From contig NZ_CP017659.1 of the NCBI RefSeq assembly GCF_015326965.1, positions 4,034,501 to 4,098,500 on the forward strand: 64,000 nt of DNA. Reading direction: 5' to 3'. This document shows positions 1 to 64,000 of this stretch, in pieces. The notes below the pieces were generated by a model. The model had not been told where the DNA came from. It saw only the letters and a list, made by a program, of their open reading frames with translations, and did not search any database. The position numbers and the translations under genes are program-made. Each line of letters begins with the position of its first letter. Within the stretch, counting starts at the first letter, position 1. The DNA is from Paenibacillus sp. JZ16. Lineage in GTDB: Bacteria > Bacillota > Bacilli > Paenibacillales > Paenibacillaceae.

Positions 1-331
1 TCTCGTCTATTTGCATTCCTATTTCAGCACCGCGCGTTGTTTGATAATGACCTTTCGATTCTTCCTCCATCCTGATCGCGACAACGGCATCATCTCTGTA
101 GAACACCGCGATGCCGGAATCGTAATCAAATACGCCCCTGGCATGCTCTTGGCCTTTCCCAAGCACTTCTTCAGCTTCCGCACGATTCATGCCGTAGTAT
201 ACCTTCTGGCCATTGTCTAACCGCACGATTCCCATATCTTCTGCGGTAAACTTCTCTTTAGGCTCATCGCTTCCACTGCAGCCTCCGAAGACCAGGATCA
301 ACAATATCAACAAGCAGAAGTATCTAATCAT
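1..331 (-). CDS. Putative lipoprotein, partial (C-terminus outside window)
   Basis: Read on the minus strand, an ATG at 331-329 follows a strong GGAGGAGGAG ribosome site and opens a frame that stays open to the window edge (110 codons). The N-terminus has a hydrophobic stretch ending in a lipobox (LVFGGC, Cys at about residue 18), so the product should be a membrane-anchored lipoprotein facing the outside. The mature part is acidic and mixed (DNGQKVYYGM, DYDSGIAVFY) and resembles no family I can name. The C-terminus lies beyond base 1, so length and function cannot be judged. Confidence 0.7.
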   Translation of the reverse strand, partial: MIRYFCLLILLILVFGGCSGSDEPKEKFTAEDMGIVRLDNGQKVYYGMNRAEAEEVLGKGQEHARGVFDYDSGIAVFYRDDAVVAIRMEEESKGHYQTTRGAEIGMQIDE

Positions 332-470
332 GTACTCCTCCTCCTTTGGAGTTTTTTTACAAGATTTTACCATATAAAACTTTGCACAGGGCACTATTTT
401 TTACCTGGGAAGTATGTCATCAAAAGTGCATGCTCACAAAAGATTCAGCATTCGAACAGTATTCAGCCAA

Positions 471-509
471 GAAAAAAGATGCCCCATCAGTTCCGAAATC
501 TGATGGGGC
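471..509 (-). terminator. Rho-independent terminator after aguA
   Basis: The stem GCCCCATCAG / CTGATGGGGC is a perfect 10-bp inverted repeat, followed on the minus strand by ATCTTTTTT. It lies about 40 bases after the stop of the alpha-glucuronidase gene and would end the xylan-utilisation transcript. Confidence 0.85.
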
Positions 510-546
510 ACCCCCCTATATTTTCGTATTCAGTTATAAAATGAAC

Positions 547-2634
547 TTAATATATCGTCCGCCCCTGTTCATCCGGCACACCAGATTTACGGAAGAAATA
601 CGTGTTGATCACATCCCGCCAATGCTTCGCATGCTCGGCTTGATCCGTGAGCCGCTCCTTCACTTGAACGAAGCGCTCCGGATCGACCTTTCCTTCCAAT
701 GAGGTCCAGGCCTCAAGCAGTCCTGCCGCTGCTTCCGCCCCGCCAAAATGTGAGTCATAGATATGCTGAATCACCGTTTTGCCGGATTTCAGCACATGGG
801 AATACGGCACATGATGGAAGAACAGCAGCAGCTCGTCAGGACAATCCGCCAGTGAATCATATCGGGCCTTATTCGGCCCGAAATACTGCGCGGTATAGCC
901 TGTACCCGATGTCACCGTGCGATCGACGCCCATCCCGTCCCGATCGGCGAAATGGTACGTGCCCCACCTTGAATATTCATAGCCGTCCACATCCGGACCG
1001 TAATGCGTATGCGGCGTAATCATCCAGCCCACCCCGAGCGGGGCGGTATAGCTTTCATAGATCGGCCACGATTGCATCAGCATGTCACATACTGTGTGGA
1101 CCACCGTGTCGTCATTGCCGAAGGTCAGCCTCGTCCATTCATCCGCGATCCCCTCGGAGGACAATTCCGGATCCCAGACCAGACGTCCGAAGCCATACAG
1201 ATTCGCCTGTGCCAAGGTGTGCCCCGTCCAGTTCTCATCATTTCCGATGTTGGAAACGGCGGCGATCCCGCTGTATTTCATGTCGTGCAGCGAACCGTTC
1301 ACGATCTTCTTCACCTCGGACCCCGACCCATTCGCATAGGTATCGAAATCCAGCACCTCTTTCCACTGCGGCACCAAATAGCATACGTGGCGCTGCTGCC
1401 CCGTATATTCCTGGGCGACCTGAAACTCCAGCACTTGATTGGTCTCTTTCATGCTGCCGAACAGCGGCGACACCGGTTCCCGCACTTGAAAGTCCATGGG
1501 CCCGTTCTTAATCTGCAGCAGCACATTGTCCTTAAACCTGCCGTCCAGCGGGGTAAAATGATCATAGGCCGCCCGCGCTCGGTCTGTGCTGCGATCGCGC
1601 CAATCCTGCATGCAGTTGTATACGAAGCAGCGCCAGATGACGAGCCCGCCATGCGGCTCCAAGGCCTCAGCGAGCATATTGGCGCCATCGGCATGGTCCC
1701 TTCCATAGGCAAACGGGCCGGGGCGATGCTCCGAATCCGCCTTCACCAGGAAGCCGCCGAAGTCCGGGATATGATCATAAATCTCATCCGCCGTATCCTT
1801 CCACCACTGTCGAACCTCTTCGCTCAGCGGATCGGAGGTCGATACGCCGCCGATATGCAGCGGAGCCGCAAAGTTAATGCTCAAGTACAATGAAATGCCA
1901 TATTCCCGGAAGATATCCGCGACCTTCGCAATCGTCGGCAAATATTCCGCGGTAATGAACTTCGTCTCGATCTCATGCACATTGACGTTATTAATGGAGA
2001 TGGCATTCAATCCCACGGAAGCCAATAAGCGGGCGTAGTCTCTTACGCGATCCAGATTTTCGGTGAACCGTCCGTTTTCGTAAAAAATCGAGTGGCCCGA
2101 GTACCCGCGTTCCACCGAGCCGTCGGCATTGTCCCATTGATTGATCATCCGCAGTCCATTCACTGGTAGCTCGGTCATCTTCAAACCGGTTAACGGTTGG
2201 TGGGAGGCCAGCAATCTCAATAAATGAAACACCCCATATAATACACCTTTGCCCGATCCACCGGTCAGTACCAGCTTTTCCTGCTGCCCTTGTATTGAAT
2301 GCTCCAGCTGAAAGCCTTCTGCGCCTAGCTGGGCTGCCATCCGGCTCCTGTCCTCGCCTAAGTCGACTCCATCTATTTCTCCCACGCCGGGTTCGGCTGA
2401 TGTCGAGATGCGCACCTCGAAGTAAAATGAAGACGGGGCCTCGGACGTGATGACCGGGACAATACCCAGCATGGATTGGCACGCCCTCTTCAGTTCCTCC
2501 ATGGCGGCGTTCGCAACCCGCGACTGCTGCAGGTCTGCTACAATCGTGCCGAGCAGTCTGCTGTATCCGGAGGCAAGCTCCCGGTCCTTGATGGGCGCAT
2601 ACTGCAGCCACGCTTTATATAAAGTGCTGTTCAA
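547..2634 (-). CDS. aguA: Alpha-glucuronidase, GH67 (cytoplasmic)
   Basis: Removes 4-O-methylglucuronic acid (or glucuronic acid) from the non-reducing end of aldouronic acids such as aldotetraouronate. I start at a TTG at 2634 because GGAGGAAC lies 5-12 bases upstream; this gives 695 residues, the usual GH67 length, and leaves out an implausible Arg/Pro-rich extension. Family landmarks: ADSEHRPGP with the likely acid Glu at about 302, then [12 protein letters not shown] (Asp about 369) and [10 protein letters not shown] (Glu about 386), matching the acid/Asp/Glu triad known for GH67. No signal peptide, so it acts on imported oligomers. It is last in the importer-xylanase-glucuronidase run; a GC-rich hairpin (2730-2748) lies between it and the xylanase and may be a partial terminator or processing stem. 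Confidence 0.96.
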
Positions 2635-2829
2635 TGTCAGTTCCTCCTTCTTTGGCCAAAAGTCAGTGCCATCTCTTCGGATTGCCGTTGTCTTAAACCT
2701 CGGCTTTCCGTCAAAGCCAAAATACAGATGCCGGCCACAAGGACCGGCAACATGACAAGCTGATGGGAGCCTTAATCGCATATATTGCTTTCTATTTGAT
2801 TAGGATGAACTTGATCCGTCCAAGACGGA

Positions 2830-3846
2830 TTACACCTTGACCATATGCTCCACCAAGCGATGAAACGCCGGTTTCGGCTGATGCCGCTCATCGAACAGGA
2901 AGGGCCAATTCTTCCGCCCCCGTACCGGGAAATTGTCCAGCCAAGTGTAATCGTCGGCAGCTCCCCAGAAGGTAACGGACGTAATATGATCCCGGTACTC
3001 CTTCAGAATGCCAAACATCGCCTCATACCGCTTGGCTTGAGCCTCCAGAAGTTCTTCCGGTGCTTCGGTCAGATCCTTCCGCTTGTCTTCAAACCGGAAC
3101 ATCGATACATCGAGCTCGGTGAGTTGAAGCTGCAGGCCGAGCGATGCATACTTCTCGATCGCGGAGCGGATATCATCAAGAGCCGGATCGTACAGATTCC
3201 AGTGCGCCTGCAATCCTATGCCATGGATCGGCGTTCCTTGATCCAGCAGCGACTTGACCAGCGTATGGATTTTGTCCCGCTTGTGCGGGTGGGACTCATT
3301 GTAATCGTTATAGAACAACAACGCCGCCGGGTCGGCTTCATGAGCATACTCGAATGCCTTGGAGATGAACTCCGGACCCGCAATGTCCAGCCACTTGGAC
3401 GGACGGAGAAGTTCGGCGCCTTCATCCGCAATTACTTCGTTGACAACGTCCCAGGCGTAAATATCGCCCTTGTACCGCTTTACGACCGTGTCGGTATGCG
3501 ACTTTAACCGTTGGTACAGCGTGGCTTTATCCACCAGGTTCCCGTTCTTGTCTTCGAACAGCCAATCGGTTGTTTGGTTATGCCATACCAGTGTATGGCC
3601 GCGCATCTTCATTCCATGCTTGCGGGCGAAAGCGGCAAGCCGGTCCGCATCCTCGAACGTATACGTATCCTCCGCCGGGTGCACGCTGACAAACTTCATT
3701 TCATTTTCCGCCGTGATGCTGTTGAAATGATAGGATAGCAATTCCTCCTGCGTTTCGATCGTCCGCGGGTTCACGGCTGCTCCAATGAGAAAGTCATCCG
3801 CGAACATTTCCTTCAGCCTGGGTTCACTTCGCTGCGTGTTAGACAT
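2830..3846 (-). CDS. Endo-1,4-beta-xylanase, GH10 (cytoplasmic)
   Basis: Retaining xylanase that should cut short xylo-oligosaccharides or aldouronates inside the cell. Start chosen at ATG 3846 (MSNTQRS) with AAGGAGGG 7 bases upstream; 338 residues, one bare GH10 domain without signal peptide or carbohydrate-binding module. The acid/base Glu is in WDVVNE (about residue 137) and the nucleophile in LTELDVS (about 244); the WHNQT and ENEMKF motifs of the GH10 barrel are also present. Between it and the upstream permease gene is a 156-base gap containing a TGCACGG/CCGTGCA hairpin (3954-3969). Cytoplasmic GH10 paired with GH67 is the arrangement of Paenibacillus aldouronate clusters (xynB or xynA2 there). 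Confidence 0.95.
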   Translation of the reverse strand: MSNTQRSEPRLKEMFADDFLIGAAVNPRTIETQEELLSYHFNSITAENEMKFVSVHPAEDTYTFEDADRLAAFARKHGMKMRGHTLVWHNQTTDWLFEDKNGNLVDKATLYQRLKSHTDTVVKRYKGDIYAWDVVNEVIADEGAELLRPSKWLDIAGPEFISKAFEYAHEADPAALLFYNDYNESHPHKRDKIHTLVKSLLDQGTPIHGIGLQAHWNLYDPALDDIRSAIEKYASLGLQLQLTELDVSMFRFEDKRKDLTEAPEELLEAQAKRYEAMFGILKEYRDHITSVTFWGAADDYTWLDNFPVRGRKNWPFLFDERHQPKPAFHRLVEHMVKV

Positions 3847-4002
3847 ACGCAATCCCTCCTTGAATTTAGAGATCATAGCAAGATTGATGGTTTATGATCA
3901 TGATGCAACGACATCGGTTGGTCGATAGCAGCCATCCAAGCATGCTCCAGACCATGCACGGAGCCGTGCACACGATGTACTTATTTGGCGACTCCAGCAG
4001 GC

Positions 4003-4938
4003 TTACCCTTTCACCCCGCCAAGGGTCATCCCTTGCACGAAGTATTTTTGCAGGAACGGATACACCAGAATGATCGGCACGCTGGCCACAATGGTCATCG
4101 TTGCCCGTATAGAGGTCGGGGTGACCTGGTTCGCGCCGCTTTCCGAGCTTGCAAACTGGCTTGCATAGTCGTTGCCCGAATTCAGCGAGGAGTTGGAATT
4201 CTGGAGTATTTTCATCAACTCATACTGCAGGGTGCTAAGCTCGCTGTATGAAGAGTTATACAAGAATACGTCAAACCAGGAGTTCCACTGGGATACCGCC
4301 GTAAACAGCGATACCGTAGCAAGTACGGGCACGCATAGCGGAAGCACGATTTTCATGAACGTCGTGAATTCACCGGCGCCGTCGATCCGGGCCGATTCCA
4401 GAATTCCCTCCGGCAGTCCTTCAATGAAGGAACGGATGACGATAACGTTAAACACGCCGATCAGACCCGGAATGATGTACACCGAGAAGGTCCCCAGCAT
4501 GCCCAATTCGCGAATCAACAGGAAGTTCGGAATCAAACCGCCGCTGAAATACATCGTCAAGATGAAGGCAATCGATACGAATTTGCGCAGCACATATTCC
4601 GGACGGCTGATGGTATAGGCCACCATAGCACAGCAGAATACGGAAGTGATCGTACCGATCAACGTACGCAAAACCGAGATGAAGGTAGCGTGGAATATCG
4701 TGGCCTCGTTAAATACATATTTATAATTCTCCCACGTGAAATCCCGCGGCCATAAATAAATGCCGCCTTTTACCGAATCCGTCGCATGGTTGAAGGAAAC
4801 CGCGAGCGTATTAATGAACGGGTACAACGTGACAATCATGAGACAGATCATGAACATAATGTTAAAGGTATCGAATAACCGGTCCGCGGGAGACTTGAAC
4901 CGGGCGTGGGCCCGTGGTGAATCTGAAATCTTCGCCAT
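4003..4938 (-). CDS. ABC sugar importer permease (LplC/YtcP type)
   Basis: Second membrane subunit of a carbohydrate ABC importer of the Lpl/YtcP group, which in these bacteria carries oligosaccharides such as aldouronates. ATG 4938 follows AGGAGGATTCAT, giving 311 residues. Several hydrophobic helices are visible, including FNIMFMICLMIVTLYPFINTL near the N-terminus, and the EAA-type loop that contacts the ATPase reads LPEGILESARIDGAGE at about two thirds of the length. The C-terminus (YFVQGMTLGGVKG) is characteristic of this subgroup. It lies 52 bases after the other permease gene. No ATPase gene is present; these systems normally use a shared MsmX-type ATPase encoded elsewhere. Confidence 0.95.
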   Translation of the reverse strand: MAKISDSPRAHARFKSPADRLFDTFNIMFMICLMIVTLYPFINTLAVSFNHATDSVKGGIYLWPRDFTWENYKYVFNEATIFHATFISVLRTLIGTITSVFCCAMVAYTISRPEYVLRKFVSIAFILTMYFSGGLIPNFLLIRELGMLGTFSVYIIPGLIGVFNVIVIRSFIEGLPEGILESARIDGAGEFTTFMKIVLPLCVPVLATVSLFTAVSQWNSWFDVFLYNSSYSELSTLQYELMKILQNSNSSLNSGNDYASQFASSESGANQVTPTSIRATMTIVASVPIILVYPFLQKYFVQGMTLGGVKG

Positions 4939-4990
4939 ATGAATCCTCCTGTACGTTTTCTGATAGAGAACGGTCCTCGCAAGCTTTCGC

Positions 4991-6031
4991 TTAGAACAAT
5001 CGATCTTCGCCCAGTCTCTTCGCGATATGGTTGGCCGTGAACAAGAGTATGAAGCTGACGACCGTCTTGAACATGCCGGCTGCAATCGAGAGCGAGAAGT
5101 TGCCCATCTGAATACCGTATTTCAGCACGAAAATATCCAGGTTCTCGGAATAATCCACGTTCATGCCGTTACCAAGCAAATATTGCGGTTCAAAGCCGGA
5201 TTCGAGCAGGTTGCCGATATTCATGATCAGCAGGATGATGAATACTGGCTTTAGACCCGGCAAGGTAATGTTCCAGATCCGTTGAAAGCGTCCGGCGCCA
5301 TCGATTTCCGCCGCCTCGTACTGCGAGGGATCGATCATCGTCATGGCTGCCAAATATATAATGGTGTTCCAGCCGACATTCTTCCATACTTCCGAAACAC
5401 CGAGTATTCCCCAGAAATATTCCCCTTCCCCAAGCCATAAGATCGGTTCCTTAATAATCCCGAACCACATGAGGAGTTCATTGATAATCCCGCCGTCTGC
5501 GGACAGAGCCGTCGAAATAATGCTCGCTGCCACAACCCAAGAGATGAAATGGGGCAAATAACTGATCGTCTGCACGACCCGTTTGAACATCAAATTACGC
5601 AGCTCATTGAGCAGGATCGCTAACACAATCGCCGTAACAAAACCTAAGACAAGGTTGATAAAACTCATAGCGAGCGTGTTGCGCATGACCCGGAGGAAGT
5701 GTTCGTCCTGAAACAGAAAGGTAAAATGCTGCAAGCCTACCCATTCCTGATCGAATATCTTCTTGGCCGGTTTAAAATCCTGAAACGCGATGGTCCAGCC
5801 CCATAGCGGCAGGTACTTAAAGACAAACAACCATATCAAAAAAGGGATCGACATGAAGACCAGCGCCTTCTGCTGCAGCAGCTTCTGGAAGAAGCTTTTT
5901 TCGCCTGATGGCGGTTTATTGTTCAAACCAGTATTGTTTTTCCGTTGTTTATTGAAGAAACCTTTCGATACCGCCGGCGTTTCACGTAGCGCCGTCGTCT
6001 CTGCAGGTCCAATCGGGTTCGCCTTATCCAC
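4991..6031 (-). CDS. ABC sugar importer permease (LplB type)
   Basis: First membrane subunit of the oligosaccharide importer. The GTG at 6031 is chosen because AAGGAG lies 8 bases upstream; 346 residues. A polar N-terminal extension of about 50 residues precedes the first helix (ALVFMSIPFLIWLFVFKYLPLWG), typical of LplB proteins. The EAA loop reads YEAAEIDGAGRFQRIWNITLP. Gene order (binding protein, LplB, LplC) and short gaps indicate one transcript with the neighbours and a heteromeric pore with the permease at 4003-4938. Confidence 0.95.
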   Translation of the reverse strand: MDKANPIGPAETTALRETPAVSKGFFNKQRKNNTGLNNKPPSGEKSFFQKLLQQKALVFMSIPFLIWLFVFKYLPLWGWTIAFQDFKPAKKIFDQEWVGLQHFTFLFQDEHFLRVMRNTLAMSFINLVLGFVTAIVLAILLNELRNLMFKRVVQTISYLPHFISWVVAASIISTALSADGGIINELLMWFGIIKEPILWLGEGEYFWGILGVSEVWKNVGWNTIIYLAAMTMIDPSQYEAAEIDGAGRFQRIWNITLPGLKPVFIILLIMNIGNLLESGFEPQYLLGNGMNVDYSENLDIFVLKYGIQMGNFSLSIAAGMFKTVVSFILLFTANHIAKRLGEDRLF

Positions 6032-6130
6032 GGTTTCTTCTCCTTCCTATCCAGCCCGTACAATGGTTATAGAGGAGGAGGGGCGAATACAAACTTATCG
6101 AGTGGTCCGCCCCTGTTCTCCTCTTATCTA

Positions 6131-7816
6131 TTATTGTCCTTGGGCATTTGCGATTTTCTTGGCTACTTCCTCAGTGATCAGATCCTCATATCCCTTCACG
6201 TCCAGCTTGCTGAACTCGCCCACGTATTCGTTCCATATGCCGTCAAACTCCGCAGGGTTGGCAAGAACCAGTTTCGGAAAGTATTTACGCTGCAAATCGC
6301 TTTTCTTCTGCGTGAAGATTTGGGCCGGTGACCCCTGATCGATCGGAATGCTCCAAGCCGGATACCATGGACGGTCGTCCGGTGCCGCAAACAGCTGCGA
6401 GAAGGAATCGATGTCGTATGCTTCAAGCAATTTCTTGTCCGGTTCGGAGTAAGACATTTTCGCAACCTCAGGCTGGCGTCCTGCACCCACGGAATTACCG
6501 TCAGAAAGCGTAGAACCGTTGCCGTAACGAGGCCAGTTGTATTCAAAGTACTTGAAGCCGAAGGACTCGCGGAAGGCTTCCGTATTGGTCTGTGCAATCT
6601 GCTCTTCCGTACGGTAGAAGCGGCCGTTCTCATCTACGGAATACGTCTCGTCCTTGATGCCCCAGTTCGACAGAATTTGGTTCTCGTCCGTCAGCAGGTT
6701 GTTGAAATACTTCACAATGCGTTCCGGATCCTTCGCGCTGACGGAAATCCCTACGCCGCGGTTGTTCACAAAGGATGGCGGATCCAGATATTGATCCTTG
6801 GTATTCTCGTCGTATACGATCGGCAGCGCCATATATTCGAGATCGTCGTTACCCGATTTATTGGCTGTTTCGCGCAAGTTGTTCATCGCCTGGCCTACCT
6901 GCCATCTATAGTCGAAGAAGCCGAGCACCTTACCGGAAGTCAGCTTGGCAAGGTATTGATCATAATTGTCCACGAAAGAGGATTTATCGAACAGGCCTTC
7001 CGCATTCAGCTTGTTCAGCTCCTGCAGGTAACGCTTCGTAATGTCGTCGTCAGCGTAATCATTCGCTACGTGAGTCTCCATGTCGATGATGATGCCGCCA
7101 TCGTTCGGATAACCGGCCAAGTGCATCGGGGCATTGGTCAGGGCAAAAAATTTATCCTGCGTCGTCAGTGCCAGATATCCGGTCAAGCCTTCCTCCGGAT
7201 GCTTCTTCACGTAATCGCGAATCAGGTTCAGGTACTCGTCGAAGGTCTTGATTTTCGGGTAACCCGCTTCCTTCAGGACGCGGCGCTGAATCCAGAAGGC
7301 TCCTTGCTCGATATTGGGAGCCGACGTGTACTCTCCTACAACCGCACTTAACGGGAGGAAGTAAATGTTGCCGTCATCGGCTTTCATCAGATTGTAATAC
7401 GGCTCGTACACACGCTTGATGTTAGGGCCGTACTTATCGATCAGGTCATTGAGCGGAATGAAGGCGCCCGCCCCGACCAGCTTATCGATCGAGCTCCCCG
7501 GCACAATCACATCGGGATAATCGTTGCTGGCAATGAATGTTCCCACCTTGGTGTTCTCGTCTCCTACCAAATGCTCCATTTTAAAATTCACGCCGGTTTG
7601 GTCTTCGAAAATTTTACCGATGGTGGTTTCGTTCGTATTTTTGTCTTTACCTGCTGCGGAGTTGAAATAGGTGAAGGTGACCTTCTCTTCTTTCTTCACG
7701 CCTTCGCCGCCGGCGGCCGGTGCGTTATCCGCTGCCTCTTTACCGCCGCCGCAAGCCGCCAGAAGCGATACCATCATAACCACGGTCAGACAGCTTACCC
7801 AAAATTTCTTGTTCAT
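6131..7816 (-). CDS. Extracellular solute-binding lipoprotein of the aldouronate-type importer
   Basis: LplA-like binding protein that should capture methylglucuronoxylo-oligosaccharides outside the cell and hand them to the two permeases. The 561 residues begin with a lipoprotein signal (MNKKFWVSCLTVVMMVSLLAAC, lipobox LLAAC with Cys about 22), then a Gly/Ala/Lys-rich linker and a large two-lobed binding domain. AAGGGG lies somewhat far (about 13 bases) from the ATG. The substrate is inferred from the xylanase and glucuronidase genes downstream; the sequence alone does not fix it. The promoter carries a cre-like site. Confidence 0.93.
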   Translation of the reverse strand: MNKKFWVSCLTVVMMVSLLAACGGGKEAADNAPAAGGEGVKKEEKVTFTYFNSAAGKDKNTNETTIGKIFEDQTGVNFKMEHLVGDENTKVGTFIASNDYPDVIVPGSSIDKLVGAGAFIPLNDLIDKYGPNIKRVYEPYYNLMKADDGNIYFLPLSAVVGEYTSAPNIEQGAFWIQRRVLKEAGYPKIKTFDEYLNLIRDYVKKHPEEGLTGYLALTTQDKFFALTNAPMHLAGYPNDGGIIIDMETHVANDYADDDITKRYLQELNKLNAEGLFDKSSFVDNYDQYLAKLTSGKVLGFFDYRWQVGQAMNNLRETANKSGNDDLEYMALPIVYDENTKDQYLDPPSFVNNRGVGISVSAKDPERIVKYFNNLLTDENQILSNWGIKDETYSVDENGRFYRTEEQIAQTNTEAFRESFGFKYFEYNWPRYGNGSTLSDGNSVGAGRQPEVAKMSYSEPDKKLLEAYDIDSFSQLFAAPDDRPWYPAWSIPIDQGSPAQIFTQKKSDLQRKYFPKLVLANPAEFDGIWNEYVGEFSKLDVKGYEDLITEEVAKKIANAQGQ

Positions 7817-7849
7817 GCTCTTGACCTACCCCTTTCGGTCTCGTTAATT

Positions 7850-7868
7850 TGTAAGCACTTTCATTATA
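7850..7868 (-). promoter_or_regulatory. cre-like CcpA site overlapping the -10 box of the importer operon
   Basis: TGTAAGCACTTTCA (7850-7863) matches the catabolite-responsive element consensus TGWAANCGNTNWCA at 13 of 14 positions (G to A at position 8). On the minus strand it directly follows a perfect TATAAT (7868-7863), so CcpA bound here would cover the transcription start. The -35 is poor (TGAAAA at 17-base spacing), consistent with a promoter needing an activator such as the YesN-type regulator encoded upstream. Confidence 0.7.
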
Positions 7869-7998
7869 AGAGAGCTCAGGAGCGATTTTCACCCGTCAAT
7901 CTTTAGGTGATACTTTGAAAACTATAGAACCGTATCCATGGTCGTGAAAAATGGCAGCTCTGCGGCCTTCGCCGCACCTCTCCTCCTGATTAACGAAC

Positions 7999-8043
7999 AA
8001 ATCCTGCTGTAGTCACTCCGAACCGGAGTGCCAAGCAGGATTT
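7999..8043 (-). terminator. Hairpin after the YesM-type kinase gene
   Basis: A nested inverted repeat (AAATCCTGCT / AGCAGGATTT with inner CACTCCG / CGGAGTG) begins 6 bases after the kinase stop codon. The T-rich tail is short, so termination may be partial. Confidence 0.65.
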
Positions 8044-8049
8044 GCCCTG

Positions 8050-9792
8050 TTAGGTTTCGATGGGGATGGACAGTCTTATCCGGGTGCCTTGTCCAGGCGA
8101 GCTGTCGATTTCAAACTGGAACCGGCTTCCGTAATACAGCTTCAGCCGGTAAATCACGTTCTGAATGCCGATCCGCTCGCCCATCTCATCCTCGGTATCC
8201 AGGTAGCGGTAGATGCGTTCCACCTGCTCAGCGGACATGCCTGCCCCGTTATCCTGAATGCTGCAGATAAGGCTTTGGCCCTCGCGCACAACCTGAACTT
8301 CAATGCGACCCCCGTGCTTGAGCGGCTCAATGCCATGAATGCTGGCATTCTCCACAAAAGTAACGATGGCCATCTTCGGTATTTGCAAATGTCCTTCCTC
8401 TGCAGGGGCGTGAACCGAGTAATCGATTTTGTCGCCAAACCGGTATTTCTGGATTTCAAGGAAACAGTGAATAAACTCCACCTCTTCCTTGAGTGTCACC
8501 ATGTCTTTTTTCCAAACTAGGGAATTGCGGAAGATCTTAGCCATATTATGAATGATTTTTGCCGTCTCATCCTCATCCTTCATCAGACTGCGCATGCGGA
8601 TGGTCTCCAAGGCGTTAAAGAGAAAGTGCGGATTAATCTGGCTCTGCAGAGCGTTCAATTGCGCATGCCGCCGCTGAAGCTCCAAATTCTTCTTCTGGAT
8701 ATCCGCCACGTACACGTCATTGATCAAGCTCTTAAGCTGCAGGGTCATCCGGTTGAATTCACCCGTCAGCTGACCGATCTCGTCATATGCCTCAGCCTCT
8801 TGGATCGTGTCGTAATTCTGGTTCTTGACCTTCTTCATATGCTTGAGTATCCGTATCAGACGCACGTTCAGGGAACGGCTTATCCAGACAATCACCAAGG
8901 TCGGAAGCAGAAAGTTCAGGCAGGTCAGCACAATGACGAATCGCAAGGACTGATGCACGTCGCGCAGCACCACATCCTCTGGCGTCACCGCCATGATCGT
9001 CCAGGTGTTTAGATTGTTGGTCGTGAACGTATCGGTGTGAAACTCCAGAAACCTGTCGCCATGCACGATGCTGCTGTACGGCACGGAACCCTGCATAATA
9101 TCAACCTTCGGATCCGTGGTGTATTCGATATTTCCGGCACCGCTCAGCAGGTACACTTTGCCCTGCACATTCAGATTACTCATGATCTGCCGAATCGAGG
9201 GCATCCGCATATCAATCTTGAGATACTTGGTATGATCATCCTGGGAACTGAAATAATTCATGCTTCGGATGATGCTGAAGCTGTCCAATTGGCCATTCTT
9301 GCCCGTACGCATCACAATCGGCTGGGTTACGTTTTTGCCCGCAATTGCCTTGTACCAGGCCTCTTCCTTCACCTGGTCGCTAATATAATTAATGCCGCCG
9401 GAATACAGCAGGGTCGGATTGTCCACATACACCGTAATCTCGCTGACCGAATTGTACACGGCGCTGCCCGAATTCAAAATGCGGCGGAGATAGGTATCAT
9501 AAGCCTCGATATAATCGGCCGGATGATCGTACACCGTCTCCATAATCTCGTTCAACTGAATGTCCGTGTAGAAGACGGAGGAGATCTCCAGCGCGTCCTC
9601 GACTTCACGACGGAACTCATTCTTCATCTGCTCAAGCGCCACCGTTATATCCTGGATCCGCTGCTCCCTCACGCTGCCGGATGTCACGTTGTAGAAGATG
9701 AGGTTGGTGACCAGGATTGGCAAAAATACGGCCAGGAAATACATCAGCAGCATCTTGTCCCGCAGACGGACATTATTCAAGCTTGGCTTCAT
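8050..9792 (-). CDS. YesM-type sensor histidine kinase
   Basis: Membrane kinase of the LytS/YesM class that pairs with an AraC-type response regulator to control sugar uptake genes. 580 residues: first membrane helix about 15-35, a large extracytoplasmic dCache-like region to about 280, second helix about 284-305, HAMP, then HisKA_7TM-like/His_kinase domain with the phospho-accepting His in QSQINPHFLFN (about 389) and the ATP-binding motif QDNGAGM near the C-terminus. The ATG overlaps the stop of the regulator gene (ATGA), with AAGGGG 7 bases upstream, so the two are translationally coupled. The likely ligand is a xylan-derived oligosaccharide or the loaded binding protein, by context. Confidence 0.94.
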   Translation of the reverse strand: MKPSLNNVRLRDKMLLMYFLAVFLPILVTNLIFYNVTSGSVREQRIQDITVALEQMKNEFRREVEDALEISSVFYTDIQLNEIMETVYDHPADYIEAYDTYLRRILNSGSAVYNSVSEITVYVDNPTLLYSGGINYISDQVKEEAWYKAIAGKNVTQPIVMRTGKNGQLDSFSIIRSMNYFSSQDDHTKYLKIDMRMPSIRQIMSNLNVQGKVYLLSGAGNIEYTTDPKVDIMQGSVPYSSIVHGDRFLEFHTDTFTTNNLNTWTIMAVTPEDVVLRDVHQSLRFVIVLTCLNFLLPTLVIVWISRSLNVRLIRILKHMKKVKNQNYDTIQEAEAYDEIGQLTGEFNRMTLQLKSLINDVYVADIQKKNLELQRRHAQLNALQSQINPHFLFNALETIRMRSLMKDEDETAKIIHNMAKIFRNSLVWKKDMVTLKEEVEFIHCFLEIQKYRFGDKIDYSVHAPAEEGHLQIPKMAIVTFVENASIHGIEPLKHGGRIEVQVVREGQSLICSIQDNGAGMSAEQVERIYRYLDTEDEMGERIGIQNVIYRLKLYYGSRFQFEIDSSPGQGTRIRLSIPIET

Positions 9793-11399
9793 CGATTCGC
9801 CCCTTGGGACGCGTCCTCCTTCATCAAGCGGCTCCGGTACTCGCTTGGCGTCATTCGCTCCAGCTTCTCGAATTGCGTGACGAAATAGTCCGGGTTGCTG
9901 AAGCCGACCCGTTCCGCCACCTCATAGATGCGCAGATCCGTCTGGCGCAGCAATCGCTTCGCTTCGTTCACGCGCAGCTGCAGCAGGAAGTCATTAAAGT
10001 AAATGCCATACGCCTTTTTGAAAAGCTGTCCCAAATACACCGGGTTCATATAGAACTTCCCTGCGATGCCCTTCAGGCTGATATTCTCATGATAATGGGC
10101 CTCGATATAAGCCCGGATCTTCTGGATTCCGCCCTTGTGCTGCTCCTTGCGAAGGTGCGCGATATAGTTCGCGCTCTCAATGGCGAATTCCGTGAACAAC
10201 CGCTTCAGCCCCTGAAGCGACAAGTTGCAGTCATGCCATTCGGTCATCGGCTCCAAACTGGATAGCCGGCTCTGATCCCCGTCCATGCTGCCGAGCACCC
10301 GGACCACGCCCAGCACGCATTGGTTGATTGCCGTCTTCACCGCTTCGGGAGCATACAACTTCTCCCGGAAGGATTCGAACAGCAGGCGAATCGTCACTTC
10401 CAACTTCTCGAAATGCAGCTCCTCGATCTGCTCCAGAAACTGCTCGTAAAGCCCCTCTTCCAGCCCGATGTAGTTAAGGCCGTGCTGGGAGGCCTCCTCA
10501 TGGATCACAATGCCGCTCTCATCATAGATATATTTGTACAGGAGTGATTCTTTGGCCGTTTCGTATGCCTCCTGAATGCGGGACAGCTGCAACACCGGTT
10601 GACCAAAATAAACAAAGATTCGTTCGTGGCCCGAATCGGCAAGCGATTGCTGAAGGCGTCTGGCAAATCCCCGCTGACACCCCTGGAACGAGTGCAGGAT
10701 GCTGCCCGGAACGATAATGCCGATTCGATTGCGGTGCTCATGCAGGTAGAAGGGCTGTTCTCCATTCGAGATCGCAAGGAGAGCCGCCTCCACCCTGTCC
10801 TTGAATTCTGCTCTGCCATCGTCATTGCCGTTCGCCGCCGAAGCCTGCTGGTAGTCATTCCGTTCGACAAAGACGTAGAACAGGCGACTCTCCGGCTGAA
10901 GCTCGAGGCGTTGCTCCCATTCCTGCAGCAGCGCCTCATCGGCTTCTCCTATAATGAGTGATTCCATCAGGGCCCCGGACAACAGCCTCTCTTCTCTCAA
11001 GCGAGCCTCGCGGTCTGATTTTAGCCGCTCGCTGAGCCGAACCAGCGCATGGCTGAATTCCGTCTCATCAATCGGTTTCAGAATGAAATCATGCACGCCA
11101 TAGCGGACGGCCTGCTGGGCATAATTGAAATCATCGTATCCGCTTACAATAATGAAATACGGCTTGACGATGTCCTTCGTGACGACATGCCTGATCAGCT
11201 CGAGTCCATCCAGCACCGGCATGCGGATATCGGTGATGACCACATCCGGTTGAAGCCGTTCAATCAGTTCCAGCGCATCTTCCCCGTTATCCGCCTCATC
11301 TACAATTTGAAAGCCGCAGGCTTCCCAATCAATCAGCTTCAGGAGCCCTTTGCGCGTAAACACCTCGTCATCCACTAATATCGCCCGGTTCCTTTGCAC
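9789..11399 (-). CDS. YesN-type response regulator with AraC DNA-binding domain
   Basis: Cytoplasmic transcription regulator, 536 residues from a GTG at 11399 chosen for GAGGGGG 7 bases upstream. The receiver domain starts AILVDDE and has its phospho-acceptor Asp in VVITDIRMP (about residue 57). A long middle region follows, and the C-terminal 100 residues form the double helix-turn-helix of the AraC family (IRAYIEAHYHENISLKGIAGKF, VAERVGFSNPDYFVTQFEK). It probably activates the importer/xylanase/glucuronidase operon just downstream, as in other YesMN-controlled pectin and xylan loci. Confidence 0.94.
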   Translation of the reverse strand: MQRNRAILVDDEVFTRKGLLKLIDWEACGFQIVDEADNGEDALELIERLQPDVVITDIRMPVLDGLELIRHVVTKDIVKPYFIIVSGYDDFNYAQQAVRYGVHDFILKPIDETEFSHALVRLSERLKSDREARLREERLLSGALMESLIIGEADEALLQEWEQRLELQPESRLFYVFVERNDYQQASAANGNDDGRAEFKDRVEAALLAISNGEQPFYLHEHRNRIGIIVPGSILHSFQGCQRGFARRLQQSLADSGHERIFVYFGQPVLQLSRIQEAYETAKESLLYKYIYDESGIVIHEEASQHGLNYIGLEEGLYEQFLEQIEELHFEKLEVTIRLLFESFREKLYAPEAVKTAINQCVLGVVRVLGSMDGDQSRLSSLEPMTEWHDCNLSLQGLKRLFTEFAIESANYIAHLRKEQHKGGIQKIRAYIEAHYHENISLKGIAGKFYMNPVYLGQLFKKAYGIYFNDFLLQLRVNEAKRLLRQTDLRIYEVAERVGFSNPDYFVTQFEKLERMTPSEYRSRLMKEDASQGANR

Positions 11400-11510
11400 G
11401 GTATGTCCCCCTCGCCTGTTCAAACACATCTGCTGTCACATATCTTCTATCTGACCATCAGCAAACGCTTTCATATAGTAAGTCTATTGTTCATGCTCCG
11501 CATGCAATTG

Positions 11511-12914
11511 TCAATGGATTTGAAAATAGCGCTCGGCATTGTGGTAGCAAATGTCCTGGATAATGGCACCGATATATTCATAATCGGCGGGCAATTCCCC
11601 TTCCTTGATCCAGTCCCCGAACAGGCGGCACAGCACTCTGCGGAAATATTCATGCCTCGGGAACGACATAAAACTCCTGGAATCGGTCAGCATGCCGACA
11701 AAGGTGCTAATCAGCCCCATGGAAGACAACGCGGTGAGCTGCTTCAGCATCCCTTCCTTTTGATCGTGGAACCACCAAGCGGAACCGAGCTGAAGCTTGC
11801 CCTCGACGCCAGCCGACTGGAAATTCCCGATCGTGGTAGCGATCATTTCGTAATGCGAGGAATACAGGCTGTACACAATGGTTTTCGGCAGCTGATCGTT
11901 CCTGTCGAGCCTGCTTAGAAAACCGTTCAGGCTTTCCGCCAGATGGAAATCGAGAATCGAGTCATACCCGCTGTCCTTGCCGATCTTCGAGAACATGCGC
12001 GCATTATTGTTCCGGATCGCCCCAATGTGCAGTTGCATGGTCCAGCCCTTGGCGTGATACATTTCTCCGAGCTTGAGCAGGGTATAGGTGCGATATTTCC
12101 GATCCTCAAGCGGTGTGAGGCTGCCCCCACTGATCGCTTTGCCGTAAATGTCCGCAACCTCTTGTTCATCGGCTTGTTCGAAAGGAAACGCGCCAAAGCC
12201 GTGATCCGACAGGCGACAGCCATGATCATGGAAATATTGAATCCGCTCCTGCAGGGCATCCAGCAATCCCTGATAGGTATCCACGGCTATACCGGCCGTT
12301 GTTCCCAGGTTCTGTGCATAGGTGGTGAAATCCGGGTTCGTGACATCCAGCACCCGATCCGGCCGGAATGCAGGGGCAACGATGGTCGACAATTCCCCAT
12401 GATCCCGAATGGCCCGATGATACTCCAGCGAATCAACGGGATCATCTGTCGTGCAGGCCACTTTGACCTTGAATTTCTCCAGAATTCCGCCTGCCCGCAA
12501 GGCAGGAGCCTTCAGCTGCTCATTGCAAGCTTCCCAGATCTCCTTAGCATTATCAGCGGTCAACCGCTCTTGAATCCCGAAATAACGGGTCAACTCCAGA
12601 TGGGTCCAATGATAGAGCGGATTGCCCACCAAGCGCGGAACGCATTCCGCCCAGGCCATGAACTTGGCTTCGGCGCTGGCACCGCCTGTAATCAGCTCTT
12701 CGTCGACGCCAAGCCAGCGCATCGCCCTCCACTTGTAGTGATCCCCCTCCAGCCAAAGCTCCGTCAGGTTGTCGAACTGCCGGTTGATCGCGATATCCTT
12801 CGGGTTTAAATGGTTGTGGTAATCGAATATCGGCATCCCTTCCGCATAATCATAAAAGAGTTTCTTTGCGCTGTTGCTGTTTAGGAGCAGGTTTTCCGTG
12901 TCCAAACGGCTCAT
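11511..12914 (-). CDS. uxaC: Uronate isomerase
   Basis: Converts D-glucuronate to D-fructuronate (and galacturonate to tagaturonate), the first cytoplasmic step for the glucuronate freed by AguA. 467 residues, full length for the family, with the amidohydrolase-type metal motif HxH in DYHNHL (residues 33-35) and the conserved TDDPVDSLEYH and DVSDHGF-like (LSDHGFGAFPF) segments. GGAGGG lies 7 bases before the ATG. It is first of the minus-strand genes, 112 bases before the regulator gene, and divergent to gntR/uxuA/uxuB across a shared palindrome. Confidence 0.96.
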   Translation of the reverse strand: MSRLDTENLLLNSNSAKKLFYDYAEGMPIFDYHNHLNPKDIAINRQFDNLTELWLEGDHYKWRAMRWLGVDEELITGGASAEAKFMAWAECVPRLVGNPLYHWTHLELTRYFGIQERLTADNAKEIWEACNEQLKAPALRAGGILEKFKVKVACTTDDPVDSLEYHRAIRDHGELSTIVAPAFRPDRVLDVTNPDFTTYAQNLGTTAGIAVDTYQGLLDALQERIQYFHDHGCRLSDHGFGAFPFEQADEQEVADIYGKAISGGSLTPLEDRKYRTYTLLKLGEMYHAKGWTMQLHIGAIRNNNARMFSKIGKDSGYDSILDFHLAESLNGFLSRLDRNDQLPKTIVYSLYSSHYEMIATTIGNFQSAGVEGKLQLGSAWWFHDQKEGMLKQLTALSSMGLISTFVGMLTDSRSFMSFPRHEYFRRVLCRLFGDWIKEGELPADYEYIGAIIQDICYHNAERYFQIH

Positions 12915-12948
12915 GTGATCGCCCTCCGATTCTTATTTCGATTTTCAG

Positions 12949-12982
12949 TTCCATACTACCATACAAGTATGGTAGTATGGAA
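12949..12982. promoter_or_regulatory. Perfect 34-bp palindrome, operator between uxaC and gntR
   Basis: The left arm TTCCATACTACCATAC (16 bases) is exactly repeated in inverted form after two central bases. It lies 35 bases from the uxaC start and 20 bases from the GTG of the GntR gene, so a protein bound here would control both directions. Within each arm the unit CATAC/GTATG occurs twice. FadR-type GntR proteins usually bind palindromes of the TGGTnnnACCA kind, so the neighbouring regulator is the obvious ligand. Confidence 0.85.
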
Positions 12983-13001
12983 TACATTAGGAGGTGATGC
13001 A

Positions 13002-13679
13002 GTGGTAGAATCTTTGCGATTACAGCCAGGATCGGCCGGAAATATCGTGTACTCCAAGCTTAAGCAGCAAATTGTCAGTCTGGAGCTGCCGCCGGGAACG
13101 GCTCTATCCGAGAAGGAGGTTTCCCTATCCTTCGAGGTCAGCCGGACGCCGGTACGGGAAAGCTTTGTCCGTTTGGCCCAGGAGGATCTTGTTGTGGTGC
13201 TTCCCCAGCGCGGCACGCGTGTCTCGCTCATCGATTCGGAGTTGGTCGAGGAAGCGCGCTTCATGCGCGAGCAGCTGGAGAAAGCCGTGGTCCGGCTTGC
13301 CTGCGAAAGCTTTCCCGAGGATAAATTCGCCGAGCTGGAGCACAATCTGTCCGAGCAGCGCGAGAGCATCGAGAAGCATGACGGCAAGCATATGTTTGAT
13401 CTGGATGAGGCCTTTCATCGTATTTTGTTCGAAGGCTGCCGTAAGGTCGGCACATGGAACGTGCTGCAGCAGATGAACGCTCATCTGAACCGGAGCCGGA
13501 TGTTATGGTTGTCCGCCGATCCGAATTGGACCAACCTGTACGAGCAGCATCGGGAGATCGCGGACGCGATTTCACGTCATGACGCCGATCATGCCGAACG
13601 GGAAATGCAGGCGCATCTCAGCCTGATCATCTCCAATCTGGCCGTGCTGAAAGAGAAGCATCCCGATTATTTTAAATAA
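13002..13679 (+). CDS. GntR-family regulator, FadR/FCD type (uronate regulator)
   Basis: Likely UxuR/ExuR-like repressor of uronate genes that releases DNA on binding a uronate intermediate. The GTG at 13002 is chosen because AGGAGGTGATG lies just upstream and an upstream frame would read through the palindrome; 225 residues. N-terminal winged helix-turn-helix (about 12-75, with LSEKEVSLSFEVSRTPVRESFVRL) and a C-terminal all-helical FCD effector domain with the metal-binding type residues Asp/His in DLDEAFHRILF and further His near the C-terminus. Autoregulation is likely, since the operator sits in its own leader. Confidence 0.93.
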   Translation: MVESLRLQPGSAGNIVYSKLKQQIVSLELPPGTALSEKEVSLSFEVSRTPVRESFVRLAQEDLVVVLPQRGTRVSLIDSELVEEARFMREQLEKAVVRLACESFPEDKFAELEHNLSEQRESIEKHDGKHMFDLDEAFHRILFEGCRKVGTWNVLQQMNAHLNRSRMLWLSADPNWTNLYEQHREIADAISRHDADHAEREMQAHLSLIISNLAVLKEKHPDYFK

Positions 13680-13799
13680 AGCAATCCAGGCGGATAGACT
13701 TAGCCGTTCGCAGGCTTCCATCTTGGCGGTGCACTCGTAACTTGCAAAATTCCCAGCAGCTTTGCGTTAACTCCTTAAACTTGTAAAGGCGGTGAAGAA

Positions 13800-14897
13800 A
13801 TGCGCATGGTATTCAGGTGGTTTGGCGAGGGCAACGATACGGTCTCGCTGGATCAGATTAGACAAATCCCCGGCGTGGAGGGCATCGTATGGGCACTTCA
13901 CGATATTCCTGTCGGCGAGGAATGGCCGATGGAGCGAATTGAAGAAATCGCGGACCAGGCAAAAGCGTACGGCCTTCATATTGACGTCGTCGAAAGCGTC
14001 AATGTGCATGAGGATATCAAGCTTGGGCTGCCCTCGCGGGATCAGTACATAGCCAACTACATCCGGACGATTGAGAAATTGGGCCAGGTCGGCGTCAAGG
14101 TCATCTGCTACAATTTCATGCCGGTGTTTGACTGGGCTAGAACCGATCTCCATAAGCAGACTGCCGATGGATCGACGGCTCTCTTCTTTGAGAAGGCCAA
14201 GATCCACGGCATTGATCCGATGGAGCTGGTACAGACGATCAACCGAAACAGCACGCTTACGATGCCAGGCTGGGAACCGGAGCGCTTGGCGCATCTGACC
14301 TCCCTGTTCGAAGCATACCGCGGCGTTACCGAGGACGATCTGTGGCGCAACCTCGAATATTTCTTAAGCGCCGTCATCCCGGCTGCCGAGAAGAACGGCA
14401 TCCGAATGGCTATTCACCCGGATGATCCGCCTTGGCCGATCTTCGGTCTGCCACGGGTCATTACCAGCCAGGAGAATCTGCGGAGATTCCTCAAGCTATA
14501 CGATAGTCCGGCGAACAGCTTGACCCTGTGCAGCGGTTCGCTTGGCGCCAATCCGGATAATGACATCGTCTCCATGATCCATGAGTTCCATGACCGGATT
14601 CCATTTGCGCACATCCGGAATGTACGCGTCTTTGATAACGGCGACTTCATTGAAACGTCCCACCGTACCGAGGACGGTACCGTTGATATTTCCGGCATTG
14701 TGCAAGCCTATCATGACAACGGTTTCACCGGATATGTAAGACCCGATCACGGGCGGCATATCTGGGGTGAGCAGTGCCGTCCGGGTTACGGTCTGTATGA
14801 CCGCGCCCTCGGCATTATGTATCTCTGGGGGCTGTGGGACGCTTACAGCCGGGAGCGTGCGGGACGCGCAGCTCAGCTGAAGGAGGCTGTTCAATGA
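13800..14897 (+). CDS. uxuA: Mannonate dehydratase
   Basis: Dehydrates D-mannonate to 2-keto-3-deoxygluconate in the cytoplasm. 365 residues from an ATG preceded by AAAGGCGGTGAAGAA. Family marks include the start [15 protein letters not shown], the substrate/metal region [33 protein letters not shown], the metal-site FAHIRNVR and [13 protein letters not shown]. Its stop overlaps the next start (ATGA). The kinase and aldolase needed after 2-keto-3-deoxygluconate are not in this window. Confidence 0.97.
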
Positions 14898-15829
14898 GTG
14901 AGGTAAATATCCATGCAACGGGTACATCTGAACCCGGACCAAGCGGAGTTTCTCATGAATCCACGCCACAAGTGACGTCATCCCTTCCCATTCATCCGTC
15001 ATTAAACGGGAAGACGGTTGTTATTACGGGCGGCTCCGGGGTGCTGTGCCGGGCAATGGCTTTGGAGCTGGGCCGGCAAGGTGCCAAGGTCGCCGTCCTG
15101 AATCGTACGGCCGAGAAAGGGCAGCAGGTGGCGGATGAAATTACGGCAGCCGGCGGTACAGCGATTGCCGTTTCCTGCGATGTAACGGATGTGGAAAGCG
15201 TCCGGCAAGCGGAAAAGGCTGTGCGCGAGTCTTTCGGACCTTGCGATATCCTCATTAACGGAGCCGGCGGTAACCGGAAAGACGCGAATACAACCAACGA
15301 AATTTTCCGTCCGGAGGATGTGGGGCAGCCGGATCTGACAACCTTTTTCGGGTTAAGCGTACCTGGCTTCCGCAGCGTATTCGATTTGAACTTCATCGGC
15401 ACGCTGATACCGACGCAAGTCTTTGCAGAAGGGATGCTGGGACGTCCCGGGGCCGTCGTGCTGAATATCTCGTCCATGAGCGCACCCAGCCCGATGACCA
15501 AGGTCCCGGCTTACAGTGCAGCCAAAGCGGCCATCAACAACTTCACGCAGTGGCTGTCCGTACATCTCGCGGAATCCGGCATTCGCGTGAACGCGATCGC
15601 GCCAGGCTTTTTCCTGACCGAGCAGAACCGCAATCTGCTGACCCATAGCGACGGTTCATTAACCGAGCGCTCTCATAAAATCATCTCCCATACCCCCATG
15701 AGACGGTTCGGCGTGCCGGAGGATCTGCTCGGCACCCTGCTCTGGCTTGTGGATGATCAGACCTCCGGGTTCGTCACCGGAACGGTGATTCCCGTAGACG
15801 GCGGCTTCATGGCTTATTCCGGCGTATAA
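14894..15829 (+). CDS. uxuB: D-mannonate oxidoreductase (fructuronate reductase), SDR type
   Basis: Reduces D-fructuronate to D-mannonate with NAD(P)H. Start at ATG 14894, which overlaps the uxuA stop and has AAGGAGG 7 bases upstream; 311 residues. A 35-residue Ser/Thr/Pro-rich N-terminal tail precedes the Rossmann domain. The glycine motif reads TGGSGVLC where most homologues have Gly at the last position; NGAGGN follows, and the catalytic pair is in AYSAAK. The protein is the short-chain type used by Bacillus (YjmF), not the long-chain E. coli UxuB, so the symbol follows function. Terminator 15 bases downstream. Confidence 0.92.
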
Positions 15830-15844
15830 CGGATTACTATGCAG

Positions 15845-15891
15845 CAGGGCCGGTTTAAGATCCTATGATCTTAAATCGGCCCTGTTTTTTT
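15845..15891 (+). terminator. Rho-independent terminator after uxuB
   Basis: CAGGGCCGGTTTAAGATC pairs with GATCTTAAATCGGCCCTG across a 4-base loop and is followed by seven T on the plus strand. It also separates the convergent sigma-factor gene. Confidence 0.93.
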
Positions 15892-15894
15892 GCA

Positions 15895-16767
15895 TCACGG
15901 CAACTGTATATGCCTGAGTTTATCCGGATTTGCCACGGTATAAATCGTTTCGATCCGATGGTTCTTAAAAGCAAAAGAATAAATGAATTGGACACCGTTA
16001 TCCAACCGGATCCGCATTCCCGGCAGACCATTGACGGTAAGATAAGAGTACGCATATTGTCCTTCATACATTTTAAGCAGGTTCAGATGCAATTGGATCA
16101 CTTTATGGACTCCAACCACAGGAATTTGCGCAGCTCTGACTTTACCGCCACCGTCCGAGTAGAGAACGACATTTTCGCTTAACAGCTCCAGCAGCTTACT
16201 CGTATTCCCCCGTAAGAGGGAGTCCACAAAATCCTTGATCTGCGCCTCCGCCACCGAGATCGAGGGTCTCTGATCAGGATCAAAATGAATGCTGCTCTTA
16301 GCGCGGCGGAAGATTTGACGGCAATTGGCACTGCTTTTTCCCAGAATTTCAGCAATTTCGTCATAGGAATAATGAAAAATCTCGCGGAGAAGAAAAACAG
16401 CTCTTTCCACCGCGTTAAGCTGCTGAAGGAGCAGCAGGTATGCTGTAGAAATGGACTCTTGCTGCTCTACGATAAGCGAAGGGTCCGTCTCTGACGCCAT
16501 ATTCTCGATCAAGGGTTCCGGCAGCCAGGGACCGACGTACAGCTCGCGCTTTTTGGCAGAAGAGCGCAGCAAATCCAAGCAGCGATTCGTTACGATTTTG
16601 TACAGAAACGCTCTCTCATTGCGAATGTCCTGCGGATGGGGCAATTGGTTATAGCTGATGAAGGCCTCCTGTACGATATCTTCCGCATCCATCACACTTC
16701 CCAGCATCCGGTAAGCTAACGAGAACAGAGCGGATCGATAGCTTTTATACAATAACTCTGTGCTCAT
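15895..16767 (-). CDS. ECF41-type RNA polymerase sigma factor with SnoaL-like C-terminal domain
   Basis: Extracytoplasmic-function sigma factor whose activity is set by its own C-terminal extension instead of an anti-sigma factor. ATG 16767 (MSTELLYKSY) has AAAGGA upstream; 290 residues. Sigma region 2 is at about 5-70 (DAEDIVQEAFI), region 4 at about 115-165 (AVFLLREIFHYSYDEIAEIL), and a SnoaL-like domain at about 180-285. The hallmarks described for group ECF41 are visible: WLPEPL in the linker, DGGGK, and NPDKL near the C-terminus. Its start lies inside the end of the upstream flavoprotein gene (23-base overlap), so the two are co-translated. Confidence 0.93.
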   Translation of the reverse strand: MSTELLYKSYRSALFSLAYRMLGSVMDAEDIVQEAFISYNQLPHPQDIRNERAFLYKIVTNRCLDLLRSSAKKRELYVGPWLPEPLIENMASETDPSLIVEQQESISTAYLLLLQQLNAVERAVFLLREIFHYSYDEIAEILGKSSANCRQIFRRAKSSIHFDPDQRPSISVAEAQIKDFVDSLLRGNTSKLLELLSENVVLYSDGGGKVRAAQIPVVGVHKVIQLHLNLLKMYEGQYAYSYLTVNGLPGMRIRLDNGVQFIYSFAFKNHRIETIYTVANPDKLRHIQLP

Positions 16768-18043
16768 TCGGGGTCCTTTCCTCACTTTCAAGCGAGAGTA
16801 TATGCTGTACAGCCCGCTTGGCGCTTGCAGTTGCAGCATCAACCAAGAGTTCGCCATGCGCTGCCCATTCTCCCGCTACATACAACCCGCCGATTTCAGG
16901 GACGGCTGGACCCGGGTTCTCCTGACGTTTCACATGCATAAAATCGTGGCAGACCGTGATGTTAGGAAGGTATTGTTTCTCCACGAGCTCGTTGCGCCAA
17001 CCCGGCTGTACCAAGTCTAAGGTTTCTTCTAATTCCTGCAGATCCCTTCTTGCATCCTTCTCCTTGCCCTGATACTTAAGCAAGGTTATGACTTGTGCGC
17101 CATCATCACTCAGGTAAGCCGCTCGGGATTGATTCGAGAGAAAGACGGTTTGATCGAGGCCGTACACAAACTGCTGCTTCGGTTCCGGAAGACGACGCAG
17201 AGCTACATCCAAGCAAGCCGCTGTCACTTCGACCGCCTGCTCCTTCCAAGTATGAAGGGCGGTTTCTTCTGCATGGGGCACCAGTTCATGAGCCACAGCT
17301 GGCGGTGTGGTAAGAATAATATGGTTTGCTTCTATTTTCATGCCATCGCCGCAAAGGACGTGCCGTACCTTTCCATCGTGATGCTCAACCGAAATGACTT
17401 TATTCTTCGTTATGATTTGAACTCCCTGTTCCAGAGCCTTTTGTTTTAATTCATCGACCATGGCCCCCCAGCCCCGATCCAGATACAACACTCCCTTAAG
17501 CGCATGCTTAAGCTGCTGCAGTACAGGACCGGCAGCCTGCAGGTCAGGGGCTACCACATAACTCGCTGTACGCAATAGCGAATAGAATAAATTTCGTACC
17601 ATCGGATCCTGCACGTTACCCTCAATCCATTCGCGCAGACTCATGTTGTCGTACAGCTGCGTATCCAGTTTACCTAATTTCGCAAGCCAGGCGCCGAGCT
17701 CCATCTTGCCCTTCCAGGATAATAGAGGGGTGGTGAATAGGGATTTCACGCCCATGGGTAACGGACTTAGTTTCCCTTTCCAAATCCCGTACCCGTCAAT
17801 CGAAGGTTGGCCACCCGGCAATTGGAGCCCTAATTCGCGAAAGGTTGAAAGGGCATCTCCATGATATAAGGCATGCCCGCCCAGATTGAAGTAGGCTCCC
17901 TTCTTCTTATAGGTCATGGCCCGACCACCTAAACGCTCCTGCTTTTCAACGAGTATCGTCTGCTTCCCGGCTCTTGCCGCATAGATTGCAGCTGTTAAAC
18001 CGGCTACGCCTCCACCTACAACGGCTACGTCATATTCTAGCAT
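16745..18043 (-). CDS. FAD-dependent oxidoreductase (phytoene-desaturase-like amine oxidase fold), ECF41 partner
   Basis: Flavoprotein of 432 residues with the N-terminal dinucleotide motif VVGGGVAGLTAAIYAARAG, then VEKQERLGGRA, and a C-terminal FAD segment GLYVAGEWAAHGELLVDAATASAKRA. This places it in the NAD(P)-binding amine-oxidase/phytoene-desaturase-like superfamily; the substrate is unknown. AAAGGG lies upstream of the ATG. It overlaps the ECF41 sigma gene by 23 bases, and such sigma factors are typically encoded next to an oxidoreductase, DoxX or carboxymuconolactone decarboxylase gene that is their main target. The promoter upstream fits that: see 18077-18103. Confidence 0.9.
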   Translation of the reverse strand: MLEYDVAVVGGGVAGLTAAIYAARAGKQTILVEKQERLGGRAMTYKKKGAYFNLGGHALYHGDALSTFRELGLQLPGGQPSIDGYGIWKGKLSPLPMGVKSLFTTPLLSWKGKMELGAWLAKLGKLDTQLYDNMSLREWIEGNVQDPMVRNLFYSLLRTASYVVAPDLQAAGPVLQQLKHALKGVLYLDRGWGAMVDELKQKALEQGVQIITKNKVISVEHHDGKVRHVLCGDGMKIEANHIILTTPPAVAHELVPHAEETALHTWKEQAVEVTAACLDVALRRLPEPKQQFVYGLDQTVFLSNQSRAAYLSDDGAQVITLLKYQGKEKDARRDLQELEETLDLVQPGWRNELVEKQYLPNITVCHDFMHVKRQENPGPAVPEIGGLYVAGEWAAHGELLVDAATASAKRAVQHILSLESEERTPNEHRVIV

Positions 18044-18076
18044 CCGTCATCATCCCTTTCGGTTTTATACGGGTAT

Positions 18077-18103
18077 GACGGGCGAGGGCATCGAGATGTG
18101 ACA
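18077..18103 (-). promoter_or_regulatory. ECF41-type promoter upstream of the flavoprotein/sigma pair
   Basis: On the minus strand TGTCACA (18103-18097) is followed after exactly 16 bases by CGTC (18080-18077). This is the -35/-10 pair reported for ECF41 sigma factors. It lies 34 bases before the flavoprotein start, so the sigma factor is predicted to activate its own operon. Confidence 0.85.
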
Positions 18104-18273
18104 GGAATGAAGATCCAAACCGAAAATTCATGTTATTCATGATTTCAAGACTCCTGTAAAAAACCTCTATGGACGCACTTTCACAGATGACAGATTTACG
18201 CAGTTAGAGGAAGTTTTCCATGCGATATCAGGAAGTCACAAGCTTCGAAGTTATACTTTCTGATAACTTCAAT

Positions 18274-18304
18274 AAAACCCTCTTCAATTTCGAAGAGGGG
18301 TTTT
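18274..18304 (-). terminator. Terminator after the GH4 gene
   Basis: The stem AAAACCCCTCTTC / GAAGAGGGTTTT with a short GAAATT loop ends in TTTTATT on the minus strand, 46 bases after the GH4 stop. The rest of 18104-18349 shows no gene. Confidence 0.8.
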
Positions 18305-18349
18305 GCATGGCTCTATATCAAAATCGCACCGTTTGGGTTTCATTCCGCC

Positions 18350-19666
18350 TTACAGCACAGCCTCCGGCTTAAAAAAAGCCGGCAAGTACTTTTTGTTCGC
18401 CTCCAGCATTTCACCCAGCAGCTGCTTCGCTACACTTACGGAAGGCACCAGCGGATGGTGAACCAGCGCTTGCAGCGCAATGCCGCGATCACCGGTAATG
18501 GCCGCTTCGATCGTCAATTGTTCATATACTTTCACCGCATGCATTAGCCCTTTCACATGGGAAGGCACGTTCTGCGGTGCAAGCGGGATGGGCCCCTGGC
18601 CTGTTACTACGCAGTTGATCTCGATGCTGGCATCCGCAGGCAGGAAGTCGTAGATATTGCCGTTTGCGACATTCAATGTCTGGATATCATGGCGGTCATT
18701 GAAGATGGACGTCATCAGATTAACTGCCGCTTCAGAGTAATAAGCACCGCCCCGCTGCTCAAGCTGCTTCGGTTTCACGGCCAAATTCTCATCCTTGTAG
18801 AGCTCAAACAGCTCCTGCTCAACGCGGCTGACCACGTCCGCTCGAGTTCCGTTCTTCTCCAGCGATGCCTTCATATCCGCAAACATCGTATCGGTCATGT
18901 AGAAATATTTAAGATAATACGTCGGGATCGCTCCAAGCGAGCGGATAAAATCCGCATCCCAGCCGAAGGTCGGCACGTTCTTCGCCGTATACGATTTGCC
19001 GCCATCCAGCAGCTCCGGCATCTTCTCTTCCCCGTTAACGATAGCGGACGTCACCCAGTGCAGATGGTTGATCCCGACAAACTCGGCCAGAACGTCCTTC
19101 TCCGACACGCCATACTCCGCCGCCAGGAACTTCTGAAAGTTAATCGGCGAGTTGCACAGACCGACCGATTTCACCTTACTGTGCTTAGCAACCGCCTCCG
19201 TGACGATACCCGCCGGATTCGTGAAGTTCAGCATCCATGCATTCGGTGCCAGCTCCTCGATATCACGGCAAATGTCCAGAATCACCGGAACCGTGCGCAG
19301 CGCCTTCAGCATGCCGCCCGGGCCCGTCGTCTCCTGCCCGATGACGCCGTGTTTAATCGGAATATGCTCATCCTGTTTACGTGCCGCGAGCAGACCGACA
19401 CGCATCTGGGTCGTCACAAAATCGGCACCCGCAATCGCTTGTCTGCGATCCAGCGTCAGATGAACCTCGATCGGCAGGCCCGACTCTTTCACCATGCGTT
19501 TAGCCAGATTGCCTACAATCTCCAGCTTATGCTTGCCTTCTTCAATGTCAACAAACCACAGTTCGCGAATCGGCATTTGCTCATAATTGCGAATGAAACC
19601 TTCAACAATTTCCGGGGTATAGGAGGAACCTCCCCCGATGACCGCTATCTTTAATCCTGCTGCCAC
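18350..19666 (-). CDS. 6-phospho-beta-glucosidase-like glycosidase, GH4
   Basis: NAD- and metal-dependent glycosidase that cleaves a phosphorylated disaccharide by an oxidation-elimination route. The GTG at 19666 (MAAGLKIAVIGGG) has GGAGG 7 bases upstream; 438 residues. NAD motif IGGGSSYTPE at the N-terminus, TQMRVGLLAARKQDE, metal-binding Cys in GLCNSP (about 171) and His in GINHLHW (about 201), and RGGAYYSEAA near residue 310. The sequence is closest to LicH/CelF-type 6-phospho-beta-glucosidases. It follows a BadF-type sugar kinase, so its substrate may be phosphorylated in the cytoplasm instead of by a PTS; no PTS gene is nearby. Confidence 0.93.
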   Translation of the reverse strand: MAAGLKIAVIGGGSSYTPEIVEGFIRNYEQMPIRELWFVDIEEGKHKLEIVGNLAKRMVKESGLPIEVHLTLDRRQAIAGADFVTTQMRVGLLAARKQDEHIPIKHGVIGQETTGPGGMLKALRTVPVILDICRDIEELAPNAWMLNFTNPAGIVTEAVAKHSKVKSVGLCNSPINFQKFLAAEYGVSEKDVLAEFVGINHLHWVTSAIVNGEEKMPELLDGGKSYTAKNVPTFGWDADFIRSLGAIPTYYLKYFYMTDTMFADMKASLEKNGTRADVVSRVEQELFELYKDENLAVKPKQLEQRGGAYYSEAAVNLMTSIFNDRHDIQTLNVANGNIYDFLPADASIEINCVVTGQGPIPLAPQNVPSHVKGLMHAVKVYEQLTIEAAITGDRGIALQALVHHPLVPSVSVAKQLLGEMLEANKKYLPAFFKPEAVL

Positions 19667-19731
19667 GTTAATCGCCTCCAAGGTATGATATCAATCCGTA
19701 TTTATCAGGTTCTTATCCAATGATAAATTGA

Positions 19732-20715
19732 TCAGGCTGTGGTTGCCTGCTCAAACGTAAATGCTTTCAGTTTGGCCTCCGCCTGTGCATCAATGGCATG
19801 ACCGTCAACGTCCATCGCGCAAAGAAGCGCGCCGGAAACCGGATCGGATGTCAGTCTTACACAGGTTGCATGCGGTGCCCGGACCGCAACGATCCGCTCG
19901 ATCGCATCCGTCAGGATCGAGCTGTTCGGCCTGTTCAGCACACTGCCGATATAGACAATGTCAAAGGCTTCATCCGTCATGTCCAGCCGCCGGATCAGCG
20001 TACATACCGCATTGGCCAGCTCTTCGCCTTCATTCTCAAGAATTCGGGTGGCTACCTCGTCACCTGCTTCAGCCGCCTGGAACAGGGTCTTCACGAGGCT
20101 TGGCGGAACCTTCGTCTTGCCGTAGAGGACATCCTCATACATCGGTTCTACAGACGTGTATCCCATTTGCTCCAGTACGAGCGATGTCAATAAGGTTGCC
20201 GGTCCCCGCTCATCCCAGGCCCGAATGACTGCCCGGAAAGCCAGCGTGGCAAATCCGGAACCGCCCGCGTAGCCGTCTCCATACAAGAAGCCAAAGCCTC
20301 CATACTGCAGCTCTTCTCCCGCACGATTTCGGGCCGCGCTGTTGAAGCCCGTACCGCAGATCAATGCAGCGCCATACGGGCGGCTCGTTCCAGCCCTCAT
20401 CCCGATCATGGTATCGCATGCGATATCATGCTTAGGATAACCGAGAGCCCCGATCATCGGACGCAGGATCTCATAATCGGCTTCCCGATCTGCTCCGGCC
20501 AAGCCGAAATAAGCATAACTGATATCTTCTTTGGCAGCTCCAGCCTCTTGAAGAGCCGCATTGCAGGCTTCCTCAATATTACGGGCCGCATGTTCACGGT
20601 GAATCTGGTGATTGCCGTTCCCAGACGCTCCCTTGCCAAGAATGTTCCCTTGTTCATCGCAGATCACGGCGTGTGTCTTACTACCGCCGGCATCTACACC
20701 CAGATACAAACTCAT
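19732..20715 (-). CDS. BadF/BadG/BcrA-type sugar kinase (N-acetylglucosamine kinase-like)
   Basis: ATP-dependent kinase of the actin-like fold, annotated in relatives as N-acetylglucosamine kinase. ATG 20715 (MSLYLGVDAGGSKT) has AGGAG 8 bases upstream; 327 residues. The phosphate-1 motif is GVDAGGSKTHAVI, phosphate-2 is GTGFNSAARN, and YGGFGFLYGDGYAGGSGFA is the family signature around residue 150. It sits between an AraC regulator and a GH4 glycosidase, 65 bases from the latter. The acceptor sugar cannot be read from sequence; an amino sugar or a disaccharide destined for GH4 is plausible. Confidence 0.88.
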   Translation of the reverse strand: MSLYLGVDAGGSKTHAVICDEQGNILGKGASGNGNHQIHREHAARNIEEACNAALQEAGAAKEDISYAYFGLAGADREADYEILRPMIGALGYPKHDIACDTMIGMRAGTSRPYGAALICGTGFNSAARNRAGEELQYGGFGFLYGDGYAGGSGFATLAFRAVIRAWDERGPATLLTSLVLEQMGYTSVEPMYEDVLYGKTKVPPSLVKTLFQAAEAGDEVATRILENEGEELANAVCTLIRRLDMTDEAFDIVYIGSVLNRPNSSILTDAIERIVAVRAPHATCVRLTSDPVSGALLCAMDVDGHAIDAQAEAKLKAFTFEQATTA

Positions 20716-20824
20716 GCATTTCACTCCTACCCGCCATACAGCGGCGTCATGTGGTGGTATATATTTAAGATACCGCTTCCACTGGCATCCATCTACTGTT
20801 ATACGATCAAGGAGTGATACTATC

Positions 20825-21721
20825 TTACTGTTTCTTGGTTTTTGAAGTGGAGGGGATTATAGGAGTACCGGCATAAGCACGCTCCCGAATTTCGCTTGGC
20901 GATGCGCCGACATGCTGCTTGAACAGACGATTGAAATTAGACAGATTCCGAAACCCGCAGGATTCCGCAATCTCGATAATTTTCTGGTCCGTCGTCTCTA
21001 GCAAGTGCACGGCATGCGTCAAACGCAGCTGAATCAGATAATGGTGCGGTGAAGTGCCGACCGCCTGCTGGAACAGAGCGCTGAACCGGGAAGGGCTCAG
21101 ATGCGTTAAGTCCGACAGCTCCTGCAGCGTCCAGCTGTAGTCCAGCTGAAGCTCCATCGTGCGCAGGACTTCTTTTAACGCATGCATTCCCCTGCCCTTG
21201 ATCGGCCTGTTCGCTTGAGCCGGAATCGAGAGATGGCGGTTCGCCAAACTCAGGAAACGAATAAGATCCGAGCGGATCAGGCTCATATATGCGGTACCTC
21301 GGGCTTGATACTCCTCCATCATGCGCCCCAGCAGGTGAGCCAATTCATCGTGCACGGGGGACTGCCTCTCCATGTTTCCGAGCGAACGGAATGGAGCCAT
21401 CAGATCCGGATCGAACTTGAGGTCGATGGATAATAATGAAGGCTCGAACATAATGACATCCATCACCAGGTTCTCAGTCTCATACGCCCGGTGAAGATCA
21501 TTGCTGTTGATGAAAATAATATCCCCCTGCTGAAACTGGAGCTTCATCCCGTTGATCAGAATAAATCCGGTCCCGCTCTGAATATAATTGAGCTCCAAAG
21601 CATGATGCCAATGCAGGCGCTGGGCTCCGGCAAATATGCCGTGCGTGGTCGACGCTGTAAAAGGAAAGGCAGCGTTCGTAAAATCTATAGCATCAGGAAC
21701 GACACTCTGCGGACGATTCAC
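20825..21721 (-). CDS. AraC-family transcription regulator
   Basis: Single-component sugar regulator, 298 residues, started at a GTG at 21721 with GGAGG 10 bases upstream. The N-terminal part is a cupin-like sensing domain (HHALELNYIQSGTGFILINGMKLQFQQGDIIFI) and the C-terminal 100 residues carry two helix-turn-helix motifs (WTLQELSDLTHLSPSRFSALFQQ and IIEIAESCGFRNLSNFNRLFKQ). It precedes the kinase and GH4 genes in the same direction and is their likely activator. The 239 bases upstream to the ilvE terminator contain a TATAAT-like box but no clear operator. Confidence 0.92.
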   Translation of the reverse strand: MNRPQSVVPDAIDFTNAAFPFTASTTHGIFAGAQRLHWHHALELNYIQSGTGFILINGMKLQFQQGDIIFINSNDLHRAYETENLVMDVIMFEPSLLSIDLKFDPDLMAPFRSLGNMERQSPVHDELAHLLGRMMEEYQARGTAYMSLIRSDLIRFLSLANRHLSIPAQANRPIKGRGMHALKEVLRTMELQLDYSWTLQELSDLTHLSPSRFSALFQQAVGTSPHHYLIQLRLTHAVHLLETTDQKIIEIAESCGFRNLSNFNRLFKQHVGASPSEIRERAYAGTPIIPSTSKTKKQ

Positions 21722-21905
21722 TAAAAAAGCACCTCCATGCCTTCGGACATCAACGTATCAACAATTTACCCTTATCGTAACATGAGCGCTTATTATACTT
21801 AAAACGTTTATGGACGTATTTCTCAGAACACAGGCCGCACTCACCCGGATGTTCTCTTGCGAAAATAGGCAGGGTAAGTCACTTGAAGGGTATACTTCCT
21901 ATTAC

Positions 21906-21947
21906 TAAAAAAAAGACCTGCCTCAGTATGCCTGAGACAGGGTCTTT
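21906..21947 (-). terminator. Terminator after ilvE
   Basis: On the minus strand AAAGACCCTGTCTCAG pairs with CTGAGGCAGGTCTTT and ends in eight T. It starts 14 bases after the ilvE stop codon. Confidence 0.9.
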
Positions 21948-21960
21948 AAAGAAAGGATCA

Positions 21961-23037
21961 TTAAGATAATGCAAGCTCCACCGTCCAGCCGAACGGATCC
22001 TTAACCGTTCCGAGCTGGATGCCCGTGATGGCGTCATATACGCGTTTGGAGAGTTCGCCCGTTGCTCCCTCACCAATCTTCAATTGCTCATCCTGCCATT
22101 CCAGGGAGCCAATCGGTGAAATGACCGCTGCCGTGCCGGTGCCAAAAGCTTCGGTCAACAATCCGCTGCGATGGGCCTCCACGATTTCATCAATGGAGAT
22201 GGCCCGTTCTTCTACCGGGATGTTCCAATGCTGAAGCAGCTGGATGACGGAGTTCCGGGTAACTCCATCCAGGATGCTGCCATTCAGTGCCGGGGTTACG
22301 ACCGTATCACCCAGCTTGAAGAACACGTTCATGCTGCCGACTTCCTCGATATATTTGCGATGTACGCCATCGAGCCACAGCACCTGCGAGTATCCCTTCA
22401 GCGTTGCTTCATCCTGTGCCTTCAAACCTGCCGCATAGTTGCCAGCTGTCTTGGCATTGCCTACGCCGCCGGCTACAGCACGCACGTATTTAGGTTCCAC
22501 GTAAATGCTGACCGGATTGATGCCTTCCGCGTAATACGAACCGACTACCGATAGGATAATCATGAACTTGTATTGCAGCGATGGCGCTACGCCAAGCACA
22601 GGCTCGGTGGCGATCACAAATGGACGGATATAGAGCGATGTGCCAGGCTCGGAAGGAATCCAGTCGCGATCCACGAGCACGAGCTGCTTGAGCGCTTCCA
22701 TAACGAGCTCCTCGTCCAATGCCGGAATGCTCAATCGCTGGTTGGACAGGTTCAGCCGCTGAATATTTTTGTTCGGGCGGAACATGAGAATCCGCTCATC
22801 TTCCGTCAAGTAAGCCTTCAAGCCTTCAAACACGGTCTGCCCGTAGTGAAATACCTTGGCGGCAGGGTCCAGTTCGATCGGCTGATACGGAACGACGCGC
22901 GGATCGTGCCAGCCTTGACTTGCGTCATAATCGAGAATAAACATGTGGTCCGTAAATACCGTGCCGAAAGCCTGTTTATGGTGGCTCGGCTTTGTCTTCG
23001 GGGTCGTCGTTAATTCCACGGGTATCGTGTAAGTCAT
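21961..23037 (-). CDS. ilvE: Branched-chain amino acid aminotransferase
   Basis: PLP enzyme that interconverts leucine, isoleucine and valine with their 2-oxo acids. 358 residues from ATG 23037; an in-frame GTG two codons earlier lies too close to AAGGAG. The longer class II form is seen, with FHYGQTVFEGLKAY, the PLP lysine in GGVGNAKTAGNYAAG (about residue 196), and EVGSMNVFF plus ILDGVTRNS. It is a single gene with its own terminator, not part of an ilv operon, and is transcribed away from a LysR gene. Confidence 0.96.
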   Translation of the reverse strand: MTYTIPVELTTTPKTKPSHHKQAFGTVFTDHMFILDYDASQGWHDPRVVPYQPIELDPAAKVFHYGQTVFEGLKAYLTEDERILMFRPNKNIQRLNLSNQRLSIPALDEELVMEALKQLVLVDRDWIPSEPGTSLYIRPFVIATEPVLGVAPSLQYKFMIILSVVGSYYAEGINPVSIYVEPKYVRAVAGGVGNAKTAGNYAAGLKAQDEATLKGYSQVLWLDGVHRKYIEEVGSMNVFFKLGDTVVTPALNGSILDGVTRNSVIQLLQHWNIPVEERAISIDEIVEAHRSGLLTEAFGTGTAAVISPIGSLEWQDEQLKIGEGATGELSKRVYDAITGIQLGTVKDPFGWTVELALS

Positions 23038-23092
23038 GTGCACACATCTCCTTATTTTGCGAACGTTATTAGTTGAATCATATCAATGGATA

Positions 23093-23144
23093 CCCTATAT
23101 TAAAAATATCTGATTTATAGGGATACCATACCTTAAAGGTATGG
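23093..23144. promoter_or_regulatory. Two inverted repeats in the ilvE-lysR divergent promoter region
   Basis: CCATACC-TTAAA-GGTATGG (23126-23144) is a perfect 7-bp inverted repeat containing a T-N11-A LysR-type core, 15 bases before the lysR start. A second repeat, CCCTATA...TATAGGG (23093-23122), lies beside it. Together they fit a LysR regulator that represses itself and acts on ilvE. Confidence 0.6.
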
Positions 23145-23159
23145 ATAGGGGGTATGAAC

Positions 23160-24050
23160 ATGGATATTCGACAGCTGCGATATTTCCTGACGATTGCACA
23201 GGAAGGGCAGATCACGCGTGCAGCAAAACAGCTCAATATGGAGCAGCCTCCATTAAGCCGTCAGCTGAAACTAATGGAGGAAGAGCTCGGGGTTCTGCTG
23301 TTTGAACGCAGCGGCAAGCAGCTTCAGCTCACCCACGCAGGCGAGCTGCTTCAGAACAGAGCGGCGTCCCTGCTGAACCAGTTCAATGAAACGCTAACCG
23401 AGGTAAAGGAGATCCATGCGGGAATCCGCGGCATGCTCTCCATCGGTGCCGTCGTCTCCTGTATCTCGCTCCTGCCGCAGCGCATCCATATCTTTCGGCA
23501 GCAATATCCCGAGGTCACCTTCAAGATCCGGGAAGGCGATCACTCCCTGCTGGCGGATCAGCTCGACAAGCGCAATATCGAGCTCGCGGTGACCCGGCTC
23601 CCTTTCGAATCCAGCTTCGGGCCTGAGCGTTATGCCGTTCAGCCTTTGCCCTCCGACCCGTTCGTCGCGGTCCTTCCAAGCAGCTGGGAAAGTGTATCCT
23701 CCCATTCGGAAATCTCGATGCGCGAGCTCGCGGAATATCCGTTCTTGTCCTTAAAAACCGATCAGACGATCGGGATGCATGAGCGGGTAATACAAGAATT
23801 TAAGCGCGGCGAACTTGAACCGCGTGTCATATGCGAATGCTCCAGCGTTGCCATTATCGTTGCATTGGTAGCGGAAGGCATCGGCGCCACCATTTTACCC
23901 GAGTCGGTGATGTCCTCATTTACGATTCCCAACATTCGGACACTGTCCATTACGAGCGCTGATTTCCAGTCGGATGTGGGTATTGTCTGGCTCCGGGATC
24001 ATGTACTATCCAATCGGGCTATGCATTTTTTAGCTACCTTTATAGAATAA
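23160..24050 (+). CDS. LysR-family transcription regulator
   Basis: Regulator of 296 residues; ATG 23160 is preferred over an ATG two codons upstream because AGGGGG then sits 7 bases away. N-terminal winged helix-turn-helix (MDIRQLRYFLTIAQEGQITRAAKQLNMEQPPLSRQLKLME) followed by a periplasmic-binding-like effector domain from about 90. It is divergent to ilvE with inverted repeats between them, so ilvE is the probable target. The effector is unknown; a branched-chain amino or keto acid would make sense. Confidence 0.93.
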   Translation: MDIRQLRYFLTIAQEGQITRAAKQLNMEQPPLSRQLKLMEEELGVLLFERSGKQLQLTHAGELLQNRAASLLNQFNETLTEVKEIHAGIRGMLSIGAVVSCISLLPQRIHIFRQQYPEVTFKIREGDHSLLADQLDKRNIELAVTRLPFESSFGPERYAVQPLPSDPFVAVLPSSWESVSSHSEISMRELAEYPFLSLKTDQTIGMHERVIQEFKRGELEPRVICECSSVAIIVALVAEGIGATILPESVMSSFTIPNIRTLSITSADFQSDVGIVWLRDHVLSNRAMHFLATFIE

Positions 24051-24119
24051 CATTTATTGATGCCCTTCGTCTTCCCCGGCTTTGTCCAAGCCGTGCCGCT
24101 TTAGCAGATTCATTATTCG

Positions 24120-24938
24120 TTATTCATTGTTAACAAACTTGAAGTCGCTAATCGTCCCGCACCGGCTAAACCCGATATGTTGATACAATCGATTGGAGAC
24201 CGGGTTGGCTTGATCGGCATACAGCATGGGCACCAAACCGTCCTGCAGCAAGCGAAGTCCGAGTTCTGCAACCAGGGCGCCGGCATAGCCTTTTTTCCGT
24301 TCAGCCCTCGGCGTGTATACAGCGTTGATGCGACCGTGCCGTGGTGACCGGTGTGCAACATTGGCCATCGAGACCGCTTTGCCGCCGGCTATCCATAAAT
24401 TTAACCCCCCCTGCTGAATGAGTCGCTGCGCTGTCTCGATCTGGCTTGCCGCATTCGCGCGGACCCCATAAGCATCCTCCGAGAATCCGACCAGAAACTG
24501 GGCCACCTGCTGCGTATCTTCAGCAGCGGCCTGCCTGATGTCGCCCTCGACGAAGTGAGGGGGCTTCACGGCGGGGGCATGATAAGACTCCATCGTCATA
24601 TGATGACGGTAGGTCTCATGACGTTTCTTAGCGTAACAGCTTGCAAACTGCACTGCCACATCCGGCTCCCCGGTCACCCCAGGCAGGGTCACCTCCTTAA
24701 GCTCGCTAACCAGCGCTTGGAGCAGGTGCTGCCGCCTATCTCCGGAAACCTTCCGGGAAATCCATAACCATGCGTTCCCACGAGGAGACTGCGCAAAGAT
24801 CATGCGTCCATCCGGCGATTTCAGCCCCAAGTTCTGCGGCGACCCGGCAAGGAGATGAATCAGATTGTATGACACCTCATCCTGAATAAAATCTTCCTGG
24901 TACAGCACCTCGTCCTGAGGCATCAACTTCATTAACAT
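24120..24938 (-). CDS. GNAT-family N-acetyltransferase under T-box control
   Basis: Acetyl-CoA-dependent acyltransferase of 272 residues, ATG 24938 with GGGAGG 7 bases upstream. The C-terminal half is a GNAT domain (about 135-270): AVYTPRAERKKGYAGALVAELG is the acetyl-CoA loop (Q/RxxGxG/A variant) and YQHIGFSRCGTISDFKF the terminal strand. The N-terminal half resembles a second, degenerate GNAT fold. Substrate unknown. The gene lies directly behind a T-box leader whose specifier reads ATC, so its expression should rise when isoleucyl-tRNA is uncharged. That suggests acetylation linked to amino acid or aminoacyl compounds, which is inference. Confidence 0.88.
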   Translation of the reverse strand: MLMKLMPQDEVLYQEDFIQDEVSYNLIHLLAGSPQNLGLKSPDGRMIFAQSPRGNAWLWISRKVSGDRRQHLLQALVSELKEVTLPGVTGEPDVAVQFASCYAKKRHETYRHHMTMESYHAPAVKPPHFVEGDIRQAAAEDTQQVAQFLVGFSEDAYGVRANAASQIETAQRLIQQGGLNLWIAGGKAVSMANVAHRSPRHGRINAVYTPRAERKKGYAGALVAELGLRLLQDGLVPMLYADQANPVSNRLYQHIGFSRCGTISDFKFVNNE

Positions 24939-25024
24939 GATTCAGCCTCCCTCTCTCTAACAAGTGGTGGACCGATCGCACGGAACCGCCGCCTTTCAGC
25001 GTCTCCGTCAGCCCAAAGAAACAC

Positions 25025-25285
25025 AAAAAAGCTCCGTCCCCTGTAGGGACGGAGCCTTGTCTCCGCGTTACCACCCTGATTCGCACCGGACAAGCCGATA
25101 CGCACTCTCGTCATCATCCATCAATGATGCCCCATGATAACGGCAGGGAATACCCGGATACGCCTCAAGTTATAAACGATCGACGGATCTGCTCCGAGGT
25201 GATGGCCATGCATCGCCGCTGACTGCTTCGCACCACCCAGCAGTTCTCTGGCTCAGCTTCCATTTGCGATCCTGGCGTCCTCATC
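25025..25285 (-). ncRNA. T-box leader, probable isoleucine specifier, upstream of a GNAT gene
   Basis: On the minus strand the canonical T-box sequence AGGGTGGTAACGCGGAG lies at 25077-25061, followed by the terminator GCTCCGTCCC-TACA-GGGACGGAGC and TTTTTT (25055-25025). Upstream, Stem I shows the base helix GGATC/GATCC, an AGAGA bulge and the apical GGTGCGAAGCAG region. The specifier position, aligned with the trpS T-box in this same window, reads ATC (25203-25201) followed by ACC, i.e. isoleucine. T-box identity is sure; the specifier assignment is by hand alignment. Confidence 0.88.
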
Positions 25286-25377
25286 CTAGCATGTTCGAAA
25301 ATTTAACTCAGTTTACTCCCGGCGGCATCCAGCTGTCAAGCCGATTTCACCTATAAAGAAAGGCTGGAGACTCCATC

Positions 25378-25914
25378 TCATTTGTTATTAAAACGGAAGA
25401 CCAGCATATCCCCCTTCTCCGGATGGACGCCATCATGCTCCGTATATCGTCCGCCCGTGTACGTGTTCAACGTTTTTCGCCAAAAAATCTGGGTACTCAT
25501 ATTGCGCTCGGTCGGATTCGTTTGCAGCTCCCATGCACCTTGGAAATGATCGAACACAAGCTCAGCCGCTCGTTGGGCTACACCTTGTCTTCGAAAAGTC
25601 CGAAGCACAAAAAAATCATTCAAGTAGTACTGGATATTCGGCGATGGGATGTATGGCGTGGTCGCCACCAGAGCCAGCCCTGCCGCAATACCATCTACGG
25701 AGATCAGATAAGGAAAAAGAACCGATGGCTGCTCCCACCACACATCGAGCTGCTTGCTCTGCTCGCTTAAGGTCGGCACATCCTCTTTTTCAAATACACC
25801 GAACCGGTTAGGACGGACCCCCCATATCTCAGCAATGTCATGCAAGTACAGCGGATATATGTTATGCAGAATAAATGACTGTTCCTTCGGGCATAAACGT
25901 ACCTCAATATTCAC
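25378..25914 (-). CDS. GNAT-family N-acetyltransferase
   Basis: Acetyltransferase of 178 residues; GTG 25914 chosen because GGAGGGG then sits at proper distance, whereas the TTG two codons upstream touches it. The fold landmarks are LISVDGIAAGLALVATTP (strands 3-4), YLNDFFVLRTFRRQGVAQRAAELVFDHFQG (acetyl-CoA loop RRQGVA) and a C-terminal WRKTLNTYTGG segment. Substrate unknown. It is monocistronic, 92 bases upstream of the T-box leader start in the same direction, but separated by that leader. A TTTACA-GGTA-TGTAAA palindrome lies in its promoter region. Confidence 0.85.
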   Translation of the reverse strand: MNIEVRLCPKEQSFILHNIYPLYLHDIAEIWGVRPNRFGVFEKEDVPTLSEQSKQLDVWWEQPSVLFPYLISVDGIAAGLALVATTPYIPSPNIQYYLNDFFVLRTFRRQGVAQRAAELVFDHFQGAWELQTNPTERNMSTQIFWRKTLNTYTGGRYTEHDGVHPEKGDMLVFRFNNK

Positions 25915-25989
25915 GGTCAATCCCCTCCCTAATGAATGATGTATGTAAGTTTAGTATGTCTAGGATAACATATTTACACTGCCAAGAGG

Positions 25990-26005
25990 TTTACAGGTAT
26001 GTAAA
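25990..26005. promoter_or_regulatory. Palindrome upstream of the GNAT gene
   Basis: TTTACA-GGTA-TGTAAA, a perfect 6-bp inverted repeat 76-91 bases upstream of the GNAT start, in an otherwise AT-rich stretch with no gene (25915-26121). It is a candidate operator; the regulator is not evident nearby. Confidence 0.4.
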
Positions 26006-26121
26006 TTGCGTTACGAATGTAATAAAAATCCGCTAACCCTACTCCTTATTTCACCATGATTTTATTATATGTCCTACAGCTCATCCAAAATAATGTTGAA
26101 TTCTGTTAATTTATATCATGC

Positions 26122-26158
26122 AAAGAGCCAACCGAATGTATGCATCGGTTGGCTCTTT
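26122..26158 (-). terminator. Terminator after the macrolide phosphotransferase gene
   Basis: AAAGAGCCAACCGA pairs with TCGGTTGGCTCTTT around a short loop, 79 bases after the stop codon on the minus strand. The 14-bp stem is strong though the T-tail is short. Confidence 0.75.
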
Positions 26159-26236
26159 GTTTTCTCAGCGCTGTATTCTGTGCCTTTGCAGTCTTATCAA
26201 ACGGGAATACCCCCTTGCTGCATCCTCCTGCGAGGC

Positions 26237-27163
26237 TTACTCCGTCAAACCCAAGGCATTCCGCGCCATCGTCATATACTCTTCCTGACCTGTCAGGAGA
26301 GCGAACTGGGCGATCAGCACGGGATACGCGGCATGCTGTTCGACAATATGATCGAACATGCGCGGCCATATCTTCCCTCCGGCTTGTTCATACCGGTCCA
26401 ACAGGACACGGAGATTATGCTCGCCATAAATAGCGTAGTATAACACGAAGTCTTTGGCGGGACTTGCTACCTCGGACTCCGTCCAATCCAAAAGTCCGGT
26501 CACCTGCACGCGCTCATCAATCAGGATATGCGGGGGGTGAAGATCGCCATGGATGAGGGCAGAATGCGTTGGCCAATAGGAATCCTCCTCCAGCCATTTT
26601 TGCCACCTCTCCCACAGCGCATCGGAAACACCCAGACGGCTCTTGATGTCTTCCATATTTCGCGCCGTCTCATCACGAACCTCTTGGGGACTCTTTACCT
26701 GCAGACCTGCTGCTCGGGCTGCATCGTGATCGACGCCATGCAAGGCAACCAGCGCCTCAGCCAGTGAGCGGATAAACCCCTCGCCCGGATTCTCATGATC
26801 CATATTCCATGCATATCCTTCCATGCTGACGGAAGCGGCAGGCTCCCCGCTTAGCAGCGGGTAGGCAATGAGTTCCGGCGTGTAAATCCGCCAATCCGGT
26901 ACATCAACCGGAAGATGGGATTGAATCAGCTTCAGGACTCGAGCTTCGTTATCTGCTCTATCCAGCACATCCGATCGTCTCGGTTTACGCAGAATCCACC
27001 GTGCTCCAGTCCCTGCTTCCTCTGCGAATCCAACAAGGAAATCCATGCCGGATTCATTCATCTCTATTCCCTCCGGAATCAAATTTACCCCGTGTTTTCC
27101 GGCAATCTCCAGCATCTCTTGGATCACTTGTGTATAATCATCATTTGGTTTTGCTATTGTCAT
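26237..27163 (-). CDS. Macrolide 2'-phosphotransferase (Mph family)
   Basis: Kinase that should inactivate 14- to 16-membered macrolides by phosphorylating the desosamine or mycaminose 2'-hydroxyl. 308 residues with AAGGGG before the ATG. The kinase motifs are HGDLHPPHILID (catalytic Asp 207; Mph enzymes carry His where other APH proteins have Asn) and GLLDWTESE (Mg-binding Asp 226). The N-terminal ATP site includes GARWILRKPRR. The overall pattern is that of Mph(B)/Mph(C), not aminoglycoside kinases. It is preceded by a roughly 360-base leader with a short peptide ORF and two terminator hairpins, which points to drug-induced attenuation. Confidence 0.9.
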   Translation of the reverse strand: MTIAKPNDDYTQVIQEMLEIAGKHGVNLIPEGIEMNESGMDFLVGFAEEAGTGARWILRKPRRSDVLDRADNEARVLKLIQSHLPVDVPDWRIYTPELIAYPLLSGEPAASVSMEGYAWNMDHENPGEGFIRSLAEALVALHGVDHDAARAAGLQVKSPQEVRDETARNMEDIKSRLGVSDALWERWQKWLEEDSYWPTHSALIHGDLHPPHILIDERVQVTGLLDWTESEVASPAKDFVLYYAIYGEHNLRVLLDRYEQAGGKIWPRMFDHIVEQHAAYPVLIAQFALLTGQEEYMTMARNALGLTE

Positions 27164-27214
27164 AAGGAATCAATCCCCTTCCATTTTTCATTGCATCAAG
27201 GCCGTCATTACAAC

Positions 27215-27281
27215 AAAAAAGCACAGGCAACGAGCTGCCTGTGCTGGGTAACCGGAACGGGTCTTAGCTGTCCACCGTTCC
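27215..27281 (-). promoter_or_regulatory. Second attenuator of the mph leader: hairpin plus rho-independent terminator
   Basis: On the minus strand GGAACGG-14 bases-CCGTTCC (27281-27254) is followed by GCACAGGCA / TGCCTGTGC and TTTTTTG (27244-27215). The terminator ends only 52 bases before the mph start codon, so readthrough is needed for expression. This fits a conditional terminator. Confidence 0.7.
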
Positions 27282-27394
27282 TGGAATGCCTACTCGAAAT
27301 ACACATTCAAATAAAACAGGAAGGTGAGAACACCGTTATCCCGCAAATGAAAAAACGTGTACTTCTATAGACATATCATAAAAATGGGTTACGT

Positions 27395-27445
27395 AAAAAA
27401 GACGGACCCATCCCGATTACCCTGCATCTGTGCAGGTCTCTTTAG
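27395..27445 (-). promoter_or_regulatory. First attenuator of the mph leader
   Basis: On the minus strand AAAGAGACC, a CCTGCA-CAGA-TGCAGG hairpin and AATCGGG are followed by GGTCCGTCTTTTTT. CCCGATT inside the leader-peptide ORF is complementary to AATCGGG here, and GGGTTACGT at the leader ribosome site is complementary to ACGTAACCC just after the T-run. Alternative pairings that depend on ribosome position are therefore possible. Confidence 0.6.
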
Positions 27446-27455
27446 CGCTATATCA

Positions 27456-27494
27456 TTAGCCGCGAAAAGATCTCAATCGGGAATAATCCAACAT
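27456..27494 (-). CDS. Macrolide-type leader peptide MLDYSRLRSFRG
   Basis: A 12-codon ORF whose ATG (27494) lies 7 bases after a strong GGAGGG. The peptide reads MLDYSRLRSFRG and contains Arg-Leu-Arg at residues 6-8. The Arg/Lys-X-Arg/Lys pattern is the known sequence at which macrolide-bound ribosomes stall (for example MRLR in ErmDL). The ORF sits within the leader of a macrolide phosphotransferase gene and its codons 5-7 pair with the downstream terminator region. It is too short for standard gene calling. Confidence 0.75.
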   Translation of the reverse strand: MLDYSRLRSFRG

Positions 27495-27528
27495 ACGTAA
27501 CCCTCCGTTCGTTTATAAGTTGTGTATA

Positions 27529-27557
27529 ACTTTACCAAAGTCATTCGTAGTTTGCAA
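27529..27557 (-). promoter_or_regulatory. SigA-type promoter of the mph leader
   Basis: TTGCAA (27557-27552), 17-base spacer, TAAAGT (27534-27529) on the minus strand. Predicted start is near 27522, about 28 bases before the leader-peptide ATG. Confidence 0.6.
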
Positions 27558-27670
27558 GGACTATTTGGGCAATATTTCCCATTACTTTGGAATAAGATTC
27601 CATCCGTTTAGATTTGCACAGAAATGCCCAAGTCACTCCGGACTTGCCTGTTCTCATCTTCCGGCTCTAT

Positions 27671-27961
27671 TTACGCTTCCTGCAAATACTCTTTGCAAAA
27701 AGTCATGAGTTCTTCCTCTTCCTCGGGCTCCATATCGAAGTCCAGGTACTGGTCGGTTGTCCGCTCATAGAAGTCGTATTTTACAATGCGCGAAGACTCC
27801 TCGTCTTCCAGATAAATCACTCTCAGATAGACGCCATGCTCCGAATAGAGCTCGTCGTCCTCCGGCACGTCCAAATCGCATACAAACTCAAAGCGTTTGC
27901 CTGCCAGGATTCCAAAAGGATCCTTCACCAGTTCAACGCTATATTCTTTGATTGTCAGCAT
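27671..27961 (-). CDS. Small acidic conserved protein (DUF6509-like)
   Basis: 96-residue cytoplasmic protein; ATG 27961 has AAAGGATGGG upstream. It is strongly acidic, with a C-terminal run of Glu (DMEPEEEEELMTFCKEYL) and the pattern LTIKEYSVELVKDPFGILAGKRFEF. I recall similar short Bacillus/Paenibacillus proteins grouped as DUF6509, but function is unknown and the family name is from memory. It is monocistronic, divergent from the repeat-protein gene at 28162. Confidence 0.75.
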   Translation of the reverse strand: MLTIKEYSVELVKDPFGILAGKRFEFVCDLDVPEDDELYSEHGVYLRVIYLEDEESSRIVKYDFYERTTDQYLDFDMEPEEEEELMTFCKEYLQEA

Positions 27962-28161
27962 ATTCCCATCCTTTCTATCACTCTGATTATTATACACAAC
28001 AGTGAGTGTCTTCTTACACTCTTTCTATTCGCAAAATGGTTGCCTATCAGCACTCAGGGCCCTTCCCCCATTTTCTATTCTATCAGCGCATACCTCTTAC
28101 GAGCTGCATCGAATTCACTTACGATAAAATAAGACTCCATTGAAAAGAGGAGATGAAGCGC

Positions 28162-28794
28162 GTGTCCCAGAAGGAACATCTGACCATCACAGTAGAGAAG
28201 GGCAAGCAACGTTTCTCCGTAACATCGCCTCTTGGTGGTGTGGGGCGATTCGTCTTTGTGGTGAACGATCAATTCACCAATGCCCCCAATACCACTCAAA
28301 TCGCCAGTGGCGCCAGTAAAAGCAGCGCAGCAGGCAACAATGCGGCCATTAAATCCCCGCACACGTACCAACAACAAAGCGTCGGAGCCGGGGGAATCGC
28401 TAAAAATCTCGGATTAAAAGACCCCAAGGACAAGGACCATTTCTCCAAACATCATCCGAAACATCACTCGAAACATAGCAAGCATAAAAAAAATCAAAAA
28501 GAAGTGGTATTCGTCATTAACAAGCAGGTCGTAAAGCTTCCGAAGGGAGGCCAAAACGCGTCTGCAACGCAGATCGCAAGCGGCGCCGGCAAATACAGCA
28601 CAGGCGGCACCAACTCCGCGATCGAGAGCCGCGGCACCAGACAGCAGCACGCCGTAGGCGGCGGCAGTGGCAGCAAAGCCATTAACAAAGACGCCAACCA
28701 GCGTAAGCGCAAATCCAAGCACCGCGACTGGAAGTCCAAACACCATGACTGGAAATCCAGACATGACCACCGAACAAAGAAGAAGACGTATTAA
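28162..28794 (+). CDS. His/Lys-rich protein with two internal repeats, unknown function
   Basis: 210 residues from GTG 28162 (AGGAG 9 bases upstream; the ATG at 28153 touches the ribosome site). The protein has two similar units of about 50 residues: one with FVFVVNDQ...TQIASGAS...NNAAIKS...QQQSVGAGG, the second with VVFVINKQ...TQIASGAG...TNSAIES...QQHAVGGGS. They are joined by a basic HHPKHHSKHSKHKK linker, and the C-terminus is a WKSKHHDWKSRHDH-type basic repeat. No signal peptide or membrane helix. Low complexity of this sort resembles spore-coat or surface proteins, but I do not recognise a family. A terminator follows at once. Confidence 0.75.
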   Translation: MSQKEHLTITVEKGKQRFSVTSPLGGVGRFVFVVNDQFTNAPNTTQIASGASKSSAAGNNAAIKSPHTYQQQSVGAGGIAKNLGLKDPKDKDHFSKHHPKHHSKHSKHKKNQKEVVFVINKQVVKLPKGGQNASATQIASGAGKYSTGGTNSAIESRGTRQQHAVGGGSGSKAINKDANQRKRKSKHRDWKSKHHDWKSRHDHRTKKKTY

Positions 28795-28800
28795 GAACAC

Positions 28801-28829
28801 AAAATGACCCTCGAAGGGTCATTTTTCTT
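28801..28829 (+). terminator. Terminator after the repeat-protein gene
   Basis: AAAATGACCC-TCGA-AGGGTCATTTTT, a 10-bp stem with T-tail 6 bases after the stop codon. Confidence 0.88.
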
Positions 28830-28887
28830 TGATTCAGGCTGTAAATTTCACTAAAATCGATCTCCCGTATGCCTATCGAACTTGCAA

Positions 28888-29358
28888 TTATTTATCGTCC
28901 TCTTGACCGGTCCGTTCCTTCCCCTTCGCGGTTGCTGCGAACGATCTGGTCATGGACTTGATCAACTCCACTTTACGGTAACGCAAGGCGGACCAATCCT
29001 CATCGATAGCGATTTGCCGAACGGGCTCATAGCCTTCGTCAGCAAGAATGCCCGTAATACTCTCCCGGCTGCAATCGGAATTCTTGTAGGTTTTGGACGA
29101 CTTCTTGGGGTAACACAGCCACAGCAGGCCATTGTCAGTCACAGAGCTGGCTGCGATCTTGGCTAAGCGCTGCAATTCTTCATTGCTTGTCCCGAAGGCT
29201 TGCACAAAATCGTAAGGCACTTGCTTAGGCTCCGTATGAACTTCCCCTTGCAGGGAATTGATGACCTCTTGAAAGGCCTGTGGTGCGTTTAGCATCAGAA
29301 CCGGTTGGCCGAGGTCCTTGAATTGCAGCTTTTTGACGGTTGGATGTGTCTCCAGCAT
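28888..29358 (-). CDS. Conserved hypothetical protein, DUF3052-like
   Basis: 156 residues; ATG 29358 with GGAAGG upstream. The pattern PVLMLNAPQAFQEVI ... DNGLLWLCYPKKSSKTYKNSDCSRESI ... WSALRYRKVELIKSMTR is that of small proteins annotated DUF3052; function unknown. It ends in a charged tail (KGKERTGQEDDK). Lies downstream of rlmN in the same direction, separated by 145 bases that contain a TACCCAT/ATGGGTA hairpin, probably the rlmN terminator or a processing site. Confidence 0.75.
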   Translation of the reverse strand: MLETHPTVKKLQFKDLGQPVLMLNAPQAFQEVINSLQGEVHTEPKQVPYDFVQAFGTSNEELQRLAKIAASSVTDNGLLWLCYPKKSSKTYKNSDCSRESITGILADEGYEPVRQIAIDEDWSALRYRKVELIKSMTRSFAATAKGKERTGQEDDK

Positions 29359-29503
29359 GTTAAAGCATCCTTCCTCTCGATTCAATTTTTATATAACGCT
29401 TCGGATTTCATTAAGAAGAGCATACCCATATGAATGGGTACGCCCTTACAGCTGGTCAATCCACATAGCGGTTAAATTCCCCTGGGATTGCGCGTTATTC
29501 TTG

Positions 29504-30565
29504 TTACTGCGCTTTCTTGATCTGCTTGCTTCGCAGCTGCCCGCAGGCTGCATCGATGTCGGTTCCATGCTCCAGACGAACGCTGCAGCTGATGCCTTGT
29601 TTTTTCAAAGTATCGTAAAAAGAGGTAATCGATTCTTTTGTGCTGCGCTGATATTGGCTGTGCTCATCCACCGGGTTGTACGGAATGAGGTTCACATTCG
29701 CCAGATTGCGTCGCTCGCCAACAAGCTCTGCCAGCTCAAGCGCATGCTCCCGCTGATCGTTCACATCCTTCAGCAGAATGTACTCCAGCGTGATACGGCG
29801 ATTCGTTTTTTCCAGATAATAATCAATCGCTGCCATCAGCTTCTCGATCGGAATCGCTTTGTTAATCTTCATAATGCGGGTCCGAATCTCATCATTCGGC
29901 GCATGAAGGGAGATGGCGAGATTCACGCCCAGATCGCTGTCCGCGAACTCGACGATTTTGTTAGCCAGCCCGCTGGTCGATACCGTAATATGACGGGGAC
30001 CAATGGCAAGCCCCTTATGATCCTTGATCACGCGAATGAAATCCGACATGTTCTCATAATTATCAAACGGCTCCCCGATCCCCATCACCACGAGATGGCT
30101 GACCCGCTCGCTTTTGCCTTGTTGATCCAAGTGAAGCTGAACCTGCATGACCTGCTCCACAATTTCCGCTGCGGACAAATCCCGGCTCTTCTTCAGCAAA
30201 CCGCTGGCGCAGAAGCTGCAGCCAATGTTACAGCCGACTTGAGTAGTCACACAGACCGACAAACCGAATTTATGCCGCATTAATACGGTCTCAATCAGAT
30301 TGCCGTCCACCAGCTTGAACAGGAACTTAACCGTTCCGTCCAGAGACTCCTGCTTGGTGTGCTCCTCCAAGGTCAGTATCGTATAATGCTCCGCGAGCAG
30401 CTGCAAGCATTCCGGATGCACATCCGTCATATCGGAAAAAGCGGTGACCCGCTTCCGATACAGCCACTCCCATACCTGTGTTGCCCGAAACTTTTTATGT
30501 CCACGCTCGCCTAGCCAAGCCGTCAACTGATCTAATGTTAATCCATAAATGGATGGTTTGTTCAT
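29504..30565 (-). CDS. rlmN: 23S rRNA (adenine-2503-C2)-methyltransferase
   Basis: Radical-SAM enzyme that methylates C2 of A2503 in 23S rRNA and A37 of some tRNAs. 353 residues with the iron-sulfur motif [12 protein letters not shown] (Cys 112, 116, 119) and the conserved C-terminal methyl-carrier Cys in [10 protein letters not shown] (about 341). The paralogue Cfr (C8 methylation, drug resistance) shares these, but the substrate-loop [21 protein letters not shown] and the overall length and N-terminal pattern fit RlmN. It may be a second copy in the genome; this cannot be told from the window. Confidence 0.9.
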
Positions 30566-30672
30566 TGATTGGTCCTCTTTCTATTCATAGTCCACTCCTT
30601 ATTGTCCCAAAATTCCGAAGCGAACACAAGGGGAGTTATAGGCAATTCGCGCTTCTTATACGTAAATCAGGA

Positions 30673-30725
30673 TTGACATATCCAATAAATACCTTTATCT
30701 TATGATTGACTGACCTAATCAATCA
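30673..30725 (+). promoter_or_regulatory. Promoter and TetR-type operator 1
   Basis: TTGACA (30673-30678), 17-base spacer, TATCTT (30696-30701), immediately followed by the inverted repeat TGATTGA-9 bases-TCAATCA (30703-30725) over the expected start site. A second copy lies at 30835-30853. The region 30566-30872 contains no gene. Confidence 0.7.
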
Positions 30726-30834
30726 TAAATATAGAGTAGAAAGGAGACATCGCTCCATTCGTTAAGGACGTTCACCGCTATTTGTCCTGCTTCTTTATCC
30801 AAATTTGAAATTCAGAGGATGTTTTTCGTTTATT

Positions 30835-30853
30835 ATTGACTGACTAAATCAAT
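30835..30853 (+). promoter_or_regulatory. TetR-type operator 2
   Basis: ATTGACTGACTAAATCAAT, near-identical to the core of operator 1 (ATTGACTGACCTAATCAAT; one base differs), 110 bases upstream of which that first copy ends. It lies just before the ribosome site of the flavoprotein gene. Confidence 0.7.
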
Positions 30854-30872
30854 CTATATTGGAGGTCTTCGA

Positions 30873-32354
30873 ATGAAAACAAAAGGCAAAGCGCTCATTC
30901 TAGGTGGAGGCATAGCCGGACTATTCGCTGCAACCGTGTTATCCAAGCATTACGAAGAGGTAATCATCACGGATCGGGATGAGTTTCCAGCAGGACCGGA
31001 GACTCGGGCGGGTACGCCGCAGGCCTATCATCCGCACCGTTTCCTTGAGCGCGGCAAGATGATTGTTGAACGATGGTTCCCCGGCATAACCGAGGAGCTG
31101 GTTCAGCACGGGGCCCACCCCCGGGCGCATAAGTCCGTTAAAATGACCAACCGCTTCGGCACGCTGGAAATGCCCGATGAGCCCAATGCGGGATGCAGCC
31201 GATCCCTGCTGGAGTGGACGCTGCGTAGCAGAGTAGCCAAATTGCCCAACGTCACCCTTCTACCGAAACTGACGGCCCAACAATTGCTGTTTGACGCAGA
31301 CAAGAACACCGTTACCGGTGTGGTGTTCCGGGACAGAAGCGTCGAAGAGCCGGCGCTCCTTCATATGAATGCGGATATCGTCGTGGATGCAAGCGGGCGC
31401 GGTTCCAAGCTATCGGATTGGCTCCAGAACCTCGGTTATGCGACACCCGAGGCCGAGAGGCTGCACATATCCCTTGGTTATAGCACGCGGCATTATAAGG
31501 TGCCAGAAGACATCCAAGCGGCGTGGAGCACCATTGTGAACGAAGGAGATCCCTCCCGTGGTATCGGCACGGCCGTATTCAATCCGATCGAGAACCAGAT
31601 TGCGGAGGTTGTTCTGTACCGCGCGGGAGGAGACTCTTATCCGACAACCAACCATCAGCTGTACGACCAGGAGGCACAAAATCTGTTCGGCGCTGCCATC
31701 GGAGATTTGTTTCAGCAGCTTGAACCGGTCTCAAACCCGCGCGGCTACCGGATCGAGGAATGCCTTAGACAGCATTTCGAGCAGATGGAGGATTGGCCTT
31801 CCGGTCTGCTGGTGCTCGGTGATGCTTTCTGCAGCTTCGATCCGATATTCGGCCAGGGCATGACGGTGGCCGCCATCCAGGCAGATACGCTGGACCAATG
31901 CTTGCAATCGATGCAGAATGGAGTTCTGCTTGAGGAGGGATTCGAACGCTTCGCCCTCCTAAAGATTCAATCCGCCATTGAGCCTGCATGGTGGCTTAGC
32001 GCAGCCGCAGATCTCAGATGGCCGGGCGTGACATACGAGGGCCACCTGTCCGCCCAAGGCTTCTCTTTTGCCCAGAGGCTGTTCGATATATGCCAGGAGC
32101 TGGCTTATGATCATAACGATATGGCCGTATTCGAACAGTATATGATGGTAACTGGTCTCTTCGCCTCACCTCAGGATTTGTTTAATGCCGAATATATCAC
32201 CGCACTCGTGAATGCAGACCCATCGGGTAAAGGTAAAGCTTGGCTTCATCAAGTATTACAGGAGACAAACTTGCCCCTGGAAGAACTACTCGCGCGGATC
32301 ATCCCGGTCTTTAATAACGAATTTCTGCCCTTATCCATGGGATTGCCCGAATAA
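30873..32354 (+). CDS. FAD-dependent monooxygenase-like oxidoreductase
   Basis: 493-residue flavoprotein; ATG with GGAGG 10 bases upstream. N-terminal FAD motif ALILGGGIAGLFAATVLSKH, a DG-type motif VVDASGRGSKLSDWL at about 170, and GDAFCSFDPIFGQGMTVAAIQA near residue 320, the second FAD/NAD(P)H motif of class A flavin monooxygenases. The substrate is unknown. The pairing with a TetR regulator and duplicated operators suggests induction by a small xenobiotic or antibiotic, which is inference. Confidence 0.88.
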   Translation: MKTKGKALILGGGIAGLFAATVLSKHYEEVIITDRDEFPAGPETRAGTPQAYHPHRFLERGKMIVERWFPGITEELVQHGAHPRAHKSVKMTNRFGTLEMPDEPNAGCSRSLLEWTLRSRVAKLPNVTLLPKLTAQQLLFDADKNTVTGVVFRDRSVEEPALLHMNADIVVDASGRGSKLSDWLQNLGYATPEAERLHISLGYSTRHYKVPEDIQAAWSTIVNEGDPSRGIGTAVFNPIENQIAEVVLYRAGGDSYPTTNHQLYDQEAQNLFGAAIGDLFQQLEPVSNPRGYRIEECLRQHFEQMEDWPSGLLVLGDAFCSFDPIFGQGMTVAAIQADTLDQCLQSMQNGVLLEEGFERFALLKIQSAIEPAWWLSAAADLRWPGVTYEGHLSAQGFSFAQRLFDICQELAYDHNDMAVFEQYMMVTGLFASPQDLFNAEYITALVNADPSGKGKAWLHQVLQETNLPLEELLARIIPVFNNEFLPLSMGLPE

Positions 32355-32411
32355 ATCAAATGCGTTATTGTTGATATCAGCAAGAGAATTCCATGATGAG
32401 GGATGGACGCA

Positions 32412-33008
32412 ATGGCCCCGTTAAACGAAGAACAACTGCATCAAATACGCGACGAACGAAAAGAACAAATCATGCGAGCTGCCATCAAAGTATTTTCCAG
32501 AAGAGGTATTTTCGGAACCAAGATGAGCATGATCGCCAGTGAAGCCGGGGTCAGCCACGGTCTTCTCTATCATTATTTTAAATCCAAAGACGAGTTGTTC
32601 ATCACGCTCGTTCAATGGTCGATGGAGGAGGCACGGCTAGCGCTCTCCGAAATCTATAACGTGCCCGGTACCCCTCTTGAGAAAATCACATTGCTAACCT
32701 CCATGATTCTCCAAGAGGATGATAATACGCACTTTATGCTGATTCAGCAAGCACGTACCTCGGATGGCGTGCCCGAAGAGGCCAAGCGGATTATCGAGAG
32801 CTATTCCATCCATGCCTTTGTTGACCAGCTTATGCCGCTGTTCGAAGCAGGGCAGGATGCAGGGGAGATTGCGGCTGGCGATCTGAGAGAGCTCGTAGCC
32901 TGTTATTTATCCGTGCTATCGGGATTAATGACGCTGAAGTCCCAAGAGGACCCAAGCTATACGCCCCCTAAGGCGGAGCTGCTGCTGCGACTGCTTAGGA
33001 ACGGATAA
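32412..33008 (+). CDS. TetR-family repressor
   Basis: 198 residues; ATG 32412 is preferred over 32403 because GAGGG directly abuts the first. Helix-turn-helix at about 20-65 (IMRAAIKVFSRRGIFGTKMSMIASEAGVSHGLLYHYFKSKDELF), then an all-helical ligand domain. Encoded 58 bases after the flavoprotein gene in the same direction, so it likely binds the two TTGACTGA-type repeats and controls both genes. Confidence 0.92.
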   Translation: MAPLNEEQLHQIRDERKEQIMRAAIKVFSRRGIFGTKMSMIASEAGVSHGLLYHYFKSKDELFITLVQWSMEEARLALSEIYNVPGTPLEKITLLTSMILQEDDNTHFMLIQQARTSDGVPEEAKRIIESYSIHAFVDQLMPLFEAGQDAGEIAAGDLRELVACYLSVLSGLMTLKSQEDPSYTPPKAELLLRLLRNG

Positions 33009-33027
33009 GGATAATAACGCAAACCAA

Positions 33028-33086
33028 ACACACCTCCCATGAAACCACCGGATCTTTTCCGTACATTTCATAAGAGGTGTGTTTTT
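33028..33086 (+). terminator. Terminator between tetR and the convergent phosphoesterase gene
   Basis: ACACACCTC...TTTCAT / ATGAAA...GAGGTGTGT with a TTTTT tail on the plus strand; the long interrupted stem may serve both directions. Confidence 0.65.
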
Positions 33087-33101
33087 GACTATTGTCGTAT
33101 A

Positions 33102-34064
33102 TCAGAGGGGCGTCTCGGGTTCATGCTTCTCCTGTTCCCGAATCTGCGAGCCGTCGCTCAGCCTAATCCAAGTGTCGAACTGCCGCTGTCCTTCATGCAG
33201 GCGAATAACCCTCGCACCACGGAGCATGCCTTCCCGGCCATATGTACCATAACCGGTAGCTCTGCCGTAACAAAGACGGATGCCGTGCAGCTCCCCCCAG
33301 TAATCATTGATATGATCATGTCCGGCGAACGTGCCCATCACATCGCCCCGCTCCAGCATGGCCGCGAACAGACCGGTATTCAACTCCGGACAGCATACCC
33401 TTTCAAACTTGCTGCCGTAACACGTCTTCCGCTCCCACACCTCACGATACTCCGGCAGAGGGATATGGAAAAAAGCCAATGACGGCAGCGGATTCCCTTG
33501 ATGCTTGGCGCTGTAAGCCAAGGACGCCATCTCATACCAGCGGATCTGATCGCGCCGAATCCAATCGTACCCCGGAACTGCAGGATGTTCGGACTCTCTC
33601 CCTGAATCGAAGAAGTACAAGACGGCCGCTGTCTCTTCCCCATTGCTGCCGTATAAAGGAAGCGTATAATTCCCTACGCCATGAATTTCCGGCGAGCCGT
33701 GCTCTGCACAGTTGTAGGTGTGCTGCAGGGCTGCATCCATAAGCTCTTCACGTGTGATATCCCCCTCCGTATCATGATTCCCGAATACGAAGGCCCAGCG
33801 AATTCCGCGTGACTCCACCGTCTTGACAACATCCTTGAAGGCCTGCACTGGATCCTGGCACTTTTTCCAGCCGGGATCGGCTTCCCCCGAATAAATGAGA
33901 TCGCCCGTAAATACCACCAGATCAGGCTGCTCCAGGTCCAATACCGTTTCCATGCAGCGCCGGCTCATCTGATCCTCCGGCTCCCCATTCTTCCAATGAA
34001 TATCTGTGAACTGCACAATCTTGAAGGTATGATCGTCTCCGAATCGAAGAGTTGGCTTCAACAT
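33102..34064 (-). CDS. Calcineurin-like metallophosphoesterase
   Basis: 320-residue cytoplasmic phosphoesterase with AAAGGAG 6 bases before the ATG. The dinuclear metal motifs are all present: FTDIHW (about 19-24), GDLIY (about 53-57), GNHD (about 115-118), FFHIPLPEY and GHDHINDYW. Length and motifs resemble the Dcr2/Size1-like purple-acid-like bacterial phosphodiesterases. Divergently transcribed from the DeoR/EamA/phosphatase operon across a region with repeated ATGTGGTTTT motifs, so probably co-regulated with it. Substrate unknown. Confidence 0.9.
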   Translation of the reverse strand: MLKPTLRFGDDHTFKIVQFTDIHWKNGEPEDQMSRRCMETVLDLEQPDLVVFTGDLIYSGEADPGWKKCQDPVQAFKDVVKTVESRGIRWAFVFGNHDTEGDITREELMDAALQHTYNCAEHGSPEIHGVGNYTLPLYGSNGEETAAVLYFFDSGRESEHPAVPGYDWIRRDQIRWYEMASLAYSAKHQGNPLPSLAFFHIPLPEYREVWERKTCYGSKFERVCCPELNTGLFAAMLERGDVMGTFAGHDHINDYWGELHGIRLCYGRATGYGTYGREGMLRGARVIRLHEGQRQFDTWIRLSDGSQIREQEKHEPETPL

Positions 34065-34085
34065 AAACGTCTCCTTTACATGGAC

Positions 34086-34207
34086 ATGTGGTTTTTCAAT
34101 GAATTTATGTGGTTTTATGTGTATATTAGTGGGGATAGCGATGAAAAGTCAATGTTTTTTTGTTGACAAGACGGTTTAACCAACCTAATATAAAATCAAA
34201 TCCACAT
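34086..34207. promoter_or_regulatory. DeoR-type operator repeats and strong promoter in the divergent region
   Basis: ATGTGGTTTT occurs at 34086-34095 and 34107-34116, with ATGTG again at 34117, and the inverted form AAATCCACAT at 34198-34207. Between them is a consensus plus-strand promoter: TTGACA (34163-34168), 17 bases, TAATAT (34186-34191). Repeats flank the promoter on both sides, as expected for a DeoR repressor that loops or blocks it. Confidence 0.65.
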
Positions 34208-34253
34208 CTTCGGTCAACATCAGTCATATACAATATTGAGGTGAATGAATTTT

Positions 34254-35027
34254 ATGTCTGTAACCTATGAGGAACGCAGGGGGAAGATCTTAAATCAATT
34301 GGAGCTGGAGGGCAAGGTGAGAGTCCACGCCCTTGCGGAGCAGCTGGAGGTATCCGCGGAAACGATCCGCCGCGATTTGGACCGGTTAGAGAAAGAAGGC
34401 CAGCTGCGCAAAGTTTACGGCGGCGCCGTCAAATCTCGTTCCGGGCATATTGAACCGTCCTTCACCAGCCGTTCCCAGACATGCGCAGAGGAAAAGGCCG
34501 CGATCGGTAAACTCGCCGCCTCCCTAGTCAAGGAAGGGGAGACCATTCTGCTGGATAACGGAACAACCACGATTGAAGTCATCCGTTATCTTAAGGACCG
34601 GTCCGATGTGACGGTCATCACCCATTCGCTGCCTGTCCTGAATCTGGCTATGGAGATTTTTCAGGGAAAGATTATTTATATCGGCGGGGATATGGACCGG
34701 ACCAAGCAGGCGGCAACAGGTCCTCTCACTGAAATGCTGCTGGAACAGTTCAAGGTCAATAAAGCATTTATCTCGGTCGGCGGTATCTCCTTAACCGATG
34801 GCATTACCGATTACAATTTGGATGAAGCCTACATATCGCGAAAAATGCTGGAGCGTTCGGAGGAAGGCATCGTTCTTGCCGATCACACCAAGCTCGGGGT
34901 AACCACGTTCTCGAAGCTCGCCAAACTGGAGGACATCTCCATGGTTATCACGGATCCGGGCTGTTCGCAGGAATGGGTGGATAATCTGTCCGCCCGCAGC
35001 ATTGAAGTCCTTATCGGACATTTCTGA
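34254..35027 (+). CDS. DeoR-family sugar-phosphate-type regulator
   Basis: 257 residues; ATG 34254 is chosen since AGGTGA ends directly at an upstream ATG (34245). N-terminal DeoR helix-turn-helix (RRGKILNQLELEGKVRVHALAEQLEVSAETIRRDLDRLEKEG) and a C-terminal DeoRC isomerase-like sensor with DNGTTTIEV, IGGDMD and SVGGISLTDGITDYN, typical of regulators that sense phosphorylated sugars. First gene of an operon; its stop overlaps the transporter start (TGATG). Confidence 0.93.
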   Translation: MSVTYEERRGKILNQLELEGKVRVHALAEQLEVSAETIRRDLDRLEKEGQLRKVYGGAVKSRSGHIEPSFTSRSQTCAEEKAAIGKLAASLVKEGETILLDNGTTTIEVIRYLKDRSDVTVITHSLPVLNLAMEIFQGKIIYIGGDMDRTKQAATGPLTEMLLEQFKVNKAFISVGGISLTDGITDYNLDEAYISRKMLERSEEGIVLADHTKLGVTTFSKLAKLEDISMVITDPGCSQEWVDNLSARSIEVLIGHF

Positions 35028-35878
35028 TGGAGCTGCTATCCCTGCTGTTGGTGCTGTCTTCCGGTCTTACCCATGCCCTCTGGAATCTGTTCACGAAGCG
35101 AAGCATTCATAAATCGGTGTTTCTGTGGTGCATCCATTCTGTCACCTTAATCCTCCTGATGCCTTCATTTCTCATGGAGATGTCAGGGCTAAAGCTGGAA
35201 CCGCACATTTACGGACTTATGCTGCTGTCTATGACCATTCAGGGCTTCTATATTACGCTGCTCTCCAAAGCCTATACCCATGGCGATATGTCCCAGGTAT
35301 ACCCGTTTATGCGAGGGCTTGGGGCCATGCTGACCTCGCTGTGCAGCCTCGTGTTGTTCCATGAGCATCTAAGTGCAGCGGGTTATATGGGCCTTAGCAT
35401 CATTATCTTTTCGTTGTTTGCTGTATCGGGTTTGAAATTCAGAGGCCCTTCCAGCCTGAACCCCAAGGCCTTAATCTATGCTTGCCTGGTTGGACTATGC
35501 ATTTCCGGATATACCCTGACCGACAAGGCTGTTCTGGACGCAGGGGTCTCTCCGATCGCCCTGATTCAATTATCCAATATCAGTTATTTCATCGCTCTCA
35601 TCGTTCCCGTGATACTGTCCAGAGGGCTGAAACAGGAATGGACGGTGAACTGGCGCACGATTCTGTTGGGCTCCATCCTGGCACCGGGATCGTACTTGCT
35701 ATTCCTGTTCGCCATGCGGCTTACTCCGCTTGCACACATCGCGCCGGTTCGTGAAATCAGCACGGTATTCGGCACTCTGCTCGGCATCATCGTTCTGCGT
35801 GAGCAGCAAGGCTGGCGGCGAATCATTACATCCGTGCTCATCACGCTGGGTATCATCACCATTGCATCATGGGGGTAG
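35027..35878 (+). CDS. EamA/DMT-family transporter
   Basis: 283 residues, ten predicted membrane helices in two EamA halves (for example LLSLLLVLSSGLTHALWNLFTKR at the start and LLGIIVLREQQGWRRIITSVLITLGIITIASWG at the end). Overlaps the DeoR stop codon, so is translationally coupled. Members export or import metabolites such as amino acids or sugar derivatives; the substrate here is probably linked to the phosphoesters handled by the neighbouring hydrolases. Confidence 0.9.
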   Translation: MELLSLLLVLSSGLTHALWNLFTKRSIHKSVFLWCIHSVTLILLMPSFLMEMSGLKLEPHIYGLMLLSMTIQGFYITLLSKAYTHGDMSQVYPFMRGLGAMLTSLCSLVLFHEHLSAAGYMGLSIIIFSLFAVSGLKFRGPSSLNPKALIYACLVGLCISGYTLTDKAVLDAGVSPIALIQLSNISYFIALIVPVILSRGLKQEWTVNWRTILLGSILAPGSYLLFLFAMRLTPLAHIAPVREISTVFGTLLGIIVLREQQGWRRIITSVLITLGIITIASWG

Positions 35879-35979
35879 CAACAGTCATTGCTGCAGCAAT
35901 CCTGTACACATGATGCATATTGTTTTATTCAGCTTCTATGCATAAAGATCAAATGGTTCTTACCAAGGAGGTGTTATCG

Positions 35980-36783
35980 ATGGCTAAACGCGTCATTATT
36001 CTTGGAATTGATGGAGCAGGCAGGTTCGTTCAAGAAGCGGATGCACCGCATCTTCACGCCCTGCTGCAAGCTGGAGCCTACTCGTACGATGCGCAGACCG
36101 TATTTCCCAGCATCAGTGCTGAATGTTGGGGCTCGTTGTTATATGGCGTAAGCCCGGCCCAACACGGTCTTGATAATGACCGGGCGATCCACGGGCAAAT
36201 TCCGGATGACTTCCCCTATTCGTCACTATTCAAGCTGGCCCGCCAGCAATGGCCGGATGCTCCTCTGTCCGCGTTCAGCTGCTGGGAACCGATCAACACA
36301 GGAATCATTGAGAATACGATCAATGTTCATATGGAATCCAAACCCGATCCCGAGCTGACGGAAGCCATCGTCGATTATATTCATCAGCAGCCCGATTTCA
36401 AACTGATGTTCATTCAGTTGGATCACCCCGACGGCGCGGGCCACAAGTACGGATTCGGTACTGATAAGCAGCTGGAGCAGATTGCCGTTACGGATAAGTA
36501 CGTAGACATGATAATCGAGGCACTGGATGATCAGCAGCTGCTGGAAGATACGTGGATCATCACGGTTACGGACCATGGCGGCGGAGGCGCTCATCCTAAT
36601 GACCATGGCAGTGACCATCCGATGGATATGACCATCACCTGGGGGATTACGGGTCCGGGCGTAAAACCCGGCCTTCTCGACGCTCCGATCAGCATCATGG
36701 ACACGGCCGCCGTCATCGGTCATGTGCTGGGGCTGCACACACCGGATTGCTGGGAAGGCAAGGTGCCCGAAGGAATATTTTAA
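35980..36783 (+). CDS. Alkaline-phosphatase-superfamily phosphodiesterase/nucleotidase
   Basis: 267 residues; ATG 35980 with AAGGAGGTG 7 bases upstream. Type I phosphodiesterase/nucleotide pyrophosphatase fold: IILGIDGAG (metal Asp), the nucleophile region VFPSISAECWGSLLYG, FIQLDHPDGAGHKYG and VTDHGGGGAHPNDHG (metal Asp/His). No signal peptide, so the enzyme is cytoplasmic, unlike most secreted members. It ends the DeoR-EamA operon; the combination with a second, divergent phosphoesterase suggests catabolism of a phosphodiester or phosphomonoester. Confidence 0.9.
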   Translation: MAKRVIILGIDGAGRFVQEADAPHLHALLQAGAYSYDAQTVFPSISAECWGSLLYGVSPAQHGLDNDRAIHGQIPDDFPYSSLFKLARQQWPDAPLSAFSCWEPINTGIIENTINVHMESKPDPELTEAIVDYIHQQPDFKLMFIQLDHPDGAGHKYGFGTDKQLEQIAVTDKYVDMIIEALDDQQLLEDTWIITVTDHGGGGAHPNDHGSDHPMDMTITWGITGPGVKPGLLDAPISIMDTAAVIGHVLGLHTPDCWEGKVPEGIF

Positions 36784-36840
36784 CCAGAAATTCGAATTAT
36801 GGCGGAAGCCCGTCCTAATAAATGATCATTTATTCCATAT

Positions 36841-36868
36841 ATAAAAGCCGGCGATTACACGCCGGCTT
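36841..36868 (-). terminator. Terminator overlapping the end of the isochorismatase-like gene
   Basis: AAGCCGGC-8 bases-GCCGGCTT followed by TTAT on the minus strand. The last codons and the TAA of the hydrolase gene form the stem and loop. It may also stop the plus-strand phosphatase transcript. Confidence 0.8.
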
Positions 36869-37385
36869 CTTTCGTAATGAGGATTTCTTCTGTTGTCTTC
36901 ACGTCGGCAAACCATCTCAGGGTAGCGTTCACATGATCTATGATCTGCTGCGCGGTTAACACCGAATTGTTCCAGGTGCTGTGTGCATCGGATACCAGCG
37001 TGACATCATAGCCCAAACTGGACGCTCTCCTGCACGTGGTGTCTACGCATAACTCACTCTGCATACCTGCAAGAATCACATGTTCTATGCCTTGCTGCTT
37101 CAGTTTCTCTTCAAGTGAGGTGTTATAGAATGAATCCGGTCTGGTCTTCTGAATGATCGTATCCGACATCGCAGGCGCAATCTCACGGTTAATCTTCCAC
37201 GCCTCCGACCCTGCCATCAAACCTTCGTCATTATGTTGTATGTAGAGGATAGGAATGCCGCCGCTTCTGGCTTTTGCGATCAGCTGCTTGAGATTGTGGA
37301 GCAATCGATCCCCTTCAAACACCGGATCATTCACTTGAAACATCTCATTCTGTACATCAATGACCAAAAGCGCACTCTTCTTCAA
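36855..37385 (-). CDS. Isochorismatase-like cysteine hydrolase
   Basis: 176 residues from a TTG (37385) with GGAGGG 8 bases upstream. The catalytic triad of the family is visible: Asp in LLVIDVQNEM (about 10), Lys in IIQKTRPDSFYNT (about 80) and Cys in GMQSELCVDTTCRRA (about 115). Such enzymes hydrolyse small amides or act on nicotinamide, ureido compounds or isochorismate; the substrate is unknown. A MarR regulator is encoded upstream in the same direction. Confidence 0.9.
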   Translation of the reverse strand: MKKSALLVIDVQNEMFQVNDPVFEGDRLLHNLKQLIAKARSGGIPILYIQHNDEGLMAGSEAWKINREIAPAMSDTIIQKTRPDSFYNTSLEEKLKQQGIEHVILAGMQSELCVDTTCRRASSLGYDVTLVSDAHSTWNNSVLTAQQIIDHVNATLRWFADVKTTEEILITKEAGV

Positions 37386-37587
37386 CTACAACACCCTCCT
37401 GTACGATTCATGTACTCATCGATTTCATTATAGAACGAACGTTCTTATGATGTATATAAAAATTTAGATCTCTCATTAAAAAATGAACTCATTTCGCACA
37501 AAAAAGGAATCCCTCTCTTAGGACTCCCCTGCGTCTTCTTTGGCTCCCTTCGTAAAGCCGATAACTAGCAGCCAAGGCAACCTTCAG

Positions 37588-38067
37588 CTACTCCTCCTCG
37601 ACGATAACCCTCGGGTGTGCCGACTTTTTCTTTCCATTATGCTGATGAAGCTTCCTCATCGTCTTGTAAAGCTGCTGTAACTCCTGTTCATCCAGAACGT
37701 CGAACATAGAGGTTTGGAAATCCGACAGCAGCGGAATAATTTCTTCCAGCAGGGCCTGTCCCTTATCCGTTAGCGAGATATACTTTACCTTCCAATCCTG
37801 CTTGCGGACAATCAGATCCAGCTTCTCCAGCCGTTTTACCATATGGGAGACACCGCCGCCGCTAATGGAAAGATATTCGGCCAGCTCCTGCTGTGATAAA
37901 GGTTGGTGCGCGAAGACCTGGATCAAAACGTCGAATTGGGCAACCGTGATGCAGAACGGCTGTAAGAACTCATTCGAGAGGTGATTGCCGATCTGTTGAA
38001 AACGGGTGATCCGAATCCAGGACAGCATAGCTAATCGGTTCTCCTGATGAAATCCCAATTGTTTCAT
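37588..38067 (-). CDS. MarR-family regulator
   Basis: 159 residues from ATG 38067; an ATG three codons upstream follows GGAGGTGA with no spacing. Winged helix-turn-helix in the middle (QPLSQQELAEYLSISGGGVSHMVKRLEKLDLIVRKQD), flanked by dimerisation helices. The C-terminal tail is basic then acidic. It is expressed from a promoter with a perfect palindrome between -35 and -10, so autorepression is expected. The hydrolase gene 202 bases downstream may be a target. Confidence 0.92.
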   Translation of the reverse strand: MKQLGFHQENRLAMLSWIRITRFQQIGNHLSNEFLQPFCITVAQFDVLIQVFAHQPLSQQELAEYLSISGGGVSHMVKRLEKLDLIVRKQDWKVKYISLTDKGQALLEEIIPLLSDFQTSMFDVLDEQELQQLYKTMRKLHQHNGKKKSAHPRVIVEEE

Positions 38068-38101
38068 TGACTCCATTCACCTCCCTACCCTAATCACAGT
38101 C

Positions 38102-38130
38102 AATTTATCACTCAAGTGATAGGCTGTCAA
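38102..38130 (-). promoter_or_regulatory. marR promoter with operator in the spacer
   Basis: Minus strand: TTGACA (38130-38125), 17-base spacer, TAAATT (38107-38102). The palindrome TATCACT-TG-AGTGATA (38121-38106) fills the spacer and touches the -10, an ideal position for MarR autorepression. Confidence 0.8.
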
Positions 38131-38170
38131 ATCAACGCCCGCAGGCAAGGCGATAACCAGTTATGAATAT

Positions 38171-38416
38171 TTGATATAACAATTAACATCTTTATCCGTT
38201 TGTTATATATACCAATTTATTCTCTCCAATTTATTGGCGTTGGAAGCGTCTAATCTTGAAATATATCCATGGACACGATACTATGGACATAGAATCTTTA
38301 AACTATATGCACCCGAGCAGTGTATTCCTTTTGTGCATTCAAACATAACAACTGTAACTTTTTATTAAATGTATCATTAGACTTTGACATAAACGCCACA
38401 AAATGATATATCAAAT
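38171..38416 (+). promoter_or_regulatory. Repeated TTGATATA-type motifs upstream of the GntR-LacI/GH92 unit
   Basis: TTGATATAACAA (38171-38182) and TTGTTATATA (38201-38210) form an inverted repeat, and AATGATATATCAAATT occurs again just before the regulator gene (about 38402-38417). These are candidate operators. The rest of 38131-38434 is AT-rich with no gene. Confidence 0.45.
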
Positions 38417-38434
38417 TCAGGGAGTGGATCCGCT

Positions 38435-39529
38435 ATGGAACAAATTCCACTATATCAACATATCGTAAATGCTTTAACGGCCAAGATTGAATCCGGAGAG
38501 CTCCAGGCTGGAGATCAGCTTCCAACCGAAGCCGAGATTTCGAAGGAATACAACGTCAGCCGGATCACCTCGAAGAGGGCGCTGACCGAGCTGGAGAATG
38601 CCAAGCTGATCTACCGGATCCAAGGTAAGGGAAGCTTCGTGAGCACAGACAAAGCCCCTCAAAGGCACCTGAGCAAGACGAATAAGGAGATCCTGCTGAT
38701 TCTGCCATTCGCTCATAACCCGGGACTTGGTGATTACGAAAAAGGCATCAACGAATATCTCGCAACGACCGACTACACTTTGAACATTCAGTCCAATACG
38801 ATTGTCGGACAGCGGAAGCTGCTGGAAGCCGCGCTTCAAAGCGCCAATTCGGGGCTGATTCTCTACCCGATAAGCAGCATCTCGGATCTTGGCATTCTGT
38901 ATCAGTATCACCTGGCACAGTACCCGCTGGTGACGATGGATAAATGCATTGAAGGGATTCCGTTCCGTTCGGTTGTCTCCGACAACTTCGGTGGCGGGTA
39001 TCAGGCCTCCAAACATCTGATCGAGAATAATCATAAGAAGATCGCCTTTATCTCCTCCTTGAAGGTAGAGAACTCTTCCTCGATCCGGGAGCGGTATTTC
39101 GGCTATTTGAAAGCTTTGTATGATTACAAACTGATCGATTACAGCGTCAATGACTTGACCGACCGGTACTTAACCCATGACAACGACAACGGCAGAGAAT
39201 ACTATATTCAGTTTATTCAAGCCGTTGTGACGCAAGGAATTACGGGTATTGTTGCCGAGAATGACCTCATCGCGATCGAGATCATTCAGATTGCCAAAGA
39301 GCTGGGCCTGTCGGTACCGGATGATTTCTCCATCGTGGGCTTTGACAACATTCATCTCGCGGGCTTCGTTGAACCCAAGCTGACCACCATATCCCAGGAT
39401 TTCGGACAGATGGGGTATCAGGCTGCACAGTGCCTTATCACCCTGATCGAGAATCCCCAGGATCACCCGCATGAGAATACCGTGGTTCCCGTTCGTCTCA
39501 TTGAACGACAGACCGTGAAGAAGCTGTAA
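38435..39529 (+). CDS. GntR-type regulator with LacI sugar-sensing domain (AraR-like)
   Basis: 364 residues. N-terminal GntR winged helix (LYQHIVNALTAKIESGELQAGDQLPTEAEISKEYNVSRITSKRALTELENAKLIYRIQGKGSFV) joined to a LacI/periplasmic-binding-like effector domain from about 85 (LLILPFAHNPGLGDYEKGIN, GIVAENDLIAIEIIQIAKELGLSVPDDFSIVGFDN). This is the AraR architecture for repressors of sugar genes. It lies 35 bases upstream of the GH92 gene, so a mannose-containing sugar is the likely effector. Confidence 0.93.
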   Translation: MEQIPLYQHIVNALTAKIESGELQAGDQLPTEAEISKEYNVSRITSKRALTELENAKLIYRIQGKGSFVSTDKAPQRHLSKTNKEILLILPFAHNPGLGDYEKGINEYLATTDYTLNIQSNTIVGQRKLLEAALQSANSGLILYPISSISDLGILYQYHLAQYPLVTMDKCIEGIPFRSVVSDNFGGGYQASKHLIENNHKKIAFISSLKVENSSSIRERYFGYLKALYDYKLIDYSVNDLTDRYLTHDNDNGREYYIQFIQAVVTQGITGIVAENDLIAIEIIQIAKELGLSVPDDFSIVGFDNIHLAGFVEPKLTTISQDFGQMGYQAAQCLITLIENPQDHPHENTVVPVRLIERQTVKKL

Positions 39530-39564
39530 CACGCCTATTTCTAAAAACCAAAGGAGACTTTTAC

Positions 39565-41757
39565 ATGCTGAACTATATCGATACAAGGCAAGGCACCAAC
39601 AACCAATACACCTATTCCAACGGGAATGCGCTTCCTTATACGGGTGTACCTTTCGGTATGAACCATTATGTCGTCCAGACCAAAAACGAAGGAAGCTGGT
39701 TCTTCAACCCTAATGACCGCGTCTTCCAAGGCATTCGCCTGACACACCAGCCAAGTCCATGGATGGGCGATTTCGCCCACTTCCTGATGACTCCGATTGC
39801 GGACGACAAAATCAGAGGGTCCGTCTTCACCTGTCAAAGCTCCTACCGGCCTGAAGAAGCGACATTCAAACCCCACTATCTCAGAGTGAAGCAGCAGCGT
39901 TATAACATCACCACGGAGCTGGTTCCCAGCACCTACGGTGCGGCAATGCGTATGAAGTACAATTCCGGGCAGCAGGCAGGCTTTGTCCTGAATGTTAATA
40001 ACATAAGCGAGTTCCGACTGGATGCAGCCCAGCGCAAATTAACTGGCTATGTCAGCAACTTCGCAGGCTGTCACGATGACGGGTTCCGTATGTACGTAGC
40101 CATAAGCTTTAGCAAGGACATAGATCTTGCTACAACAGGTTATTACAACGAAGAAGGCAAGTTCTTCCCTGCGGTTGCTTTTGGCGGTGTCGACCAGCAC
40201 GTCGTTATTCGTTTCATAGACTGTGAAAGAGACGTGCTGGATGTTAAACTGGCGACGTCGTTTATTAGCCTGGAGCAAGCAGAGCTTAACCTTGCGCGCG
40301 AGCTTGACATATCCCTGGATGAGCAGAAGGAACTGGCTGCACAAGCCTGGAATCATTACCTTAACAAAGTCCGGGTCACTCACTCGAACGAAGAATATAT
40401 GCGCACCTTCTATACTTGCCTGTACCGCATGTTCCTGTTCCCGCAGAAGTTTTATGAGCTGGATGCCAACATGGAGCCGGTACATTACGATACAACGGCC
40501 CGATCCGTCAAAAAGGGCATTCTCTATACCAATAACGGCTTCTGGGATACTTACAAAACCGTATATCCGCTCTATTCCATCATCGCGCCCAAGGAATATG
40601 AGGAAATGCTGGAAGGTTTCCTGAATTCCTACCGCGAGACCGGCTTCCTGCCAAAATGGCTGTCCCCGGATGAGCGCGGGCTGATGCCAGGCACGCTTAT
40701 TGACGCCGTCATTGCGGATGCGGCGGCTAAGGGACTGGCTCAGCACCTGCTGCCGGAACTGCTGGAAGCCATGCTGACCGCAGCCACCACGCAGAGCGGA
40801 CAGAATTGTTATGGACGGCAAGGAACGCTGGATTACATCAAGTACGGTTATGTTCCAAGCAGCTATCACGAGAGCGTGAACCACACGCTGGATTACGCAT
40901 ACAGCGACTACTGCATCAGCCGCGTGGCCGATGTCTTGGGCCGATCGGATGTTGCAAACCAATACAGACAAAGCGCGCTCAACTACAGAAATATTTTCGA
41001 TGCAGAAACCGGGTTTATGCGGGCCAAGGATCAGGACGGCCAATTCCGTCCGGATTTCAACGATACGAGCTGGGGGCTTGATTATGCCGAGGGAAGCGCC
41101 TGGCAGACCAGCTTTGCCGTATTCCAGGATTTCCAAGGCTTGATCGAGGCGTATGGTTCGGAGAAACGTTTTTTCGATAAAATCACCGAATTGTGCAACA
41201 AAGCACCGGACTTCGACGTACGGGGCTACGGCTTTGAAATTCATGAGATGAGTGAGATGGCTGCCATCGACTATGGCCAGCTGGCGATATCCAATCAGCC
41301 AAGCTTCCATATTCCTTATCTGTTCAACTATGTCGGGCAGCCCGCATCATCCCAGGTCGTCCTCAAACAGCTGATGTCGAACCTGTTCAACAGCGGCTTT
41401 GACGGTTTCCCGGGAGACGAGGATAACGGCAGCATGTCCGGATGGTATGTGTTTAGCTCCATGGGCTTCTATCCGGTATGTCCGGGCAGTAATGAATATG
41501 TGCTCGGCATCCCGTTGTTCGACAGCGTGAGTATTGAGCTGCCAAACGGCAAACAGATGTCGATTCATACCGACAACAACAATCCGCAGTCCAACTTCGT
41601 GGCCAGCGTTCAATTGGAAGGACAGGATTACACCAAACTGTACATTACGCATGAGGATATTCTGGCAGGCAAGTCCCTCGATTTCCGTCTCGGGCTGGCT
41701 CCAAGCTACCGTGCTTACAGCTCTGATGAGCTCCCGTTCTCGATATCGAAGAAGTAG
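39565..41757 (+). CDS. Alpha-mannosidase-type glycosidase, GH92
   Basis: Calcium-dependent inverting exo-alpha-mannosidase family. 730 residues with AAAGGAG 8 bases before the ATG. N-terminal beta-sandwich (YIDTRQGTNNQYTYSNGNALPYTGVPFGMNHY) and a C-terminal alpha-barrel with the GH92 signatures GFWDTYKTVYPLYSII, SSYHESVNHTLDYAYSDYCI and GFPGDEDNGSMSGWYVFSSMGFYPVCPGS, which carry the catalytic acid and metal ligands. No signal peptide, unlike most secreted GH92 enzymes, so it acts on imported manno-oligosaccharides or glycan fragments. No cognate transporter is encoded here. Confidence 0.95.
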   Translation: MLNYIDTRQGTNNQYTYSNGNALPYTGVPFGMNHYVVQTKNEGSWFFNPNDRVFQGIRLTHQPSPWMGDFAHFLMTPIADDKIRGSVFTCQSSYRPEEATFKPHYLRVKQQRYNITTELVPSTYGAAMRMKYNSGQQAGFVLNVNNISEFRLDAAQRKLTGYVSNFAGCHDDGFRMYVAISFSKDIDLATTGYYNEEGKFFPAVAFGGVDQHVVIRFIDCERDVLDVKLATSFISLEQAELNLARELDISLDEQKELAAQAWNHYLNKVRVTHSNEEYMRTFYTCLYRMFLFPQKFYELDANMEPVHYDTTARSVKKGILYTNNGFWDTYKTVYPLYSIIAPKEYEEMLEGFLNSYRETGFLPKWLSPDERGLMPGTLIDAVIADAAAKGLAQHLLPELLEAMLTAATTQSGQNCYGRQGTLDYIKYGYVPSSYHESVNHTLDYAYSDYCISRVADVLGRSDVANQYRQSALNYRNIFDAETGFMRAKDQDGQFRPDFNDTSWGLDYAEGSAWQTSFAVFQDFQGLIEAYGSEKRFFDKITELCNKAPDFDVRGYGFEIHEMSEMAAIDYGQLAISNQPSFHIPYLFNYVGQPASSQVVLKQLMSNLFNSGFDGFPGDEDNGSMSGWYVFSSMGFYPVCPGSNEYVLGIPLFDSVSIELPNGKQMSIHTDNNNPQSNFVASVQLEGQDYTKLYITHEDILAGKSLDFRLGLAPSYRAYSSDELPFSISKK

Positions 41758-41783
41758 CGATCACAGCTTAGTTCATATATGTA

Positions 41784-41828
41784 AGGGGTATCCCCATCAG
41801 GACAGCGGCCTGGGGATGCCCCTTTTTG
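41784..41828 (+). terminator. Terminator after the GH92 gene
   Basis: AGGGGTATCCCC pairs with GGGGATGCCCCT (one G-U) and ends in TTTTT. Confidence 0.88.
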
Positions 41829-41982
41829 TTATCCCGTTTTTCAGCAATTGGTTATATAACTTCAACGGCGCAGGGTATTCTTCCTGATATTCAAATAACA
41901 GGAATTTTCAAGATCACCTCGGGTAACAATACACTTGATTCACACTATGATCTATTGCTAAAAAATTGCGGGGTGACTTTCA

Positions 41983-42177
41983 TTGTGGTCAGTAATTGTA
42001 TCCTATATTCCGAAGTGGACGATTTGGGTTCAAGCTTTACTACTCGTACTGGTACCCTTCCTCATGCTGGCGTTAACCCATTGGTTTCGCAAATCTATTA
42101 ATTCGAGTTACGCCCTCAAACCGAACAAGCCCTCTCCCCCGAGAGAGAGGATAGCGTTTCGCCACAGGCTCTCTTGA
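41983..42177 (+). CDS. Small membrane protein coupled to the germinant receptor operon
   Basis: 64 codons from a TTG at 41983 with GGGGTGA 6 bases upstream. One strong hydrophobic helix ([22 protein letters not shown]) is followed by a basic, Pro-rich tail. Its TGA overlaps the TTG start of gerA (TTGA), which is otherwise poorly supplied with a ribosome site, supporting real translation. Some germinant-receptor operons include a small membrane D subunit, though that type usually has two helices; this one is not recognisably homologous. It may alternatively be only a coupling ORF. Confidence 0.5.
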
Positions 42178-43649
42178 CGGGGCTTTACGATGCGGATTTA
42201 ACATCCGTCCGTAAAGCAATCGGTAACAACGGGGACGTGGAAATCAGAGAATTTACGATCCGGGGAACGGGAACGCGGGCAGCCATCGTTTTTGTCGACG
42301 GATTGATGAACAACGATCTTATGGACACCCATCTTATAAGGCCCCTCATGTTGGTGGGAATTCCAGAAGCGGAGCAGGAACAGTTCAATCGTTCAAGCGA
42401 TACGATCAAATCCTATATCAGCAGCCAGATGCTCCCTGTAAGCGAAATTAAACATACCGCTAGATTACTGGAACTCGTACAATCTGTTCTTGTGGGCACA
42501 ACCGGTTTATTGGTAGATGGAATGCAAGGCGCCTTCCTGGTTGGTTCTGCCAAGGGGAAGAGCCGAAATCTGGAGGAACCTCTATCCGAAGCACTTCTTC
42601 GAGGCCCGCGTGTCGGGTTTACCGAGAGATTGGCCGACAATACAGGATTACTGCGGCTTCACGGAAAAAACGAAAGCCTTCTGCTCACCCGATTTGAGGT
42701 TGGGAACCGCGTGAAAAAGGATCTGATCATTGCCTATATGAAGGATATTGCCGACCCGAAGCTAGTCGAGGAGGTCGTTACGCGAATTCAGAAACTCGAA
42801 ATTGATGACCCTCTCGAGTCAGGATACATCGAGCAATTGATTGAGGAAAATGTCATGAGTCCTTTTCAGCAAGTGCAGAACACGGAAAGACCCGACAGGG
42901 TGATCGGGGCTTTACTGGAAGGGCGGGTAGCTATCCTGCTTGATGGCACGCCGTATGCGCTAATCGTCCCTGTCACGTTCAGCATGCTGCTGCAGTCGCC
43001 GGAGGATTACTACGAGAGATGGATCTCGGGATCCTTTGTCCGCTTATTGCGTTTTCTCTCCGCCCTGCTGGCACTTCTGGCTCCGGCACTCTACATTTCG
43101 TTTATTTCTTTTCATCCCGGGCTGATTCCAACCAAGCTGGCGCTAACGATCATTGAAACCAGGCAAGGCGTGCCCTTTCCCTCAATCATCGAAGCGCTCA
43201 TCATGGAAATCGCCATTGAAATATTGCGGGAGGCCGGGATTCGGCTCCCGAAACCCATCGGGCCTGCGATGGGCATCGTAGGCGGTCTGATTATTGGCGA
43301 TGCTGCCGTACAAGCCGGTATCGTCAGTCCGTTTCTCGTTATTGTCGTGGCCGTAACCGCCATCTCTTCCTTCACGATCCCAGTATACAGTGCCGGCATT
43401 ACATTGCGCGTTCTTCGGTTTACCGCGATGTTCTTTGCGGCAGTGCTTGGACTGTATGGTGTCGTGATGTTCTTCCTTCTTCTCTGCAGTCATTTGGTCA
43501 TACTGAAGAGCTTCGGCGTACCTTATGCAAGTCCAATGGTGCCTTACGGCATCAGTGACTTGAAGGACTTCCTCATTCGGTTCCCGCTGAAAGTGATGAA
43601 GAAACGACCTCGAATGTTAAAACCGAACGACCCTGACCGCAGAAATTAA
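42174..43649 (+). CDS. Spore germination protein, GerA family (A subunit)
   Basis: A subunit of a germinant receptor in the inner spore membrane; relatives form ligand-gated channels. 491 residues from a TTG that overlaps the small ORF stop. N-terminal soluble domain ([36 protein letters not shown]; ...[40 protein letters not shown]), then five or six membrane helices from about residue 280, with the conserved [30 protein letters not shown] and the following [23 protein letters not shown]. First full gene of a gerA-gerB-gerC operon. Confidence 0.95.
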
Positions 43650-43679
43650 TCATCCTAAGCACGAAATGAGGCGAGGACC

Positions 43680-44786
43680 ATGAGCAGCTCAAATAACACC
43701 CATGACCAGATCACCACGTCTCAAGCTGCCGTCATGATCATTAACTACATGCTGGGTGCCGGTATTCTGACACTTCCCAGAACGACGGTAGAGGCTGCCA
43801 AAACGCCGGATGTGTGGATCTCGATTCTCATCTCCGGTTTGATCATCCTGTTGGCAGGAATGATCGTTGTGTCGTTATGCCGAAGATTTCAAGGGAAAAC
43901 ATGGTTTCAATTTGTACCTGAGATCACCGGGAAATGGCTGGCTTTTGTTCTAGGCCTGCTGTTTATTGGTTATTTCATTATCATCGCCGCTTTTGAGATC
44001 CGGATTATGGCGGAGGTAACGGGGTTATATCTGCTGGAAGGCACACCCGTCTGGGCCATCGTGATGACCTTTATGTGGATCGGCCTGTATTTGACCACCG
44101 GGGGGATCAACAGCATCGCCAGAATCTGCGAGATCATTCTACCGATTACGCTGGTTTTTTTCCTCATAGCGATTCTGTTGAGCAGCAATATTTTTGATAT
44201 CAAAAACTTAAGGCCGGTACTCGGCTCAGGGTTTATGCCCGTGATTCGGGGGTTAAAGCCATCTTTGCTATCTTTTACGGGTTACGAGATCATGTTTGTT
44301 GCCATGGCGTTTATGAAGTCTCCAAAAAAAGGCACCAAAGCCATGCTCGTTGGCATTACGGTTCCCCTGGTTATCTATTTAATCACCGTCATTATGGTTA
44401 TTGGCGGGCTGTCCATAAACGGAGTTGAAACAAGAACATGGCCGACACTGGACTTAATGCGGAGTTTTGAAATGCAGGGACTGATATTCGAACGTTTTGA
44501 GTCCCTGCTGCTTGTCATCTGGATCATGCAAATATTCTCGACCTTTGCGATAACGCATTACGCAGCCTCGTTAGGATGGTCCCAGCTGCTTAAGACGAAA
44601 ATACGGCCCTTTCTCTTTATCCTGCTTCCTGTCATCTTCCTCATCGCGATGATTCCGAAGGACGTATCGGAAACATTCAAGCTGGGAGATGTGGTAGGCA
44701 ATGCCTCTATCTACTTATTTGGCGCTTTACCATTACTCTTGCTTCTGATCAGCATTGCCCGTAAGAAAGGTGTGAAGCCGAAATGA
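43680..44786 (+). CDS. Spore germination permease, GerB family (B subunit)
   Basis: B subunit of the germinant receptor, an amino-acid/polyamine-type transporter fold that binds the germinant. 368 residues, ten membrane helices; family features include ITTSQAAVMIINYMLGAGILTLPR at the N-terminus and ARICEIILPITLVFFLIAILLSS in the middle. Gap of 30 bases after gerA, and its TGA overlaps the ATG of gerC (ATGA). Confidence 0.95.
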   Translation: MSSSNNTHDQITTSQAAVMIINYMLGAGILTLPRTTVEAAKTPDVWISILISGLIILLAGMIVVSLCRRFQGKTWFQFVPEITGKWLAFVLGLLFIGYFIIIAAFEIRIMAEVTGLYLLEGTPVWAIVMTFMWIGLYLTTGGINSIARICEIILPITLVFFLIAILLSSNIFDIKNLRPVLGSGFMPVIRGLKPSLLSFTGYEIMFVAMAFMKSPKKGTKAMLVGITVPLVIYLITVIMVIGGLSINGVETRTWPTLDLMRSFEMQGLIFERFESLLLVIWIMQIFSTFAITHYAASLGWSQLLKTKIRPFLFILLPVIFLIAMIPKDVSETFKLGDVVGNASIYLFGALPLLLLLISIARKKGVKPK

Positions 44787-45988
44787 ACAGGTATTTACGA
44801 TTTACGTCACTATGGACGGCCAGCATCCTGCTGTTTCTGACTACCGGCTGCTGGAGCAGCAACGAAATTGAGGATGTCAGCGTCTATGTTGGATTGGGAC
44901 TCGATGCAGCGAATGAATCCAGATTCGAACGAGATATCAATAAACAAGGGGCATCCTATCCGAAGAAGAAAGTACTGACGGCAACGGTTCAGATCGTACC
45001 CCCAATTACGGGAAAGAACGAAAAGCAAGGAGGTTCCAGTTCTTCATCGCCAAGCAAGGCCTACCTGAACGAACAGCTGACGGGCGACTCCATCATTCAA
45101 ATCTTTCGCCAATTTGCATTACGTAGAGACCGGCCGCTTATCGGCCACCATCTGAAGGTTATCGTCGTTTCTAGCGAATTAGCCAAAAGGTACAGCCTGG
45201 AACAGGTATTTGACTTTATTCTCCGCGATAATGACATCCGCCCCAGCTGCCTAGTGGTGGTCAGCCACCGAAGCGCGCTTGAAGCGTTAAGCTCCACTGA
45301 ACCCGGGGAGATCCCTGCTTTTTACTTGATGGGACTCGTGGATAACCGTTATCGTTCCAACAAAATCATCCCGCCCGTGACACTCATTAAGCTTGACAGC
45401 GCCATGCAATCCGGGGAAAGCTTCCTGTTACAAAATGTCGTTACCGCTCAAAGCGAGCATAAATTCTCAGGAGCCGCCATTTTCAAAGGCAAGACCAAGA
45501 AATGGATCGGGGAATTAAGCCAATATGATCTGGAAGGCTTGTCTTGGATTACGGCAGACGTGATGGGAGGCGCGCTGAAGACGTATGCGCCGAAGACCGG
45601 CCATACCGTAACCTTTGAACCCAAGAAATCCCACAGCACCATCATACCAAAGGTTCAGGGAGACGACATTTCATTTCATATCAAGGTTAATGCAGAAGGC
45701 AGACTAATCGAGGATTGGAGCTTTCCGGAAATTCCCTCATCGGGTGGATACATCTCAGAGATGGAGCAGCAGTTTGAAGAAGAGGCCCGTAAACAGATCA
45801 AACAGGTCCTGAACAAAATGCAGCATGTCTATCATGTGGACGTTGGGGGTTTTGGCAATGAAATCCGCATCAAACATCCGAAAGTGTGGAAGAAGGTGCA
45901 GGAGAATTGGGATGAAACCTTCAGTCATATCCCCATTACGTATGAAGTAAACATGCGAATCACGGACTTCGGTTCCTCAACAGATTAA
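44783..45988 (+). CDS. Spore germination lipoprotein, Ger(x)C family (C subunit)
   Basis: Lipoprotein subunit of the germinant receptor. 401 residues with signal and lipobox ILLFLTTGC (Cys about 24) followed by WSSNEIEDVSVYVGLGLD. The family segments RDRPLIGHHLKVIVVSSELAKR, FSGAAIFKGKTKKWIGELSQYDLEGLSWI and a C-terminal DVGGFGNEIRIKHPKVWKKV helix-rich region are present. Last gene of the operon; a strong terminator begins 3 bases after the stop. Confidence 0.95.
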   Translation: MNRYLRFTSLWTASILLFLTTGCWSSNEIEDVSVYVGLGLDAANESRFERDINKQGASYPKKKVLTATVQIVPPITGKNEKQGGSSSSSPSKAYLNEQLTGDSIIQIFRQFALRRDRPLIGHHLKVIVVSSELAKRYSLEQVFDFILRDNDIRPSCLVVVSHRSALEALSSTEPGEIPAFYLMGLVDNRYRSNKIIPPVTLIKLDSAMQSGESFLLQNVVTAQSEHKFSGAAIFKGKTKKWIGELSQYDLEGLSWITADVMGGALKTYAPKTGHTVTFEPKKSHSTIIPKVQGDDISFHIKVNAEGRLIEDWSFPEIPSSGGYISEMEQQFEEEARKQIKQVLNKMQHVYHVDVGGFGNEIRIKHPKVWKKVQENWDETFSHIPITYEVNMRITDFGSSTD

Positions 45989-45990
45989 AC

Positions 45991-46020
45991 GAGCGCTGAC
46001 AATGACGGTCAGCGCTCTTT
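45991..46020 (+). terminator. Terminator after the germination operon
   Basis: GAGCGCTGAC-AATGACG-GTCAGCGCTCTTT; 10-bp perfect stem, also positioned to end the convergent permease transcript. Confidence 0.85.
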
Positions 46021-46036
46021 AAGTTCTCGCTGTTGA

Positions 46037-47452
46037 TTACACCAGAAACATCGCTACGACTGTAGTAGCAGCCAGACCCAGCAGCACCGGCTTCAAATTT
46101 CGCCTTGCCAGCTCGAATGGGCTGACTCCGCAGATGGCTGCAGCCGGAATCAACGCCCACGGAATGAGCGTGCCGCCGCCTACCCAGATGGCGGCAACCT
46201 GCCCAAGCGCTGTCAGTGTAGCCGCACCTGAACCGATAGCCGTAGCGAACAGCTGCGCGATCGATCCGGCTAACGAGATACCGGAGAAACCCGAACCGTC
46301 CAGACCCGTAATGGCACCGGTGATCGTCAACGTTACCGAACCTACCGCGCCGTTCAGCGGCACCGCATTCGCGAGGGCAACCCCCAGGTCGTTCACGATG
46401 CCATGGGATGCTTCCGGAAGCACTTTACCGAATAAATCGGTAAATGCCGCATCCCCCAAATAGAAGAACGCCGCGATAGGAATGACAGGACCGAATACCT
46501 TGAATCCAAACATGAATCCCTCGATCAAATAAGAGGTGACCTTCTCCAATCCCCGGTTACGATGAGCGACCAGGGCAATGACACTGAGGATCAGGACGGC
46601 TGTGCCGCCGACCAAGGCCGTTGCATCTCCGCCCTGCAGCTTTAGGATGAACATGACGACAACATCTGCTGCGAACAACAGCAGAATGACGATAGCCAAC
46701 CATTTTTTCATAGCCGGGGATATGGCCGCAACAGCCTCATCCTCTTCGGTACGCGTGGTGAGCGTGTCTCCCGTGTTTTTAATGGTTACCAGTCCATCTC
46801 TCCAGCTGCCGTTCCGCTGATCTCTGCGCATCATCCAGAATGCCGCCACGGTTGTTACAAGTCCCATCACGATCACGAGCGGCACACTGGCAGCCATGAC
46901 ACTGGATACAGGCAATCCAGCCGCATCCGCGGTTAATTTGGGCGCCCCCTGGATAATATAGTCTCCCGATAACGCAATGCCGTGCCCGAACAGATTCATT
47001 GCCACCGCCGCACCGAGAGCCGGCAAACCCACACGGATAGCCACAGGGAGCAAGACCGCACCAATTAACGCAACTGCTGGTGACGGCCAGAAGAAAAAGG
47101 ACGTTACCATCATAATGATTCCGATGCCCCAGTAAGCCATCGCGGGAGTACGCAGAAAGCGGGTTAACGGAGCCACCATCGTCTCGTTGATCCCCGTCTT
47201 GATCAAGACCCGGCTCATCGCCACGATGATGGATATAATCATGATGGTGCCCATCAGCTCTTTGGTCGCATAGATGAATGAATCAAACACACCGGAGACC
47301 GAGCCGCTCAGCGTTTCCGTTGCCAGAAGGCCAAGCGCAAATATTCCGGTAATACAAACAAGCGCCGTATCGCGCCGCCGAATCAACAGCGTCATGATCA
47401 GGACGATAAACGCCAGATACACCCAGTGAATCGCGGTTAAATGAATCCCCAT
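46037..47452 (-). CDS. Multi-pass permease of the ion-transporter type, substrate unknown
   Basis: 471 residues from ATG 47452 (AAAGGG upstream; the GTG three codons earlier lies too close). About twelve membrane helices with two internal halves, a proline/glycine hairpin-like segment (FFFWPSPAVALIGAVLLPVAIRVGLPALGAAVAMNLFGHGIALSGDYIIQGAPKL) and GAATLTALGQVAAIWVGGGTLIPWALIPAAAICG near the end. This is the look of GntP/CitM/DctM-like secondary transporters for organic anions. I cannot assign the substrate. It is monocistronic and convergent with the germination operon. Confidence 0.75.
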   Translation of the reverse strand: MGIHLTAIHWVYLAFIVLIMTLLIRRRDTALVCITGIFALGLLATETLSGSVSGVFDSFIYATKELMGTIMIISIIVAMSRVLIKTGINETMVAPLTRFLRTPAMAYWGIGIIMMVTSFFFWPSPAVALIGAVLLPVAIRVGLPALGAAVAMNLFGHGIALSGDYIIQGAPKLTADAAGLPVSSVMAASVPLVIVMGLVTTVAAFWMMRRDQRNGSWRDGLVTIKNTGDTLTTRTEEDEAVAAISPAMKKWLAIVILLLFAADVVVMFILKLQGGDATALVGGTAVLILSVIALVAHRNRGLEKVTSYLIEGFMFGFKVFGPVIPIAAFFYLGDAAFTDLFGKVLPEASHGIVNDLGVALANAVPLNGAVGSVTLTITGAITGLDGSGFSGISLAGSIAQLFATAIGSGAATLTALGQVAAIWVGGGTLIPWALIPAAAICGVSPFELARRNLKPVLLGLAATTVVAMFLV

Positions 47453-47647
47453 ATGAATCACGCCCTTTCCCAGGCAGCAGGTTTGATGTGACTACATCTT
47501 ATGCATGGGCCTGGGCAAAGGTTAATTTGGGATCGTACAATTGGTTACCTTCCGTTCAGAAACATGAACCTCTGGATTTCCAACGCCCTCTCCAATTCGG
47601 TATAGTAAGTACATAATGTAGTTTAGGAGTTCAAAGGAGCTGGAACC

Positions 47648-48349
47648 GTGTATACCATCCTGATTGTGGAAGACGATGAACGAATCGCGGATAAATTAAG
47701 ATCGACTATTTCCAAATATGATTTCAACGTACGGATCACCGAAGACTTCAGCCGCGTGATGGACATTTTTGCGGATACGAAGCCGGATCTTGTTCTGCTG
47801 GATGTCAATCTGCCGAAATTCGACGGATTCTATTGGTGCAGGCAAATCCGTACCCAATCGCACTGCCCGATCATCTTCATCTCGGCCCGAGACAGCGGCA
47901 TGGATCAGATTATGGCCTTGGACAACGGGGCGGACGATTATATTACGAAGCCGTTTGACATGGAGCTTGTTCTGGCGAAAATCCGCAGCCACCTGCGCCG
48001 TGCGGTCGGTGCCTATGCCTCCGGCCAGGAGGATGAGCATACCATCGAAAGCGCCGGTCTTATCATCTATCCCGAGCGATTCGTTGTGACCTATGGAGAC
48101 GAATCAGCCGAGCTTACCCAAAAGGAAGCAGCCCTGCTGACGATGCTGATGGAAAAAGAGGGCCGTGTGGTCAGCCGCGAGCGGCTGCTGGACCTGATGT
48201 GGGAGGATCAGCACTTCATTGATGACAATACGTTAAATGTTTATATTACAAGGGTTCGTCGCAAGCTTCGTGAGCTGGGCGCCGGAGATCTTATCGAAAC
48301 CGTCCGGGGAGCAGGCTACCGGTTCATGACGGGCAGGGAGACCCCATGA
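47648..48349 (+). CDS. Response regulator, BceR/GraR-like OmpR family
   Basis: 233 residues from GTG 47648 with AAAGGAG 8 bases upstream. Receiver domain (ILIVEDDERIADKL; phospho-acceptor Asp in LVLLDVNLPKFDGF, about 52) and an OmpR-type winged helix (ELTQKEAALLTMLMEKEGRVVSRERLLDLMW...NTLNVYITRVRRKL...VRGAGYRF). Paired with the kinase that overlaps its stop (ATGA) and with a BceAB-like transporter downstream; such modules sense and resist cell-wall-active peptides such as bacitracin. Confidence 0.94.
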   Translation: MYTILIVEDDERIADKLRSTISKYDFNVRITEDFSRVMDIFADTKPDLVLLDVNLPKFDGFYWCRQIRTQSHCPIIFISARDSGMDQIMALDNGADDYITKPFDMELVLAKIRSHLRRAVGAYASGQEDEHTIESAGLIIYPERFVVTYGDESAELTQKEAALLTMLMEKEGRVVSRERLLDLMWEDQHFIDDNTLNVYITRVRRKLRELGAGDLIETVRGAGYRFMTGRETP

Positions 48350-49356
48350 AACTTTTCTTGCGGGAGCATCTCCCGCTCATGCTGTTTTTTACCGTTCAAA
48401 TGCTGCTTGTCCCCCTGCTGTACTGGCTTACCGGTGAAGGCAGGCCCTTTACTGTCGTACTATACGGTGTGCTGTTAAGCAGTGTCGTGCTGCTTCTCTA
48501 TCTTGCTTACCGGTATCTTTCCCATCGCACGATGTATCGGGAGCTTTCTTCTGAGAAGCTTTCGGAGAAGGAATTCTTAAGCCCTCCCCTGGGCGAAGCG
48601 CCACTGCCGGAAGCGATACACGAGCGGATCGGCCATTATGAGCGCTTATACCGCCAACAGCTGCATCGCCATCAAAGCCAAACCGACCAGCATCTCGCTT
48701 TCGTCAACCGCTGGGTACATCAGATGAAGACCCCGCTGTCGGTTATTCAGTTGACGCTCGATGAAGTCGAAGAGGCACCCGCCGAGCATATTCGGGGAGA
48801 GCTTGATCGTATTCGCAAAGGCCTCGAAATGGTGCTGTACACCGCGCGCCTGGACCGGTTCGAGCAGGATTTTGCTGTAGAAGCCATCGGGCTCCGTGCT
48901 GCGGTAAGCGAATCCGTGGTCGAGAACCGCAAGCTGTTCATTCGCAAGGGGATTACGCCGGTGTTCCAAATCGATGATCGGATCTCCGTCTATACGGATG
49001 CCAAATGGTTTCGTTTTATGCTGGGTCAGATACTGACGAACGCCGTGAACTACTCGGGCAGCCCCGGCAAGAAGATTCAATTAACCGCAGAAGCAGCGGG
49101 GAAACACATCAAACTCCATATCCGCGATGAGGGAATCGGCATAGCACCGGAGGACATCAACCGGGTGTTCCATCCCTACTTTACCGGAGAGCGCGGTCGG
49201 CAATATCATGAATCCACCGGCATGGGCCTGTATCTTGTCCGTGAAATCACTCATAAGCTGGATCACTCCGTTGAGTTGGAATCTAAGTTGGGCGAGGGAA
49301 CCACCGTTACTTTGACGATGCGCAGAGCCGAAAACCAAGACACATCTGGAACTTAG
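48346..49356 (+). CDS. Intramembrane-sensing histidine kinase, BceS-like
   Basis: 336 residues. Two N-terminal membrane helices separated by only a few residues (LPLMLFFTVQMLLVPLLYWL and VLYGVLLSSVVLLLYLAY) and no extracellular domain, the hallmark of BceS-type kinases that receive their signal from the neighbouring ABC transporter. The phospho-acceptor His is in RWVHQMKTPLSVIQL (about 125), and ATP-binding boxes QILTNAVNYS, DEGIGIAPEDINRVFHPYFTGERG and STGMGLYLV follow. Confidence 0.94.
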   Translation: MKLFLREHLPLMLFFTVQMLLVPLLYWLTGEGRPFTVVLYGVLLSSVVLLLYLAYRYLSHRTMYRELSSEKLSEKEFLSPPLGEAPLPEAIHERIGHYERLYRQQLHRHQSQTDQHLAFVNRWVHQMKTPLSVIQLTLDEVEEAPAEHIRGELDRIRKGLEMVLYTARLDRFEQDFAVEAIGLRAAVSESVVENRKLFIRKGITPVFQIDDRISVYTDAKWFRFMLGQILTNAVNYSGSPGKKIQLTAEAAGKHIKLHIRDEGIGIAPEDINRVFHPYFTGERGRQYHESTGMGLYLVREITHKLDHSVELESKLGEGTTVTLTMRRAENQDTSGT

Positions 49357-49369
49357 GTGTGTCTTCTTT
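49337..49369 (+). terminator. Terminator between the kinase and transporter genes
   Basis: AAGACACA...TGTGTCTT stem overlapping the kinase stop codon, with a CTTTGT tail. It separates the two-component genes from the transporter genes, which then need their own promoter in 49370-49548. The promoter is not obvious to me. Confidence 0.65.
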
Positions 49370-49548
49370 GTACTGGAGGAATGACCACAAACCTCACGCC
49401 CATAACCTTTAGATACGAACAAAATATACGAACATAACCTTATGGTAGTTGTAAGCTCCGTTTCACCTAAATCCATAGCAGGGCCAGGTCAGTATACGAT
49501 AGAGTTAGGCTACACTAATAAGGTATACAGAAAGGAGCTTCTGGGTTT

Positions 49549-50319
49549 ATGGATATTCTTGAAGTAAAAGCATTAAACAAAGTATATGCGGGCAAAGTGG
49601 CGACACAAGCTCTTACCGATATTCATCTCACTATCAAAGAAGGAGAATTCGTCGGCATCATGGGCCCTTCAGGCAGCGGCAAAACCACCCTGCTGAACAT
49701 GGTATCCACCATCGATCGTCCAAGCTCGGGCGAGGTCAAGATCGGGGGCAAAAATCCTTACACCATGAAAAAAAGCGAGCTTGCCCACTTCCGCCGCAGA
49801 CAGCTCGGCTTTGTGTTTCAAGATTTCAACCTGCTCGATACGTTAACCGTTGCCGAGAACATCGTGCTTCCGCTTACGCTGGACCGCCGTCCGCTCAAGG
49901 ACATGGAGTCGCTGCTGCAGCAAACCGCTTCACGGCTTGGCATCCGCGAAATTCTGAATAAACGCGTGTACGAGATTTCGGGAGGTCAACGACAGCGCAC
50001 CGCGATTGCCAGGGCTATCATCAGCGCGCCGCTGTTACTGCTTGCGGATGAGCCTACAGGCGCACTCGATTCCAACTCCTCACGGATCGTGATGGAGTCG
50101 TTAGCCGAGATTAACGAGCGGGATCGCACCACATTAATGCTGGTTACGCATGATCCTCTCGCCGCAAGCTATTGCAACCGCATCGTTTTTATTAAAGACG
50201 GCAAGTTGGCCGCCGAAATTCACCGCGGAGAGAACCGGCAGGCCTTTTTCCAAAAAATCATCGATACGCTATCGTTCTGGGGAGGGAATACAAGTGAGCT
50301 TTCCTCAATTCGCGTTTAA
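49549..50319 (+). CDS. ABC transporter ATPase, BceA-like
   Basis: 256-residue ATPase with Walker A GPSGSGKTTLLNM, signature ISGGQRQRTAIARAI, Walker B LLLADEPTGALDS and H-loop LVTHD. The Q-loop segment LGFVFQDFNLLDTLTVAENIVLPL is typical for the MacB/BceA peptide-transport group. A 30-residue C-terminal extension runs into the overlapping permease gene. AAAGGAG lies upstream of the ATG. Confidence 0.94.
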   Translation: MDILEVKALNKVYAGKVATQALTDIHLTIKEGEFVGIMGPSGSGKTTLLNMVSTIDRPSSGEVKIGGKNPYTMKKSELAHFRRRQLGFVFQDFNLLDTLTVAENIVLPLTLDRRPLKDMESLLQQTASRLGIREILNKRVYEISGGQRQRTAIARAIISAPLLLLADEPTGALDSNSSRIVMESLAEINERDRTTLMLVTHDPLAASYCNRIVFIKDGKLAAEIHRGENRQAFFQKIIDTLSFWGGNTSELSSIRV

Positions 50320-52225
50320 CAACGTCCGGCGTAACGCACGTCAATATTTCGCTTACCTGCTCAGCAGCTCGTTCATGGTCATGATCTTTTTTACGTATGC
50401 GGTATTCATCTATCATCCGGCCATTGAGAATTCGCCTATGGGCACGATGACGCGTACGGGAATGACAATCGCCACGGTCATCGTCTACGTGTTTGCGTTC
50501 TTATTCGTGCTGTATTCGATCAGCGTCTTTCTGAAGTCGCGGAACCGGGAGTTCGGCATTCTGACCATCCTCGGAGCTGAAGCCAAACAGATCAATTGGC
50601 TGATCTTCCTGGAGAACATTCTGATTGGCGCCATTGCCATCGTAACGGGCATCGCCAGCGGAATGCTGTTATCCAAAGTATTCCTGCTCATCAGCACCAA
50701 AGTCATCGATATGGACGAGCTGCCGTTCTATTGGCCGGTTAAAGCGATGCTGCTTACCGCCGGTGCGTTCGCTGCGCTGTTTCTCGTCATTTCGCTCTTC
50801 ACCTTGTTATTTATCCGGAAGAATCAAGTCCTGGAGCTTCTCAAAGGCACCAGCAAACCGAAAACCGAACCGAGAGCCAATCTGTTCCTGGCCCTCTTGG
50901 GCGTGGTGCTGCTTACCATCGGCTTCACCGTCCTTCGCGTCAAAGAGTTAGATCCTGTGGCACTGATCATTGCCGCGGTAACCGGCATTATAGGCACGTA
51001 TTTCTTCTACTCCCAGCTATCCGTGTGGATTGTCCGTATGCTGCAGCGAAATCGCAGGGCCACCTGGAAAGGAACAAACCTGCTATGGATTTCCGAAATG
51101 AGTTACAAGATTAAGGATAATGCCCGCATGCTGTTTCTGGTCACGGTTGTGGTTGCACTGGCTTCCATGAGCACCGGTTTCGTACTGGCTATGCAGCAAT
51201 CGATCAAATCGGTGTATGTAGATAACCCGTATGCGCTTAGTTACAGCTACAGCTATATCGCCGACGAGACTAAAGTGCAGGATGAGTTGGCCCTGATTGA
51301 AAATCATCTGCAGACAGAAGGGCTGGAGTATAAACGGGCGGAGGTCGAAACCATCTATTATCGCTTGTCAGCGAATGGAGAGGACTCCTTACACATCATC
51401 CCGCAATCCCAATACGACCGTTTGGCTGCTTTGATAAATACCAAGCCGGCCGGGACATTCGGCGAGAATGAAGCCTTACTGGCGGAAACGCCGAATGCAG
51501 CGAAGAAGAGTCAAGGGAAGCTAACGGAAGCGGATATCGAATTATCCGGTCAGCCCTACTCTTTCATCTTGAAGAACCGCACAGACCGGATTGCGGCTTT
51601 GGTATACAGCGGCAGATTGCTTGTCGTTACGGACACCATGTTTGAAGAACTAAGGGGCGGGAACAAAGCAGATGAAATCAGTGTGAGTTATACGTATCCG
51701 TTTATTCTTCCCGATTCGCAAGGGCTCCCTCAGAAGGATGATCCTGAAACCAAGTTCGGCCTTGAGTTGTCGGAATGGAACAGAAGTACAATCAGTGAAG
51801 GATTTATCGATTCCAGGGCGGCGAACTATTACGTCAATAAACAAGGATTTTCGTTATTCAGCTTTATCGGGGTGTTTGTCGCCTTAATCTTCTCGATCTC
51901 ATCCGCCAGCTTCCTGTATTTCAAGCTGCATACGGAGCTTTCAGCTGACCAGGCGATGTACCGGTCCCTGTCCAAGATCGGACTCAGCGCCCGTGAGATG
52001 AACATCTCCGCGACGATTCAGATTGCTGTGCTGTTCTTTATCCCCATTCTGGTTGCAGCCCTGCAGTCCTTAGTCGTGCTCGGCCCGGTTCTTGCATACC
52101 TGGATTCTCCTTTCGTAAGTGGTCCTGTATTGGCGGCTTCATCGGCATTCTTGGCCGCTCAAATGATTTATTTCCTGATCGCCAGAGCCCGTTATATCAA
52201 GTCTGTAAATAGGATGATGGTGTAA
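50294..52225 (+). CDS. ABC transporter permease, BceB-like (FtsX domain)
   Basis: 643 residues from GTG 50294 (GGGAGGG upstream), overlapping the ATPase end by 26 bases. Ten membrane helices in the BceB layout: first helix after FPQFAFNNVRRNARQYFAYLLSSSFMVMIFFTYAVF, a large extracellular domain of about 210 residues between helices 7 and 8 (from YVDNPYALSYSYSYIAD), and a C-terminal FtsX-like part. With the ATPase it would remove or free targets from peptide antibiotics and pass flux information to the kinase upstream. Confidence 0.93.
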   Translation: MSFPQFAFNNVRRNARQYFAYLLSSSFMVMIFFTYAVFIYHPAIENSPMGTMTRTGMTIATVIVYVFAFLFVLYSISVFLKSRNREFGILTILGAEAKQINWLIFLENILIGAIAIVTGIASGMLLSKVFLLISTKVIDMDELPFYWPVKAMLLTAGAFAALFLVISLFTLLFIRKNQVLELLKGTSKPKTEPRANLFLALLGVVLLTIGFTVLRVKELDPVALIIAAVTGIIGTYFFYSQLSVWIVRMLQRNRRATWKGTNLLWISEMSYKIKDNARMLFLVTVVVALASMSTGFVLAMQQSIKSVYVDNPYALSYSYSYIADETKVQDELALIENHLQTEGLEYKRAEVETIYYRLSANGEDSLHIIPQSQYDRLAALINTKPAGTFGENEALLAETPNAAKKSQGKLTEADIELSGQPYSFILKNRTDRIAALVYSGRLLVVTDTMFEELRGGNKADEISVSYTYPFILPDSQGLPQKDDPETKFGLELSEWNRSTISEGFIDSRAANYYVNKQGFSLFSFIGVFVALIFSISSASFLYFKLHTELSADQAMYRSLSKIGLSAREMNISATIQIAVLFFIPILVAALQSLVVLGPVLAYLDSPFVSGPVLAASSAFLAAQMIYFLIARARYIKSVNRMMV

Positions 52226-52228
52226 CTA

Positions 52229-53317
52229 ATGGCTCCTGTAAAAAATGAGACCGTGATGAAACGCCAGCCTGCCACTGGAAAGGGGCGATTGCACTTTTTA
52301 GACCAGTTCAGGGGTTTTGCGCTGCTTGGTCTGCCGTTTGTTAACGTATTGGCGCTTTGGCTCATCGCCACGCCGGAAACTTCAGCGGATTTTTGGCTGC
52401 AGCGCGTGCTTACCTTTTTCGTGGAGGCCCGATTCTACACGATCTTCACGTTCCTGTTCGGGCTGGGGTTCTACATGTTCCTATCCCGAAGCGCTGTTGC
52501 GGGAGGAAAGCCAAGGCTTCGGCTGTATATCCGCCGGTTAGCGATCTTGGTGCTAATCGGGTTCATACATCAGCATTATCAATCGGGGGAGGCATTATTT
52601 CATTATGCGATTGTCGGCCTGCTAGCGCTTCCCCTCTATTGGGCGCCAAGGAGAGTTAATCTAGGTATTGGAGTGGTCGGGTTTACGGTTGCGGCCGTCA
52701 TGGGAGTCAAGCTGCTTACCATTCCGTTTCTGATCCTGTTAGGGCTAGCCGCGGGCCAATACCGATTACACGAAGCAACCAGCAAGGGAATACGATGGAG
52801 TAAGCTGCGCATGGTGTGGCTGCTGTCATTACTCGGAACCGTCATTGCGATCGGGGCCATGTGGTGGGCAGCACCTCCCGAGCCGATGCCCCCGTTTCTA
52901 TTCATGATAGAAGGCGAATCGCCGTCATCGACCATGCAGGCAGCCTTAACTCTGGCACATATCGGGGTGGCAACGGGTCCTATCGTGTCTGCATTTTATC
53001 TAAGCTCGCTCTTATTGCTGGGGCGCACCCGTTTAGGCGCAAGGATACTGTATCCGTTACAGGCATACGGCCGGATGGCGCTTACCAACTACATCGGACA
53101 AACCGTCTTTCTGGTAGGTATTCAGCGCTTCATACTGAACACCACACCGACGACTTATGTCGTATCTACACTCGTTTCCCTTGGGATTGTGGTCTGTCAG
53201 ATCATAGCCAGCAATCTGTGGATGCGTTGGTTCCAATACGGACCCCTCGAATGGTTGTGGAGATGCGGCACCTATTGGACGATCGTGCCGATTCGCAAAA
53301 AAGCAGGAAACCTATAG
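52229..53317 (+). CDS. DUF418-domain membrane protein
   Basis: 362 residues with about ten membrane helices. The N-terminus (RLHFLDQFRGFALLGLPFVNVLALW) and the C-terminal DUF418 block (PLQAYGRMALTNYIGQTVFLVGIQRF, FQYGPLEWLWRCGTYWTIVPIRK) identify the YeiB/DUF418 group, an acyltransferase-like membrane family of unknown activity. The ATG is 4 bases after the permease stop with only a weak ribosome site, so it is probably coupled to the BceAB-type genes. Its last codons form the left arm of a bidirectional terminator. Confidence 0.9.
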   Translation: MAPVKNETVMKRQPATGKGRLHFLDQFRGFALLGLPFVNVLALWLIATPETSADFWLQRVLTFFVEARFYTIFTFLFGLGFYMFLSRSAVAGGKPRLRLYIRRLAILVLIGFIHQHYQSGEALFHYAIVGLLALPLYWAPRRVNLGIGVVGFTVAAVMGVKLLTIPFLILLGLAAGQYRLHEATSKGIRWSKLRMVWLLSLLGTVIAIGAMWWAAPPEPMPPFLFMIEGESPSSTMQAALTLAHIGVATGPIVSAFYLSSLLLLGRTRLGARILYPLQAYGRMALTNYIGQTVFLVGIQRFILNTTPTTYVVSTLVSLGIVVCQIIASNLWMRWFQYGPLEWLWRCGTYWTIVPIRKKAGNL

Positions 53318-53333
53318 GTCTCCTGCTTTTTTT
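53297..53333. terminator. Bidirectional terminator holding both stop codons
   Basis: AAAAAAGCAGGAAACC-TATA-GGTCTCCTGCTTTTTTT. The central CTATAG gives a TAG to the plus-strand DUF418 gene (53315-53317) and to the minus-strand membrane-protein gene (53314-53312). Confidence 0.92.
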
Positions 53334-54004
53334 GTTTTTCGCCCTATTACCATGTAAACGCCAAATATCAGTGTCCATATAAACACCGGACCTGAGGTGA
53401 TCGGATAGATGATAACGCTGAGTTTTGGAAGCAGCAGTGCTGCAGGTATGCCAATCGCTCCCCACAACCCTGCTGCTATGCCTATCCATGCCATGACCGG
53501 TTTCACAGTTTCTTCAGAGAGCGAGAGCAGTGCAATGCTAAGCAGGCTTATTCCGATCCAGGCTAGCATCATGGCAAAATCCCCGGCCATAATACCGAAC
53601 GCAAATAACCCGACACCCAAGGCGGCCGTCCCTGGGTCTTGCACCGAACCCCACTCCTTGGCCAGCACTGGGAGAACGGTTAATTCCATCGCGAGCACGA
53701 GCACCCATATCGTAATTGCCGCATTGAACAAGCGGGCAGCCATCATTGCAGCCGGGCGTCTACCGGCCATAGTCTCCCCGAGAGACAGTCCTCCAAGCCA
53801 TAATAATACAGCCGCCAGCATCAGGCTGTGATCCCATTGCCAATAGGTTAGCATGTCCGGAATCATCGAAATCACATGATGACCCGTCCAGGGATCGGTC
53901 GCAGGAGGGTGCATAAGTGTAGCAATAACAAACAGCGCTCCGCCCAATAAAATGCTGATGCCTGCATAACGGCTAACTTGCGTACGTTCCTTCCATTTGC
54001 TCAT
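53312..54004 (-). CDS. Hypothetical membrane protein, seven predicted helices
   Basis: 230 residues; AAGGTGG upstream of the ATG. Helices include AGISILLGGALFVIATLMHP, HSLMLAAVLLWLGGLSLGE, ITIWVLVLAMELTVLP, LGVGLFAFGIMAGDFAMMLAWIGISLLSIALL and a C-terminal pair. I do not recognise the family; the pattern resembles DUF4386-like membrane proteins only loosely. Convergent with the DUF418 gene and upstream in the same direction of nothing else. Confidence 0.7.
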   Translation of the reverse strand: MSKWKERTQVSRYAGISILLGGALFVIATLMHPPATDPWTGHHVISMIPDMLTYWQWDHSLMLAAVLLWLGGLSLGETMAGRRPAAMMAARLFNAAITIWVLVLAMELTVLPVLAKEWGSVQDPGTAALGVGLFAFGIMAGDFAMMLAWIGISLLSIALLSLSEETVKPVMAWIGIAAGLWGAIGIPAALLLPKLSVIIYPITSGPVFIWTLIFGVYMVIGRKTKKAGDL

Positions 54005-54142
54005 GAGGGATTCCCACCTTCTGCTTCGTCGTCTACTTATCCTTATACTTCCCGTTCCGTAATGAAACTAGAAGTTTGAGATTGTCCGGCGACTTTCCCC
54101 GTTTCAAGGAGCCTGATAGGTTCTTAGAAGCCCTGATCTCCA

Positions 54143-54949
54143 TCAAGCATATGCACGCAGCCGATCATCAATTAGACCCAGCAGCCATTCTCTTTCTCCA
54201 GGGACATCCTCTCTCAGCCTGGCTGCCGCTACGGGCAGCATCCACCGGTCGATATCCTCCAGCTTCGCACAGGATAAGCGGCAGTACTCGTTCAGATATA
54301 CTTTATTCCACAGCATGCGGGCCATCCGGAGCGGAAGCAGCAGGATGCCCGGTTGATCGTCCGGGTTAAACGGCGATTGGAACATCAGCGATGTCCTGGC
54401 GACGTCGCATAGCGGGTTACCTACATGGGCATTGTTCCAGTCGATCGCCCGGCATCCGTTCTCGGTGACAATCACATTGTCCGGGTGAAAGTCGCCATGG
54501 CAGATCGAATCGCCTTCCGGAAATGAATCCAGTACCTTGCATATAGCCTGGGCCTTTCCTTGCAGGATGCCGCTTGCATCAAGAATTGCATGCTCCAGCC
54601 TTTCTTTTTGCGACGGCAGCAAGGTTGTTGTGCAGCCATGCATCGCATGCTGGAGCCGTGCCATCTCACGGGCGCACTTCAATAGCTGAAGCGGTGACGA
54701 TTGAACCTGATGCAGCATCGACGGTCCTGTAACCCGTTCGTACACCAGCCCTGTTCGTCCCTCGATATCCATCATGTCAAAGACGGCAGGAGCAGGCACG
54801 CCCGCTTCGGCAACGATGCGGCCCATCTCCGCCTCATACGTCACCCATTCCGGCCGATACCCTTCATAATACAGCTTTAATGCCTGAGACTCTCCCCATT
54901 CATACACCTCTGCGCTCCTGCCTTTTCCAATCTGCGAACCCTTCTTCAA
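54143..54949 (-). CDS. APH-family phosphotransferase
   Basis: 268 residues with a protein-kinase-like fold: nucleotide loop IGKGRSAEVYEWG, catalytic CHGDFHPDNVIV (Asp about 168, Asn about 173) and Mg-binding AIDWNNAHVG. It belongs to the broad aminoglycoside phosphotransferase/choline-kinase-like family; many members phosphorylate metabolites, not drugs. Substrate unknown. It lies 24 bases after the end of the interrupted SnoaL-like gene in the same direction, so they may share a transcript. Confidence 0.85.
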   Translation of the reverse strand: MKKGSQIGKGRSAEVYEWGESQALKLYYEGYRPEWVTYEAEMGRIVAEAGVPAPAVFDMMDIEGRTGLVYERVTGPSMLHQVQSSPLQLLKCAREMARLQHAMHGCTTTLLPSQKERLEHAILDASGILQGKAQAICKVLDSFPEGDSICHGDFHPDNVIVTENGCRAIDWNNAHVGNPLCDVARTSLMFQSPFNPDDQPGILLLPLRMARMLWNKVYLNEYCRLSCAKLEDIDRWMLPVAAARLREDVPGEREWLLGLIDDRLRAYA

Positions 54950-54972
54950 AGCAATCCTCCGCTTTCTCTACT

Positions 54973-55428
54973 TCAGCTGGATTTTGATTTCGAACGCATC
55001 ACCAACCGCTGGATCCAACCTGGCTTCTGAATCCGGCAGTTATGAAATGCGGATATCTTCCATTCCCCGTTCACCTTGATCAGCACGTTGGTATTAATGG
55101 AAAAGCGGCCGGTGGGCGGCTTCTTATGATATCTAAGCTGCACCGCTCCCGTAGCCTAGGCTATCGCAAGCTCCGGGGTCAGGAACCGCAGCTGGGTCGA
55201 GGTTGGTCCCGCAACCAGCTTGGAGTCTCGCAGCACCCCATCCCACAGCTTCTGATGAACTTCATCGATCTCTTGGCGGCCTTTCAAGTGCTGTCCGCTA
55301 AACGTGACGTAATCCGCATCATCCGTAAAGCATTCCGCATAAGCCCGGCCATTCCCTTCTCCCCACGCCTTGGACAGCGAATCGAATAACGCTTGGATCG
55401 CCTGGCGATCCTCGTACGTTCCGTTCAT
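54973..55428 (-). pseudogene. SgcJ/EcaC-type SnoaL-like protein interrupted by an in-frame amber codon
   Basis: From ATG 55428 (AAAGGAG 10 bases upstream) the frame reads MNGTYEDRQAIQALFDSL ... YVTFSGQHLKGRQEI ... ELAIA, then TAG at 55158-55156, then continues in the same frame as ATGAVQLRYHKKP ... VNGEWKISAFHNCRI and stops at 54973. Both parts match one SnoaL-like domain of the SgcJ/EcaC family, where a residue such as His normally joins (V/I)A and ATGAV. So one substitution has split a 151-codon gene. It could be a young pseudogene, a sequencing error or amber readthrough; nothing in the window suggests recoding machinery. Confidence 0.85.
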
Positions 55429-55538
55429 CAGCCTCATCTCCTTTCCTTTCTTACTCTTTAAGCGGGATCACGAATCTTCTTTGAACATATTGTACGATAA
55501 TTCGGCCGAACTGAATTCCCGCCCCGGGATGAAAACGG

Positions 55539-55558
55539 ACTCGGTCTTGGGACCGAGT
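55539..55558. promoter_or_regulatory. Perfect hairpin in the region between the SnoaL-like and MerR genes
   Basis: ACTCGGTC-TTGG-GACCGAGT, 8-bp arms. It lies 105 bases before the MerR start and could be an operator or a small terminator; no T-tail is evident. Confidence 0.4.
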
Positions 55559-55662
55559 TGTTCCTTCAGATCCAGCGAACTGCGTTCTTTACGTAAGCAG
55601 GAGCGCGAGATATGATATCGTTATCCATGAGAGACCGAATCGTAAAGGAGGTTGCAGCCGGC

Positions 55663-56490
55663 ATGATGAAGATCAGCGCTTTTGCCAAGGTCAGCGGCAT
55701 TTCCATCAAAACATTGCGATATTATGATGAGCTGGGCCTATTGAAGCCGGCCCATACTGATGAACAAAGCGGATACCGTTACTATTCCGAGGAGCAGCTT
55801 CTGACCGTCAAGCGGATTGCCGCTTACAAGGAGCAGGGGTTTACCTTGGAACAGCTCAAGCCTTTTTTGGAAGAGGATATAGGAAGCGATATCGTAAAAA
55901 ACAAACTTGCGGATAAAATGACGGAGCTTCAGCATGCGATGCGGACCCTCCAGCTGCAGTTGGATGAGGTCAACAGCAGGATAACGCGCTTGGAACGATC
56001 CGAAGCAGGAAATCCAAGTGACCCCATTATCCGGGAAGTCCCCTCCCAGCGTGCCGCTTTCATTCGTGACCAAGTCCCCCGCAGCCAGCTATGTCTCTTG
56101 CTGGATGAGATTACGAAATACGCTGTCTCCAATGGAGAAGAGGAGGCCAGGCAGCTAACCATTCTTTGGCATGACCACGGCAGCGGGAATGCCGACATTG
56201 CCGACATCGAAGTCGCAGTTCCTATAATTAGGGACATACCTGCTAATGGGCGCATTCGCGTGGACTTTCTGCCGCAGCTGAAATCTGCCGCATCTCTTGT
56301 ACATCGTTGTGATCCGTACACCTACACCTGCCCCGTCGTACCCGAGCTCAGGGCATGGATTTCGTCACAAGGCCTCGTTCAGGCGGAATCGGAGCCGATC
56401 CGCGAGATCTATCTCACCTCGGATAAAGATATCTACGGCAAGAAGCGCCCTGCGGAATTGCTTATCCCCTTGCAAGGTAACGGGGAGTAA
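55663..56490 (+). CDS. MerR-family transcription regulator with effector-binding domain
   Basis: 275 residues from ATG 55663 (GGAGG 11 bases upstream). N-terminal MerR winged helix (MKISAFAKVSGISIKTLRYYDELGLLKPAHTDEQSGYRYYSEEQL), a coiled coil (about 75-115, ADKMTELQHAMRTLQLQLDEVNSRITRLERS) and a C-terminal GyrI/BmrR-like ligand domain ending in EPIREIYLTSDKD. Proteins of this build bind small hydrophobic drugs. The SDR gene 192 bases downstream has a MerR-type promoter and is the probable target. Confidence 0.93.
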   Translation: MMKISAFAKVSGISIKTLRYYDELGLLKPAHTDEQSGYRYYSEEQLLTVKRIAAYKEQGFTLEQLKPFLEEDIGSDIVKNKLADKMTELQHAMRTLQLQLDEVNSRITRLERSEAGNPSDPIIREVPSQRAAFIRDQVPRSQLCLLLDEITKYAVSNGEEEARQLTILWHDHGSGNADIADIEVAVPIIRDIPANGRIRVDFLPQLKSAASLVHRCDPYTYTCPVVPELRAWISSQGLVQAESEPIREIYLTSDKDIYGKKRPAELLIPLQGNGE

Positions 56491-56617
56491 CTCTTCCTTC
56501 CCGTGATAGGCTGTCGAAACGAACCTCGACCCCGTCTCCACTCGTACTTGCAGAAGCAGTAACCCCGGATGTCCTTTTTGTTCATGAAAAACGCTAGAAT
56601 AATTCTAAACCTCCCTC

Positions 56618-56649
56618 TTGACTCTCCCCTTAACAGGAGAGTGTACAGT
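56618..56649 (+). promoter_or_regulatory. MerR-type promoter of the SDR gene
   Basis: TTGACT (56618-56623) and TACAGT (56644-56649) are separated by 20 bases, longer than the normal 17, with the inverted repeat ACTCTCC-8 bases-GGAGAGT (56621-56642) in the spacer. This elongated spacer with central dyad is the hallmark of MerR-activated promoters. Confidence 0.88.
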
Positions 56650-56681
56650 AGCTTTAAATCGAACAAGAGGAGTGGGATTTC

Positions 56682-57446
56682 ATGAAACGATTGGAAAACA
56701 AAATCGCATTAGTTACAGGCGCAAGCCGAGGCATCGGCAAAGGAATCGCGCTTCGGTTAGCGGAAGAAGGGGCTCTGGTCATTGTCCATTACGGAACCCG
56801 CCGGGATGCGGCGGATCAGGTTGTCCAGACCATACAAGATCAGGGTGGGCGAGCTATCGCTTTAGGTGCCAAACTTGAATCGGTAGACGGCGTAAAAGGG
56901 CTGATTCATTCGCTGAAGGAGGAACTTCTTCGCGTAACGGGGGACAACCGTTTCGATATTCTGGTGAATAACGCAGGCATCGGAACCTCCAAGACCTTTG
57001 AAGAGACGACCGAGGAAAGCTTCGATGAGCTGCTTGCCGTAAATGTAAAAGCACCGTTCTTCTTGGTGCAGCAGGCCCTGCCGCTCCTGCGTGACGACGG
57101 GCGCATCGTCAACATTTCCTCCGGCGTTACGCGGATCGCCTACCCGCATATTATGGCTTACAACATCACCAAGGGAGCCGTCAATACGTTCACCTTGCAT
57201 CTCGCCAAGCTGCTCGGTCCACGCGGGATCACGGTGAATGCGGTTCTTCCTGGCATCGTGGATACGGATGTGAATGCTGCATGGCTGCATACGCCGGAAG
57301 GGCAGCAGCATGCCGCTGAGATGTCCGCGCTTGGCCGAATCGGTCAGCCGTCGGATATTGCGGATGTCGTAGCGTTTCTCGCATCAAGCGACGGGCGCTG
57401 GGTCACGGGGCAGATGGTCGATGCAACCGGCGGTTCTCATCTGTAA
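56682..57446 (+). CDS. SDR-family oxidoreductase
   Basis: 254-residue classical short-chain dehydrogenase; AGAGGAG 9 bases before the ATG. Cofactor motif TGASRGIGKG (about 13-22), NNAGIG (about 96), catalytic Ser in VNISSGV and YNITK (about 160). HYGTRRDAA after strand 2 suggests NADP preference. Substrate unknown. It is the predicted target of the MerR regulator, so it may act on a reactive carbonyl or drug sensed by it. Confidence 0.92.
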   Translation: MKRLENKIALVTGASRGIGKGIALRLAEEGALVIVHYGTRRDAADQVVQTIQDQGGRAIALGAKLESVDGVKGLIHSLKEELLRVTGDNRFDILVNNAGIGTSKTFEETTEESFDELLAVNVKAPFFLVQQALPLLRDDGRIVNISSGVTRIAYPHIMAYNITKGAVNTFTLHLAKLLGPRGITVNAVLPGIVDTDVNAAWLHTPEGQQHAAEMSALGRIGQPSDIADVVAFLASSDGRWVTGQMVDATGGSHL

Positions 57447-57500
57447 CGATATCAGGCAGCAGATCCCCCGAGGTTTATCCTTTCTGATATGTTAAAAAGA

Positions 57501-57545
57501 AGCGATCCTTGTTGGGCGTTAACGCCAGCAAGGATCGCTCTTATG
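57501..57545. terminator. Bidirectional terminator between the SDR and sigma-DUF1835 genes
   Basis: AGCGATCCTT pairs with AAGGATCGCT, with an inner GGCGTTAACGCC palindrome. On the minus strand the stem is followed by TCTTTTT, on the plus strand by CTTATG. Confidence 0.85.
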
Positions 57546-57608
57546 TTTATCTGCTGTTAATCTGATTCGCCACTCTGCTCAAGATCGCTTTTTTCCTATA
57601 TCTGCTGT

Positions 57609-59189
57609 TCAATCGGATTCAGCTATCCGCGCAACCGACTTCCGCTCCGGATCCCAGCGCCATGATGGAGCCTTGCCCCGCACATGCAGGCCTCCTACCC
57701 ATTTATCGATCGTTCCGGAGCAGGCATAGTCGGTCTTCCCGGCTAATACCCCATGCCCCACACTCGTCACTTGCAGCACCCGGTCTTGGAAATGCGGGAC
57801 GACCTGCTTGAAGTCCGGAAAAGGTGCTGTACCATCGATAACCAGCAACGAATCCGGGCCCTCCGTCATCTTCGCCAGGTAATACCAGAACTCCAGATCT
57901 CCCATTCCGAGTGTATGGAGCTTATCACCTACCTTTCGGAACAACTCATACGGCTTATGGATTCCGCCCGCTACAGCCTCTAACGTCGTCTTCTCGATGA
58001 TCCCGAGTCCATGGTTCACAGAGGGCAGCCGTGCCAGATGGGCTTCGAATGCATCTCTCGCAAAAGGCAGTGCCGAGGAATCCACCTCCAGCATGCGCTG
58101 ATGTCTTTCCGGCCCATCCGAGGTATAGCATTCCCACAACATGCTGCCCAGCCTAAGCTCTTCTTCTCCAATTGCATGCCATGTGCCCGATAAAGTCTCG
58201 AGCTGCTCCGTGCTAAGCTGCCCCAGCCCCCGAAAAAGCTCGACGCCCGGGTAGGCGCCAATGCACAGCAAACTCAGCTTCGTATTTCCCAGTGATTGTT
58301 CCTTAAACCAATGCAGCAAGTAGGCCAGCATGGTCTGGTCAAACAGATCATGCTCAAACCAGAGCACGATTTCATCATATTTTCGAAAATCCTGTAGCTT
58401 CCTCTCCTGCAACTCGCAGGTCTCGATATATTCCTTCTCCGGAATCCCGAGCGTTTGCTCCAAATACCGAGCTCTTGTTCTCCTATGATCCGGCTCGTCC
58501 ATCTTCGTAAAGACCGGACCAAACGAATATAGCTCCCTCCACACCAGGATATCTCCTTGAATGTTCCCTTGCTTCAGCTTATCCCCTACCGAATCCCCGT
58601 TAACGATATGCAGCATACGTTTTCCTCCCTCATACAGATCGGTGAACACCGATACAAAGTCGGCTACGTGCAGCGTGTTCTTCAGCTTCCGCCGGGCATC
58701 AAAGAGTCTCTTCTTCAAAGCCGGCAAGGATATATCCAAATATTGTGAGATCTCCCGCAAGCTGTAGCCTTGAAAATAATAGAGCTGGACCGCAATCCGC
58801 ATGCCGGGCGGCAAATCCGCGATCGTGGCATGCAGCTGGCGAATCATCTCTCTCTTTTCCACGACAAACTCCAAGCTCCGCTGGTCGCCAGCCGGCAATT
58901 CCATCTCATGCAGCGGTAACGTCTGCAATTGCTTACGGCGCCGGTCTCTGTAGCACTGCCGCTCCACGATCACTTTGAACCATCCGGGAAAGCGCCGGGG
59001 ATCCTGCAGCTTGTGCAGATTCGCAAATGCCTCCGTAAAGGCCTCCTGCACGGCATCTTCCGCCAAATAAGGATCCTGCAATTTATCGTAGGCTACGGCC
59101 AGCGCCATGCCGGTAAAATGCCGGACCAACCTTCCCTGGGCCTCCGCACTGCCCCGCCGGGCTTCCTCAATCCACTGGAACACGTTCAC
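57609..59189 (-). CDS. ECF-type sigma factor fused to DUF1835/DUF3658 domains
   Basis: 526 residues from GTG 59189 (GGGAGG upstream). Residues 1-175 form a sigma-70 region 2 (AYDKLQDPYLAEDAVQEAFTEAFANLHKLQDPRRFPGWFKVIV) and region 4 (LPPGMRIAVQLYYFQGYSLREISQYLDISLPALKKRLFDARRKL). From residue 192 (MLHIVNGDSVGDKL) the protein becomes a DUF1835 domain followed by a DUF3658-like part (NHGLGIIEKTTLEAVAGG). DUF1835 proteins normally stand alone and start exactly at MLHIVNGDS. An ATG at that point (58616) has GGAGG 8 bases upstream inside the sigma coding part, so a separate 335-residue product is likely as well. The DUF1835 part may regulate the sigma part; function unknown. Confidence 0.88.
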   Translation of the reverse strand: MNVFQWIEEARRGSAEAQGRLVRHFTGMALAVAYDKLQDPYLAEDAVQEAFTEAFANLHKLQDPRRFPGWFKVIVERQCYRDRRRKQLQTLPLHEMELPAGDQRSLEFVVEKREMIRQLHATIADLPPGMRIAVQLYYFQGYSLREISQYLDISLPALKKRLFDARRKLKNTLHVADFVSVFTDLYEGGKRMLHIVNGDSVGDKLKQGNIQGDILVWRELYSFGPVFTKMDEPDHRRTRARYLEQTLGIPEKEYIETCELQERKLQDFRKYDEIVLWFEHDLFDQTMLAYLLHWFKEQSLGNTKLSLLCIGAYPGVELFRGLGQLSTEQLETLSGTWHAIGEEELRLGSMLWECYTSDGPERHQRMLEVDSSALPFARDAFEAHLARLPSVNHGLGIIEKTTLEAVAGGIHKPYELFRKVGDKLHTLGMGDLEFWYYLAKMTEGPDSLLVIDGTAPFPDFKQVVPHFQDRVLQVTSVGHGVLAGKTDYACSGTIDKWVGGLHVRGKAPSWRWDPERKSVARIAESD

Positions 59190-59454
59190 TAAAACCTCCC
59201 TTCATGGTGTCTCTATCCCTTAAGTGCCGATCTGAACGAAAAAGGTTACCTCTCTTCAGGAATTCTGCACCGGATGGATGATATATCGAAAATTCTCCAT
59301 CGCCTTCGCCGGCGCCTCCCAGGCCCGATTCAGACCACCCGATTCCTCTTGACATTCACTTAACACCTGTGTGATGATACTCTTCAAATCATCTTGTTCT
59401 CTCTTTACATCCGAAAAGAGCTGCGCAGATGAATTTAAGAACAACATACCACAC

Positions 59455-59746
59455 GGCTATGAGAAGAAATAGTAGCTTATCTCTTGAGGTCCAAGCGAAC
59501 CGGCGAATGGTGCGAGGCCCGGTACCCCGGAATGAGTGAATGGATCTTCTCGCTTCAACCCGAACCTTTCGGCTGTGCCGGAGCAGTAGGCCTTGACGGC
59601 TCTCCACCGTTACTTTGGGAGATATGGCAGGAATAATAATGGTGTTTTTCCCCATTTCCACGTCATGCTAAAGAGCGACAGTATAGTCGAATTCGGGTGG
59701 TACCGCGGAGTTACACTTCGTCCCATAGAGGGATGAGGTGTTTTTG
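59455..59746 (+). ncRNA. T-box leader, tryptophan specifier, upstream of trpS
   Basis: Stem I begins near 59460 (GAGAAG pairing with CTTCTC), with GGCGAATGGTGCGAGGCCC as the apical part and the specifier in GAA-TGG-ATC (59541-59543), i.e. tryptophan. The T-box sequence GGGTGGTACCGCGG lies at 59695-59708 and a terminator with TTTTT tail at 59713-59745. Uncharged tRNA-Trp should permit readthrough into trpS. The stretch 59190-59454 shows no convincing gene. Confidence 0.95.
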
Positions 59747-59778
59747 TGTTGTTCGCAAACCATTAGGAGGTGTTTTTT

Positions 59779-60762
59779 ATGCAACGATTATTGTCAGGCA
59801 TCAAGCCGAGCGGGGATTTGAATATTGGCGGATATGGAGGTGCGCTCCGTCAATATGTGAAGCTGCAGCATGAGTATGAGTCCTATTTCTTCGTGCCGGA
59901 TCTGCATGCGATCACGGTCTATCAGGATCCCATGGAGCTGCACCAGCGCACGCGGGACATTGCCGCTCTGTACATTGCGTCAGGCATTGACCCCGATAAA
60001 GCGACGATCTTTCTGCAATCCCAGGTCCCCGCGCATGTAGAGCTCGGGTGGTTGCTGGAGACGCAGGCGCATTTTGGTGAATTAAAGCGGATGACCCAAT
60101 TCAAGGAGAAATCGGAAGGTCAAGAAACGGTCAGCTCGGCGCTCTTCACGTATCCCGTCCTGATGGCTGCCGATGTGCTGCTCTATCAGGCAACGCATGT
60201 GCCTGTCGGCGACGACCAGAAGCAGCATTTGGAACTGACCCGCGATATGGCCGAACGCTTCAACAACCGGTATGGACGCACGTTTACGGTGCCTGAACCG
60301 ATCATTCAGGATATTGGCTCCCGCATCATGGGTCTTGACGACCCGTCCAAGAAGATGAGCAAGAGCAATCCGAACAAAAACAGCTGTGTCCACATGATGG
60401 ATACGCCGGAGGATATCCGCAAGAAATTCTCGAAGGCCGTTACCGACTCAGACGGCGAGGTCCGGCATGACTGGGAGCAGAAGCCGGCGGTCAGCAATCT
60501 GATCGAGATTTATTCGGTATTCTCCGAGGAAGCCATCTCCGTCATCGAGAAACGGTATGAAGGCCAAGGATACGGCACGTTCAAGAAGGAATTAGCCGAA
60601 GTCGTCATCGAGAAACTTCAACCGATCCAGGAGAGGTTCCATCAAATCGTGAATTCCTCCGAGCTAGATCGCATTTTGATGGACGGAGCGAAGCGGGCTT
60701 CAGAAACCGCAGGCCCAACACTGCTTGCCGCCAAGAAAGCGATGGGATTGGTCACGTTCTGA
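59779..60762 (+). CDS. trpS: Tryptophanyl-tRNA synthetase
   Basis: Charges tRNA-Trp. ATG 59779 chosen because AGGAGG lies 8 bases upstream; an in-frame GTG overlaps that site. 327 residues. The class I KMSKS loop is KKMSKSNPNK (192-196). The HIGH-like segment reads SGDLNIGGYGGALRQ, where common TrpRS have a TLGNY-type sequence, a noticeable variation seen near the ATP site. Other core motifs (DLHAITV, FLQSQVPAH, LMAADVLLYQATHVPVGDDQKQHLE) are intact. Regulated by the Trp T-box upstream. The variant signature leaves open that this is the second, non-housekeeping TrpRS of the genome. Confidence 0.95.
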   Translation: MQRLLSGIKPSGDLNIGGYGGALRQYVKLQHEYESYFFVPDLHAITVYQDPMELHQRTRDIAALYIASGIDPDKATIFLQSQVPAHVELGWLLETQAHFGELKRMTQFKEKSEGQETVSSALFTYPVLMAADVLLYQATHVPVGDDQKQHLELTRDMAERFNNRYGRTFTVPEPIIQDIGSRIMGLDDPSKKMSKSNPNKNSCVHMMDTPEDIRKKFSKAVTDSDGEVRHDWEQKPAVSNLIEIYSVFSEEAISVIEKRYEGQGYGTFKKELAEVVIEKLQPIQERFHQIVNSSELDRILMDGAKRASETAGPTLLAAKKAMGLVTF

Positions 60763-60771
60763 AAGAACCGA

Positions 60772-60839
60772 GAGGGCGTCCCTTAATATCTGCATCCTGC
60801 TTCAGGAATCAGGTTAAGGGGCGCCCTGCTTATTTTTTA
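60772..60839. terminator. Terminator between trpS and the convergent ABC-2 permease gene
   Basis: AGGGCGTCCCTTAA pairs with TTAAGGGGCGCCCT around a 27-base loop with its own small hairpin, followed by TATTTTTTAT on the plus strand. Confidence 0.8.
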
Positions 60840-61988
60840 TACATAGCTCTGCGTATCTCTATTTCTTCCAAACTTGTAGGTTGCAATCAGCGATAAGGCC
60901 AAGGCAAAGGCCAGTAGAATCGCCACATTCAACATAATGTCGGTCAACGCGCTTCCTTGTTGAAGCTTGCCGAACGTATCGAGCAGCCAATACTGCGGCA
61001 GGAAATCGGCGATTCGCTGAATCGCTTCGGGCATCACGGTAAGCGGGAATACACACCCCGCCAGCAGCGAAGTCGGCATGATCACCATCGTCTGGATTCC
61101 GTTCGCCATCATGGTGCTGTCCGAGAACGCGACAATGACCTGCGATAAACTGACCGCGACCAGAGCGAACAGCGACAGAATCAAGAACATCTGCCAGAGC
61201 GGAAGGCCAGGCTCGATATGAAAGAACCGGGTCATGACAAACAAGGTGGCCGCAATCTGGATCATCATCAGAACGATGTTCACGATGGCATTCGAGAAGA
61301 CGTAACTGCGGGCCGTAATAGGCGACGATAAGAGTCTATAGTACGTACGGTTCTCTCGATCCCGGATCGTTAATGCTGATAGATTCACGGCGGAGAATAA
61401 CATGAACACAACCAAGTAACCAATCGTCCGGTTGGTCATATCATGATTGACCGATTGATCCGCGACCGTAGTCGTGGACAATTGAAACGTTGAACTCCGA
61501 TAACCGCTGTATAATTCGTTAAATGCGGAGGCATCGCCACCCGCCATAACCCCCATGGAGGAGATATTCCGGATGTACGCGTTCAGATACGCTTTGACAT
61601 ACCCCGTAACCTGAGCTCCCTTAATCGACTCGATCCGGACCGGCTCGGGTGCCCCCCGAATTACGCTCTGCGCAAACCCCTCGGGGAAAATCAGCACCGC
61701 ATCCAGTTCACCCGACACAACCAAGTCATCCGCTTCCGACTCCCTAATGACTGATGCCTCGGTATGCTCCAAATGAGCAACAAAATCGATCGTATCTTGC
61801 GTGACCTTCTGTTCGATATCGTGATTCACGATGCCAATGTTAACGGAAGTCTCTCCAGAACCCTTGTAGATTAAGGTGGATAGCAGAATACCGACAATAG
61901 GAAGCGCGATAACGAGCAGCAGATTTTTATAATCCTTCAACGAGGTCAATATCGTCTTTCGAATGAGCCAGAGCATATCCTTCATCAT
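60837..61988 (-). CDS. ABC-2 type exporter permease
   Basis: 383 residues. N-terminal membrane helix (LLLVIALPIVGILLSTLIYKG), an extracytoplasmic domain of about 150 residues, then five helices (TIGYLVVFMLFSAVNLSALTIRDRENRTYYRLLSSPITARSYV and following), the YhgE/NatB-like ABC-2 layout. The ATG overlaps the TAA of the preceding permease gene (TAATG), so the two are coupled and probably form a heterodimeric channel with the ATPase at the window end. Confidence 0.92.
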   Translation of the reverse strand: MMKDMLWLIRKTILTSLKDYKNLLLVIALPIVGILLSTLIYKGSGETSVNIGIVNHDIEQKVTQDTIDFVAHLEHTEASVIRESEADDLVVSGELDAVLIFPEGFAQSVIRGAPEPVRIESIKGAQVTGYVKAYLNAYIRNISSMGVMAGGDASAFNELYSGYRSSTFQLSTTTVADQSVNHDMTNRTIGYLVVFMLFSAVNLSALTIRDRENRTYYRLLSSPITARSYVFSNAIVNIVLMMIQIAATLFVMTRFFHIEPGLPLWQMFLILSLFALVAVSLSQVIVAFSDSTMMANGIQTMVIMPTSLLAGCVFPLTVMPEAIQRIADFLPQYWLLDTFGKLQQGSALTDIMLNVAILLAFALALSLIATYKFGRNRDTQSYV

Positions 61989-63106
61989 TACAGCCCTTCC
62001 CTTCTTCGCATCGAAATCATGGCTACCGCCAATAGCAGGACGGAAAATCCCACGTTCAGCATTATCGCATGCACGGCTGCAGTCCCATCGCCTGAATAGA
62101 TGATTTGCAGCAGAGCTTCATTGGACCAATGCAGGGGAGAATACGTTGCGGCCTCCCTCATGAATCCCGTTGTGCTTGCAACCGGCGTATATCCTCCGCC
62201 AAAGAACGCAGCCAGTTGAATAATGACCATGATGACAGCTCCGGCTGCATTTCCCTTCAGCACGTAGCTGATGCCGAGCCCGAGGCTGAGCGCAAACAGG
62301 ATCTCGGTGAACAAAACCAGGAATACCATGATGGGGTTCTCCCCCCAATAGGCATTGAACATATATTTGCTGATCAGCACAACGATGATGACAAATACGG
62401 CATTGATTGCGAGCGTGCCCATTATTTTTCCGGCAAAAATCTCGGCTTTCGTCACCGGTGAGGCCAATAGGCGCTGCGCGGTGTTTCGCTTTCGCTCACT
62501 ATCGATGAGTCCGCCTGCCGTCAAGGCGCTGTACAGGATGATCATCGTGGTGACCGCAATCGAAAAATAATCAAGCGAACCCGGCTGCCTCGCCCCCTGA
62601 ATGGAAGACTCCAGCACATAGCTCCCTCCATCATCAACAAGCAGCTTGCTCTCATATTCCGGATCGATCTTCGCGGCTTCGGCTGACAGCCGGTACCGGT
62701 CGGTAAATGCGGACAGCATCCCCTGTACAATCCCGTTCTCCATACTGTTGCGGCTGTTTCCATCATAACGGATACCTTGGCCGTCCATTTCCACGTAACC
62801 GGTGTACCGGTTGTTTTTCACTTCCTGCCCTCCGTCCATGCCTTCCTTGACTTGCTCAAAGACCATGCCCGATGAGCGTTCCGCCTCCTGCATGAAAACC
62901 TGCCATTGCTCCGTAAGCGCGGGTTCTGCACCGTCGTTATGGTATAACACCCGGATGTCTCCAATCGTGGTACTGCCGTTAAAAGCATTCGAAAGCGCTG
63001 TCCCTAGGATCAGAATGAGCAGCACCGGGGTTGCCAGCATAAACACCAGCATCCGCGGTTCCCGGACGATCTTCATCTCCTTCAGCGCGATTCTCAGTAC
63101 GTTCAT
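61988..63106 (-). CDS. ABC-2 type exporter permease
   Basis: 372 residues, same architecture as its neighbour: N-terminal helix (MLVFMLATPVLLILILGTALSNAFNG), external domain to about 180, then five helices (FSIAVTTMIILYSALTAGGLIDSERKRNTAQRLLASPVTKAEIFAGKIMGTLAI). Both permeases carry the E-R-(N)-T-x-x-R-L-x-(S)-P coupling segment. Lies 29 bases after the ATPase stop. Substrate unknown; such systems export lipids, drugs or peptides. Confidence 0.92.
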   Translation of the reverse strand: MNVLRIALKEMKIVREPRMLVFMLATPVLLILILGTALSNAFNGSTTIGDIRVLYHNDGAEPALTEQWQVFMQEAERSSGMVFEQVKEGMDGGQEVKNNRYTGYVEMDGQGIRYDGNSRNSMENGIVQGMLSAFTDRYRLSAEAAKIDPEYESKLLVDDGGSYVLESSIQGARQPGSLDYFSIAVTTMIILYSALTAGGLIDSERKRNTAQRLLASPVTKAEIFAGKIMGTLAINAVFVIIVVLISKYMFNAYWGENPIMVFLVLFTEILFALSLGLGISYVLKGNAAGAVIMVIIQLAAFFGGGYTPVASTTGFMREAATYSPLHWSNEALLQIIYSGDGTAAVHAIMLNVGFSVLLLAVAMISMRRREGL

Positions 63107-63135
63107 GTATTTCCACCTCCCTCTTCCTTGGTCCG

Positions 63136-64000
63136 CTAATCCCGAAGGCTCCGGCCGGTCAACGTCAGGAACACCGTTTCCAAATTCGGCTCGGACGCTT
63201 GAACGGAACGAATTTCAATGCCTTGCGCCATGAATTGCTGAATGATTTTATTCAGGTTATTGACCCCTGCGTCGGAGCTGATGTGCACGGTATTCTCCTT
63301 CACTTCAACCGATTTGACGCCCGCGATCTCTTTCAGCTTGCTCGCTTCAAGATGGGCGGCCGTTTGCACTTCGATCCCGATATCCTTCTGGTCCGTAATA
63401 ATGGCCTTCAGCTGTGCCTTTGTGCCCTCCGCTATGATCTTGCCGTGGTCGATAATGGCAATCCGGGTGCAGAGCTCCTCCACTTCCTCCATATAATGGC
63501 TCGTGTACAGGATCGTGCTGCCCATCTCATTCAGCTTCCTGACCGAGTTCAGAATATAGTTCCTCGATTGGGGATCGATGCCGACGGTCGGCTCATCCAT
63601 GATGATCAGCTTCGGTCTGTGGGCAATCGCGCAAGCGATATTCAGTCGTCTCTTCATGCCTCCGGAGAAGCTCTTCGGGTACATCTTATGTTTGTCACTA
63701 AGTCCGACGAAGGCAAGCGCCTCTTCGGCCCTGCTCCTAAGCTCCGATCCTCTCATTCCATACAATCCGGCAAAAAAATGAACATTCTCATAGGCGGTCA
63801 AATCCTCATATATCGCGACCTCTTGCGGAACCATGCCGATCTGCTGCTTCGCGAACTTTCTGTGCTTCATCAGATTCTTGCCCAGGACATGAACCTCTCC
63901 CTTGGTCATGGGCATGAGCGACGATATGATATTAATGGTTGTGCTCTTGCCTGCTCCGTTCGCGCCCAGGAAGCCGAAGATCTCGCCTTCCCGTATGTTC
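63136..64000 (-). CDS. ABC exporter ATPase, partial (N-terminus outside window)
   Basis: The frame stays open to the window edge and Walker A (GANGAGKSTT) lies within the last 60 bases, so the true start is beyond base 64000. Signature SFSGGMKRRLNIACAIAHRPK, Walker B LIIMDEPTVGIDP and H-loop TSHYMEE are visible, followed by the ABC-2-associated C-terminal domain (about 85 residues, ending FLTLTGRSLRD). Together with the two permeases downstream it forms a typical drug or lipid exporter operon. Confidence 0.94.
   Translation of the reverse strand, partial: NIREGEIFGFLGANGAGKSTTINIISSLMPMTKGEVHVLGKNLMKHRKFAKQQIGMVPQEVAIYEDLTAYENVHFFAGLYGMRGSELRSRAEEALAFVGLSDKHKMYPKSFSGGMKRRLNIACAIAHRPKLIIMDEPTVGIDPQSRNYILNSVRKLNEMGSTILYTSHYMEEVEELCTRIAIIDHGKIIAEGTKAQLKAIITDQKDIGIEVQTAAHLEASKLKEIAGVKSVEVKENTVHISSDAGVNNLNKIIQQFMAQGIEIRSVQASEPNLETVFLTLTGRSLRD

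What the first reader, a model, noticed from the sequence alone, without database searches (positions are those of the whole stretch)
27215..27557. Macrolide-sensing attenuator candidate upstream of an mph gene, with an RLR leader peptide
The 12-codon ORF (MLDYSRLRSFRG) has a near-ideal ribosome site, sits 28 bases after a predicted promoter and carries the +X+ motif (Arg-Leu-Arg) at which macrolide-bound ribosomes stall. Its codons can pair with the first of two terminator-like hairpins ahead of a macrolide phosphotransferase gene. Leader-peptide control is well known for erm genes; a long two-terminator leader for a chromosomal mph in this group looks new to me.
Basis: partly seen in the sequence, partly recalled or inferred. 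Interest (0 to 1): 0.85.

Follow-up and report, generated by a model that had tools for sequence, protein, structure and literature searches.

The report
Shared macrolide-sensing leader before resistance genes
In a Paenibacillus chromosome, a gene predicted to inactivate macrolide antibiotics is preceded by a leader RNA with a tiny Arg-Leu-Arg peptide gene that likely works as a drug-triggered transcription switch, and homologous leaders occur in hundreds of related genomes, where most of those examined precede other gene families linked to drug resistance.

Summary
The gene (26237-27163, -) is an MphI orthologue (94% identity to P. lautus MphI). Of 73 Paenibacillaceae mph upstreams, 60 have an SD-preceded ORF of at most 16 codons with Arg-X-Arg (52 RLR; in 48 the first Arg is residue 6, as in ErmDL), against 12 of 2920 shuffles. 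Three helices covary: P1 (leader SD with a strand about 108 nt on), P2 (Ser-Arg-Leu codons with AATCGGG) and an antiterminator in which P2's downstream strand pairs beside and into the terminator's 5' arm; in permutations, swapped partners never reached the mean of own partners (0 of 20000 each). Best reading: a ribosome-mediated transcription attenuator of the ermK/hflXr kind, new for mph in what I could search. A covariance model of the mph leader hits 286 of 394 family genomes and others beyond; of 88 copies read, 82 precede hflX, erm, macrolide esterase, mph or an SDR of unknown role, with gene-specific leader peptides. No expression data exist here; equilibrium folding does not make the window's own antiterminator displace its terminator.

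The parts
27529..27557 (-). weak promoter candidate TTGCAA-17-TAAAGT
   Evidence: read; 8 of 12 consensus bases; not listed; similar hexamers seen by eye in L007 and L008
27456..27494 (-). leader ORF MLDYSRLRSFRG, RLR at residues 6-8 (27479-27471), SD GGAGG 27506-27502
27494..27503 (-). P1 5' strand GGGTTACGTA (pairs with 27395-27386)
   Evidence: own partners better than all 20000 permutations
27474..27482 (-). P2 5' strand in the Ser-Arg-Leu codons (pairs with 27419-27411)
27421..27436 (-).
   Evidence: no terminator support (z -1.15)
27405..27422 (-). switch strand E (GGGTAATCGGGATGGGTC): holds the P2 3' strand, or forms the antiterminator 5' strand; TGC 27426-27424 can extend the antiterminator
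27386..27395 (-). P1 3' strand TACGTAACCC
27246..27263 (-). antiterminator 3' strand GACCCGTTCCGGTTACCC, abutting the terminator 5' arm
27212..27245 (-). intrinsic terminator (stem 27245-27220, then T-run)
26237..27163 (-). mph gene, MphI orthologue (308 aa)

Best explanation
The leader ahead of this MphI-type gene is likely a macrolide-responsive, ribosome-mediated transcription attenuator: a 12-codon ORF with Arg-Leu-Arg sits inside a hairpin (P1/P2) whose distal strand can instead pair with the sequence beside and within the 5' arm of the terminator before mph, so a ribosome predicted to stall at Leu7/Arg8 would free that strand and let transcription continue into mph. Shown by sequence: the ORF, the hairpin, the terminator, the alternative pairing, and their conservation and covariation. 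Inferred: without drug the ribosome leaves, P1/P2 holds the switch strand and the terminator forms; with drug the ribosome stalls with Leu7 in the P site (by analogy with ErmDL) and covers the P2 5' strand. Shown by search: the same element stands before hflX, erm, macrolide-esterase, SDR and a few transporter genes in other genomes, with gene-specific leader peptides; that the peptide swaps change the inducer is inferred.
For: RxR ORF in 60 of 73 mph upstreams versus 12 of 2920 shuffles; 52 of the 60 are RLR, synonymous codons vary, 48 have the first Arg at residue 6. Own versus permuted partners, 0 of 20000 permutations as good for P1 (n=19), P2 (n=14) and antiterminator (n=19), and again in pooled non-mph copies (n=38, 25, 29). 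In truncated transcripts (terminator 3' arm not yet made) the terminator 5' arm is paired to the switch strand (>0.3) in 55 of 58 leaders with a ribosome mask at RLR, 29 of 58 free, 22 of 58 with a control mask; for the window 0.78, 0.03, 0.03. Element in 286 of 394 family genomes at E<=0.01; mph in 71 of 394 at E<=1e-55. Of 88 copies read, 82 precede hflX 40, erm 16, esterase 12, mph 9 or SDR 5. Precedents with experiments: hflXr/rli80 (PMC6310831), ErmDL stall at RLR (PMC8298421), tlrB RYR (PMC6851288); passages seen.
Against: No expression, stalling or term-seq data. At folding equilibrium with the whole terminator present, the ribosome mask at RLR lowers terminator probability by >0.3 in 31 of 58 leaders (control mask 0 of 58) but not in the window's own clade (window 1.00 free and masked), so there the switch would have to be kinetic. 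A mask over the leader start codon lowers it about as often (30 of 58, counted from the printed table; means 0.95 free, 0.47 stalled, 0.94 control, 0.49 start mask), so the model does not single out the RLR position. 29 of 58 leaders sequester the terminator arm even unmasked. 13 of 73 mph loci lack the RxR ORF; five of those keep the RNA element with altered peptides (RLS in L025, a frameshift in L032, 3-codon ORFs in L067 and L076, a deletion in L019). Within single gene classes the permutation test is weaker: hflX P2 275, erm P1 1397, esterase (n=6) 6205, 684 and 940 of 20000 as good as own; SDR had too few copies. Related sequences are not independent.
Confidence: 0.8

Rival explanations
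1. Translation attenuation as in ermC: the stalled ribosome would open a hairpin that hides the mph ribosome site, with no role for termination.
For: Some other mph leaders look like this: short RxR ORFs (MCIHFMRLR, MCTHYMRLR, MLFRGIASVRLR) lie 106-174 nt before the gene, and in L035 and L078 C-rich stretches face the mph SD (by eye).
Against: In the window a strong conserved terminator lies between the leader and mph and the covarying alternative partner of the switch strand abuts the terminator. Sequestration of the window's mph SD was not tested.
Confidence: 0.08
2. Classic amino-acid attenuation: the ORF senses Arg-tRNA or Leu-tRNA shortage.
For: Arg and Leu codons lie in the P2 strand.
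Against: Most genes behind the element are resistance or ribosome-rescue genes, the residue between the two Arg varies (L, W, V, I, F), and leader peptides differ by gene.
Confidence: 0.03
3. A riboswitch or protein-bound RNA that binds drug or a regulator directly; the ORF is incidental.
For: Strong conserved RNA structure; conserved TCGGGAT and TGCC segments; five mph leaders keep the RNA but not the RxR peptide.
Against: Peptide-level conservation of RxR with synonymous codon change; by analogy, hflXr induction in Listeria is lost when ErmC makes ribosomes insensitive (PMC6310831, passages).
Confidence: 0.05
4. Two-terminator leader as first read, with the 27444-27394 hairpin as a second terminator.
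For: Six T follow it in the window; 6 of 28 aligned leaders have five or more T there.
Against: Not in the scan, z -1.15, no such T-run in 22 of 28 aligned leaders.
Confidence: 0.04

Closest known systems
hflXr / rli80 attenuator of Listeria monocytogenes (PMC6310831, passages seen)
   Same: 14-aa ORF with RLR, terminator, antiterminator and anti-antiterminator regions, lincomycin- and erythromycin-induced readthrough; hflX is the commonest gene behind the copies read here (40 of 88).
   Different: Different target (mph here); whether rli80 belongs to the same RNA family was not tested.
uORFC-6-1 motif (PMC8632094, passages seen)
   Same: Bacillales, Arg-Leu-Arg uORF, primarily before hflX, 51 representatives.
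   Different: Structure described as wholly downstream of the start codon; here P1 starts at the SD. The paper's main text has no occurrence of 'phosphotransferase' or the word 'erm'. Seven of my loci gave no Rfam 15 match in the leader.
ermK attenuator of Bacillus (PMC5418344, passages seen)
   Same: Leader ORF, intrinsic terminator, antiterminator favoured by a drug-stalled ribosome.
   Different: Controls a methylase; sequence relation not tested.
ErmDL leader peptide (PMC8298421, passages seen)
   Same: RLR at residues 6-8, stall with Leu7 in P and Arg8 in A site.
   Different: Rest of the peptide and the target gene.
tlrB (yxjB) leader of B. subtilis (PMC6851288, passages seen)
   Same: C-terminal RYR stall motif, transcription and translation attenuation combined.
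   Different: Responds to tylosin, not erythromycin, and needs NusG pausing; target a methylase.
MphI of Paenibacillus sp. LC231 (PMC5155152, PMC5760710, passages seen)
   Same: Window protein is 94% identical to P. lautus MphI.
   Different: 'leader peptide' and 'inducible' do not occur in the main text of the first paper, 'attenuat' not in the second.

Membership tests
Macrolide-inducible ribosome-mediated transcription attenuator (ermK/hflXr kind) | Short ORF with SD and a +X+ stall motif | tested here: met
Macrolide-inducible ribosome-mediated transcription attenuator (ermK/hflXr kind) | Intrinsic terminator between leader and gene | tested here: met
Macrolide-inducible ribosome-mediated transcription attenuator (ermK/hflXr kind) | Alternative antiterminator and anti-antiterminator pairings | tested here: met
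   covariation
Macrolide-inducible ribosome-mediated transcription attenuator (ermK/hflXr kind) | Antiterminator excludes the terminator | tested here: inconclusive
   31 of 58 leaders at equilibrium, not the window's; a start-codon mask does the same in 30 of 58; window only in truncated transcript
Macrolide-inducible ribosome-mediated transcription attenuator (ermK/hflXr kind) | Drug-dependent stall and readthrough | not testable with these tools
   needs toeprint and reporter
uORFC-6-1 motif | RNA structure wholly downstream of the uORF start codon | tested here: not met
   P1 5' strand starts at the SD
uORFC-6-1 motif | Upstream of hflX | tested here: not met
   window copy precedes mph; 40 of 88 copies read precede hflX
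MphI | Close sequence identity to named MphI | tested here: met
   94% identity over 100% of the query
MphI | Substrate range (telithromycin, tylosin, spiramycin; not cladinose macrolides) | not testable with these tools
   from PMC5155152 for LC231 MphI (passages)
ermC-type translation attenuation | Resistance gene SD sequestered in default fold | not tested
   -

The most novel reading that the evidence does not exclude
One homologous attenuator RNA is a plug-in drug sensor for a whole macrolide-resistance regulon in Bacilli: the same P1/P2/antiterminator chassis stands before mph, hflX, erm, macrolide esterases, transporter-like genes and an unrecognised SDR, while the leader peptide is exchanged (RLR, RVR, SR-stop, MLN-stop, FFPVSL) to tune which drug is sensed. 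It would make the SDR a new resistance enzyme and would match the RLR sensor to MphI's cladinose-free substrates.
Probability: 0.45. Interest if true: 0.8.

Novelty: new variant of a known kind. Interest (0 to 1): 0.64.

Why it matters
A single leader RNA family with interchangeable peptides could let one read, from sequence alone, which chromosomal genes a bacterium turns on against macrolides, and would flag resistance genes that have not been recognised (the SDR). It also gives a natural series of leader peptides in a constant RNA context, in which the rule linking peptide motif to inducing drug can be tested: MphI acts on telithromycin and tylosin but not on cladinose macrolides (PMC5155152), and telithromycin is the drug whose arrest on ErmDL needs the RLR motif more than erythromycin's does (PMC8298421).

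Tried and rejected
First 'terminator' (27444-27394): rejected. RNAalifold on alignment A1 recovered only P2, since MAFFT misaligns the P1 3' strand and the antiterminator partner lies outside A1; I used own-versus-permuted duplex tests instead. The first version of that test missed eight rows (six window-clade rows, L009 and L018) and was replaced, where L018 still has no terminator match and L019 was left out. Equilibrium folding was expected to show the switch in the window and did not. Rfam gave nothing in the leader, for the window at gathering score or for seven loci at E 0.1. The window leader has no match on 72,556 plasmid records at E 0.01; plasmid Mph proteins are all below 60% identity. 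Outside the family, 28 of the 250 class genomes have mph, at 29 places; I examined the 20 that came as loci, and the RxR rule holds in 8 of 20; one more of them (G516) has MLDHFSRLRTLRH farther upstream. In one search, 36 of 88 copies were dropped because the pattern for the switch strand or terminator did not match. The 88 copies were picked from the hit lists for score and spread, not at random. A sequence link with Listeria rli80 or ermK was not tested. Literature: searches; no paper among those listed is one I recognised as describing this for mph, but the lists were capped (20 of 81, 15 of 143, 15 of 113) and most subscription papers are not held.

Full report
What is there. On the minus strand the window carries a 308-aa Mph-family gene (26237-27163; NCBIfam MphC and MphB models at 301 and 290 bits, below their narrow cut-offs; PDB 5igu, Macrolide 2'-phosphotransferase II, E 8e-79). 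The best named homologue is MphI of P. lautus, 94% identical. The window's genome is one 7.4 Mb contig; named relatives with the locus include P. lautus, P. solani, P. lactis and P. assamensis. The leader ORF MLDYSRLRSFRG is at 27494-27456 with GGAGG ending 7 nt before the start codon.

Conservation. I took the 71 family genomes with an Mph match at E<=1e-55 (of 394 searched), plus two further loci (L018, and L019, whose Mph match covers only residues 1-41); L016 and L017 duplicate two of the 71 and were dropped. Of these 73 upstreams, 60 contain, within 450 nt, an SD-preceded ORF of at most 16 codons with Arg-X-Arg; dinucleotide shuffles give 12 of 2920. The motif is RLR in 52, RWR 4, RFR 2, RVR 1, RIR 1; the first Arg is residue 6 in 48 of 60. 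Codons vary synonymously (CGA, CGG, CGC, CGT; TTG, TTA, CTA, CTC; AGA, CGT). Many leaders stop directly after RLR (MQNFSRLR, MANFIRLR), which fits a stall before the second Arg is added, as reported for ErmDL (PMC8298421, passages). 59 of the 73 match the leader pattern of the window (61 rows less two duplicates); 54 of these have RxR, five do not. Six more loci have RxR in unrelated leaders closer to the gene (for example MCTHYMRLR); eight have neither.

RNA anatomy. P1 pairs the leader SD region (GGGTTACGTA) with TACGTAACCC 108 nt on; P2 pairs the Ser-Arg-Leu codons with the strand around AATCGGG; P3 is a small hairpin between them. P2's downstream strand can instead pair with a conserved segment (window GACCCGTTCCGGTTACCC; in many others TCGATTAC followed by CTGCAC) that abuts and often runs into the terminator 5' arm. 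Examples of co-change: L025 TCTCGATTA with TAATCGAGA; L011 GTAACCCGGGA with TCCCGGATTGC; L073 ATATCGG with CCGGTAT. The mean duplex energy of own partners beat all 20000 permutations of partners among dissimilar loci for P1 (n=19), P2 (n=14) and the antiterminator (n=19). The representatives share ancestry, so this is not a strict probability. The window's P1-P2 hairpin folds at -50.2 kcal/mol, z -5.75.

Mechanism. With a 32-nt ribosome mask at RLR, and the transcript cut before the terminator 3' arm, the terminator 5' arm pairs with the switch strand in 55 of 58 leaders (29 of 58 unmasked, 22 of 58 with a mask elsewhere); in the window 0.78 against 0.03 and 0.03. With the full terminator present, the mask at RLR lowers terminator probability by >0.3 in 31 of 58 and a control mask in 0 of 58, but a mask at the start codon does so in about 30 of 58, and the window's clade does not respond. 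There the antiterminator and terminator can coexist side by side, so the proposed switch needs the antiterminator to form first. L004, whose SD region reads GGAGGATTACG, already shows 0.76 unmasked, as do many others; the folding numbers are indicative only, and the main support is conservation and covariation.

The wider family. A covariance model from 28 mph leaders (A1, R1) hits the own genome twice: this locus (2.8e-21) and G000:C1:608227-608366 (3.9e-5), the latter before a macrolide-esterase gene whose frame is split into 150 and 147 aa. It hits 286 of 394 family genomes, 86 of 100 genus genomes and 53 of 250 genomes drawn from the class, 36 of them outside the family, several of these weakly. 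I read 88 copies: hflX 40, erm 16, esterase 12, mph 9 (some fragmented), SDR 5, others 6. HflX, Erm, esterase (L090) and SDR examples pass an NCBIfam cut-off. The six others are three MFS transporters (best NCBIfam names Mef(A), Tet(A)/(B)/(C) and Lmr(B), each below its cut-off; the third passes the EmrB model), a protein with a sub-threshold condensation-domain match, a protein without family match that looks like a lipoprotein by eye, and a contig end. In L225 (Mef-like) the match covers only model positions 29-134 and no leader ORF was found. In 44 pooled non-mph copies (36 of 88 dropped) the three pairings again beat 20000 permutations. Per class: hflX 0, 275 and 1 of 20000 as good as own for P1, P2 and antiterminator; erm 1397, 4 and 0; esterase (n=6) 6205, 684 and 940; pooling profits from differences between classes.

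Leader peptides differ by gene (heuristic start choice, counted from its output): R/K-X-R in 38 of 40 hflX copies (mostly MIDFIRVR...), 11 of 16 erm (mostly MVDQFIRVR...), 7 of 9 mph, 0 of 12 esterase (MLN-stop or MAN-stop in 6, a LIFFPVSL type in 5, NFSRLSKHCK in one) and 0 of 5 SDR (MIDxSR-stop in all five).

Known or new. Attenuators with leader ORFs are known for ermK, with RLR for hflXr (PMC5418344, PMC6310831, passages), and a uORF motif with RLR mainly before hflX is described (PMC8632094, passages). In the MphI papers the leader and attenuation terms I looked for gave nothing on mphI. The esterase paper (PMC12704417) has no occurrence of leader, attenuat or regulat in its main text. 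Among the papers listed I recognised none that ties these genes to one RNA family. I therefore call the mph leader a new variant of a known kind, and the shared family the more surprising result. MphI phosphorylates telithromycin, tylosin and spiramycin but not cladinose macrolides (PMC5155152, passages), and the RLR motif matters more for telithromycin than for erythromycin arrest (PMC8298421, passages); a matched sensor is a testable guess, not a result.

Noticed in passing
G000:C1:608227-608366 (own genome, outside the window; L114): Second copy of the element before an alpha/beta-fold macrolide esterase gene; leader is MLN-stop; the esterase frame is split into two ORFs of 150 and 147 aa.
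   Followed up: partly
L128, L131, L141, L224, L226: The element precedes an SDR oxidoreductase (PRK08263-like) with leader MIDxSR-stop in 5 of 5 copies: candidate unrecognised drug-resistance enzyme.
   Followed up: partly
L132, L134, L143, L144, L148, L204: At least six of the 15 erm loci read have two leader elements in series (L204 by the model, the others by eye).
   Followed up: partly
L067, L076, L032, L025, L019: mph leaders that keep the RNA but have a 3-codon ORF, a frameshift, RLS or a deletion: natural tests of whether the peptide is needed.
   Followed up: no
L247, L248, L245: Leaders before fragmented mph frames (G182, G232) or with no mph hit in the 5 kb read (G233).
   Followed up: no
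L035, L072, L074, L077, L078: Unrelated short RxR leaders 106-174 nt before mph; in L035 and L078 a C-rich segment faces the mph SD, as in translation attenuators (by eye).
   Followed up: no
L244 (G309): The best-scoring copy in the family (E 2.3e-27) stands before a 355-aa protein with a sub-threshold condensation-domain match.
   Followed up: no
window 59450-59728 (+): T-box leader (Rfam RF00230, 95.8 bits).
   Followed up: no
window about 25042-25296 (-) (L001 303-557): Sub-threshold T-box match (81.5 bits, gathering score 93) near a GNAT gene.
   Followed up: no
window 27671-27997 (-): DUF6509 gene directly upstream of the leader.
   Followed up: no
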